NCBI GenBank assembly: GCA_963921795.1
Contig: OY997642.1
Coordinates: 37,924,840 to 37,988,839, forward strand
DNA from: Nannobrachium achirus
Taxonomy: Eukaryota; Chordata; Actinopteri; Myctophiformes; Myctophidae
DNA: 64,000 bases
Direction: 5' to 3'
The notes under the pieces were generated by a model. The model made no database searches. It saw nothing but the letters and a program-made list of their open reading frames with translations, and was not told the origin of the DNA. A program made the position numbers and the translations under genes. Positions 1 through 64,000 of this stretch are shown in pieces. The first letter of the stretch is position 1, and each line of letters starts with the position of its first letter.

Positions 1-77
1 GTGTTGAGATGACTTTTATGTATGCCAAATTAATTATAGTTATTAGAACAATGCATCAAAGTTGAAAACAGATTTTT

Positions 78-83
78 TTTATT
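78..83 (-). terminator. possible polyadenylation signal of the secreted-protein gene
   Basis: The plus strand reads TTTATT, which is AATAAA on the minus strand, about 485 nt beyond the stop codon. It is the nearest canonical signal I found downstream. Whether it is used is inferred. Confidence 0.35.
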
Positions 84-204
84 TAGCATACAAAATAGAT
101 TTCATTCTTGCTTAAAATACCAATTTAAAGTACAAAATAGAAGACCATGAAAATGATACTGACATATTAAGTAACCATCAATGTTATTAATATTACATGT
201 AGAA

Positions 205-503
205 CAGTGGTTCTGCAGGGGTCCTTGAGGGGGTCGTAGGGGGTCCCCAACAAAATGAGTTAATATAGCATAAATATCTGTTTAACCACTCTAAACCTAC
301 AGTGTACACACTAGCTATGTGAAATAGCAGATCTACAAGCAGACTGACTATTTAAAAAAAATATATGAAAAAAATGTAAAAAGAAAACATTCTTAGCAGC
401 ACAAATCTTGTATGTGGGTCCATGGCGCAAAATATTTTCAGATGGAGGTCTGCGGACGAATACATTTTAATTTTGGGGTCCTTGACAAGTTTGAGAACCA
501 CTA
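205..503. mobile_element. hAT-like non-autonomous element with 8-bp target duplication
   Basis: The element starts CAGTGGTTCT and ends GAGAACCACTA, the terminal pattern of a widespread vertebrate hAT group. The flanks ATGTAGAA (197-204) and ATGCAGAA (504-511) match at 7 of 8 bases, as expected for a hAT target duplication. It carries one arm of the recurrent GCAGATCTACAAG module (about 322-340). It lies just downstream of the minus-strand secreted-protein gene, possibly inside its 3' UTR. Boundaries and class come from sequence pattern only. Confidence 0.65.
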
Positions 504-567
504 ATGCAGAAGACATGCAGTAATGTCAAAATCCGGGACAGGTTCAGCTGTGAGTGCTTCGACTGTA

Positions 568-2389
568 TTAAAAGAATTTGCAGGTGGCGAGGTGATATCC
601 CAGGCAGAGCCACTCATTGGTGTACTCAATGAAGCCTGGAGTCTTGGTGAGACCACCATCTGTGCGAACAGGAAACACTGTAATGAGTAACTTTACATGG
701 ACACAAACCCTATATGAGCAATTTAATCTTAGCTTTCACTGTCAGACATGGGCTTGCATCAGTCATACCGTAAGTGTGAAGAAAGGAAAATAGGTCACTA
801 TGTAATCATCAGCTATACCACAGTATGAGGAAAGAAGAAAGAATGCAGGAAAGAGACAGGCAAAATTGCTACTCCATGAGAAGTGAAGAATATAGCCTAC
901 ATGTGATTCATCTTCAATATATTCAGATATCCACAATAAGGCAGAGGGGATGAATATGGCCTTATAAAAATAATTATTTTCATAATAGAACATACCCCGA
1001 ATGATATCGAAGATGTTGCAATAGTTGGTGCCATTGTCAAGAATGCTGAAAAAGGTAGTAGCAATGGACGAACCCTGAACAACATCAAAAGAAGACATCA
1101 TTTACAGTTATGTCTAATTTAACATCAATGTAAAATAACACATTTTAAATGATCCTGTGATTTGTGAACTCATCAAGATGAACTGATGCGACTGAGAGTG
1201 GTTATGACAAACAAAATGATTAGACTTACACCAACACGGCAGCCCAGACCCATTGATGTGGATCTCATGGTGAAGTTGAGGTTCTCAATCGAACCATCAA
1301 TTGAAGTGTGGTTGGCCTCAATGGAAACTGGGGTCACTGTCCCAAGCTGAATGAAGAACACAGAGTAGTACAATTATTATTTGAATATTATAGAAGTGAG
1401 TATTGTAAATTGCAGTTTTCTGTCACTTGAATATGCTACTCAAGACAGTATTTATAGTTAAAGGGATATTTCATCTCAGGGAACACCCTGAACAGTTTTT
1501 AATTTCTTCCAGTATTTCGATAGTTGATGTAAATGTTATCAGGCCCTCCCCGTCCAGGGCCTCTCCCCATACACACCCATTGTAACTTTAAACTCCTTTT
1601 TAACCATGATAGATTCATTAAAAACACCCATTATTCTTTCTGGTGACTCATAATACGCTCCTAATAATCAGCGGGGCGTGTTTATTCGATAACTTTTTTC
1701 ATTTATTTTTAATAATTCTTTGGGAAAATGGAAAAATTAAATACAATAAAATATATTAAAAATAAATGAAAATTATGGATGTTTTTAATGAATCTATCAT
1801 GTTAAAAATGAAGAGTTTGAAGTTACAATGGGTGTGTATGGGGAGGGGCCCTGGATGGGGAGGGCCTGATAACATTTACATCAAATATCTAAATATTGAA
1901 TCAAGCAAATTAAAATCTGTTCAGGGTGTTCCCAAAAGCCTTAGATGATAAAATGACCAAACGTTTTTTTGAAAGTGAAATATCCCTTTAAGGTTAACTT
2001 CTTCCAAGCAAATCACATCAGCATCAGAAGATTCGCTACAGGGCAGCTGGTATCTCTTGACCGTGAAAAATAGGTTTGTAATGCTCCCAATTTTCCCATG
2101 AAAGAAGTTTCTTACCTGATATTGCTCTTTGGCCTTAATCGTAGTCAATATGATCATGTTTACTTGTGGGCAAGGGACTCCTAACAGCCTATAGGGAAGG
2201 AAATAACAGAAGGGCATTTTACACATTATCCTAAAGTTTGTATAATCAGCAACCAATCCAAATGAATGGAGTCTCTTACCAGACAACTTTGCAGAAGGCC
2301 GCTGGTGGTTTTGGCGTTGGCGCGGCAGATGTGAGGATGCACAATCCCACAAGGACAGCAGAGAACAGAAGGAGATTTCTTCCATACAT
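568..2389 (-). CDS. small secreted protein of unknown function, five exons, 156 aa
   Basis: Coding exons read on the minus strand are 2389-2280, 2188-2116, 1346-1230, 1074-996 and 659-568, with stop TAA at 568-570. All junctions are GT-AG and the phases add up to 156 residues. The protein starts MYGRNLLLFSAVLVGLCILT, a clear signal peptide, with cleavage likely after TSAA. The mature part has a short PTPKPPAAF stretch, then WLLGVPCPQV, an Asn-glycosylation site (NHTS), MGLGCRVG, DNGTNYCNIFDII and a C-terminal LCLGYHLATCKFF. The pattern GVPC...V...I, GC, GTNYCN and a C-terminal Cys pair resembles a family of short secreted fish and amphibian proteins that I remember only as uncharacterized. 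No enzyme motif or transmembrane segment is visible. It probably acts outside the cell as a disulfide-bonded protein. The start is the first ATG after a TATA box. Function unknown. Confidence 0.8.
1458..1991. mobile_element. fold-back MITE, family A copy 1
   Basis: A 534-bp element begins TTAAAGGGATATTTCA and ends TGAAATATCCCTTTAA. The two halves are long imperfect inverted repeats of each other, sharing CACCCTGAACAG, a CATACACACCCATTGTAAC block and a CATGATAGATTCATT block in both orientations. It sits in intron 2 of the secreted-protein gene. A second copy lies at 7949-8579. No coding capacity is seen. Terminal TTAA is compatible with a piggyBac-like or other MITE, but the superfamily is not settled. 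Confidence 0.75.
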
Positions 2390-2475
2390 GGTCAAGTTGG
2401 TTTCTTGTTCTGTCTTGGGAAGGTAACAGTTCTGCTGATCACTCAGTCTGAGGTATCTCAGCGTACCATTGGAGG

Positions 2476-2481
2476 TTTATA
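2476..2481 (-). promoter_or_regulatory. TATA box of the secreted-protein gene
   Basis: The minus strand reads CGTATATAAACC, 87 nt upstream of the ATG at 2389. This places a likely start of transcription near 2450 and leaves a short 5' UTR of about 60 nt in the same exon as the start codon. A strong TATA box fits a tissue-restricted secreted product. Confidence 0.6.
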
Positions 2482-2779
2482 TACGTACACTGTTTGAAAG
2501 GGCAAAGCTTGAAGGGGTTGTCATGTGTGTTACTGTAGCAAAGACTGTGGCATGTCATTGATTTCCTATGATGCACAGGAAAGGAATGTCAGCACACACT
2601 GGTACCTTTGGATTTGGATTTAAAAATGTGTGTCAGCACAGAAAACATATTCAACATGGTGAACATGTACAGCACTAAGGCATTCAAAATACATTTTCTC
2701 ATATCTTACTTCTATGTGATCAGCATAATAATACTATAACTAACATGAATAATTTTACTACCAATAGCCAAAGTACTGA

Positions 2780-2780
<1 letters not shown>

Positions 2781-2838
<58 letters not shown>
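2781..2838. repeat. (CTA)n microsatellite
   Basis: About 58 bp of uninterrupted trinucleotide repeat. Translated, it gives poly-Thr or poly-Val frames with no other gene-like sequence around them. Confidence 0.95.
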
Positions 2839-3821
2839 TACTACTAATAATAATAATAAGGTTGAGGATACAGTATATGATATGTATGTATAAAATTATC
2901 ATCATCATCATTATATCCATCATTATGTTCACATATCCTCTATCCTCATCTCAACGCTTCAACAAAACAATCCATTTCAAATTATCCAGCTCAGAACGTA
3001 GCTGCTGTATTATTCCATGTCCAACAAGCCAATAAGCTAGCCAGGATTTAGAATTTTATCTGAAATGTGATTTATTTTTCTAAAGTAAAAATATTGTTTT
3101 TCAAAAGACCATCAGTTGAATATGAGAGCACAAAAAGAATGAGACCTCACCCTCACCCTGAGTGCCCAATGGTAAAGCTTTAAAACAACAAAAATACAAT
3201 ATTTTGTATAGCTGCCTTAGATTAAAACTAACTTGCCATGTGATTGTAGTCACGAAGGCTAAGTGTTAATTTCTGCGTCCATGCATAATCTTAATAATTC
3301 ATTTAATAACGCATCCATTTACAGTTGGAAGCAGTGTATCTAAGCAATACCACATGAGGCTGTAGTTTCAAATGTCTTCAGGAAAAAAAGGCTTCGATTA
3401 TGAGTGTAGGCCTAATTAAACACAATGATACATCACCAGGTCGGTTTCTTTGGCTAGCTTGACAAAAGAATAACTGGCCAAACAGCCATTTTCATATTCA
3501 CATATAAAGAATTTGACTTGGTAGGTTGATCCTTGTAAAATAAAAAGCTAATATAAAAGCAAATATAATATTTAAAAACATGTTAATAAAGAATAAGAGA
3601 GAGTCACACTGTACATGTCACTAACTATACAGGCATACATGTCCTTAGCAGTATCAACACAGCATGAGCAGAATATTGCATTTACGGCTCTGTACTGTAC
3701 ACACAATATGTACAAGATGTTGCAATGGAACTGTAAAAGACATTACACTTGTATACCCAGGTGACCCATCATCCTCTCATAATGTTTACTCTCAAACACT
3801 ACCCAAGCCAATACCATAAGC

Positions 3822-4274
3822 CAGGGGGTCCGGGACCCCTAGGTGGTCCTCAGAATTACTACAGGGGGGCCGCCAAGTCTTTGTGATAGGATCATTCTTT
3901 TAAATTAACAACTCGAACCCTTGAATCCCTATTCTCCACTATGGTGCCCGCTCCTAAGAATTCTGATTCTGATTATGAGAACATAAGCCAAAAATAGCAG
4001 ATCTACAAGCTCTCAACACCTCGCGCTGTGAGGCGTTGAGAGCTTGTAGATCGGCTATTTTCTGCAAATAGGTTTGGTGTAGAGTAGAGGTAAAAAAAGA
4101 GCAGACCAAGTACAGAGTGAAAGGTCAAGTTAACTAAAAACACAAATCCAACATAGACTGATGACAGTGTCAAACAAGTCAATGAATCTATCTATGAAAT
4201 CAATGAAAATCTACAACACACATTAATACAAAATGTGTATACTTCATCTCTCTCTCAGCTAAGGGGTCCTTGGC
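3822..4274. mobile_element. hAT-like element carrying the hairpin module
   Basis: The left end reads CAGGGGGTCCGGGACCCCT and the right end CTAAGGGGTCCTTGGCC. A second copy in opposite orientation lies at 52389-52762. The two share a segment with GGTGTAGAG, AGAGCAGAC and ACAGAGTGAAAGGTCAAG. This copy has a complete 70-nt hairpin at 3991-4061 that the other copy lacks. Confidence 0.6.
3991..4061. repeat. hairpin module, complete copy
   Basis: AATAGCAGATCTACAAGCTC is followed by a short GC-rich loop and the reverse complement GAGCTTGTAGATCGGCTATT. The arms pair almost perfectly over about 30 nt. It belongs to a module that recurs about a dozen times in the window (see findings). Confidence 0.85.
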
Positions 4275-5491
4275 CTTAGCTCTCAATTAGATATCTTTTT
4301 ATCTGAAACTTAAGCATAGAGTTCTTCCTTGCCACCTGCAGAGGGCACCAGCTACTAATTTTATGAACGGCTCCTACTTCCTTTCCACAATTTCTGTGGA
4401 TTCCTCCTTTTAGGTTACATGTGTATGGCTTGGCCTGGCTGTGAGAATAATGCTCAGTGATAGACCTTTGATATGTTGATGTCAGTGCTGTAGTGGGGAG
4501 CAAAATGACAAAGTATTGTTTCATACTTTCTCCATTTCTTTGTGAAGCAATGCCCCAAAATATATTACAATAAAAGATCAAATGCATTGAAGCTGTGCAC
4601 AGCCACAGATCAAACAATCACAACAGGGTCTGCTGTTAAATCCTCATTTCCTCGTGCTTGTCACTTATTTGACCCCTCTGAGATTTTCTCTTTAATGGGC
4701 TGAGATGTTTCTCTGCAGGTCTTTGTGGTGGGTGTGAGGGCTTAGCTGAGTCATCACTCTCCTTAAACAGTGTCCCCATATGGTTGTACCTGTCCAGAGC
4801 CACACTGATGAATGACACTGACAACCCTAAACCTGTCACTAATGAGGAGCCCTGGAGCGAATGGCATTCATATAATGACCCTGACCTCATGTGACAGGAT
4901 TGAGACTATACCTTGTCCTTGAGTCAAAGCAATAAGGAATGGAAGTTTTGATGGGAATAGGAGTAAAGGTTATCCACTAAACTGTTTGTTCCCCTCACTC
5001 CTGTTAATCATGCAACTCTACCGGTTACCATCATGTAGGGTAGGCTATCCTCTATGTCTATGCGGTGGACAGTAATGAAATACATTTACTCAAGCATTGT
5101 AGGCCTACTTATGGTTTTGAGGTACTTTTAGTATTCTCATGTTTCATTTAGCAGATAATGCAGATTTAGATTATTATAACAAATATGTTATTAAACACTT
5201 ATGTCCTACTGAGATAGCCTATTGTGACTGTGAGCATATAGATCTGTTAATTTCAAAAGATTTCGACAACATTTGAAAATGTATTTAATTTACTTTTGGT
5301 ACTTTAAGTATATTTTGATACTTTTGGAGTTTTACTCAAGTAAAAAATGTTTGAATACAGCACTTTAGTTAGACACTATTCCAATGACACAATAATGTTG
5401 AATGACTATTCAAATGGTTTCACTCTCTTCACTGTTATCTCCCTGCCTACAGTAGACAGTTATCCAGAATCCTGTTGTACTAAAACTAATC

Positions 5492-5493
<2 letters not shown>

Positions 5494-5567
<74 letters not shown>
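5494..5567. repeat. (CA)n microsatellite
   Basis: About 74 bp of uninterrupted CA dinucleotide repeat. Confidence 0.95.
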
Positions 5568-5571
<4 letters not shown>

Positions 5572-7948
5572 CGCGTCAGTGACAGTTTAGTGTGATACTT
5601 TTATCAATGTTGTTTCATGTGCTTTGACATCCACCCATAGGCCTAGGTCTACTACTCTCCTAGACAGTTCAATAATCGGGTTTCAAAACATTATTATAAC
5701 TGAAAGGTTCACATTAACAGGAGGACCATAATACAAAGCATCACATTTGAGAACAGCAAAAAAATAGTAACCTACTTATGGTGCTCACGTTACATCGTTG
5801 TTCTCGCGATAATTCCTGGCTGCAGCGACCATGCACTTGCACACTTGTTGCTCTGAGTCTGCTAAACCGGTGCTGTTTCAACTTTCAGCTACGTTCCCAT
5901 TGTAAGAAGTGGGCTGCTGCTGCATATCGATCAGGTCAGCAAGTCTTGTAGCTTATCAGATACATTGCAAGGTTATTATATTGTAGTTATCATGCCTCGT
6001 ACGCTACCGTCTCACATGCTAATTGTAACTCTAATTGTCTGTATAGCCTACTGCAGGCTGCAGCCTATTGCTTTGGTGTTAGTCAGGCTACTGCACAAAG
6101 GTCGAGCAGCCAGCCTGTCTGCCTGGGCTGGAATCAGATTAGCGACCAGACCAGACCCTTCCGAATCGGAAGTTCGGAGCCCAACAACCATTAGCCATGC
6201 AATACCTCATGTAGCCATGTAGGTGCGGTTCTGATTCACAGACTACCAGGGTGCACTGACTGTACACATTTTTAAATCGATGTTTTGTCATCATATTAAA
6301 TGACAATCAATTAGTTGTTTTTCAGTGCACCTTGCACACCAAAGCCTCTTGGTTACATATTAGGCTAAAACTAAAATAATGCTTGCATGTAGTCACATTT
6401 CTTGTTGTGTTTTAGACACATGACCCACAGATTGTACAGTGGTTCAGGCAGACATGGCCCTTCAGATTCAGAATGATCATGAGTTATTTACAGTACAAAG
6501 TTCCCTCTGCAGCTAGAGTAGTGAAAATATAGCCTGTTCATTGGTCCCAATGCGCGGAACCGTTACCCAAACCTGCAGTTACAAGCTACATTTCTGTCTT
6601 ATTTTACTCAGTTAATTTGTGATATATTTCATATTTGGTAGCACATATGAAAAGTAAAAATAATATAATTAATAATTATCCCTGGTCCCACTCCTAATGC
6701 TCTGGACCAGGGCTAATCATCGATGGAAACAAACAATGATGAGTGGAAGCAAATTGAGTTAGTCATTTTGCAAGTGCCAAAACATCTCAGCAAATGAAGG
6801 ACAGTGTCAAATAACTAGAGTAGCAAAAATCAACATACACTAAAGCCTATAATAAAATTTCACATTGTGAGCTTGTAGATCTGCTTCCTTTTCCCCCAAA
6901 ACATTCTATAATGTTTTGAAATTGTTTACAGAAATGGGAAATTTTTGAAGATTTTAGTTAATAATATAGAAGGATGCAATTGGAAATTGCAAATGTGGTT
7001 GCCCTGACCCAAACACACTTGCAAATGATATATGGAGATCCCTGATGTCATCAATATTACATATCTAGGAATGCCCATATATGGACATATCTGTCAGTCT
7101 CAATATGGAGATCCCTGATGTCATCAATATTAAGCCCATATCTGGGAATGCTCATATGGACATACTGTGTCAGTCTCATGTGGTCTTATGTCATAGACTA
7201 CATGAGACTGACACATCATAGACTCTATGATGTCAGACATCTATGATGTCAGTCAACTCCATATTTGGGAAAAGGTTACATTTTAAGTCAGTGGAGAAAA
7301 TGTATTCACTAATACATCAAACATATAATTTTCCGAATGTCTGTCTGTCTGTCTGAGTGTCTGAAACAGCGTTTCTCCTCAGTGGCTGGAGCAATTGATC
7401 TGAAATCGCATCACCATTAGCATATGAACACACCTAACATAACTGTGAAGCCCGTTTGTCACTTTGTGGCCCTGTTACAGATGTTGTCCAAAAATCATGC
7501 AGATCGGTACACAGTATCTCTGTAGCCATTAAACGAAACGGGTATTTCTTACATTGATGCTCCTACATATTATCATGCAAGCACCAGTTAAAGTTACTTT
7601 CCATCCCTCATATACTGTGTGCACAGTGCACACCCCATAACCCACACACTGCACATCATTTTGGAGCTCATATCTTTGAACGGGTAAGGGCTAGTTTATA
7701 TAAATTAAACTCCGTATCTCTTAGCAAAATGCAAGGAATTGATTCCTGATGAAGCCGGTCGATTTGACATATGGCCCAAGTGCGTGCCACCAAAACTGTG
7801 GGAGGAGTATTGTGGCAAAATAAAGTTTATCTAGGAAGTAAAAGATAGATAGATGGATGGATGGAATAGAGTACTATAGTCTGGTTGCCCGGGCAACCAC
7901 ACTAATGACATCATGCCCAAATAGGGAAGCTAGGGTTAAAGTGGTTAA

Positions 7949-8579
7949 TTAAAGGGATATTCCACTTTCAAAAACACTTTTTGTCATTGTATGGTCTAAT
8001 CAGGCTTGTATGAACACCCTGAACAGTTTTTAATTTTCTTCATTCAGTATTTAGATATTTGATGTAATAGTTACCAGGCCCGACACGCCCATGCCTCTCC
8101 CCACACACACTCATTGTAACTTCAAACTCCATTTTAACCATGATAGATTCATTAAAAATACCCATTATTTTTTCTGGTGACTCATAATACCCTCCTAGTA
8201 CGTGAGCAGGCCGTGTTTTTTCCATAACGTTTTTCATGTATTTTTTATATATTTTTATTGTATTTAATTTTTTCCATTTTCACAAAGAATTATTAAAAAT
8301 ACATGAAAAACGTTATGGAAAAAACACGGCCTGCTCACGTATTAGGAGGGTAGTTTGAGTCACCAGAAAAAATAATGGGTATTTTTAATGAATCTATCAT
8401 GGTTAAAATGGAGTTTGAAGTTACAATGAGTGTGTGTGGGGAGAGGCCCTGGGCCTGGAGGGCCAGATAACTTTTACATCAAATATCTAAATACTGAATG
8501 AAGAAAACTAAAAACTGTTCAGGGTGTTCTTAAACCATACAATGACAAAAAGTTTTTTGAAAGTGTAATATCCCTTTAA
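7949..8579. mobile_element. fold-back MITE, family A copy 2
   Basis: The element begins TTAAAGGGATATTCCACTTT and ends with AAGTGTAATATCCCTTTAA. The halves are near-complementary around a centre near 8260, sharing ACCCTGAACAG and GGTTAAAATGGAGTTTGAAG blocks in both orientations. The inner inverted repeat, including ATGAAAAACGTTATGG, is more perfect than in the copy at 1458-1991. It lies about 340 bp upstream of the pter start codon. Confidence 0.8.
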
Positions 8580-8916
8580 CTCCTCTGTAATCCAGTGGCA
8601 TCAGTTCAGAAATGAAACAGTCTTGCAAACGCGCCTTCGTGCGCGTGCAAGACAAGACAGTAAACGTGCCACAATACCTTGTTAAAGTGACCATTTTAAA
8701 TGTTGCATTTGTAGTTATTTTACTGTAATGTAACAACATAATAACTAGAACAAATAGATAAAGAGATATTCATGGATTTATATTTAAAAGTAACTTTTAT
8801 TCTCCCCCTGGACCCAAGGTATGGCAGCTGCATACCCCTGCCATACCCAATTGACGCCCCTGCTGTAATCTGTGTCTTTTTCAGGCCGTTAATAATCCAA
8901 GACCCATTACACCATC

Positions 8917-11900
8917 ATGTCAGATCTGAGTGGGAAGGTCCAGACAGTTCTGGGTCCGATGGACCCGGAGCTGCTGGGCCGCACCATGACCCACGAGCAC
9001 CTGACCATGAGCTTCGAGTGCTGCTTCTTCCCTCCGCCGGCAGGCGAGGAGGCGGTGGCTGAGAACCCCTTCCAGATGAAGCACATGTACTGGCTGAGAC
9101 AGAACCCCTACTGCAGCCACGAGAACCTGCTGCTCCAGCAGGAGACTGCGGCGGTGCGGGACGAGCTGCTGGAATACAGGAAGGCTGGAGGGGGCACCAT
9201 AGTGGAGAACACCACCACAGGTAGTAGGGGTGGGCGATATGGAAAAATACAATATCACCATATTTTCCCAAGCTGTATCACGATACACGATTTTATCACA
9301 ATTCTTTTTCACGTTGGTTTTTATGGTTATTTTTCAAGTTACTTGACAAAAACTAGACTCTCTGGCAGGGACGTGCTGGCCATTGGGAAAAGCGGGACAA
9401 CTCCCGAACGGCCGGTTCATTCCCGGCCGGTCCAGGCCGGCCATTCGGGGAAAAAAAAAAAAAATGTCGGCCTTCGTTCCATTTAGGGGGCTGGGCGGCC
9501 AACAAAGTAAATCGTCACTGTCGGGCAGAAACCTTGTATCTCCAAGTTTCAAATCTGTAATTTTTTTCGCAAAGCAAAGCCCTGCTTCATCATACAACGC
9601 CGTCGCACAAAAGTAGTGAAAACAGCAGATCTACAAGAACACAACCGCGAGGCGTTGTGTGCTTGTAGATCGGCTGTTTTCACTAGTTTAATTAATTTTT
9701 AAATGATAAATACAAAACAAACGGTTTTGGACATACAAGGTTTCCACCCGACAACAACGGAATATAACTCATGTAATTGGCCCACTGGCTTGTCACTTGT
9801 CATGATCTGAAATGGCAAATCTTTGAGTAGCAGCAGCGCTATAGAGAGAGATCTCTCTCTATAGCACGCAATGAGGGCCTCTCCAACTCTTTTTCCCGGG
9901 CTGAATCAGGGGCCCAGCACATCCCTGCTCACTGGGTTCCTTTTGGGAGGTCTAAATTGAACTTTACAAGTATGTAACTCTGACAGTATTCATTTGTATA
10001 CTGTCAGAGTTAAGTGGAGACCTTGATATTTTAAAGTTTGAGAACTGAAGATTTTGACCAAAATGCAGGTTTAATTGAATTTTGCAATGAATCTCTGTAT
10101 TAACGATTAAACAGGATTTTTTACAAGGCTCCCTCAATTGTATCACGATATATATGATACCTCTGAAAAGGCATATCGTGGAGACATTGTATCGTCTCAA
10201 CGATAATTATCACCATATCGCCCACCCCTAACCACAGGCATCGACCGTGACCTGCCCACCCTCAGGCAGCTGGCCAAGGACACCGGGGTCCACGTCATAG
10301 GAGGGGCTGGATACTATGTCGACTGCACCCACACGGACGCCACCAAGAAGATGACCGTGGAGAAGGTGGGGTTTGGTTGGAAATGTCTCTGTTGTGTCCA
10401 AAAGATGAAGGAAGATGTCACTCAAAGTTGCCTCAAAAGTTTTATTTGATTTTTTTAATTGATTGAATTTTCTCAACTTAAGTTTTGCATTTATACGCAG
10501 AATTTCGTACTTCTTACGTGACGTCTACTGGTTAATTTGAATGGGGTATGCACAGTGGTGCATTGGTGATTCAATGTTTGGTGGGTCGCTTATCTAGAGA
10601 CCTCACGCGCACGTTGCTCAACACCTACTATACAGGTCTATATGCATACAGGCTTGTTTCTTTGTTAAAACACCCTGTTGTGACAATAAAGCGTTGGCGA
10701 GGTGTGAACTTGGTTGGTTTTCGCATCAATGCATGTCAGTTTGCATGAGAGGCTCAGAAAAGATATGGGGCGGTGGGGGCGCGCGCGACCCCTGGCTAAT
10801 TCAACACTGAGTACGCACTACTCCATGCCGGTAGAGGAGTATAGAGATGTTGATGTTTCATGGAATATGGAATGGAAGAGTTTTATCAGAATTTCTCAGA
10901 TAAGTTAAACACAAACTCCTTTTTGCGTTTTGAATGTGTTTATCTGTACTGTAACCAGCTTTTTGTAAATGCAAGGTCAATAACAAGCATCATTGTTCTA
11001 TGTTAAAGGACCACTTATATACGGATATTGTGCCAACTGCATTATTGAACTTATAATACATGAGTTAAGGACAATTATACGAAGATAAAGTTGAAAATGA
11101 GTGAAATGCTCCTCTAAGTAACACTTTCTCTCGTGCCTCTCAGCTGACAGACATCATCGTCAGCGAGGTGCTTCACGGGGCAGACGGCACAGACATCCGC
11201 TGTGGCGTGATCGGAGAGATCGGCACGGGCTGGCCAATCACGGAGAGCGAGAAGAAGGTCCTCAGGGCCACAGCCCATGCCCAGGTCCAGCTGGGCTGCC
11301 CCGTCATCATCCATCCTGGTCGGGACCCCGCTGCCCCTGCCGAGATCCTCCGCATTCTCCACGAGGCCGGCGGTGACATAAGCAAAACTGTCATGTCACA
11401 CCTTGACAGGTTAGGTCTCTCTAGATACAGTGTTGGCTCAGTCACGTCTTCCCCGAAGTCTCAATTGATCATGAAAAGGAAGGCAGTAAACTGATGAAGG
11501 TCTTCGGACCAAAAAGGCGGGCTTTCCATTTAACATATTAAGACCTGAGGCCAATTCCAAAAATGGCTTCTAAATCCTTACATTATTATAACAATGCTAT
11601 ATCAGTGGTGGACCCCCGAAATTATATAAATATTTTGTCTGTGGACCTCCATGTCAAAATAGTTTGTTCCAGGGACTCCCAGAAGCATAGATTTGAAGAT
11701 TTTTGTTTGAAGATTGTTGTTGTTTTGTTTTTCGTCTGCGTTGAACAGGTTTTTGTCTTCTCTTACACACCTGTCACTCTTCCTGTTTTGTTGTCTTCCT
11801 TTCATACTACAGGACCATATTTGATGATGGTGAGCTACTTGAGTTTGCCAAGCTGGGGAGTTACTTGGAGTATGATCTGTTTGGGACAGAGATGCTGAAC

Positions 11901-12274
11901 TACCCATACAAGCTAGAGGTGGATATGCCAAGTGACAGCCAGAGGGTCAAGGCGTAAGTAACTGCACTTTTAAAAGGCGAGAAGACAACCAGATATCTCT
12001 TTACTATATTGGGTTAGCATTTGTGTGTTTTACGTGTTGGTCTGTTTCATGTTTCTTCTTCAGATTGGCGTTGCTGGTGAAGGAAGGCTACGAGGACAAG
12101 ATAGTGATCGCACACGATATTCACACCAAAAACCGTCTGACAAAATATGGAGGCCACGGCTACTCTCATATCCTGAAGAATATTGTCCCAAAGATGCTGA
12201 CCAGGGGTATATCCCAGAACCAGGTGGATAAGATACTCATCGACAACCCCAAACATTGGCTTACATTCAAATGA
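8917..12274 (+). CDS. pter: phosphotriesterase-related protein (N-acetyltaurine hydrolase), five coding exons, 349 aa
   Basis: Coding exons are 8917-9220, 10238-10365, 11144-11409, 11813-11953 and 12064-12274. All are GT-AG, and the phases give 349 residues, the usual PTER length. This is an amidohydrolase-superfamily TIM-barrel zinc enzyme. Vertebrate PTER has recently been described as the cytosolic hydrolase that splits N-acetyltaurine into taurine and acetate. The expected metal ligands are all visible: the HxH of THEH (His26, His28), Glu169 in GVIGEIG, His201 in VIIHPGR, His230 in VMSHLDR and Asp298 in IAHDIHTK. The protein ends NPKHWLTFK, close to the mammalian NPKQWLTFK. An acceptor (TTTTTCAG) at 8877-8884 shows that the start exon carries 32 nt of 5' UTR, so a further upstream non-coding exon exists but was not located. 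Intron 1 is wholly made of a transposon bounded by a target duplication (see findings). The active-site set is complete, so the enzyme should be functional. Confidence 0.97.
9366..9927. mobile_element. hAT-like element (CAGGGACGTGCTG type), nested copy
   Basis: The element begins CAGGGACGTGCTGG and ends CCAGCACATCCCTG. The flanks CTCTCTGG (9358-9365) and CTCACTGG (9928-9935) match at 7 of 8 bases. It is closely related to the copy at 13065-13557. It includes a GGCCGG-rich inverted block near 9410-9455 and the hairpin module at 9614-9685. Compared with the other copy it has an extra segment near 9765-9870 that contains a perfect 26-bp palindrome (9839-9864, GA-rich arms centred on AGATCT). Confidence 0.8.
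9614..9685. repeat. hairpin module inside nested hAT-like element
   Basis: AGTGAAAACAGCAGATCTAC is paired with GTAGATCGGCTGTTTTCACT around a CGCGAGGCG loop. The outer stem (AGTGAAAACAGC / GCTGTTTTCACT) is perfect. Confidence 0.85.
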
Positions 12275-12347
12275 GGCATGAAGGAGATGAAGGGAGGGCT
12301 ATTCAATGTTGTGTAATTCTAATTATATACATTCAGTTTATCTTTAT

Positions 12348-12353
12348 AATAAA
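12348..12353 (+). terminator. pter polyadenylation signal
   Basis: A canonical AATAAA lies 74 nt after the stop codon. It fits a short 3' UTR. Confidence 0.6.
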
Positions 12354-12365
12354 GATACACTGTTA

Positions 12366-13056
12366 ATGCAACATATTGCATGCATTATTAACACATCTAC
12401 ACTTTATTCTGATATACTCTGGCAAAAATTACTTTCAAAATAGACAGTTAATCATTTATAATGATTTTGTCACTGAAAACATGTCCGCTTAATGTTGTTT
12501 GTACACAGATGTATTGCTCAGGGGTTGTGTTGCATTGAGCCAACAGTACTGTATAGTGTATACTACAGCCAAACACTTTGTTGCTTCAATCCAGTTTTTA
12601 TATAGTCCAGTTTTTAAACAAGACACTTTTATATCAGATCATAATATTATATAGAAATAAATGTCTCATTCAGATCCACACTATGCAAAATGATCTGCAC
12701 AAAACTTTCATTCTATACCTTCCAATATTAGCATTATCCTTTTGATGCCATTTCCGAACATTAATTAATTTTCATTAAAAGTTTCAAGAGAAAACTCTTG
12801 TATTATGCAAAAAAGTTTGTTCCCGTTTGAATCAGTCTCAGGAACATTGCTTTTATATTTGCAGCTGGTGCTAATTCATTAATCAGGCAGTAACTGCTAA
12901 TTAAGCAGTTTTACTGCAGTTTTATAGTTTTCATGTAAAACTAATCTTGTTGATTTTTTTTTTTACAGTATGTAAAAATCACTTATATCAGAATGTATAT
13001 TGCTTTGTTGGATGAGCTGTCACGCAACCTCTCAGCGTTGTGTGTGTTGGACAGTG
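12366..13056. other. pter downstream flank, no gene
   Basis: AT-rich sequence without exon signals. Near 12865-12910 it holds CTAATTCATTAATCAGG and CTGCTAATTAAGCAG, homeodomain-like TAAT motifs, the second within a small inverted repeat. Nothing else was recognised. Confidence 0.5.
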
Positions 13057-13064
13057 GTTGGTGG

Positions 13065-13557
13065 CAGGGACGTGCTGACCATTGGGAAAAGCGGGACAAC
13101 TCCCGAACGGCCGGTTCATTCCCGGCCGGTCCAGGCCGGCCATTAGGAAAAATAAATAAAATAAAATGTCGGCCTTCGTTCCATTTTGGGGGCTTTGTGG
13201 CCAACAAAGTAAATCGTCACTGTCGGGCAGAAACCTCGTATCTCCAAGTTTCAAATTTATAAATTTTTTCGCAAAGCAAAGCCCTGCTTCATCATACAAG
13301 GCCGTCGCACAAAAGTAGTGAAAACAGCAGATCTACAAGCACACAACGCCTCGCGGCGCGAGGCGTTGTGTGCTTGTAGATCGGCTGTTTTCACTAGTTT
13401 AAATCATTTTTAAAATGATAAATACAAAACCAACGGTTTTGGACATATAAGGTTTCCACCCAACAACGACGAAATATAACTAAAAACAAAAAAAGAGAAA
13501 ATGAGGGCCTCTCCAACTCTTTTCCCCGGGCTGAATCAGGGGCCCAGCACGTCCCTG
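13065..13557. mobile_element. hAT-like element (CAGGGACGTGCTG type), copy 2
   Basis: The element begins CAGGGACGTGCTGACC and ends CAGCACGTCCCTG. Perfect 8-bp target duplications GTTGGTGG lie at 13057-13064 and 13558-13565. Its body matches the copy nested in pter intron 1 closely, including the GGCCGG block and the hairpin module (13317-13395). The intact duplication suggests a fairly recent insertion. No transposase is encoded. Confidence 0.9.
13317..13395. repeat. hairpin module inside hAT-like copy 2
   Basis: AGTGAAAACAGCAGATCTAC pairs with GTAGATCGGCTGTTTTCACT. The stem continues through CAAGCACACAACGCCTCGC and its complement around a 2-4 nt centre. The stem is nearly perfect for about 38 nt per arm. 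Confidence 0.9.
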
Positions 13558-14588
13558 GTTGGTGGACCCTTCTGAAGGACAAGTCCCCCCCTCCTCTGGG
13601 AACAGGTGGTATCACAGGGTGATATCGCCACATGATCAATGGTATAGCCGCAGCTGCCGGCCACACAATATGTACTATACTGTAACTATGACAAAGCACC
13701 ATATGGAAGCAACAAAGTTCAGTGGACAAAAGGTCTCTCTTTGTGGTGTTTTCTGATAGACAAGAGAGAAATGACTGTAATGTGACTGGCAGTTCGATGG
13801 CATTGGATTTGACTTTCAGCTCTCTTTCTATTTCCCTTGAAAAGGGGCTCTCATGCTGTGTGCCGTTTGAAACCAAAAATGATTGTTTCTATTATGATGA
13901 ATGATGCACATCCCTCAGAATGTGAGCACTGTCAAAGATATGTTTGAATAATAAAAAGGACACATTAAATAAGAAGACTGAAAACAGTTGCTTATATGGT
14001 GATGACCTTTAAACCAGTTCAGATTAATTCCAAGCAGGACAAGAGAACATACCCTACTTATTTACATGTTGCTGATTTTAAAACGTTTACCAGATACAGT
14101 AGGCTACATATTTAAAGAACATGTCATCCATGCTAACATTTAAAGGCTCCTTTAATTATTATTATTCTTATTCAGACAATCCCTGTTAAGTTTAACATAA
14201 TTAACAGACACAATTCATAATATTACAGAATACGCTTTACAAAGTGCAATAAAGACGAGCATGATTTGATTCATTATAATGGTAATTATAATAGCTAATT
14301 ATAATAGCAGTACATAATATACTGTACATTTATACATTTGAAATTCATTACAGGATTATTCTGTAAGATTTGAGAATTTCTTTCCAAGATCCAAGGTTCA
14401 TTGCATAATTTCACTTTATAATAGTCATATAGCAAATGTTCCAGTTTTAACATAAATCGCCCTACATTTGTATTGTTCCCTTTGCAATTCCTAAAGCATG
14501 GGAAAAATGTGCATGTTATCCAACAGACGCTTAAAGAACTGAACACGAAGAGTAAAGTAGCCTACAGATGAACAGAATGTCCTTCCAT

Positions 14589-15771
<1,183 letters not shown>

Positions 15772-16068
15772 TTATATTACCGAGTAATGAATTGATCTTT
15801 GATTTAAATTCACGTTCGGGAATGTTCTTTATAAAAACAAACAATCAGCTAAATGTTACTCCTGCAGAATCTATTTAACCTACTTTGCTTATACACGCTT
15901 GTGTGTAGTTCAAAAAGAAAATAATGCTGAGAATAAAGCGTTACAAATACCAATGTTGTGTCATACAGGACTGTAGAAGTTTCTGCCCTTGCATCACAAT
16001 GTTACAAGGGAATGGACCAGATTTCAAGGGATACCTGTTCATCGATTGTAGTTGGATAAGGGATGGGG

Positions 16069-16123
16069 TCTATTCAGCCTATCAATGCCCCCCATGATGG
16101 GGGGCATTGATAGGCTGAATAGA
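16069..16123. repeat. perfect 27-bp inverted repeat with one-base loop
   Basis: The left arm 16069-16095 and right arm 16097-16123 are exact reverse complements, starting TCTATTCAGCCTATCAATG and with six C or G residues next to the loop. It stands alone, about 370 bp upstream of the c1ql3 start codon. Confidence 0.9.
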
Positions 16124-18514
16124 ATCTATCAGTTTCACCGTCTCTTCCATCAAAAGGGGGAGAGTGAGAAATGGGGGAAAGAGCTAGGTATTCACTCACA
16201 TTGCAAGGGCTTGCAACTCTTGCTCCTCAAAATACTTTATTTAAAGTAGCCTACAAAAGCTTAAGAATTTGACTGGAGTTGAGAAACAAAAGAGGATACA
16301 AAATGCATTGTTATTCATGTCTAAAGCCATTTATTGTATTTTTATTTTAAGCTGTGATGACACACACCGTACATTCTTTTATTGTGAGACTCATAGTTGA
16401 TTGTATTGCATTTTCAAGCTGAACAAGTAGACAATGACTTTGTCTAAATGTCTTCATAACTCTTTGTCAAAGGCTAATTAGGTCCATAAAGGATCAGGCG
16501 CTGTGTAAGTGTCCCACCTCAGCTTCCCTTGTCCAATTCATCATCTGGAGAAAATCTATAAGGCCATGCAGCGAAAGGAGGGAGATAGCAGGTAAAGGAG
16601 TTTTCACACAAACAATCACTGATGAAATGTCTAAATAACTCTGAATGCCAATACATTAATATGAATATGTGAGTGTGAGATCACTAATAGATTGGTGACA
16701 GGAAGCTGCTGGTCAGTGTTTTTTGTAGCATGTAGCATTTACTCTCAATTTATATACAGGAAGTGAATTAAAAATACATTAAAAATACATCCTCAATCTA
16801 TGTTAGAAATTGAGAGAAGGCGGCAATAATTGTGTGTATTCTAGAGTGGGAAACGTGTGTTTAATGGAGACACTGACCATGAGTGGTGCAGCTGAGAAGA
16901 AGATGAAGATTGCATTGTCTAGTAAAACTGTGAGTAGATTTGGGAGTTCACATGTGGTGTGGGGAGCTTATTTGAAAGTTCTGTGCAGGATACTATAATG
17001 ATGTAGACATTATATTAAATGGAGTTTTTGAAACAGGAGCAGATGCATTGGGCCATGTGGTTAGATGGGCGAGCTATTCTTACACATTTATTTTGTGTAA
17101 TCATGAGTAATTTATGCATGCAGCCTATATTAGATTAGTCTGGGATCACTTCACTTTTCGGGTTTGTAACCGGTCTGGAGCGGAAACCACAAAACGTCAT
17201 GTTGTAGTACTCAAAGGACTACAATTTGCCGGAAAGATCAAACCGGATTCAGTTTTAACCCAAAATATTCCCCTGCGCTCAAGGACACGCTTTTAGGGCC
17301 TACCTAATAAACTCCTTGATGCGGTGTAGTTTTGCTTTTGAAAAATTCGTTTGGTATATGCATCTTTTAGTCCAACTTTTAGCGACGGGCAAGACTACAC
17401 TAGGCTACTCGAGCATTTTAATAAGGATTGGGGAAACAAACGGAGGGAACCAAATCAAAGCGACGCCGCTTCTTCTAGTGGTTTCCGCGCTTTAGGCGGA
17501 AACCAAGCGGCCTGCGTTGTGAACGCAGAAAGCCTGGTAGGCGAGGTTAATATTAGATGGATACATAGGTCTACTTTCAGACAATGTGGGAGCAGTAAAT
17601 GAGATATGGATATATTAAACTGTAGTATATAGCCTCATTAAGTGGGAAGCTTGATGAAGCTTCTGATTATTTTGATGATAACAAGTGATCTCGCAACCTG
17701 GTTGTATCCGGGCGTGCATTAATTCTTTCCAAGACAGTGTCTTGTCTGCTTGAACATATTGAGGAGAATGAACTCTCTGTAACCATGGTGGCTGTTGCAA
17801 GGTGTGAGTGATGACAGGATCATTGTTGCTGTCAAGGACAGATGATGATATGATCATGTATGCAGAGCGTGTCACTCTGGGTCGATGGCACCATGCTGCT
17901 ATGTGGAGGGCTGAATGAGCAGCGAGGAAAACCACAGATGTGTTTGTTAGTTTGTTTAGAAGGTGGGCGGCTGCCGTTGAATCATGTATGTGTTTCAGAA
18001 TCACACATGTGAGTCAGATTTGTAATGATCTAAAACACGACAAACTCGACAAATGTTGCAGGATAATGTACAAAAATATGCATTGGCTATCGTGGGCTAA
18101 GTGGGCTTTCATATTTATCTAGATAATGTTGCAATTAATTGACAACCTGTGTAAAACTAATCTGAGTTTCCAGAAGTTACCATATCTCTGGCCGGAAATT
18201 AGCCCAGCTCAGAATCTGAGTACGCGTAACAAGTGATTCCTGGATGGACCAAGGTACAGTTAGGTTCTTGCCTATTGTTATAAACCCAGCTCAGATTCAT
18301 AACAAAACATGGGAGAACACACCAGTAAGCCAATACCAAGACAATAACACAAATAAAATATATATAGTGTGTAGTCTGTAGTGAGGAACTTGCTTAAATA
18401 GTGACTGGGGATGATTGTACTTTTACAGGAACACAAACACTCACAGGACAGCATGCCAAAAGGAAAGGGACACACTATTCCTGTGTATATTGGGTTACAT
18501 AAACACACACTCAC

Positions 18515-18648
<134 letters not shown>

Positions 18649-19305
18649 TTCAAAGATACAACATGACCCTTTCAAGTCCAGGACTTTACTGTGAAGTGTT
18701 CCATATTGTGATAGATATGAGTCAGTGAACAGTTGTCAGTCAGTCTCTAACCCTCTTGTTGGCAGAGACCTGTAGTGACTCAGACTTGAACATAAGAGCT
18801 GGAGAGATGAACTATTCTCCCTTGTGTACACGTGAGAGAAGAAGTGGCAGCTTGCATAGGGAACACACCAGTAAGACTCCCTAATCGGGAGATAAGCGAC
18901 CGTAGGTGGCTTATCTCCACAAATAGGGCAAAAATGTGTTTTTCCCAAATCTTCCTGATCCATGTTGATGACATGAGTGTAGACATGCTGTGTAGTGATA
19001 TTCGTGATTTTCGGGCAAAAACTGTAGGAGCAGTGTCCAAAAATGTGTTGTAAAAATTGGCCTGAAGGTGGCGCTAGAATAGGGCCATGTGAGAAATGAG
19101 GGGTGGGGTCTCCGCGTTGCCTTGGCGGACGAATAGGTACCGGCCCCGGCTCTCCCGGACGCTCCTAGCCCGAGTTACGGCATTTTATGTGCGCTGCAGT
19201 GGCAGGGGGTCCTCCACTGGGGGCGCCACCACTTTTGCATCCGTTCTGGAGCACCAGGAGTCGGTGGTCCCTGGGAATTCCCCGTGAGCAGCCCCGTTGG
19301 GGTGG

Positions 19306-19650
19306 TCATTTGGTCATTTTTGCACATTTGGTCATTTTTTACATCTGGGGGTCCCTGGGACTCCGGGGGTCCTTGGAAGTTGTAGTTTGGCAGGCAAGGA
19401 GTGTGTGTGTAAAATCTGGCATGGATCGGGTCAACGGGTGCGGAGATATGAGCAGGGGAAAAGTGTGACGTGTGACGTGTGAGCACATTTGGTCATTTTT
19501 TACATCTGGGGGTCCCCCAGGGACCTGGGGGTCCCTGGGGCTCCGGGGGTCCTTTGAGGTTGTAGTTTGGCAGTCAAGGAGTGTGTGTGCAAAATCTGGC
19601 ATGGATCGGGTCAACGGTTGCGGAGATATGAGCAGGGAAAAAGTGTGACT
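19306..19650. repeat. two tandem copies of a 165-180 bp unit
   Basis: Both copies contain GGTCATTTTTTACATCTGGG, CTCCGGGGGTCCTT, TTGTAGTTTGGCAG, AAAATCTGGCATGGATCGGG and GCGGAGATATGAGCAGG in the same order. The first starts near 19310 and the second near 19490. The unit belongs to the surrounding dispersed family. Its class is unknown. Confidence 0.75.
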
Positions 19651-20804
19651 GACGCACAGACAGCCGTGGAGGTTTTGGTAGTAAATGCGACCTACGGTCG
19701 CAACTAGCATGCCTCCACAAACAAGTGAGATTAGACTGAAGCAATAAGCCATGCAACTTGACGCAAGGCATGTGGTTACCTGGTATTTTATAACGGCTGA
19801 GAGGCTTGGTGAGACACGAGGCGAAGCCGAGTGTCTCCAAGGCGGCAGCACCTGGACACAGGACCAGACACACAGGAGAGACAAGAAACAAAGACACACC
19901 ACATAACACAGCCATAACACTCAGACAAGAGAGAGCTAAAGAAGGTGCAATCACAACACCCACTCAAAGCATGTCCTTTTTGAAAATGAAGAGTGCGTGA
20001 AACTTTCTTTAAAATAGATAAATAAAACTGTTGCAGATCATTAAAAAAGTGATACAGTTCAAAAGTTGAAAAATAAACCACTCACTTTCTCAAAGAGGAG
20101 GTTGTCACCATCCATGAACTGGCCCTGAAACCTGCATCGTCCATTCAGCAACTTGGTACAGGCTAACAAGAACGCATTTATCTATTGAAACAAGAGAATG
20201 TATTGTACAGACCACTGAAGTGGCTAGAATTATTAACAAAACCAAAGCTCTTACAACAACAAATATAAGTATATTGATTTTCATGGAGATGTCAATTGAT
20301 GTTGCGTTTGCTGATGGCATGAGAGGGTGGACTGTCACATAGCTTTGCCAATGAGATTGAGCGGTCACAAGGAGCTTAGTGGCAAATACAATCGAGAAGC
20401 GTACACACTGAGGGCCGCAGAGGCCGATCAATGCCTCTAGTCTGGGATTGATTAATTACCCCAACAAACAGTGTGAGGGTACGAGAGCGGTGGAGAAACC
20501 AAATCAGAACAAGATGTATCGCCCCATATAGTGATCTCTGCTTCACTATTCACTCTTGCTCTTCCTATCTCTTACTCTTCTCCCTCTCTGTCATGTGTGC
20601 ATTGTGAAAAATGTATCAAAGAGCCTCTTGCAGTGTTCTGTGATTACCCTGGGAAAGGATTTCATTACGTCTGTAGACATGATTGTCTTCAGTGGTTTTC
20701 AAACTTTTTGTGCCCAAGGCACACTGAATGTAATTTTCCTATGACATTCCTATGACATCTGTACTCGGAAATGAGTTCAAACTAGAAGCAGTGCTCTTCC
20801 GAGC

Positions 20805-21860
20805 ACAGGTCTACGCCAGGTCAGGTTAAGGTTATTGTGACCTGGTGGCGCTATAATAGGTCAATGTGAAAAGGGTGCCATGTCTTCTTCGGCCTTTCAT
20901 GGCAATCGGACGCTGTATGCATGATTTTGTTCCAAAAATGTGTTTTGCTAAAGTTGACCTGGTGGTGGTGCTATAACAGGCCAATGAGAAAAGGGTGGCA
21001 TTTGTTTCTTGACCTAGTGGGAATGTTCGTGCAAAGTTTTACGGAAAGCGCAAGCTGCTTCATGATTTGAGGCATTTTGTTCAAAACGGACCAATCCTGC
21101 CAACTTTGAAAGCCAATATTAGCCAATCAGAATGGAATATGAAATATCGGAGAGATAGGTCTTGATCACATGACTGTAGAGATACTCTGTACTGATTTGT
21201 TAGATTCTTTGATAAAATCTGAAGGAGTAACATCAAAAACATTGTTTTACATAAGCCTCCTGGTGGCGCTATAAAAAGCGGATGTGAAAAATGCAGGGAA
21301 AAGGTTTTTCCTTGGCCTCTAGGGAGTGCGCATACATTTTACACTGATCAGTGGAGTTATATAGGTAAAAACACAAATCGGCCTGTTATAGCAATGAGGC
21401 TGATTAGAAAAAAATCAAGTGGCATTTCTTCCTCTGCCTAGTGGGAATGTCCGTGCAAGATTTCACGGAAATCTCACTCTGTGTTCATGATTTGAGACAT
21501 TTTGTTAAAAACTGAGCACTCTTGCAAACTTTGGAAGCCAATCTTAGCCAACCAGGATGGAATATGAAAAATCTGAGAGACCTGTTTTGTTTAATGACAT
21601 TAGAGATACTGTCTACCGATTTGCGTGATTTTTGGACAAAGTCTGTAGGAGTACTGTCTAAAATGTTTTGTGCAAACCCGCCTCCTGGTGGCGCTGTAAC
21701 AGGCCCATGTGAGAAATTGGGTGCAGAGGTTCTGCTCTGGCACCCAGGGAGTGTGCATGTACGGTTTCGCTGCCATCGTGCCAATGGTGCCGAAGATTAG
21801 CTGTCCACAGACGGAAGGACGGACGGACGGACGGACGGACGGACAGGGGCGAAATCATAG
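20805..21860. repeat. degenerate tandem copies of a dispersed repeat plus (ACGG)n
   Basis: CCTGGTGGCGCTATAA or a close variant recurs near 20840, 20955, 21260 and 21680, each followed by a similar AATGTGAAAA-like stretch and a CGGAAAG-like or ACGGAAATC-like block. The array ends in ACAGACGGAAGGACGGACGG and further ACGG units. It reads as repeated segments of a non-coding element rather than a gene. Confidence 0.6.
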
Positions 21861-22900
21861 TCTCGGCAAACAAAGTACTGATATAGTAAATATAACAAAT
21901 ATTCATAACATTTTATGTATTGCAATGACTAGTGGTCTTCACAAAATCCCAATTTGTCTCATGGCACAGTCACCAGGCACTGTGGCTTGTCACACCCACA
22001 CCGTTTGGGGCTGTGTCTTTTACAATGCTATACCAATTGCCTGGATCACATTTCCTTAAAACCTGATTGTCCTGGAATGTAGTAACCTATGTCACGTCAC
22101 AGAAGAGAAAATGGGTTGAGGGACAGTGTTACACGATGGGACGACATGAATCCTCACTGCCATCAGTCTGGAACAAATCAGAATAACATTTTGGCAAAAT
22201 CACAATTACATGTTAAGGGAGTGGATTTTTCTCCCTCTGTACTCAGTTCTGCAATTACGTTGCAACAAACTGCAAATTAATGTTTCACACACTGATTGCA
22301 GATTGGTTTGTTTGAACTGTAAGGAGCAGCCACACTTTTCATCACAATATACCTTCAAGAGAACAATGGAGTTGTTGATTGGTGATGTAGATGGCTGGCC
22401 ACTGTGGAGATGCTTATAGTTGCCACTACTGTAGGCCTAGTATATCTTAATTGCACCGTAATGATAGTATGCATTACAGAGCAAAGTTATCATAGACATC
22501 TGAAGGAGTTAATAACATAAAAGTATACATAGGTTAGGTAGTATTTTAAAATACCTGACATAACCCAACTTGTTGTCAGAAGGGTGAGGTTGGCCACGTA
22601 TACAGCAAAAAACTAACAAAAACAAAAGAGAACCAGAATATCATAGCTGAAAGGCACATTTGTATATTTAATAATTAACAAAGTGTCCTGGCAAGGTACA
22701 TAGATTAGATGTATTTATACCAACACAATTATTTGCAAGAATAAGAGCTTGATCTTGAGAGATGACAACATACTTTATTTTCAAATAGTTTTACAAAACT
22801 ATTTGAAAATCGTTGTCTATATTCATATCCACACTCAAAAAGCTTAAGTATGTATTATTCTCTGTTGTCACAGACCAGTATAGTCTTTGTGTTAAATAGC

Positions 22901-24200
<1,300 letters not shown>

Positions 24201-24209
24201 GAGACCCCT

Positions 24210-24631
24210 CAGGCATTGACACTAAGGCTTGCCCACCTGCCCCCGGCAGGTAAATAAAACTTTGGGGCAGGTGAAGTTTGCTTTCAGGTTGCCCGACCGG
24301 GCAAGTGCTCATTTGAGAGGGGACACGACCGTCTATAAACACAACACAAGATATCTGTCTAAACACCTGAACGTGGCCATAAAAATATATATAAAATTAC
24401 AAAGTGTGAAACCATAGCAATCATAACTACCTAGGTATTTGGATTTGGAGGTATTGAGGTAAGATTAAAAATTGTTATTGAGTATAGTTGAGTGGTAATT
24501 AAAATCTTACCTATCATTTTATAATGGACGATTTGCTTTTTGGGCAAGTGTACATGACCTTTGGGCAAGTAGAACATGACCTGTACTTGCCCGACGGGCA
24601 AGTGCCTCTTAGACCTTAGTGTCAACCCCTG
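24210..24631. mobile_element. hAT-like element with GACACTAAGG termini
   Basis: The left end CAGGCATTGACACTAAGG is mirrored by CCTTAGTGTCAACCCCTG at the right end. The body contains GGGCAAGTGCTCATTTGAGA and TATCTGTCTAAACAC, shared with a shorter copy at 52121-52345. No clear target duplication was found. The superfamily is an inference from the terminus style. Confidence 0.55.
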
Positions 24632-25252
24632 CCCCTGCATGATAGACAACAAAGTAATGTCAAAACATGCCCATATATGGGCATTACCAAATATGGGCAT
24701 GCCCAGATATGTCCTTAATATTGATGACATTGGGACAGGGATCTCCATATATGGGCATAAAACGTATGTTAAAATTTAAAGCCAAGCAGGGCCTTGGCAA
24801 GTTAGGGCCTGGGTTTGATGCCTGGGGATCTCCATATTTGGGCATAAGCTCCACCCGCTGTCAGTCTGTCACGTCACATCACGTCATGTCACGTCACGTC
24901 ACGTCACACGCGACCTGACGGGCACTTATCTCCCGATTAGGGAGTCTTCAGGAATCTTCATATATGGGCATAAAAGGGATACAGACTTTTACATATGTGA
25001 TGTCACCTGTGATATCACCTGTGATGTCACATTGACAAGGGAACCAACCCATAGACTGAATGACTGACATAGCTATCCAGGGTTTGATCTTTGATGAGGT
25101 GATGTCACGTGATGTCACGAGACATCACTTCTTGTACGGACGGACAAGCTGCGACATTTCTCATGGTATACTGCGACCTTCGGTCGCAATAACTGTCAAA
25201 TAAATCTATATTTATATTTACAATATAGAGTAGGGCCTATATAGAGAAGCAG

Positions 25253-25565
25253 CTCAAGCACTAGCTCTGGTCCATAGCGTTGGGAGTTCACGCTATGCTG
25301 CCCTACAAAGGCAGAGTGCAGTAACTACGTTTTGGGACACACCGACTTATTTGTGTCGCCCAACGGTCAAATTAGCCTTCATGATATTGGGGGATGAACA
25401 ATTACCTCAAGAACAGATGTACAATCAGTGTAATATCACTTTTATATCTTTATCATTTGGCTGATAAGCTGTAACACTTTTAAACCCATTTTTTGGTGAA
25501 ATTCGAAAACGTAGTTACTGCACTCTGCCTTTGTAGGGCAGTATGGACTAGAGCTACTCAAGCAC
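25253..25565. mobile_element. MITE with long terminal inverted repeats and 9-bp flanking duplication
   Basis: CTCAAGCAC occurs at 25253-25261 and at 25557-25565. Between them the ends start TAGCTCTGGTCCAT and finish ATGGACTAGAGCTA. A shared inverted block (CTGCCCTACAAAGGCAGAG followed by TGCAGTAACTACGTTTT) runs for about 45 bp. The left arm carries an extra 21-bp segment. No coding capacity. Confidence 0.75.
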
Positions 25566-25800
25566 TAAGTAAATAACCCATATAGTATCTTCATCCTTAT
25601 AGTGACTATTAAATATGGTAGCCTTCAACCAGCCTGGTTGAAGGCCACCATGAGTCCATAGCGTTTGAAGGAGTTCTCCTTTACTCCTTCCAACGCTATG
25701 GACCAGACATGCCAAAGACCATAAAATGGTACCCAATGCCTCCCAGCTTGGCACATAGTGGCAAGGTTTGGAGTCCATGTGACATAGTATAATGTCCAGG

Positions 25801-26075
25801 CGGCATAGCTCAGGGGTAGAGAAACTGGTATTAGAGCACGAAGGGTATAAATCCCCGAAGGGTTCCCAGTTCGAATCCGGGCTCCCCCTGAGTTAATGTC
25901 GAAGGGTCCTTGGGCAAGACTCTGAACCCCTAATTGCCTCCGGTGAGTAGGTTGGTGCCTTGCATGGCTTCCTCTGCCACCGGTGTATGAATGTGTGTGT
26001 GAATGGGTGAATGTAATGCACAATCTATGTAAAGCGCTTTGGATTAAAAGCGCTATATAAATGCACCATTTACCA
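25801..26075 (+). mobile_element. tRNA-derived SINE
   Basis: The head has an RNA polymerase III A box (TAGCTCAGGGGTAGAG) and a B box (AGTTCGAATCC). The central body contains GTCCTTGGGCAAGACTCTGA, typical of fish SINEs. The tail reads AAAGCGCTTTGGATTAAAAG then GCGCTATATAAATGC, the LINE-related 3' end of V-SINE-like families. The tRNA part is diverged, so it is a SINE and not a tRNA gene. Confidence 0.85.
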
Positions 26076-26735
26076 TTTTGCATAACCAATGAGCAGAATA
26101 AGTCTGCCTTATAAGGTAACGGGTCCCCCTTCACCAGACCAACCAAACCCACTGCTCATGGAAGGAAAAAGTCCCATTGTCACTTGGAAAAAGAGAAGAG
26201 ACTGTACCCACCGTCCCATTGTCACTTAAGAGGAGGCAGCCACCTGTAAGACTAAAATACGCCAACGAGGTCAGAGGAACCTGAGCATTGCCATAGGCTT
26301 CCCTGATAGCCTCCCCAATCCACCTAGAGAGAGAGGCCTTAGACACCTCTTTCCCTTAGGAGAGTAACCAAGGAGATAAAAAGACATGACGACTGTCTCT
26401 CATTCCTAGTCCTCAACCAGTATAAGGCCCACGCAATGGAATCAGGAGAATTCAACTTACAAACTCCACAAAAACATATACAAATATAAGTATTCAAGTA
26501 TGTGATTGTGATTGAGTATGTGTCACTGAAATCATAGAAATTGTCATTTGAGTTCATAAAAAGGGCACGTTTGTGTTGAGTGGTGGGTTGAAGTCATGAC
26601 GCTGTTCAATTAAACAAGTTTGTGCATCAAGTGTGCCCCCTGGTGGTGAATCATGCTACCACAACAGATTGTACATCAACACTTACACTAATAGCTGGGT
26701 AATTAATTAACAATAAGACACAGTATATCTTTACT

Positions 26736-26741
26736 TTTATT
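26736..26741 (-). terminator. polyadenylation signal of the alanine aminotransferase gene
   Basis: The minus strand reads AATAAA 484 nt beyond the stop codon. The region 26742-27224 would then be the 3' UTR. Confidence 0.5.
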
Positions 26742-27224
26742 CATAAAATATAAAATCAGCTTTTAATGATTGCATACAGTACAAGGGTCTGTCCTGCATG
26801 TTGCCCTGGTTAAAGTTTGTTGGCAGCAATGACATAATAAAACCAAGAGTAAATTACGTGGAAACAGACTTGGTCACTCTCGTACGGACAAATACAAACA
26901 CCTTTTTAGGCAAACATACTTCAGAACTGAAATGACACAGATAAAAGTCACATATGCAGTATCAAAAATTGTCCCTTACAAAGAACTACACATGGTCTTT
27001 TTTTCTTTTTAACTTCATCTCTTCTAGTCTCAAGTGTTTTTCTTTTGTTTTGTACTAACAGTCCATGTATGTCTACATGTGAATCTTGTAGTGGCTAAAG
27101 TGCATCATCATTAGAGACCCCGGGTTCGGCGGTGTCAAAGGCACTAGTTGTGTTCTTTCTGATGGGATGAGATTGTAATGGTCTGGGCTCCGCTGCAGGG
27201 GGTCAGAGGAAGGAATGAGGCTAT

Positions 27225-30200
27225 TTAAGAATACTGCTCTGTGAACCTCCGGTGGAACTCCTTCACTTTGTCCAGGAGGATCTTGAGCTTGTCTGTTGGT
27301 GGCAAGATGGTCATCCTGTATGGGGGAAGGCCAGGAGAACAACGGTCAGGGTAAGCATACACAGTGGATTTGGAAACCTTTTATGCATCAAATGCTTTGA
27401 CGACAAAGCTTTGTGTTGGTGATGATGAAACGGTAATGCAGTCAACTGAAGGAGGAAAGTCCATTTCACGACTAGCATCAAGTCAGAGCCCTGCAACGGG
27501 TCGGGGCCCCGTGGGTACCCGACGGGTACCCGTGTTTGACGGGTGGAGACGGGCGGAATATATACTATTATAAATGTGCGGGTGCGGGGACGGCGGTGTG
27601 CGACTAAACACGGGCGGGTGACATTTTACTGTGAAACGTCACAAGAGCGCACACAGTGAGCAGCAGGACAGAACCACAGCCTGCATACAGCACTGTTTCC
27701 ACCTAAACGTCAAGTCACACACATGGAGCGGCGGCAGCCGGTGGAGCACACACCGACACACAACTGAATAAAGTGGCCGCGAGTGATCTGCTTGCCTAGC
27801 ACGATGTAGTTGCCCAAACTAAGATGATTTGGGCTTTAGCCTACATCTCATTAAAACTTAATATGCAAACCTACAAGTCTGAGGGACTGTGTTTGTTTTA
27901 TGTCATGATGATGGGGCGCAAGGAAGGATGACTTGCCTGCAATCAACTTGTCCAATTCAACCACATCCATTGCTGTGATCATAAAGGTGCATGATTGTAT
28001 AACATCCACGTGATTCCACGACTATTAGGAGTTCCGATCCCTTTTTTATTATGGTCACATGGGTCCGGTTTGGTTTAGATTAGCTCGGGCTGTTTATCAT
28101 CATAACAGTATAGCCTAAACAGTGATGAGCGAACCAAGACAGACAGACAGACAGCAAGTGGAGTTCCCTTCAGCTGTGAAAAGCTGGATATGTGCTTCGC
28201 CGTATGCCGGTGCGTGTCGAGCATAGCAGACATGCAAGCTCACAAAGCTGCAAGTTCCGACATGTTGTGAGCTTGTAGCTCTGATATTTTCAATGCGCGA
28301 CACCATCGTATGACAAATACAACTGCACAAAGCAGCGGAGGCAGAAAGCAGCAGCAGCAACAAGCTATTGTGACAGATCATGATACGATTTTAAATGATT
28401 ATGATTGGTTTTAAAGGTTGTTCTACTTTATCCAGGGCGCGGGTTGTCAAAATTGGACCCGTGCAGGGCTCTGCATCAAGGCAAGGCAGGGTCTTGCACA
28501 TACAGTAATAAGTGATTGGAAGTAAAGAACACCTTGCAGATACCAATAGATCAGTACACGATGTACCCAAGGTTGAAGTAAAGATTTTTTCAGTCTTAAT
28601 CATTAAACCTGGCCTTGTGAAATCATTGGCTGCGCTTTGAAAGGTCAGAACAAACAGGATCCAAGTTCATATTTGTTGAACTTTGAGCGCTGTGCATCAC
28701 TGAGGGTTAGCCATGCGGTGAGATAGGCCAACATCAGTGCTGTGGGATTTTGATGCTTGTCATGTGAAGGGGGCTTATTAAGAGGGCAGAGGCATGATAA
28801 TATTATAATTAATGCTCTAAGTCAGCAGTTCCTATCCTTTTCTGGATCAGGGCCCTCTTGAAAATCTTGACCACTGATTTTATTGCAATATTGTTTTACA
28901 GAGCATGTTTATTTTAATGATTAATTGATTGTGTTCTGGCTTGGATCAATGGGACTAATGTATACCATTTATCAGTAGAACAACAATTTCCAATTATGAC
29001 AGTTCTTTTTCCTACACATTATTATTATATTATCATTAGGTTTTGCCAGTTATTTGGGGGGGCCACTTGCGATAGCCCACAGGTTGATGGGTTGGGAATG
29101 GATGCACCCTGTACCTGAAGTGGTATGTTCCGTCCTTCTGGCCGAAGCCGCTCCCGGGGACAAGGCAGATCCCAGTCTCCTCTAGCATCTTCATACAGTA
29201 GAGCATGTCTGGAGCCTGGCCCATCGCCTGCACACAACAAACAAAACACACACAGACATGTCGTGAACCATCTCACAATGGTACTGGAGGTTCTCTTACC
29301 TACAGCAGGTAAACATCCCCTCATATCACCCTCCAGGCCTCCACTATCCAAACCCCAAAAATGCATAGGCTTATTAGTGCAGAGCAATTTAACACAGGAT
29401 TGACCCAGGCAGCATATCATTGGTCCAGGTATGTTACCCTTTTTAAGGCTACTCCTGCTTTCCAACCACATCTAATACATAACAACATGAGATAACATAA
29501 CAACTGAGAATGAGTTCAGACAGCATTTTTTCTTCATGTCGAATGAAAAATGTATTTGTATCAGCAACAATTGTGCAGTGAAAGGGAATTTGGTAACACA
29601 TATTGAGACAAACCACAATCATTTTACAAGGACACAGAGAGAAACAAGGAACTGAAATCTCAACCATACCGGTATGTAGGTCTATATTTGTACCGTAAAT
29701 GAAACTGGATCAAAGTGCTGTTGTCAGTATTTTAAAGGTCCCATATGTTTTGCATTATTGCTTGATTTGCACAATATTTTTTTCATAATTTATCTAGCCT
29801 TTATTATATTACACTACTGATTCATTCAGAGTTTGCATAATTCTAATTAGCAGCCTATAATAAGATGTAAAGGCGGAGGTCGTTTTCACTGGTCTGGTCT
29901 GGTGAAGGTAGATCTCACCAGCCTTGCTTGGAAAAGGTACATCTCTTGCCTGAAAGGTTTGCACACCCCTGACCTAAAGTGTAATTTTTGCACAAGTTTT
30001 TGATCATATCGTCACTCCAAGTTTCAAAATGTGTTTTTTTTTCGTAAAGCAAAGTCCTGCTTCACCGCACAAAACTATCGCCCAAAACTGGTGCGAGGCG
30101 TGTGCTTGTAGATCTGCTATTTTCACTATTTTAAATCGTTTTATTTTTTATTTTTTTATAAATGATGAATAAAAACGGTTTTGGACATACAAGGTTTCCA

Positions 30201-33200
30201 CCTGACAACAATGATATTTAATTAGCATTCCCATCCCAAGGCTGGATTGCCATGGGATTTGCTGTGCACCTTCATGCTCTCTGGAGAATTAACCCTCTTA
30301 ATTCATTGTGGTGACCCCCTGCCATTCCTCTAGCAAAGTGCTTCTCAAAGTGGGTCCTTGAGGCACTTTGGCTATTCAAAACTAGCCTTATCACGGCTAT
30401 CAGTGAGCTTGCATATCTGCTATTTTGGGGGGTATGTGGCCAAATACATCAATTTTAGTGTCCTTGACATGAAAAAGTTTGAGAACCACAACAACTGCTC
30501 TAGCACCACGCTTAGGCCAACATTTTCACTTGCACACAACATACAGTATCTCACAGTCTAAACGGCAGATTGCAGTGAAACTTGTTGACCACATTCATGC
30601 TCCGGCTCCCCACAGGATGAAGGGCTTTACTCTTGATTTGTCACAGTCATGGAGCATTATGAGTATGAGACTGACCCTGGCTTCTTTGATAGCCTTCTCA
30701 GGGATGGTGATGCGGGGGAATGAGTACATAGCACCCTGCACAGGGTTACAGCTGATCCCAGGCACTGTGTTTAGAATCTCCTGCGTCAGCTGGGCCTTCT
30801 CTGCCAAGACATTTAAGGTGTTGGTGCGCTCCTGGATAAGGAAAGAGAGATGGAGCAAAGAAGACAGAGAGAGAGGGTAGAATTTAGGGAAAGAGTAGTT
30901 CATCACAGAGAAAGAGAAAGCAATAAAGAAGAGTTAGGAACATTGCTAGTCTGTGATAAAGATACAACCTAATCACAGTGATAATTAAACATCGCTCAAC
31001 CGTTTTAACAGACTCCATTACTTAAGCCTCTCGCTGCTTTAATTTAAAGCAGCCTCTGTGAAGAATGATGACTGCAAGCATATTGTTGTTGTTGGTTGAA
31101 AATCTATCCAAAACTGTTACTTTTCAGGAAAGTAAAAAGGAATCTGTGCTCCTTTTAATACTTTTCATTGGTTAAATATTTATAAAATCCACAGACAGAC
31201 CCGTAGGGAATATGGAGATACAAGGTTTCAGCCTGACAGCAAGGATATATTATAACAAGGAGTTGTGGGAGTCTGATTGAATCACCTTGATGAAGTTCTC
31301 ATAGGAGGGTTCCCCAGGCTGGGGACAGTTGACCACCAGATCCATAAGGGCCTGTCCAGGAACAGGGGGACACAGACGGACTGACACGAGCTTGGTCAAC
31401 TGGGCCTTCACCTCAGCGTCCATGTTGATAATCTCCATGTAGCCGCCTCGGAATCCACACCTGGATAACAGGAAAAGATGCTCTGAAGTGAATAGGGGTG
31501 GCCAACGGTTAACCGTTACCGTTTAACCGATAAGAAATTGGTTACCGGTAAGTGCTAACGGTTAATGGTGACCGATAAAAAAAGAAAAACAAGAAAAGCA
31601 ACCAATGTGTCACACCAAAAGCCCCGTACACCAATATCTATGCAACATCAAGTCATCAACCATGCAACTATACGCGCTGTGGTCACACATTTGTGGAGGA
31701 CACCAATCTCTGTGTAACATCCATGCATGCATCTCCAATACAAATTTTGTGTTGTTAACTCTTTGAGTGCCAGCGCCCTCTAGGGGCCAAAGAATGCCAG
31801 CGCATCTCTCATAGGCGAGCGCTTTAGCTTCCAGGACTTCACCTTCCAGGACCTGACGTGCTCACGTTCATGCACGGCATGGAAATGTCCCGGATGAAGA
31901 TGCTAACAGAATGGCTATTCCCATTTTGTCACCTAAAAGATCATTTTTGGGCGATTTCGCCGTAAATAAACCTCGCGCCGCTTTCCTAAAACACAAAAAA
32001 GAGATATAAGCCTTTAAAGATGCGGTCTTTCATTGGATTAGGCGGAGATTGGCGATTGCGTTCGCAAATTACGGCCGGCCGGGAGGTTGCTAGCTTTCGG
32101 CTAGTAGCTAGAAAAATCAGGCCAGGTTTCAGAAGGCCTCTTATCATTTTATTCATTTAATTAAATAAAGCCGAACTACTTCGGGATCGGCACACTCGTG
32201 TACTCATCGGAAGCGGCGCCGAACATCGGGTGAACATTGGGGAGCTCAAAAATGTATTTTAAACCATTTTTAATGGAATATATCGTCGGACTGAGTAGAA
32301 CGGCTAGCGAGCCAGGACCACCCACGACTCTACAAGCAGCTCGGGGTAAGTGAATTAATAAAAAAAAGATTGTATTGGATTGAAATAAAGCCGAACTAGT
32401 TCGGGATCGGCACCAGATGAGTTAAAATGTTAAAATAAATATCCCAAATGTGTCAAACATTTTCTTTTTTGGGGTTGTTCTGCCTTCATTTGGATAGTAC
32501 AGTTGAGATAGACAGGAAACAGAAAAGGGGAGTGACACGCAGTGTCTATATGTGGTGTTTGCCATAAACACCACAGCCCCTGTCAATCATTTTCAAATAA
32601 AAAAAGCAGATCTACAAGCTGACAATGCACTCCATTGTGGTGTGAGCTTGTAGATTAAAGTGATAGCTTGGCTATGATTTTGACGCTATATCAACTAATT
32701 TAGCTGGGGACCTCCTGGAACCCCCACCCGGACCCCATTTGAGAACCACTACCATAAAAGCATTCATCCAACCTTTCAATAAATGGTTAAATGGCTCTTG
32801 GATCCCATGGTGTTTGAAAGTGCACAGCAGCTAGAGGCGCCATGGATCAGACTATATACAGCCTCTTTACTGCTACATAATAGCTGGTCTCACATAGCCA
32901 GACTCTCCGGCCCATTCTCCCCGCCCCGCAGATTGGGCAGAGCTGTGAAAGGTCTGGATATGCGAGACTACACGATAGCAAACGTATCAAATCCCCAAGT
33001 AGCCAACAATTTAAAAGATACTGGGTCAAACAGCATTTGAAAGATAATAGGAATGGTTTGTTTTTACCCTATTCAAAAGGTGTGGTTGATATGATGACAG
33101 AACCTCTTTTGTGTATTTTTTTTCTTCATATAATATAATATGTCAGAAAAAGGTTAGGGTTAAGTTAGTACACTGTGAGTGTCGTATTAGCTGCAGTAAT

Positions 33201-36200
33201 CAGGATAAATTAATGTGCAGTGCAACTACTGGATTACAGTAGTTTGATGACATGTCAAAGTAAGGTGACTTACTCTCCCATGTAACATTTGGAGGTGGAG
33301 TGGAAGGATGCCAGTTCCACTGTATCCGAGTATTCAGGTCCCATCTCAAACAATACCTTCTTAAAGGAGTGGAACTTGCAACCGTCAGCATACACATTAT
33401 CCTGGTATACCTGAATGACAGGAAAGACACATTTAACATAGTAGAACATGCTGTAAAACAGCGAAGTGGATAATAAAACCAATGTTACAGTATCTCTGTA
33501 GCCATTAAACGAAACGGGTTTCTTACATTGATGCTCCTACATCATGCAAGCACCAGTTAAAGTTACTTTCCATCCCTCATATACTGTGTGCACAGTGCAC
33601 ATCCCATAACCCACACACTGCACATCATTTTGGAGCTCATATCTTTGAACGGGTAAGGGCTAGTATACTAAACCAATGTTATTCATAGTGTTAGTTATTG
33701 ATGATTAAACCACTTAAGCCCTATATACTTACTTAGTCATACAACAAATAGCAAAACTAGCTGATTTACAAGCTCACAACGCATTGCAATGTGTTGTGAG
33801 CTTGTAGATCTTTTGGAAAAGATTTGACTACTGATAAATAAATGAATACATTTTTTTGACATGCACAAAATAGGGATGCCAGGATTGAAGTGGTTAAAGT
33901 ACCTCATCAGCCATTAGGAAGAGGCCCTCCTTTGCAGCAAATCGGATCACTTCCTCAATGCATTCCCTGGTCTGAACTTGACCTGCGTATAAAAGAAAGA
34001 TTATTCCATTATACCACGGAAAGTTCTATGAAATGATCAGGATGAATGATACATGATGACTCCTTTGCTGCCCTCTATTGACTCATAAGAGAAGTAGGCA
34101 TGTTTCTGTACTGCCCAATGTGCCCATACCCATCAATGAGAAGCAGTGAGTAGACTGGAAATGAAAGTGTCTCAAAACAAAACTGCACAGAAGGGGGAAA
34201 ATAAATGGATATTATGAAATTATCTATTCCAGACTCAAGAACAGAAAATGAAAAGGGATTTTTATTGAGTATCAAAATGAAACTACTGATGGAAAATATA
34301 TTTACAGAACAGATATGACTGAAACAGATCTGACTGAAACACAGATATTAAGTTACAAACTCCAGCCAGAAACCCATATCTTTGGACGTGCCAAACTTTT
34401 AGAAACACAGTGGTCAGAATGAAAATAACCTAACCTTTCCTAATGAGCATCAACCCCACACATGGACTACTTTAGGCAAGACTTTTCAAATCAGTCAGTG
34501 CTATAAAATGCATTTAAATATACTAACTATTACATAACTTTAAGAAAAGATTACCACAAAATAATATATCATGTGGGGGATTATCTATCACATATTGTAC
34601 CGAAAGGAATCGAATCCTCAAGAATCAAAAATATTATAGCAGGGGAAAATTGTATGATCATACATGATAACAATGAATACATTACAAAATGTATTATTAC
34701 AACGTGCAAAATCCGCTCTTGCCCCATTAAGGAGAGTTAGAAAATTAAAGTGACTCAAAACAAAACCGCACAGATGGGAAATCTTTATGGATATTATGAA
34801 ATTGTCCATATGAGTATCAAAACAAAACTACTGATGGGAAATATATTTACGGAGAACAGCTGATAATGCCTGAAACACAGAAGTTAATGAATTACAAAAC
34901 CCAAAGAAACCATATCATAGGACATGCTAAAGTAAACTGTTAGATGTAAAAATTATATATTTATCTCATAGGGTATAGAGATAGACAGTCAGCGGGCTAA
35001 ATATGTAAGGCTTTAATGCCAGAAATAGTAGCGATAATTTGAGACAATACTGTGTGACATGATGAAGCTTACCGGTGGGGTTCCCAGGGTTGATGACGCA
35101 GAGGGCCCGCGGGTTGCAGTGGCGTCTGGCTTCCTCCAGGGCGCGCTCCAGCTCGCTGAGGTCCATACTCCAGCACTTGTCCTCATTCAGGTAGTAGTTG
35201 ATCTGCACTGCACCCAGTTCAGCCAGGGCAGCCGAGTACAGCGGGTACTGGGGGATGGAGATCATCACACCTGTGCGTGTCTCGCCCTCACCACACACCA
35301 GTAGCTTTAGCATGGTCTGAGACAGACGGACAGGGGAACCCAAATTAGTGAGAGATCGGCACAATAGTTTTAAAGGAGTAGTTCATCCCCAAAGTGTAAT
35401 ATTTTCTATTGCTTACTACTCACGCCATGGAGATTTGAGTTCAAAACATTTTTTTTTGTATTTGTCGCATTCCTAAGGCAAAAGATTTATTATAGTAAAT
35501 TTACCCACATTGATTCCGGATGAGGACACAAATGGGTCCCCATCCGGAATCAATGGGGGTACATTTATTCTATTCAAATTATTGTTTAAGGAATGCAACA
35601 AAAAACTAAAAATATTCTTGAACTCAAGTCTCCATGGTGTGAGTATAGAAGGAAAAAAAATCATTTTGGGGGTGAACTACTCCTTTTAGTTATATGCCAA
35701 TAAACCCTGTAAATAATAAAAGTGTACAAGGCATGGATTTATCACATATCAAACTGCATTTCAAACAAAATAAAAAAAATCAACTCAAATATAATTTCAT
35801 ATAAAAGAGCTTTTTTTGTACCACAATGCCATCGCTAGCCCCTGTGGTGAGGTAGATGTTGTCCGGATCACAGGGAATGCCACCGTCCCTATGCTCAATG
35901 TAGCTGGCCACATCCTGACGCACACAATCTATGCCCTGGCTGGCACTGTAGGCACCTGAGGGGGACAGAGGGAGATGTTTGCAGAGATTATGACAAGTCA
36001 CTTACTCATACTGCAGTGCTACAGTTTATAATCCTACATTTGACAAGTGAGTTCAAAATGAGTTCCCTCAATAGTTTCCAATGCTTTTTTACTATAGCGT
36101 TTTCTTTTGTACATGCAGAGAACAAGATCTGTTGTTCACATAGGACTAAGAGAGGTTTTCTTTTTTTTCTATGACATAGTGTAATTTGCACCAATTAATA

Positions 36201-39018
36201 TATCTCAACTGGATTGTTAAGCAGTTGTAAGCTCCTTTTTTATTTACTTGGAATAATTGGCTGTGTGGGTCAAAAATCCATAATAAAAGTGTTGATTCGA
36301 GTAATTATTTTGTTAATATCATAAGCCTTTGTTTGCTACGCAGCTTATTTTCTTCATTTATCCCAAACGCAATGCAAAAAAAATCATTGGTGGTGGTAAA
36401 GTGAGGGATGGTCTCTAAGAATACATAACTCATCCCATTCCCCGTAGCCCTCAGCAAACTTACAAAGCACAGGTGCAAAATGCACAGCACACCTTATGTT
36501 TGGCTATGAATGTGACCCTCCAAACGCTCTCACATATACATTACGCACCCATACTGCTCCCTCCACAAGACTGCAGGATGCGCCTTGCTCTACTTTTGGC
36601 ATCCTCTGGGAATGTGTTGTCATTTAAGAGCTCTGGGTAAGAGCAGAGTGCTAGGACCTGGAAGAGAGAAGATAAAAGAGATAAGAGACACAGGACACAG
36701 AAGGACCCACGTAATAAGCCAAAAGTGAAACAGTGCACCTAAATCTGCAGTGCGCAGAAGATACTGATTGATGGCACAGCAGAGGAAAAAAGCTTCCCAA
36801 GTAAAACAGAACAAAGGTCCTAAATTTAGATACTACACACAAAGTAGAAATCTGTTGTTAAATGACCACTGAGGATTTTACTGTGTGGGAACAGTACAGG
36901 AGGCTTATAGTAGGTACAGACCTGACGGAAGAAAGTGATCGGCTGCTGACCCATGGCGTGGGCATCGCCGATGTTGGCCTTGATGACTTCATCGAAAGGT
37001 TTCTTCACTCCCTGAAGGACAGAACAGAGAACAGGTTGACATGGGAAAAGTGCAGAAACACAAATGAATAGGACACTATGCATTTTGGCACAGTTATACC
37101 TACTGTAAAACACACAATACAAACACAAAAGGTCTTGCAGTAGCATCAGGCTACTGCATCACCCAACTGTAACATGGTTGTAAAATGTTTACAACCCTTA
37201 GAACTGGCCCTGATTGCTTTGCGATGTGTTGTTAGGTTGTAGATCGGCTAATTTTGGTGAAGACATTTGGTGTAGAGGGGGAAACTGGGGGGCCTAATAG
37301 ACCCTGGGGGACTCCGGACAACTGCTGCACTATGTAGGCTAACTTTCCTATTCTACCTCAAATTTGAACATGAGTCTCCCGCACAAGTTCTGAAATTTTT
37401 ACCACTGAGCTAATAGTGCCTGCCTGCTCGCTCAGGGAAGAAATGTAATTTAGACACAGGTTCAAAATGTGTATCAAACCATACAGGGAGACTAAATATA
37501 ACCAACCACCCCAAGTTATATTGTATTAATATACTCTTACCATACAGATTGGACAACATAAAAATGTATTCACACAAAAACAGCTTTATCATATGCATAA
37601 TTTTATCGGACGTTTATAACATTACATGTCCCACTGAGATACATGTATAATATGAAACTTCAACATGAACAGGGTCAGAGATCTGAAGCAGTTCTGGGAT
37701 TATCTATTTTTACTCCAGAACATGTTTAATGACCTCTGTCTGGATACCAGTATTAAGCCTTCCAGACATGTGACAGTCTCTCTGAAACAATGCCACAATG
37801 CACAGTCACATAAGTCAATCATTGTTTGGTATCCCAGACATCCCGCTATTGGATAGTGTGTAACAAGAGATATTTTAGATTGGATTAAATATACTCCTTG
37901 AGTAAAATGACTCTTTACGGTGGACTAAATTAAATGTCTGTTATCGATGTATTAAATAAAAACACCTGTTTTCCATCTGTTTAATTTGTAACTGACAAAT
38001 GGTTTGTCATTTGGAAATTGCCGTTTTATTAACATACATACAAACATGTTTGGCCCTCTGGATCCGGAGGTAGAGACATAAGGTGCCAGCTACACAGAGC
38101 TGGATATTTCTGAAGCTAGACATTTGCTAGACATTTTTGTGTGCGGTTGGGGCTTGCAGCCACACAAAGCTGGATATTTTAGCCGCGAAGCTGGATATTT
38201 TTGAAACCGGATAAATAGGTGGAGACATTGAACAATATCCGATTCACTGGATCCATGTAGACATGGAACCCGGATATCTCTGAAGACTTTACTGTGTGTG
38301 TGCTTGTCCCCCTAGTGGAGGTCTGGGGACTAGATATCTTTGTCATGTGGACCTAGATATTTTTCTATCTGAAAAACCGGGATATATGAAGGATATCCCT
38401 GGCCTTCCATCCACCCATTTGAGTAGTTTATTGCTGCATTTGTGATTGTTGTACACTATACAACAGACTTCCCACCATACATTCCACTCATCCATTCTCT
38501 GACCAACACCATTGACCAGCTGACTATTGCACCCTATTTTTCTTTTATTGCTAACCTTTATCATTTTAATAGCCAGGCCATAACCACAAATATTGCACAT
38601 TCTGTTACTGTGCGAAACTACTTTTAAAATGAAATACACAAATGATTCTTGATTCTCTAAATAAAATACTTAAGGCGATGACATTGCCTGAGTATTTTAA
38701 AGAAAGCAAATCACTCCAAAGTGACCAAAGTTTGAAATCTATGCAACATCTTTCCCATAATGTAATTTCTCCAACACACAGACACATAAACATACTGCAC
38801 AGAGTGACTTCTTCTAACCTCACTCATAGTGACCTCAGATTACAGCTGGGGGAAATGATGATTTACAGCAGAGCATGGGGGAACTGAATGTGTCAAGGCA
38901 GATGGAAAAGTGCTGGTTAAAAAGGAATTTGGAGAATTCACTGACTCAAGCTGTGTTACTTCTTCCTAGCCCAGCAAAAAAACTGTTAAGCAATTTAACA
39001 GTGGAGACAACAACGCGC

Positions 39019-39115
<97 letters not shown>

Positions 39116-41241
39116 GACACACACATAGAACTAACACAGATGTTTCAAACAGAATGAGAGTACAAGTGTGCGTGCATCACACACACACCAACTACACCAG
39201 ATGTTTGAAACAATGTGACAGTGACCGTCCACTCGGCCAGGCGTCCACAAGAGTAACAAACAGTGACTCTGTAATACAACAACATTCACAGCAGCATCTT
39301 TGTTTGTTCTAGACAGGGGCGAGGTAGGTACAGTCCAATCCAGCCCTCAGAAAATAATCTCCTGCTCTCTCATTGGCCACACAGCAGAGGTGTAGCGCCA
39401 CAAAAACCAATCACATCCCTTGGTCAAGGGTTCCTCCCGTTCATGCTGAGGGGACCCTTTTTTATCACAAACAGTTTTGTACTGAACAAAAAACATCCTC
39501 TGACCCTGAGAACTTTCTCGAAGGCTTGTTCCTTTACAGAATGTATACTTTTACGCTGATAAAGACTAAAAAACTAACAATAATCACTGTGAAAGTGGAT
39601 GCTCTTGTTGTAGCCTAAATAGTGACTGGGGTGCTTGGCCAGCACGCAATATTATGCCCTTGGCCTTGGCCTTCCAACACTGCTTCGCATCATATTGAGG
39701 CTAAAGTCTAAAAGCTAAATCCAGAGTGTTAATTTAACTCTGAGAATGTACAAATGGAAACTATTTGTACATTTTTAGAGTCACAGGATTTTAAAGTGTA
39801 ATCTTGCATGCAAAGTTTAAACTGATCCCTTCATTAACAACATTATTTCATTGCTTTATATGGCATCATTAATCTTTAGAAGTTTGATCCCAAAATACAC
39901 AAATACATATAAATGTTCTGCTTTAACACAGAAAACATTATGTGACAGAAACGATCCAATCATTCCATCTCCCATGGTTACACTTGGAGCATTTCTATTC
40001 ATCACTAGCTGCTCATTAACACCGAACAAAGGCTACAGAACAGTCACTGTACAGCCTTTAGAATTACACAATTTGATTGGTGTCCACCAGACAGGTTATT
40101 ATACTCTAATTGTGGTGCAGGGTGCAGAATGATGCAGATTAAACTAGATTTACTAGGTCTACTAAACACTACAGTCCATGGCTAGATTCTCTTTTAAATA
40201 TAGTGCATCTTGCTACATTTCATAATGTTGTATCTTCAGGTCACATTCACCTACTATACAGACTGACGGACTGACGGACAGACAGCCGGTGGAGGTTTAC
40301 ACTATAATATAGAGGAAAATAATACCCCCCAAAAATCTGCTTTAAGTAACATGTGAGGGATCAAACTGGGGTTTTTAATGATTCTGACTCCATTGCAAGC
40401 ATTTGTTTTGTATGAAAAACATTCCTTGGGCTAAAAACAGCCTTCACAAAACTGTGAAAAGTGATGACTCATCACTAAACCATAGTTTTGTTGGGCTGTT
40501 TTTAATGCAAAACAAATGCTTGCAATGGATTCAGAATCATGAAAAACCCTATAGTTTGACCCCTCAAATGCTACTTCTTTTATAGTAAAGTGTAGTGAGT
40601 GAATGGGACCCGAACATTTACCCCCTATAAAAAAATTGCTCAATGCTGACAGGCGGTCAGCAGGTGGTTCATGAATGTATGTATAGACAACATTTTAGGC
40701 CAATAAAAAAACGATATACCAAATTTCATACCCCACCTCAGGGGCAGCCGGACTATCAAGGCTTTTTTGTGTTATCCTTTTAGCATAGCTTGTATAATTT
40801 TACTTGCTGTACTGTTTGCAAAGTGTTAATAAAGTATTGAATCAATCAATCAATCAATCAATGTCACTTTCAGAGACCTAATTCCTCATAGCAGACAGAA
40901 TTGTCTCCTGTATAGGTAGGTAAACACAAGTGGTTTTTTAATCAATGCATCAACATGGTATTAACAGTGCAGAAGGTATCAGTGTAGAATATAGGTAATC
41001 ATTTGGTATGTGTCTGATAGAATAATAATCTACATGATTATCGTCCAAACTAATATGATGACCAATATATATTGTGTATTCCTACTCATAAAGTTGCTTA
41101 TGTACATTCCTTGCTGGGAGACTCCAGACATTCCAGATACGAGAAAAGTAAAACAAAAAATAATCTTTTGTAACTGAGGAACAATTTGTGAAAGGAAATA
41201 CAAAGAGGGTGAAATTGAGGTTATGGTTAGGATTACAGTTA

Positions 41242-41318
<77 letters not shown>

Positions 41319-44300
41319 AGATTATTCAAGACAAATGGCAGCAAGATAAAGAAAGCTTTATAGTCTGCATTCTGGAAGTAACCCAACACCATACAAAGCT
41401 GGCACGGCAGGTACTCCTAAAATAGAGACAACTACGCTAACAAAATGTGGCCCAGCTTGAAGAAGAAAGCACCACAACAGCAATAGTGTAACATGAGAAG
41501 ATTGACCACCTGTTCTGATTAACAATACTTAAATTTACAGCAGAGTATATCAGTTTGATTTTTACATGTTGTTGTGCGGCATCCCTGGGGAACCAGCTGG
41601 CCTTGTGATTATAAAGTGTCCACCCTGAGATTGGGAGTTTGGGGTTCAATCCCCAGCCGAGTCATACTAAAGGCAAAAATGGTAACCAATTCCCATACAT
41701 GCTTGGCACGCAGCATCAATGGCTGGATTGAGGGTAAATCCCTGCAACATACTAACGTCATGTCCAGGGGGTGTACAAGTACATCATGGCTTGGGATGTA
41801 ATTGTACATGATCAAGCTGTCTCATGCTCCCAAGGGTACCTATCCCTAGGGATACTCATTTTCAACATATATTTTTGGGATACAGTGAGACTCATTTTCC
41901 CTTGAGTGAACATTGGTAGATTCTTGCTACAGCTAATGGTTCAGTGTGTTCTCCTCTGAAGGCTGTTTGGATCACAAAGCATGGGAACGCTGCAGGTGTT
42001 TGGATGGGTTATTTACTGGCTGTAGAACAGATTATAACAAATTACTTCCTCAAGTATAAAGATTAAAAAAAATAGACAAAGACTGTGTTACTGAATGAAC
42101 GAACACATTTCTTCTGCATTTTAAATAGCATCTTAAACCTTCATCAAACAAACTCAAAGTTAACTTGCATAAAGAGAGAATAAATGAGGGGACTGTGGCT
42201 CAGGCTGTAGGTGAGCAGGGTTTCAGACCGGCGTAGACCATCTGGATAAAGGTCAATGTTGTCATTACTTTCTCCCCCTCAGCCATCAGTGCATCTTTCA
42301 CCTGGGAAATACCTTGTTCACATGCTCACCCTTTTCTTAAATAAAGCACTTAAGAGAAGATACATTGCACACTAGACTGCACTCAGTACACTGAGCGTTT
42401 GTTTCTATGACAACCTAAGTAGCATGAGAGAGGAAGACTAGAAACTGGTGCAACACATTTCTTTTTAATTCATCAAGCAAAAAGGATGAGAAGTTCATGG
42501 ATGAAGTGATTTAACCACAGGGTTTCTTTTCTTGCAGGAAAAAACATAGTGTAGGTGCACATGCCTGTGCAGAGTGCACACTGGGCTGCACAATATGTCA
42601 TACCTTAAATGACAAATATCTCAGTAGTGATACAATTATGACTATAGGTTCACACTTATTTGTGTATTCTAAGTGCAGCGACAGTGAAAACTAAACATTC
42701 TTCAAAAACCTGTATATTACAGGTCAATGACTTGCTTAGTTTAAATGTATGACGTTTGGTCGCGCTGCTGACCAATTCAGTCTTGTGGGGCAACTAAACT
42801 GAAATGGTCTGTCGGATTGCGTCAAGCTTTCAACCATATGGGTGGAGGGTGGTGTCATAAAACAAGTAAACTGTACTTGCATCACACTTTCTAAGTAGGC
42901 TAATGTTTATGCCCCATATGATGATAGATATGGGATTTGAGCACATAATGTGAACACCTGACTCATCTCTTCTTAACTGTTAAGATGCCAGACCTTGCAC
43001 ACACACCCCTTGGATGGCAAATCACAACCTCCATTGATTTCACAACCTCCCTGATTTCTCACATGGCCCTCTTCTAGCGCCACCATCAGGACGATTTTTG
43101 CAAAACACATTTTTGGACACTACTCCAAGAGATTTTGGCCTAAAATCACGCAAAGCGGTACACAGTATCTCTAAAGTCATGTCATCAACATGGATCTGTC
43201 CCATTTACCATATTCCCTCCTGATTGGTTACGATTGCCTTCTAAAGTTTGTGTATGCGACGTGACGGTCACTTATCTCCCACTCTGAATTACTATTACTT
43301 AATGAATACAGAGGATTTTACTGCGAAGGAGGAACATCTATGGTTTCACTGGGACTTCTTGATGATCAAATAATACACCACCAACATGCACTTAACATGA
43401 GCTTGTTAAGTATATAAAAAGTATGGAATTTCTTAAATGTATTAAATTCTTAAGAAAATATCATTTGAAATATATCAAATAATAATAATTTAAAAAAAAA
43501 AGAAAACATTTTAGGAAATGAAAATTAATATTTACTTGAGACCCATAAAAATGGGGCCGTGACCCAAAGGAAGGAAGAGAGGGTGCAGATTGGGACAGAT
43601 AGTGCTGATAGTGGTTACTGGTTACTGTTTGAACATCATTGCAGGGTCAGATGGTGACGGGTTGATATTAACAAGACAGACAAGAAGCTCAGTCTCGTTG
43701 ACTATGGACTTTCACCTCTTCCTTAAGTTCTCTCTCTATAAAGAGATCGCATAAGGAAACAATAAGGAGCAATAAAAGAGATAACAGATAATAAAAGAAA
43801 ATGACAAAGGAGAATAAAAAATCTCTATCTGCTCAACAATTGATGTAGGCTATTTAAATGATATTTATAAAGAGTGAGTGACTAATAGCTCATAAATATG
43901 TGTTTTAATTATTAGGCTATTTAAAATTCCCTGAACACCAGATACACATTACGAACTAGTGGACTTTGACAATATTGTGTGTGTGAGCAGACTTCCAAAA
44001 GATCACACAATGTATGTAGTGTTCTCTTTTGGTGCTGTCAATTGCAAGCACATGATAAGGAACAGACATCAGGCACGTCCACAATTAGCCAATACCTAAT
44101 TAGTTCCATGTGTCAGAAACCAAAACTTTTCTTGATAGCTGATGAGCAAATCAAAGTTGTACATTAGGTTTATGCATAATAACATTTTAGCCTACTCCCC
44201 CACCTCAAGTTTAGAGGACAATGATCTATACATTGACATGAGTTGAAAACTATAGGCTACATTTACAAGACCTGCATCTTAAAACATTAATGTTGCCACA

Positions 44301-45187
44301 GCCATATACAGTAGGCTATAGGCCAAGGCAATATAATAATAATAACTAATAACTAAATAACTAATAAATGTATATATAGCACTTTTGTAAACAAAGTGTT
44401 GCACAGAAATAGGCTTATTACATGACATGAAAGACAAAAAAGCATGAAAAACAAATCACAATTTAAAGGATGCTGGACATCTAAATGATGAGGACATGAG
44501 GACAGGAAACGATTTCAACATGGTAAAAGAAGTCATGTTATCAGCAAACGAATGTTGAGACACGACTACAACATCACCCAACAAGTTGTCCACTCACTGT
44601 ACATAACACACAGTGCAGTGAGTGTACACTCAATGTACAGTGTGTGCTGCGGATTATGCAATGCAATAGGCTACCGTCCCGTATAGACCAGCGTGGCACT
44701 GGCACACTGGCTGAAATGCCTGGTAAACGCGCGTTACCACTTACCAGCAGCCATAAAGCACAGCTTGAAAAGCCTATTAAAGTATGATTCATTATAATTG
44801 ATAAAAAGAAGACATCCAATAAGACAATGCATCATCTACCTCTCTCAGCTCCTTCTCAATCTGCACGGCGCGCTGCACGATGGGTCCGCGCACAGCATAT
44901 TCCACCTTCTTCACGGTGGGGTTCATGGTGTCGAGGGTCAACACCTTGCCCCGGGGCGCCACTCCGTTCTCGGCCATACTCTCCTTGGCGATCCCACGGA
45001 GCGCCGAAAGGGCTCTGGCAGGAGGAGAGAAGGGAGGAATCATTGAACGGACACCCGGACCAGGGTGGGCGACGGCGGGGTACTGCTGCTGCGCCCCGCC
45101 GCTGGTGCCGAGAACCAAATCATTCCGAGCCCTGGTCAAGATACGAACGCCTCTAGACGGCAACAGTTGCATCCGCGACGCTGACAT
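27225..45187 (-). CDS. gpt2l: alanine aminotransferase (GPT/ALT), eleven coding exons, 558 aa
   Basis: Minus-strand coding exons are 45187-44840, 37011-36922, 36657-36549, 35955-35822, 35316-35073, 33982-33903, 33410-33274, 31460-31286, 30831-30676, 29227-29115 and 27315-27225. All are GT-AG and their phases give 558 residues. This is a PLP-dependent class I aminotransferase converting alanine plus 2-oxoglutarate to pyruvate plus glutamate. Landmarks include [19 protein letters not shown] (PLP and substrate contacts), [10 protein letters not shown], and [10 protein letters not shown] with the Schiff-base Lys376, followed by [13 protein letters not shown]. The C terminus is [20 protein letters not shown]...FTEQYS. 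From the 71st residue the sequence aligns with mammalian GPT and GPT2, and it often matches GPT1 better. The first 70 residues are Arg-rich and lack acidic residues, like a mitochondrial presequence, and Met71 (44975-44977) could start a cytosolic form. ATGs at 45202 and 45172 are alternative starts; 45187 was chosen for G at -3. The exact paralogue name (gpt, gpt2 or gpt2l) is uncertain. Confidence 0.95.
27484..28473. mobile_element. hAT-like element in aminotransferase intron 10
   Basis: The element begins CAGAGCCCTGCAACGGGT and ends ACCCGTGCAGGGCTCTG. The flanks CATCAAGT (27476-27483) and CATCAAGG (28474-28481) match at 7 of 8 bases. Inside is a degenerate hairpin module near 28229-28290 (GTTGTGAGCTTGTAGCTCTG). 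At 990 bp it is too short for a transposase, and none is seen. Confidence 0.85.
30336..30497. mobile_element. short hAT-like element in aminotransferase intron 9
   Basis: The left end AAGTGCTTCTCAAAGTGGG and an internal right-hand TTTGAGAACCAC resemble the CAGTGGTTCTC element group. CTCTAGCA occurs on both sides (30328-30335 and 30498-30505). One arm of the hairpin module (GTGAGCTTGCATATCTGC) lies near 30401-30420. The right boundary carries a few extra bases, so it is approximate. Confidence 0.5.
32601..32656. repeat. hairpin module in aminotransferase intron 7
   Basis: AGCAGATCTACAAGCT pairs with GAGCTTGTAGATT around a loop with CATTGTGGTGTG. It lies beside sequence ending GAGAACCACTA (near 32740-32752), again a CAGTGGTTCTC-type element end. 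Confidence 0.75.
33488..33663. repeat. dispersed repeat, second copy of the 7520-7695 segment
   Basis: About 175 bp here match the block near 7520-7695 almost base for base, from ACAGTATCTCTGTAGCCATT to TTTGAACGGGTAAGGGCTAG. The other copy has two short extra segments. It lies in aminotransferase intron 6 and has no coding content. Class unknown. Confidence 0.75.
33751..33814. repeat. hairpin module in aminotransferase intron 6
   Basis: CTGATTTACAAGCTCACAAC pairs with GTTGTGAGCTTGTAGATC around GCATTGCAATGT. The left arm has diverged from GCAGATCTACAAG. Confidence 0.75.
35370..35688. mobile_element. fold-back MITE, family B, in aminotransferase intron 4
   Basis: The left end TTAAAGGAGTAGTTCATCCC mirrors GGGGGTGAACTACTCCTTTT at the right end. 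Internal blocks ATTCCTAAG / ATTGATTCCGGATG and CATCCGGAATCAATGGGGG / GGAATG are also inverted. Related copies lie in the ssx2ip triplication (56930-58208) and at 59836-60127. Confidence 0.8.
39017..39113. repeat. (CA)n microsatellite
   Basis: Nearly 100 bp of CA dinucleotide repeat. Confidence 0.95.
40320..40620. repeat. palindromic repeat related to the large gng5-intron palindrome
   Basis: The left half has ATTGCAAGCATTTGTTTTG and AACATTCCTTGGGCTAAAAA. The right half has CAAAACAAATGCTTGCAAT in the opposite sense. The same blocks (GCATTTGTTTTGC, AACATTCCGTGGGCTAG) occur in both arms of the palindrome at 53704-54743. It is a shorter, more diverged member of that fold-back family. Confidence 0.65.
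41241..41318. repeat. (TG)n microsatellite with CG end
   Basis: About 68 bp of TG repeat followed by GCGCGCGC. Confidence 0.95.
41586..41785 (+). mobile_element. tRNA-derived SINE, second family
   Basis: An A-box-like AGCTGGCCTTGTGATTATAA and a B box GGGTTCAATCC-like motif (GGGGTTCAATCCCC near 41641-41654) are followed by CCGAGTCATACTAAAGGC, a body shared by many fish SINEs. It differs from the SINE at 25801-26075. The A box is too diverged for a functional tRNA. Confidence 0.7.
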
Positions 45188-45202
45188 GACTGTGAATGTC
45201 AT

Positions 45203-48200
45203 AAAAGTCTGTGTGAACTGTGAAGAGGGGTAGTTGCTGTGCGCTGCCTGGCGACCACCGTCGCGCTGTACTTCCACTAAAGGACTGTGCCGTTGTGCAA
45301 ATACAGCAAAACCCAAACTTCTACAACGTAACCGCGCAGACCTTTGAACCTTCCCAGTTCCAACAATTACAGTAAACGATCAACGTTTGGTCGTCAGACT
45401 GATGATGCCCCCCCAACCAGTGTTTGCTGTTGTTTGCACCTAGAATGACCCTGGACTTGTATGTCTTCTTCTACACGACACGCATGGCTACTATATAGGG
45501 ACATGAGGGAACCCCCACCACCCCTTTTGTGTGCGCAACTAATACCACCTTCCCCCTCCCCTCTGGTTCCATTATCCTACCCACCGTTATTGTCAATCAG
45601 AGCCGGTTCACTTCTCCGGTTACCGAGAGGCAGGGTCAGATATGTGGAGACTGGAGACCAGGGCAGCGTCTAAACTTTCACTCTCTCTCTCTCTCTCTTC
45701 ACTTGGTCTCCTTTTTCTTTTGTCGTGGACGACCAGCGCGCGCTTGGTTTTGGGAGGAGACATGCTACTCTGTCTGCATAAAAGAGCTTACTCCTCCTAT
45801 TTTGGCCGTGAGCCCACGTAGTAAAGTTCCGCAAGCAAATGTACTGTGGACAAGTCACTATGCACTGTAAATAAATTTCCTTTTATAATTCAAGCATTCT
45901 TGACCATTTTATGGGACAGGGTAATAACTAGTTAACTAAATTGGTTGAAGTGCGCACGCACGTGCACACGCACACACCCACACATAAGCACACAACCCCC
46001 TCCAACCTAATCCCAGATGGGCTTGTAGGAATGCAGAATGAACCTGAGAGTAGACAGTCACTTTACTCCTCTGCTCTGTTAAACTGAAGCCTGAGGGCCT
46101 AGTATTCGACCTACATCTGACTGTTTACACCCACAGTATACACACACACATATAACAGCATACAAAGCAAAGCTGTGAATCATATTAATGCTGATAATAT
46201 GTGAGATAAAATTATGTACTGTACACATTGTACCATTGTTTCTCAAAGTGACTTTTAGTATCCGTGTGCCTTGACAAAGTCATTACAATTCCTTTATCAG
46301 CCTGTGTGACCTATTTCATACAGTATCAATAACATCATGTTCAGTGAACAAGATATTTCTTCTCAAAGAGGACACATTCTGTGCACTGCAAGTGCACTCC
46401 ATATTGCATAGTGGCATGAACTATATTTGTAATTTTATGTATTTTTTGGTAGATTGTTAATATAACTTCTACAATTGGGGTGGTTGTATTTTGTCCCCCT
46501 GCTCTTCTATTGAGACATGGAGAGCGTGTCAAAAGTCATGTCTCACCTAGACACAGGATCTGACACGAAATTTGACCAAATGGTCAAGATTCAATTCATC
46601 CCCCAAGCAGACAGGCTCTATTAGATCATTGGTAAAAAATGTTAAGTTACATAGTGCAGCTTTAAGGAAAGAATAGACTACTAGTAGACCAGTGTTTCTT
46701 CTCAATGTGGGTCCTTGAGGGGGTTCCAGGAGGTCCCCAGCTAAATGACCGATAGTTAGAAACCAAATTAACCCTTATGGGTCTGTATTGCAGAGTGTAT
46801 AGGCCTACAAATGGACCCTAACAGTCCTCAAAGTATACTGACAAGTGTGTATTTGGCCAATTTGCCAATACTTTTAATAAAGTATTAAATGGGGCCACAT
46901 GGTATAATGCATAACAAACTTTGCGTCACTGTAATGAAAAAGGTCGAATACAACTAAAATAGACATACACTTGGGAAACAGTAAACCCCAAGTGATGACT
47001 GTCAACTCCTTTACAGTCTTGGTCATATACAGTAAATAATATAATAATATTAAGCTAGTAAGCTTATTATTGCTTACACACCACGTTGTCAGTGTTTAAA
47101 GAAGTAGGCCATTACTCTGACTTAAAGGACCATTTCACCTCTGGGACAAACAGATCTTATTTTATTGTTGTTTTGGACATGATCAACACAATCCTGAGTT
47201 GTTTTCTGTGTTCAATCTGTGTTTTTAGATATTTTAGTATTTCAGCATGCTACAAAGCATCATATAATGCAAAGGTGCTGTGATACATTTGTGATATATA
47301 AAGGTGCTGTGATATATTTTATTCAAATAAAGTGTTATTAGCTCTGCATTCTGATAGTAATCAATGCTCGTGTTTGCTCAGGGTCTCCCTGTCTCTCCTT
47401 ACTCTTTCAGTATGGGATATCAATTATGAAGTGATGAAATTACTTCATTACTTAATTATTAGCAGATACATTTGGAAATGGAACAGTATCAACTTTATCT
47501 CCTTATTGGATGTAATTGTGTTTTGTATTTTCTGTTTACTATAGAGCTGGAGACGGAGAGAACACCATTATGGAACACATACTCTAGTAATGAGTATCCC
47601 ACAATAAGATATAGCTTTAACTAGCTTTAACTATCTTTAACTAAAACAGATACTTTACAACACCTTTTTAATAACATGTCGTGGACAATAATTACAGTCT
47701 GTTCGCCCAACTGGGACACCGCCCAACTGGGATTTTCCCGCGCCATATCATAGAAGTAGGCCACACCTTTCAATATAATTACAGATATGTAATGTGATCA
47801 ATAAAAATCTTATATTGACGGTTGACCTGAGGCTGAGAATACTTCTGAATGATCATTAACCAACTACTGGAATTCTATGTGAAATCAGACACAATATTAT
47901 TGGTTACTAGTACTAAAATGGCATTTGTTCCTCTTGAGTGTCCTTTTTTCTTTTTACAAAATAAATCATATTGAATTTTGTATTAAACATCAGTTTCAGG
48001 CCTCTAATGAAAAAAAAAGACCACACAACAGCTACTTTGTGTTTGTGATACATTTATCTTGCTTGCTATAAAATATTTAACCAGCAGAGGGCAAACATAA
48101 ACAGTGATTTAATGTAAATTACAATTTACAATTAAGGCATTTAGTAGACTATAGGAATGTATAAAGATCTGTGATCAAATAGATTGAACAAACATGAAAA

Positions 48201-48763
48201 AAGAGGCATGTCATCAAGATAACAAATACCCTTCTCTCATTTAAAAAGAGTAATTTAAAACAGTGTGTAACTGGAGTCCACCTATGACAACAGTCAATAG
48301 CAGCTTAATGAACAATCAGCAGATATATGAAGAAGGAAAATACTGTATCTACGTAGATCTGAGAGTAACTTCCCTTGGTTCTCCAGCAGTAGTTTTAATC
48401 ATCTCATTTCACAACACTGCCAACACAGCTTTTCAGATTCAGGGTTTTGGTTTGAGGTCTGACAAGCATTCATAGTATTGGTAGAGAAGGTTGCCATGAT
48501 GACAACCACTACAGTAAAAACTCCATAAATTACCTATTGGGTGAAATAATACTGGATTAACAAATTTGATTACCCAGAATAGATAATCAGTAATGAGATC
48601 TCTCGCTAACCTTTTGCTCTAGTAGTCTGACAATAATAGTTCTAAAAGTAGAGAGAAGAGACAATTAACAATTATTTGAAAGGGGTTGAAAAGTAAAAGC
48701 CCTGCATTCCGTTGGTGAATTTATCTGAGTGTCAGATGAAAAAACAAACAAAAGTATGTTGAT
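45203..48763. other. aminotransferase upstream region and spacer to fuz
   Basis: Relatively GC-rich sequence at 45203-45850, with CT-rich and CCACC stretches, is the likely promoter area of the aminotransferase gene. From 46690 to 46760 there is a CAGTGTTTCTTCTCAATGTG fragment of the CAGTGGTTCTC hAT-like group. The remainder to 48763 is AT-rich with no exon series. Short plus-strand frames near 45461-45870 and 47086-47544 show no family resemblance. Confidence 0.5.
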
Positions 48764-50083
48764 TTAAAACCCAGAGCCACCAGTGACAGCTGAGAGGGTC
48801 TGTGTGGCTACAGAGCGCAGGCCAAAGGTGGGTACTGAGAGAGGTGTGAGCAGGAACAGCTGGTGCTGTAGTGTCTGCATACTGTAGCATTTACACTCCT
48901 CTGTGATTAGGTAGCACTGCAGTGGCTGGTGGGAGAAGCCATGGGCAAACTCTTCATGTAGAGCGTTTCCTCTCTGGGCTTTCTCTTCGGGGGAAACACA
49001 CGGGGTCTCCTCCTGGCTGAAGTAGCGTGCGGTGGTGAAGGTGAAGAACAGCCTCAGAAGTTCCCAGCAGCGGGCTTTGGAGGGCAAAGGCGATTCACTG
49101 GATGGAGGGTTAGCAGAGGCCTGTACACAGGAGACAGAGCGCCGTGTTTCACGGTTGATGACAATGAGTGCCAGGACGTCGGGGCGGAGGGATACAGAGC
49201 TTGGCAAGCAGCGCTCGCCGACAGCCAGGCAACTTCTCAGTGTCTCCACCAGAGGAGACCAGAAATGCCCAACCAGCTCCCTCTCAGCCCTGTGCAGCGA
49301 GGGAGTGGGGCCACACAGCACGCACACATCGACACCTAAAAGCAGCTGGAAGCGGAGCAGGCGGTGGGCCACGGTGGGGCTGCCATGGGGAAGAAATACA
49401 GGGTAGTCACAAGAGGCAGATCCAGACATGGAGAGAAACCGCAGCAGAGCAGATAGTAGCACTACTTCCTGTGGTGCCAGGAGCCACCACTTCTCTGTGG
49501 CAACGGCAATGCGCCCATGGACCATGAGGCATCCAAACTCGCTGTCTGCAGCCTGTGTGAAGTTCTCCAGAGCCTCCTGTAGCAGGGCAGGGTTAGGAGG
49601 TAGTAGGCAGTCAGCACAGTGCGTCAGACTCCCCATAATGCCCTCCTGCCTCCCCTCCAATAGTTGATCGATGAGGCCAAAGCAGGAACGGAGGTCCCTC
49701 TTCAGCCGCTCCACATTCCTGATGTTCACCAGCTCATCCTGACCCAGAACCAGCACCATGCAGCTCCACACGTTCTCCAACAGCCGACGCCAATGGAGAT
49801 CCTCCTCCTCCTTACTGTCAAGTCCTCTGCCTCCTCCAAGTTGCTGTCCCTTCACCGCAATAAGTATCACACTATCATGGAACACTCTCCACACAACTTT
49901 ACCTCCATGGTCAGTCTCACAGCTGGACAATACCACGCCCTGTCCAACTCCAAACATATGAACGCCATTCAGAGAACCAATGACGGAGAAGGGAAGCTGT
50001 TTAGAGGCTCCTCGGGTAAAAAGTGGAACCCCGCTGTTGGCTGTGAGGCAGAGAAGCTGCACTGATCCATCCTGTAGCATCAT
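48764..50083 (-). CDS. fuz: Fuzzy planar cell polarity protein, single exon, 439 aa
   Basis: One uninterrupted frame encodes 439 residues (human FUZ is 418). The start is the ATG at 50083 (MMLQDGSVQLLCLTANSGVP); the frame stays open a little further upstream, but only with non-ATG codons. Fuz is a longin-domain CPLANE subunit that works with Intu and Wdpcp at the ciliary base, recruits intraflagellar-transport proteins and acts in planar cell polarity and Hedgehog signalling. Diagnostic stretches are QLPFSVIGSLNGVHMFG, VWRVFHDSVILI, ELVNIRNVERLKRDLRSCF, DYPVFLPHGSPTVAHRLL, VCVLCGPTPSL and the C-terminal FGLRSVATQTL. No internal stops and the conserved length argue for a working gene. The lack of introns contrasts with the many-exon mammalian gene. 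Confidence 0.95.
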   Translation of the reverse strand: MMLQDGSVQLLCLTANSGVPLFTRGASKQLPFSVIGSLNGVHMFGVGQGVVLSSCETDHGGKVVWRVFHDSVILIAVKGQQLGGGRGLDSKEEEDLHWRRLLENVWSCMVLVLGQDELVNIRNVERLKRDLRSCFGLIDQLLEGRQEGIMGSLTHCADCLLPPNPALLQEALENFTQAADSEFGCLMVHGRIAVATEKWWLLAPQEVVLLSALLRFLSMSGSASCDYPVFLPHGSPTVAHRLLRFQLLLGVDVCVLCGPTPSLHRAERELVGHFWSPLVETLRSCLAVGERCLPSSVSLRPDVLALIVINRETRRSVSCVQASANPPSSESPLPSKARCWELLRLFFTFTTARYFSQEETPCVSPEEKAQRGNALHEEFAHGFSHQPLQCYLITEECKCYSMQTLQHQLFLLTPLSVPTFGLRSVATQTLSAVTGGSGF

Positions 50084-51300
50084 CCTGCTAGTGGACGTCA
50101 AACTGTTGCTAACGTTAGATTATCTGCTTCCGACGTTATCGGGATACGTAACGCCTAGCTAATAACGTTAGCTAAATGATAGGAACACCATTCAGATTTG
50201 TTTACGAGCATCGTGTCCTTACTTACCAGACGTCAAGTATACAGATGAGACACATGTCATTGGCTACAACGTCTGTACATTATGTTGGAAATTGCACAAC
50301 TTCTGCGTCCATGGTGCTACACGGAGCAGGCTGGACGTTCAATTTAGTGCTACTTTTTGCAGGCTCATTTATTTTCTAAGCTAAAGTTAACTATATCTTT
50401 CTCCGCGAAAGGATACAAATAGCGGTTTCCACAGCAACAGCAATGCAGCAACTCCATGAGCAACTCAGTCCCATTCAAGTTTTAACATTTTGTTTTTTTC
50501 CGGTTTACTTAAATCTCGCGAGAAGTCGAGAACCAATCACATGCCCACCATACAACTCACGTGACTGATTTATTTGTACACTGCAAGTTACGGCCTATAA
50601 ATAAAGCTTTTATGATATGAGGATTGAAGACTAATTTCCAAGGCGAAGGGTGGGAAGAGAAATGAAGTGCAAATGAACTGGGAAGAAAAAGTAATATTCT
50701 AATTTGACTTTAATAGAAATACAAATTTTATAGTTACTCAATTTGATTACTTCATCTTTACTTAGAATTAAAGGTATTTTAACGCTATATTAAAAACGTT
50801 TTACATTACCTTTGTGTATAAAATGTGCTATAAACGTCCCTCGCCAAGAATATCATTGTAGCTACTTAAGATAAGATATATAAGAATATCCTTGTAGAAG
50901 ATGATTAGTGTTCACTTCAAAATTACTCATGTACAAAGGTTCTAGCGGCTAGAATCTAGCCTATAGATCTACTAGGTTGAAGTTGAACTAATGATGAAAG
51001 GATCAATATGGTATTTTGACATAACAGCCTATCCCTCTCTGATTGAGTGACGCTTCAATATGTGGTGGCAATCTTTTCAGTAAGCTTTCTCAATGTCTGA
51101 AATTTGAAAAAGTTTCAAAACAAACTTGAACGGAATATCCTCCAGATGGTGTCATAACACCATAGGCCTACTTCTACTTGTAGGCTACTCAAAATATAGT
51201 AGTCTAGTACTATAATTATTTACAAAAGTACAACATAAGACTTCTATCTAATCTATACTAATCCAAGTACCTGGAAAAAAGCTACTCAATTACTTTCCTA
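50084..51300. other. fuz promoter side and spacer to gng5
   Basis: The first 100 bp upstream of fuz carry TAACGTTAG and AACGTTAGCTA repeats and several CpGs, plausible promoter sequence. CTCGCGAGAAG near 50514-50523 is a TCTCGCGAGA-type element, a ZBTB33/ETS-like core promoter motif seen at housekeeping genes; its use here is inferred. The rest is AT-rich without recognised features. Confidence 0.4.
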
Positions 51301-51313
51301 CAATACATGTAAC

Positions 51314-52015
51314 TTTATTTTCCACCCCTGGAAAAACACATTGACACAAATTGAAAAAGAGAGAGAATACAGGTGTGTGACATGGTGGATTTCAAAATAG
51401 GAATACAGTGCATTAAGGAAACAAATCCTCATGGAATTTAACAATACATGTAATTATTTTAAACTCAGGTAAATAGAAATAGAAATCCCACACTTAATGT
51501 CCTACAAACACCTTGACCTATAACTCATGAGATGATTATAATTTGTTTTATCCTTTATGCATATTAAAATATAAATACACTTTTATAACTTATCCAGAGA
51601 TGTTCACATGCCATGTTGTCAAATGATTAACTAATGACAAAATACTATTAAAATGAAAAGTATAAAATACAGAGTGCAAAATACAGTTATTCAACTCTGA
51701 TAGTTCTTTGATGCCATTGGCCATAGAACAACAAACAAAACATTTGAGTAGTGAAGAATGTATTTTAATCATTAAATACAAAAAGTCAAGAACAGTGATG
51801 ACTAAAATAGAACCATATAGAAAAGGCACAATAATTTACTTGAAAATCACACTGTGCCATGAAAAATAAAAATTGTCTCCTTTCCGCTAATGTGGCTGAA
51901 AATAGATGGCATCTTTCTGACATGTTCTACACTCCAGAGATTTTGTGGCAGTATAATGGCTTCTCATGAGGAGCAGTGTTGAGGTCAATTTTCCCTGTAG
52001 CATCAAAACGAAGGC
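51314..52015 (-). other. probable 3' UTR exon of gng5
   Basis: A strong acceptor (a run of T then ACTTGTCCTGCAG) precedes 52015 on the minus strand. The gng5 stop exon ends at a consensus donor GTGAGT 21 nt after the stop. A terminal non-coding exon starting at 52015 is therefore likely. AATAAA (51314-51319) or ATTAAA (51764-51769) could end it. The exon also keeps a 29-codon open frame ending CHKISGV, discussed in the findings. Confidence 0.5.
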
Positions 52016-52120
52016 CTGCAGGACAAGTAAAAAAAAACATGTTCTGTATCAGAAATTACTTAGACATGAGATAAAAAAGCAATAGTTACTAGAAAGTAAA
52101 CCTCCTATAGCAGGGGCAGG

Positions 52121-52345
52121 CATTGACACTAAGGCTTACCCACCGGGCAAGTGCTCATTTGAGAGGGGACACAACCGTCTATAAACACAACACCAGATAT
52201 CTGTCTAACTCTAAACACATGAACGTGGCCAGCGCGCTCTGTCTTCTGGTCTGGAATGTAACAAGTGAGAAACCATAGACATATTTAATCATAGCTATGT
52301 ACTGTAGGTATTTGGATTTGGAGGTATTGAGGTATGACATTTTGT
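52121..52345. mobile_element. partial copy of the GACACTAAGG hAT-like element
   Basis: It begins CAGGCATTGACACTAAGGCT, like 24210-24631, and shares GGGCAAGTGCTCATTTGAGA, ATATCTGTCTAA and TATTTGGATTTGGAGGTATT. The right terminus is missing. Confidence 0.6.
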
Positions 52346-52388
52346 AGCGCACAGCCCCAGAAAGTAAAGAAACAAGTGTTAAATTGAG

Positions 52389-52762
52389 TGGACCCCTTAG
52401 TTGAGAGAGAGAGATGAAGCAGGGACCCCCACAACCTTTTCATAGATTCCACATAGTTTCATCGTTTGACAGCACAATCATCAGTGTATTTTGGATTCAT
52501 GTCAATTTGTGTTTTCAGATATTTTACCACTTGAACTGTCAGTACTTAATAAACTTGACCTTTCACTCTGTACTTAGTCTGCTCTTTTTTCCCTCTACAC
52601 CGAAGCTTTTTGCTAAAATCTTTTGGCTTAAGTTCTCAGAATATGGACACTAGGGTTCAAGTGGTTAATATAAAAAAGGAGAAAAGGTTTCTATAACAAA
52701 GATTTTAAGGTAGTAGTAACTGTAGTAACTTTGAGGACCCCCTAGGGGTCCCGGACCCCCTG
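52389..52762. mobile_element. hAT-like element lacking the hairpin module
   Basis: The ends are TGGACCCCTTAG and GGTCCCGGACCCCCTG. In reverse orientation it aligns with 3822-4274: CTTGACCTTTCACTCTGTAC, GTCTGCTCTTTTTTCCCTCT and CTACACCGAAG correspond. Where the other copy holds a 70-nt hairpin, this copy reads straight through with only a few A/T-rich bases. Confidence 0.6.
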
Positions 52763-53203
52763 TTGAAGGCCTATGTGTGCCAGTCAGTTAATAGGAGTGT
52801 GAAGGCAGTGACAATGTGTTATTAATTGTGTACTGTTTAATTAAGCTTTAACCTTGTAAGGATATTTGAGTCTATAACTGTTTAAACATTTCACATGTCC
52901 AATCAATTTTAATTTCCAAAATAGTCAATCAAGGCTCTGCTGATGCCAGACAAAATTACACCTTTGATTGTTGCCATTCTGAAGTATGGAGTTACAGAAG
53001 AATGCCTTCAGACAGTTATAGTCGCATTATGTCATCTCACCCACTAACCTCTAATTCTTAACAGCTTTTTTTCTCCTTTACAAATCCTCCAAAAACTCAA
53101 AGAGTTACATACAAACAAGAGTTACATACAATTTGCTTATGCTGTATAGTGGTTAGAACTTAGAAGAGGTGAACCTACTCACCAATGAATGCTGTCAGTG
53201 GTT

Positions 53204-55436
<2,233 letters not shown>

Positions 55437-55700
55437 TTTTCACTATCTTCTTAGAAAAATAATTCCTGTGCTGCGATTACTGTTGATGGATGAGGAGACA
55501 AAAGCAAAGATGATGACATCCGGATTCCGGTTCATTTGCAGCGAGAAATTGTAATCTTTCTTTTACCCCAATAGGGGGCAACAAAGCGTGAAAACAGGCC
55601 AAATACATAAAAGCATGACATGTATTGCATTACATGTATTGCACAGTAAAGACACTACAAGTCCATTGTAGGTAGCGCAACATAATTTTTTTATGTAAAC

Positions 55701-55706
55701 TTTATT
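55701..55706 (-). terminator. ssx2ip polyadenylation signal
   Basis: The minus strand reads AATAAA about 335 nt beyond the ssx2ip stop codon. This leaves only about 260 bp between the end of ssx2ip and the gng5 start codon, so the two genes lie head to tail very closely. Confidence 0.5.
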
Positions 55707-56040
55707 AAAATAATTTCTCTGGAGTGGATAAAAAAACATTCAATAGCTGTTCTTGTTCAAGAAGGAGAAACATCTAAATTAAGAGCTTTCAGACTCCATC
55801 TTAAATCTGCTCTACTTTGCCTAAACATCAATACATCAAAAACAAACATTTCATACAATAAAACAAACATTTCTCAATGACTGTTGATAAAAATTCTGCA
55901 ATAATAGTTGGCGGTCTCCTGAGGCAGTTATCAAACAGGGATTGTCATCCAAATGATAGTAGAGTCCATAGCAAGGCACTAGAGATGGTCTTCAGGTATG
56001 TCCTTTGTTGGAGGACGAATATAAAGTTTGTGCATCAATT

Positions 56041-56825
56041 TCAGCAAGTATCTGCATCCTCAAATACTTTGGGCTCCTGGCAGCTCTCTCGTGAGGAATT
56101 CTTGGGCTCCTGGCAGCTCTCTCGTGAGGAATTCTTGGACAATCTATAAGAAAGTATAAGAGAGCCTGTATGAATATTGAGTAGCTAACCCCAACCCCAA
56201 AATGACTTTTTGGAGCTGTGTGAAGCACAGGCTCCCTATACGTGGCTGTGTGGGTGTGTCTGTGTGTGTATGTAGCCTGAACTTCCTAAACTTCGGCACG
56301 CCACTAGTCCCACAGTTTTGCCACCACACACTCGCGCCATATGTCAAATCGACCGGCTTACTCGGGAATCGTGGGCTATTACTTTTCTAAGAGAAAGGTT
56401 CTATAGTTTAATTGATATTAATTTATTAGTGAATTAATTTTCCCCATTGACTTATAATGGGAATCGCAAAAACTCACCTTCAATTATTTGTCTCTCGCAA
56501 ACCATAGGGGCTAGAGTTTCAAGACTTGGAGAGGAGGTTCATAATGATTTCAAGGATTAAATGAAAAATAATTGTGTCATTTGGCCGCATGGTGGCGCCA
56601 TAACACCCCACTTTACGTTTTGGCCTGTAACTCTTGAACCGTAGGTCGGAAAATTAAAAATATTTTTTCCCTGGATTCCTTGGGCCATGACGCATCTCCC
56701 CATATAGGCCACGCCCATTTGCGCCATGATAGATTGTCCGCCATCTTGAATTTTCTCCAAAACACACTTTTTGCTCCTTTTCCTACATATTTTCTTCAAA
56801 TGTCACAAAAATCAGTACACATGAT

Positions 56826-56860
<35 letters not shown>

Positions 56861-57109
56861 TGATTTTTTCTATTATTACTCATGCCATAGCCTCGGAAAC
56901 CCAGTCTTTACTCATGCCATGGAGACTTGAGTTCAATAATATTTTTTGTTCTTTGTCATATTCCTAAGACAAAAATGTGATTACAATAGATTTACCCCAT
57001 TGATTCCGTAGGGGACCCAAATGCATTCGGGTCCCCATCTGGAATCATGGGGGTAAATTTACTATAATCAAACTTTTGTCTAAGGAATGTGACAAAATAC
57101 AAAAATAAA

Positions 57110-57141
<32 letters not shown>

Positions 57142-57514
57142 TGATTGAACGCAAGTCTCCATGGCATGAGTAATCAATAGGGAAAAAAAAAGAACAACAT
57201 TTTGGGGTGAACTACTCCTTTAAGCCATAACAACATCCTCATTCATTTCATTATCTGAGAAAAAAAGAAAACATTGTACCTTCTGTCTGGTAGGAGTTTT
57301 AGTGTGCGGTAAAGTTCATTTGTGGAAGGAATGCCACCAGGAGTTCAATAATATTTTTTGTTCTTTGTCATATTCCTAAGACAAAAATGTGATTACAATA
57401 GATTTACCCCATTGATTCCGTAGGGGACCCAAATGCATTCGGGTCCCCATCTGGAATCATGGGGGTAAATTTACTATAATCAAACTTTTGTCTTAGGAAT
57501 GTGACAAAATACAA

Positions 57515-57576
<62 letters not shown>

Positions 57577-57961
57577 TGATTGAACGCAAGTCTCCATGGC
57601 ATGAGTAATCAATAGGGAAAAAAAAGAACAACATTTTGGGGTGAACTACTCCTTTAAGCCATAACAACATCCTCATTCATTTCATTATCTGAGAAAAAAA
57701 GAAAACATTGTACCTTCTGTCTGGTAGGAGTTTTAGTGTGCGGTAAAGTTCATTTGTGGAAGGAATGCCACCAGGAGTTCAATAATATTTTTTGTTCTTT
57801 GTCATATTCCTAAGACAAAAATGTGATTACAATAGATTTACCCCATTGATTCCGTAGGGGACCCAAATGCATTCGGGTCCCCATCTGGAATCATGGGGGT
57901 AAATTTACTATAATCAAACTTTTGTCTTAGGAATGTGACAAAATACAAAAAAAAATAAAAT

Positions 57962-58007
<46 letters not shown>

Positions 58008-61000
58008 TATGATTGAACGCAAGTCTCCATGGCATGAGTAATCAATAGGGAAAAAAAAGAACAACATTTTGGGGTGAACTACTCCTTTAAGCCATAACAA
58101 CATCCTCATTCATTTCATTATCTGAGAAAAAAAGAAAACATTGTACCTTCTGTCTGGTAGGAGTTTTAGTGTGCGGTAAAGTTCATTTGTGGAAGGAATG
58201 CCACCAGGAACACCGCTGCGATTACTTTTGGGAGTAGCGAGCAGGTATGTTGAAGTTGGAGACCCCCTCATCTCTGGTTCACTCCCTTTAAATGAAACCC
58301 AGGAAGAAAATTAATGCAATACATAATCAATTAGAACTGCACTCTTTTGAGGTGCCAACTTGCGACTTGTAGGTACTTGTGCGCCAGCAAGGTGCACCAT
58401 GAAGTGCACTCACCACTAGCAATGCCAGATCACCAGGAATTGGCTGTTGATGAGGTTGCCAGAAATGCTGCTCCCTGATTGGGCTAAGGGCAGAGCATAC
58501 GAGCGGAGTGGAGCGCGAGCGGTGCGGGGAGCGGAGCGAGCCGTTTTTTAGTTGAGCGTGAGCGAGCGACTTTTATAATGGGTCTGAGCGCCGACCCTCC
58601 TCCGCTCCGAGCCGATCCTGTTGGGGCCGCGCGCCGCATGTTTCCAACAAAACAGTGGCGAGTGGAAAGCTCTCCAAGTCTCCATCAAAGCCGAGGCTCA
58701 CGTTAGCGCTACCAATTGTGTTGGGAACACACTGGCAAAGGAGAAAGTGTTTCGGACATGGTATCAAACTACTTTTTTGACTTTGATTGAAGGCCCTGAG
58801 GGGAGCGTGGAGCAAGCGTGGAGCGAGAAATGCGAAAATCAAGTTGAGCGACGGATCGGCGGGGAGCAGAGCGGCCCGGTGGCCGACCAGAGCGACAAGC
58901 GAGTGGGACAAGAGCCCTCTCGAGCCGCTTTTGTCATCGCTCTACTCCGCTCTTGTGCTCTGGCTAAGGGCTAAAACACTGCGGTTGATGACGTTGCCAG
59001 AAATGCTGGTCCCTGATTGGGCTAAAAACACTGCTACCTAGATACGCAACCTAACAGTACTTGCACACTCTGCTGGCACAAGTAACTACTGTTTGTTTAT
59101 GGGCTCTAAATGGTTTAGCTCTAGAATACATGAAAGACCTGCTCACTGCCTGTAAACCAATCAGATACTGGACTCCTAACTATAAGTTTAAAATCTGGTT
59201 AAGGTGCATTTTGGTATTATGGTCCTCAGGACTTTGGTCAGTGTGTGTGTGTCTATATGTAATAAATGATTGCAATTTGTGAATGGGTTTTATAAAGCTG
59301 CAATTTTATATGGGAGTGGGAGGTTGAAGTTTTACTGCAATTTGTATTTTACATTTATGCATTTTGTACTGTGTAATATACAAAAATTAAAGTGCCGTTT
59401 GCGTTTATACAGTACATATATACAGTAAATTCTTCTAATTGCATGTTCCATTTTATGGGATACATGTTTTTGTGGGTTCCATTTTTGGAATACAATGTAT
59501 GGTATATCATTGCCTTGGACATCAGGAAGACTAGCAGGAGCAGGGCATTGTCAGCTAGATCTTTTAATAAACAAACTACTTACTGATTGATATGGCACTT
59601 TGAGATGAGAAAGAGAAAGAACTCTTGTGGTCCACAAATGGAGTTATATTCAAAAACTGGTTCCTAAGCCAGGACGCCCGGTCCTCTTCAAAGGCTTTTT
59701 TCTGTAAAACAAAAGGATGAAAGTAAAGTCGTGTTGGTACAGCATTTTCAAAAATCGTCAGTTTTAAGATTCTCTTGACATGCACCAATAGTGATAAATC
59801 TGAGTGTATAGAAGAGTATAGAATAAAAGACTTGAGCAGTAGTTCACCGCCAAAATGAGTTTAATAATATTTTTTGGTTTGTCGCATTCCTAAGACTACA
59901 TGTATTACAATAAATGTACAACAAATGTACCCCCATTGATTCCAGCTGGGGACCCAAATGCATTTGAGTTTGAGTCTCCATCCGGAATCAATGGGGGTAA
60001 ATTTACTATAATACATTTCTTCATCTTAGGAATGTGAAATATACAAAAGAAAATATTTTTGAACTCAAGTCTTCATGGCATGAGTAATCAAGGAAAAAAG
60101 TAATTTTGGGGGTGAACTACTCCTTTAACATACCTCACGACCGAGGCGGATAGCAGCATCGGTGAAGTTCTTCCTCTCCCTTTCAAAGTTCCTCTTCTCC
60201 CCATCAAAGAGATGCCACTCCTCCTTGAGTCGTTCCTTTTCTTCCAGTGTATATCCATCATTGAGAATAGCTGCGGTCTCATCATCAATTGATGAGTTGA
60301 GCTGCTGCTGCTCGGACAGACAAACACAAGCATAGTTGTTTCATTGTTACAGTTGAGCACTAGTTCTAAAGTGGGGGTCTTTTAGGTGGGTCCACTCCAA
60401 GGGTTACCAGGAAAACAGTTTAAAAACTCAAGCCCCATTTTATTTTATAGCTATTCAAAACACTCAAGCCCCATTTTATTTTATAGCTATTCAAAATAGA
60501 TCTACAAGCTCAGAACATGCTGTTGAAACTTTGACAAATCACGCCATATGTCCCTGGCACAAAACCTTTTCTAATGGGGGTATTGACATGGAACATATCT
60601 GAGAACCACTGCACTAGAGGGCCTAACCTGGAGAAGCAGCTGCTGGGTGTGAATAAAGTCTTTGCACTGCTGCACTTCCATCCTCATTCTCTCCATCTCC
60701 TGCTCATGGAGCTCTCTGGGAACCACATCTCTACTCGGTTGCTGCTGAGTCTGAACTAGAGAGACTAAGGAAAGGAAAATATACAAAAGGTTAATAATGG
60801 GGTTGGATGGGGCAGTTGGGGTTAAGCATCACTCAACACATGCCTGTGACATTCTGCCTCCCAGGTGGGCACTCTACCAATTCAGCTAGAGCTGCCCCAA
60901 GTAAAAAAAAAAAAAAAAAAAAGAATGTTGGTTTATTGTGCAACAACACTGCAGTACCTTGGTTGTCTAATCTCTCCATGTGGTTCTTCAGTCTTCTCCA

Positions 61001-63359
61001 CTGCTGGCGGATGCTGTTTGTGAGCTGCTCCCTAGCAAGTTCACAGGATTGGTCCAGGGTCTCTCTGCTGGAGTCACCTGCCTCTTCCTCCCGGTCAGAA
61101 CCCACCTGAGGGCACCAGCAAAAAGCAGCTTAAAGTTATTTGAACGCAGACAAACTATTTGAACTTTACAGCAGACATTGCAAAGACACATTTTGGGGAA
61201 GCTCATTATACATTTCCAACAGGATTTTACATTCAGAGAATCTGATTACAAAAAAAAGGTACACTACAGTGCAACCCAGGGCAAAACAAATGCATATGGA
61301 ATGCTTATACAATTGTAAGCTTCAAATTACTGAAACGTTGACTCGTTACAGATTATATTAGTGCACTGCCCATAATACACTGCAACAGACAAGTGATAGC
61401 ACTGACAGCACAGCAATAACTGCATTTCTTTAAAAAATAGGACATTGAGAAACCTGTTCAAGACTGTCCTCAGCGTGAGCTCCAGTGGAGCGCCGCCGTG
61501 GCCCTAGGATGGACATCATCTCCCGCTTCATCTGCTGGAGGACTTTCTTCAGCTCAGCATTCTCCAACATTAGAGACATCTGCCGTGCCTCGTGGTCATT
61601 TAGCAGAGTTTTGAACATCTGGGCCTCGTGACTGGAGAAGGAATTCAAAGACAATGTTGATCAATGCTATGCAGTCTTAAAAAGAAAAAAAAATTACAAA
61701 TTCTGTCTGATAATGTCTGTCTGGATCTGTAATGAAACCTCCGCTGATGAATAAAAACAAGAAAATAAGCACACTAGGGTTCATATACAGTTAGCCCAGC
61801 CCCTACCCTCAGAATAAGCACACTAGGTTTCATGTGGTTAGTCATATGATCGACTATACATTGTCACACAACTACCTTGGTCCTGCTTTTGGTGACTTCC
61901 ACTGGCTTCTTTTGCCATCTGACCGTCCCAAGTAATTCAAGACGTCAATAGCTGTTGGGAGAGTAAGGTCAAAATGATTATTCCACCACACATTTCTAGA
62001 CGGGAAAAGACAAAGCACCCCCTCCCCCCCCCCCAAAGAAAGAAGGATGTGCATTTACCCAGTTTCTTATCTTTTCTGTCAACCAGTAACTGATTCAGAC
62101 GCTCTTTAAGTTTTGTGCACTCCCTCTCTTTCCTCTTGGCATCATGGGTGTACTGAGTTGCACGGCTAGCTATGACACTCTGGAGTTTCAGAACCTGTGC
62201 AGAATGCAAAATATAAACGGTCATATGTATCCGCCAAGAAGGGGGGGGAAAAAAAATACAGTGCCTTGGTGAAGTTAAGACAAATAAAACTTCACCTCAT
62301 CCTTCTCCGTTTTAAGGCAGCTCTGCAAAGTCTTCAATTTGAGCTGTAATTGCCTCTTTGACTCATAAAGACCTGATGTCTCCCTTTTGGACAGTTCCAA
62401 CTGATCCTGGGAGGGGAATGTACATGTACAAAGCCCTATTGTGAGCCCAACGTCAAACAAGCTTTCAGGGCTTTTGACCCAGCAGTAACATTCACATGAC
62501 AGGCCATTCAAAGAAAATATGTACAGCACATGAAAAAAAGATGCAGCAGCACAAGTTTTGAAATGCTGTATTAAGATAGCATGACTTACCTTGAGTCTGG
62601 AGTTGCTGAGCTGCAGTTGTTCGAGTGTACTTGACATTTTTAGATTTTCGCTTTCCAGTGCTTCTAGTGGTTGCTGGCTGCGTCTGTGTACCTGTAGCAG
62701 CTGGTAAATGGCATTCAGAGCTGGCACCGTGTTCAGACTGGCTCCCTCTGCTGAGCCAGCCCCATTCAGTGTGGCGGAGAGACCCAACACACCCATCTCC
62801 TGTCAAATAAAGGACAGGAAAATGCTTAAAGACATTTTAAATACACGTGTGTACACAAACCATATGCACACATTGGTACAATATGAAAGCCATTTCAAAT
62901 TATTTGCATTGTGCATAACATACAAATGTATGACAATGGTATAAATCTTACCCGATTGATGTACGCGATGCATTGAGGAACATTCTCCTCTGTACAGAAG
63001 GCACTTACAATATTGTAGGCGCTTCTGGACAGGGACAGTGAGGAGTACATTGCTGCAAGATTGTTCTGTTTTGAGGGAGACATTGTCACTTGTGATATGC
63101 TGGACATCTCATGGTTTCCTGAACACAGAAAGACAAGTGACATAGATTACAAGTTCCTCACAACCCAATTTTTCCTCTGCAGAGGTTTGAACTAGGCTGT
63201 TGCTCTGAAAGGAGAACACAAATATAGGCCACGTCCCATGGCAAGTCGCACAAAAATATCACAAAGGTCTTTCTATTCCTGCACTACTCAGATGCCTACA
63301 CATCACTGGCATATCTGCTTACCGAAAGACTGCTGTATTTGTGGAGGGAAGTCTCCCAT
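56041..63359 (-). CDS. ssx2ip: SSX2-interacting protein / ADIP, thirteen coding exons, 575 aa
   Basis: Coding exons on the minus strand are 63359-63323, 63118-62952, 62799-62590, 62406-62296, 62194-62059, 61951-61876, 61631-61454, 61105-60958, 60755-60628, 60310-60134, 59701-59584, 58285-58147 and 56143-56041. All are GT-AG and in phase, giving 575 residues (human 614). ADIP is a coiled-coil protein of adherens junctions (binding afadin and alpha-actinin) and of centriolar satellites and centrosomes. Matching stretches are [137 protein letters not shown] and [18 protein letters not shown]. The C-terminal exons ([25 protein letters not shown]) are less conserved and were placed by phase. The last exon ends with a duplicated [11 protein letters not shown]. 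Teleosts have a and b copies, not separable here. Confidence 0.95.
56930..58208. repeat. tandem triplication in ssx2ip intron 12 and exon 12
   Basis: Three head-to-tail units lie at 56930-57341, 57342-57775 and 57776-58208 (412, 434 and 433 bp). They differ mainly in the length of a (TA)n tract. Each unit holds a family-B fold-back MITE segment, 70-80 bp of intron, and the last 62 nt of ssx2ip exon 12 with its splice donor. Only the third unit (nearest the gene start) is attached to a complete exon with an acceptor. The other two carry exon fragments at 57714-57775 and 57280-57341. Confidence 0.95.
58491..58962. mobile_element. hAT-like element with perfect 8-bp target duplication in ssx2ip intron 11
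   Basis: The element begins CAGAGCATACGAGCGGAGTG and ends CTACTCCGCTCTTGTGCTCTG. GCTAAGGG flanks it at 58483-58490 and 58963-58970. The interior is rich in GAGCG repeats. At 472 bp it is non-autonomous. The flanks GTTGCCAGAAATGCTG and CCCTGATTGGGCTAA also occur on both sides, showing an older local duplication around the insertion site. Confidence 0.9.
59045..59280 (+). mobile_element. LINE-like 3' fragment
   Basis: A short frame reads [20 protein letters not shown], resembling the end of the ORF2 protein of fish LINEs (pattern NGLAP-Y-DLL---P-R-LRS). The frame is short and it is truncated at both ends. Assignment rests on this motif alone. Confidence 0.4.
59836..60127. mobile_element. fold-back MITE, family B, in ssx2ip intron 10
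   Basis: The left side AGTAGTTCACCGCCAAAATG mirrors TTTTGGGGGTGAACTACTCC on the right. Internal ATTCCTAAG and CCATTGATTCCAGCTGGGG blocks are inverted in CATCCGGAATCAATGGGGG and CTTAGGAATG. It is related to 35370-35688 and to the triplicated unit. Confidence 0.8.
60361..60616. mobile_element. degenerate CAGTGGTTCTC-type hAT-like element
   Basis: TAGTTCTAAAGTGGGGGTC at the left and GAGAACCACTG at the right match the group at 205-503. AATAGATCTACAAGCTCAGA (60496-60515) is one arm of the hairpin module. A segment (AAGCCCCATTTTATTTTATAG followed by CTATTCAAAA) is duplicated in tandem at about 60431-60498. Confidence 0.5.
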
Positions 63360-64000
63360 TTCAATGGGTTAAACTGATGAGGTAATTAATTGTGTGAGAT
63401 GGTTGGGATGATTAACATTCAAGCAGATCACAGGCTCCTGTCAGAAAAGAGACCTGAAATAAAGCAGCAAGCCATGCCATGACAGAGACCAGTCACCATC
63501 TGATCGGATTATGTACGAGTTGCAATTACATCGAGTTTGGATGGGGGTCAGACAATTTTATGTAAAAGGATTTTGGCAGCAAAGGTTTTAACTAAAGAGT
63601 AGTGCACAAAACTGCACATTTTCAACAACAAATAATTATTATAGTCTTTAAAAACGAGTCTGGGGAAACAAGATGAACCAGATTACACACCCACAAAAGA
63701 CTAGTAGATTTATGTCAGTCGAAAAAAGGTGCACCTATACAGATTAGTTATTAACACGCCATTATGTAAAACAAACATGTTGACACTTTTTGCTTGACAA
63801 AACGGTAAAGTTTCCCCCCCCCCCCCAGCGATTAATGCCGCTGTAAACATTGCGAGCATGACACTGTGTGGGCATACAGGCTCCAAAAAGAACGCCTAAT
63901 GTCTATACATATTATTGCGGTTAAAGAAGGTCAATGTCAGTGTCGAGTGTTCAGTTAGCGTGTGTTGTTGTCTCGTCTTCATTTTAACAACAGCTAACGT
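63360..64000. other. ssx2ip 5' flank
   Basis: Upstream of the ssx2ip start codon. A poly-C run lies near 63815-63828. The 5' UTR and promoter are expected here or just beyond the window edge, but no clear core promoter or upstream exon was identified. Confidence 0.4.

Follow-up and report, generated by a model that had tools for sequence, protein, structure and literature searches.

The first intron of pter in the fish Nannobrachium achirus very likely represents a lineage-specific intron gain, in which a hAT-like non-autonomous DNA element inserted into a coding exon and became a precise new intron, as far as the genomic sequence and its homologues can tell. The window, i.e., the whole stretch of DNA that was analyzed, comprises 64,000 nt (GCA_963921795.1, OY997642.1, positions 37,924,840-37,988,839, forward strand). 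The origin of new introns is an old question, and vertebrates have often been regarded as nearly closed to intron gain. In pter, an ancestral exon without interruption, the inserted transposon with its target duplication and the intron can all be seen side by side, which renders the event readable in full.

According to the proposed course of events, the first coding exon of pter would have received, in the lineage of this fish, an element of about 436 bp with the ends TAGGGGTGGGCGATATGG, and the 8-bp target ACCACAGG would have been duplicated in the process. With a target ending in AGG and an element starting with TA, the left junction would have become CAG/GTA (slash, splice site), a GT donor that is half host and half element, its G being host-derived and its T element-derived. 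The right copy of the duplication would provide the acceptor CAG/G behind the C-rich stretch CGCCCACCCCTA, which simply mirrors the G-rich left terminus as its complement, and the same cut point in both copies would restore the pre-insertion message exactly. Further changes, in no fixed order, would have been the gain of three bases (TAG) on the left and the nesting of a second hAT-like element inside the first. All 8-bp targets with a final AGG would be suitable for this terminus; a random 8-bp site ends in AGG once in 64 cases, which may make this terminus an unusually apt intron-maker. From the sequence comparison, it appears almost certain that a transposon did insert into an ancestral exon and that this insertion is specific to the lineage.

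The pter gene and its ancestral exon

All coding exons of pter lie on the forward strand. Exon 1 (8917-9220), running from the ATG to the first base of codon 102, matches a phosphotriesterase-related protein in the PDB (E 1.3e-13), and exon 2 (10238-10365) ends with codon 144; these two are the left and the right half of the ancestral single exon. The joined-exon translation further includes exon 3 (11144-11409), exon 4 (11813-11953) and exon 5 with the stop codon (12064-12274). Dropping 9221-10237 and joining the five exons yields an intact frame of 349 codons encoding PTER, an N-acetyltaurine hydrolase of 349 aa, and the intron lies after the first base of codon 102, within the motif NTTTGI. 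The best full-length protein match reaches 91% identity, with records named phosphotriesterase-related protein or N-acetyltaurine hydrolase, and therefore the window's own product is absent from the database. A tree was built from the window, 35 of the 104 exon-level matches and 55 of the 120 listed full-length matches. Therein, the window joins Lampris incognitus with a support of 0.67, and one node deeper the clade comprises 71 of the 91 tips (support 0.76). The L. incognitus protein is likewise the nearest in the comparison (90.5% over 349 aa). Just upstream of exon 1, the window features a large, near-perfect palindrome (8009-8532), probably a fold-back element. One pair of its arms measures 164 nt, with 96% complementarity and a spacing of 27 nt, and another measures 83 nt (90% complementary).

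The ancestral state was read from homologues of the joined first two exons (144 residues), which matched 104 of 5.8 billion proteins at E up to 1e-10, comprising 98 vertebrate-type and six bacterial-type matches (motif VDATT). The first-pass annotation had predicted that the junction at codon 101/102 is uninterrupted in outgroups. This was indeed found, as 96 of the 98 vertebrate-type homologues, counted here and below as sequence records and not as distinct species, are ungapped through codons 87-117; the remaining two alignments end at query positions 111 and 103. Right after codon 144, 81 of the 96 diverge abruptly with valine (GTN) as the first foreign residue, and among the other 15, two diverge with another residue, four end at 144, six run into exon 3 and three stop before 144. 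The valine corresponds to genomic DNA read into a GT donor, and thus codons 1-144 form one exon. This single-exon state applies to many sequences with up to 86% identity, and named records with the GTN tail include Acipenser sinensis (flagged UNVERIFIED_CONTAM in the source), Polypterus senegalus and Chiloscyllium plagiosum. The single-exon state is also in line with records that carry bird and mammal names, although these are gene models. The main source label, 'lgn', presumably stands for Logan assemblies of public reads. The insert itself occurs in none of the 104 homologue matches, and no candidate for a further carrier emerged when the read-through frame was used as the query.

These records bear directly on the idea of an ancient intron at this position which was later filled by a transposon, so that the match of the two ACCACAGG copies would reflect chance plus splice consensus. 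CAG/G is expected at both ends of any U2 intron, which leaves four of the eight bases as independent evidence. Nevertheless, with an uninterrupted exon in 96 of 98 vertebrate-type homologues, including records named shark, bichir and sturgeon, and with element ends that adjoin the duplication, leaving only 3 nt between and no old intron sequence, such an origin is exceedingly improbable; it is largely refuted by the single exon of the relatives. Creation of the intron by a transposon insertion, the central claim of the first-pass annotation, is instead strongly supported by the uninterrupted junction together with the inverted repeats and the target duplication.

Structure of the insert

Between 9214 and 10238, ACCACAGG is followed by TAG and the 18-bp TAGGGGTGGGCGATATGG; after an interior of 970 bases come the exact reverse complement of these 18 bp and again ACCACAGG. 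The two 8-bp copies had been placed at 9214-9221 and 10231-10238 before and were found there on the forward strand, with the donor cut after 9220 (CAG/GTAGTA) in the left copy and the acceptor cut after 10237 (CAG/G) in the right one. Likewise, the hAT-like left end and its reverse complement at the right could be recovered as a perfect 18-bp pair, the left terminal inverted repeat of the outer element at 9225-9242 (forward strand) and the right one at 10213-10230 (reverse strand), the forward strand of which reads the C-rich CGCCCACCCCTA ahead of the acceptor. The right duplication copy abuts its inverted repeat directly, and the left copy is separated from the repeat by an extra TAG (9222-9224, forward strand) which the right end lacks. 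This TAG is probably a later tandem duplication of the first three bases of the element.

Elements of the hAT superfamily duplicate 8 bp of their target, and their terminal inverted repeats are typically short and start with C/TAGGG. In the pter insert, an 8-bp target duplication is present in the form of ACCACAGG twice, with a 3-nt offset on the left, and the inverted repeats of the outer element form a perfect pair of 18 bp with hAT-like ends. As no other copy was found, the outer element is tentatively assigned to hAT by the 8-bp duplication and the termini. In the 64-kb window, a second outer-element copy was missing apart from the element's own two ends, and TAGGGGTGGGCGATATGG with up to three mismatches matched nowhere else; two such matches occurred in none of 100 shuffles. 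An exact 18-mer scan of viral contigs for the terminus gave no match, and a 17-mer was found at 19 loci of prokaryote genomes, against about 30 expected by chance in 257 billion bases at uniform composition, i.e., a number of the order of chance.

ACCACAGG alone is not rare, as it occurs five times in the window vs. a mean of 2.18 over 100 shuffles, six of which reached at least five. Short direct repeats near intron borders were moreover reported for all 213 introns examined in one study (PMC11782384, as far as its available text goes), and such repeats alone are consequently not diagnostic. The case is carried by the direct repeat occurring jointly with terminal repeats that are complete and with an ancestral exon that is uninterrupted. 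The window was also scanned for a joint pattern, a 12-bp inverted repeat 150-3000 bp apart plus an identical 8-bp direct repeat within 3 bases, which is present at the pter insert, at 13065-13557 and otherwise solely from 57117 onward; the hits listed from there on are all AT microsatellite, and the left ends of the further hits fall into 57120-57554. In 20 dinucleotide shuffles, the pattern came up once in total. The long AT-repeat tracts at 57117-57994 are able to form inverted repeats. Elsewhere in the window, open frames on the reverse strand at 15088-15699, 34966-35364 and 48764-50101 are, from reading their translations, taken to be C1q-like, alanine-aminotransferase-like and MON1-like, respectively.

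The second hAT-like element inside the new intron, which had also been proposed, is real. It spans 562 bp (9366-9927, forward strand) between the flanks CTCTCTGG (9358-9365) and CTCACTGG (9928-9935), which are identical at seven of eight positions. A sibling of this nested element, with exact 8-bp GTTGGTGG flanks, is located at 13065-13557, about 0.8 kb past the end of the pter coding sequence. An alignment of the two that includes the flanks shows 33 differences over 503 bases (6.6%). In the nested element, a hairpin with 36-nt arms (92% complementary) was observed at 9610-9689, parts of which recur in the window, e.g., near 3991-4062 and 30015-30211. The description of the intron as wholly a hAT-like element thus stands with regard to the inverted repeats and the duplication and needs correction for the extra TAG on the left and for the nested element, which makes up 562 of the 1,017 intron bases and leaves about 436 bp for the outer element.

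The 3-nt asymmetry at the left end would also suit a double-strand-break repair that captured a transposon copy, with the 8-bp repeat as a filled staggered break. This reading is very improbable in view of the presence of both complete terminal inverted repeats, of a repeat length equal to the 8 bp of hAT elements and of the likewise exact 8-bp duplication around the relative of the nested element at 13065-13557.

Splice sites, gene constraint and age

The intron ends GTAGTA...CCACAG conform to GT-AG as in a U2 spliceosomal intron. The predicted donor CAG/GTAGTA departs from the consensus at +4 to +6, and on the donor matrix applied it scores 1.26 bits compared with 4.88 bits without the extra TAG, so that the donor is weakened by the additional bases at the left end. 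With the same matrix, an alternative in-frame donor 9 nt downstream (GGG/GTGGGC, 9230-9231, forward strand), the use of which would add three residues, scores 0.99 bits and a further in-frame GT at 9224 scores -1.26 bits. The other three donors of the gene reach 4.44, 2.73 and 0.52 bits on this matrix, and the predicted donor accordingly falls within the range of the gene.

At the 3' end, the pyrimidine content ahead of the acceptor is 71% (12/17) vs. 76-88% in the three other coding introns of the gene. The statement that the element supplies a C-rich tract before the acceptor applies in that the tract is the forward strand of the right repeat, with a pyrimidine share below that of the other introns. 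The sole perfect yTnAy within 50 nt is a CTAAC across the border of element and duplication. Its A precedes the predicted acceptor by 7 nt and a cryptic CAG at 10265 by 35 nt, so that the motif is better placed for this second, frame-shifting acceptor. As a control, the scan for perfect motifs found no yTnAy at one of the three other acceptors of the gene (intron 2) either. Between 10183 and the predicted acceptor no other AG occurs, which would favor the predicted acceptor with a degenerate branch site further up. The coding sequence ACCTGCCCACCCTCAGGCAG in exon 2 (10250-10269) is acceptor-like, and it is possible that it turned into a cryptic competitor once an intron had arisen 5' of it. 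In addition, the two 18-bp termini could pair with each other (-38.6 kcal/mol). Such a duplex would take up the donor positions from +5 along with the C-rich tract, and it might hide both or else, as proposed for fungal stwintrons (PMC12403724), bring the splice sites together.

Some of these features would also fit an intron that is spliced at other sites, i.e., the donor at 9230 with three added residues, or an acceptor at 10265 or 10269, used exclusively or besides the exact sites. The nearly equal scores of the two donors on this matrix (0.99 vs. 1.26 bits) and the distance of CTAAC to the CAG at 10265 speak for such use. Nevertheless, it is unlikely, since both of these acceptors shift the frame, at odds with a conserved gene, and the added residues would fall in NTTTGI, a motif exactly common to 88 of the 113 listed relatives; it overlaps with the best explanation where other sites yield only minor isoforms. 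Use of exactly the sites at 9220/10238 by the spliceosome is probable, and removal of the insert by splicing is inferred because the frame is intact and the near-invariant residues are conserved. The claim that splicing rebuilds the pre-insertion frame agrees with the predicted 349-codon frame obtained by joining 9220 and 10238, with a donor that is weaker and more ambiguous than had been implied.

Constraint on the gene was assessed with 113 of the 120 listed full-length relatives, after seven had been dropped for their length. Among 148 near-invariant positions, the window protein has one change (median of the relatives 1, range 0-10, n = 113), and it shows no indel column against the majority of these listed relatives. 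A neutral divergence of 3% was derived as about half of the 6.6% difference between the nested element and its sibling, which assumes a shared master and, for the dating, that nesting came after the pter insertion. At 3%, simulated neutral decay with assumed indel and transition rates left the frame intact in about 2% of cases, and one change or fewer at near-invariant positions occurred in none of 1,000 runs. At 1%, the frame stayed intact in 31%, and P for at most one near-invariant change was 0.21, so that a very recent insertion in a dead gene stays compatible with the data. The pter gene is, from its sequence, in all likelihood functional.

A recent or segregating gene-breaking insertion, in which the element is not cleanly spliced and the allele or the gene is null, would agree with the weak donor, the awkward branch motif and the stable terminal duplex, and if the insertion were younger than about 1% divergence, the intact frame would be unsurprising. 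However, the preserved frame and near-invariant residues oppose it, and the nested element, about 6.6% from its sibling and with a mismatch at one of eight positions in its duplication, suggests some age if it nested after the insertion. A null allele is accordingly quite unlikely, and a spliced intron in a working gene is the preferred reading.

Comparison with known systems

In maize, work of Giroux and colleagues from 1994 reportedly described an exonic Ds element (hAT superfamily) that is spliced at or near its 8-bp duplication, and the Ds-created intron is said to constitute a mutant allele. In contrast to this Ds intron, the pter insert sits in an intact vertebrate gene. Ds is presumably also the element behind the Zea entry in a 2012 list of transposon-made introns. 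The available text of this review names Oryza, Drosophila, Oikopleura and Zea (PMC3443670). It also presents a proto-splice model with AGGT in the target; the pter insert resembles it in the duplicated AG/G serving as donor and acceptor and in the unchanged coding sequence, whereas in pter the target holds AGG and the T comes from the first base of the element (PMC3443670). Fungal stwintrons with near-terminal inverted repeats, as outlined in the consulted part of PMC12403724, share complementary intron ends that could bring the splice sites together, but they integrate seamlessly without a target duplication, unlike the pter insert.

With regard to vertebrates, the accessible sections of PMC3257199 summarize earlier large-scale studies as finding gain extremely rare and then argue for mammalian gains, the genes studied being themselves derived from transposons; citing this work, PMC3899998 states in its available part that transposon-mediated insertions are thought to be responsible for much of mammalian intron gain. 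Intron insertions in vertebrate coding exons are likewise described for the SOCS family, in a text that does not contain the word 'transposable' (PMC6368001). Literature matches to the terminal sequence of the outer element and to the exon structure of PTER were, within the portions seen, unrelated by title. The first-pass annotation had called this type of intron gain rarely documented in vertebrates. This agrees with the partial texts consulted, mostly from outside subscription journals, in which no vertebrate precedent was recognized, and with the absence of an introner pattern in vertebrates (PMC9860276). De novo introns in vertebrates, reported for mammals and humans, connect pter to PMC3257199, PMC12124190 and PMC3899998; however, as far as their available text extends, these present no intron made wholly of one element plus a target duplication, and pter has both.

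The closest parallel concerns introners, on which Huff et al. are cited in the excerpted PMC12403724. According to the accessible portion of Gozashti et al. (2022; PMC9860276), introner families were kept if at least four similar introns occurred per genome, both splice sites are drawn wholly or partly from the target duplication, and vertebrates are named among the groups without a pattern of introner gain. The introners as described there and the pter insert are both non-autonomous DNA elements that carry inverted repeats and are flanked by a target duplication; in both, the splice sites stem partly from this duplication and the message length is unchanged. As a mechanism, the term introner-type proposed before is therefore appropriate, with inverted repeats, target duplication and splice sites recruited from it, for one instance. 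Unlike introners, the pter insert is, as seen within the 64-kb window, a single case in a vertebrate host and not a family of similar introns. It is rather doubtful that this hAT-like family, pre-adapted by its TA tip and G-rich start, made a set of introns genome-wide and would thus be the first vertebrate introner family. The underlying rule, an element tip TA plus a target AGG, is simple and searchable across fish genomes. Taken together with the sources in their available extent, the mechanism is not new and a precedent exists for the superfamily; what is unusual is a vertebrate example with every component preserved.
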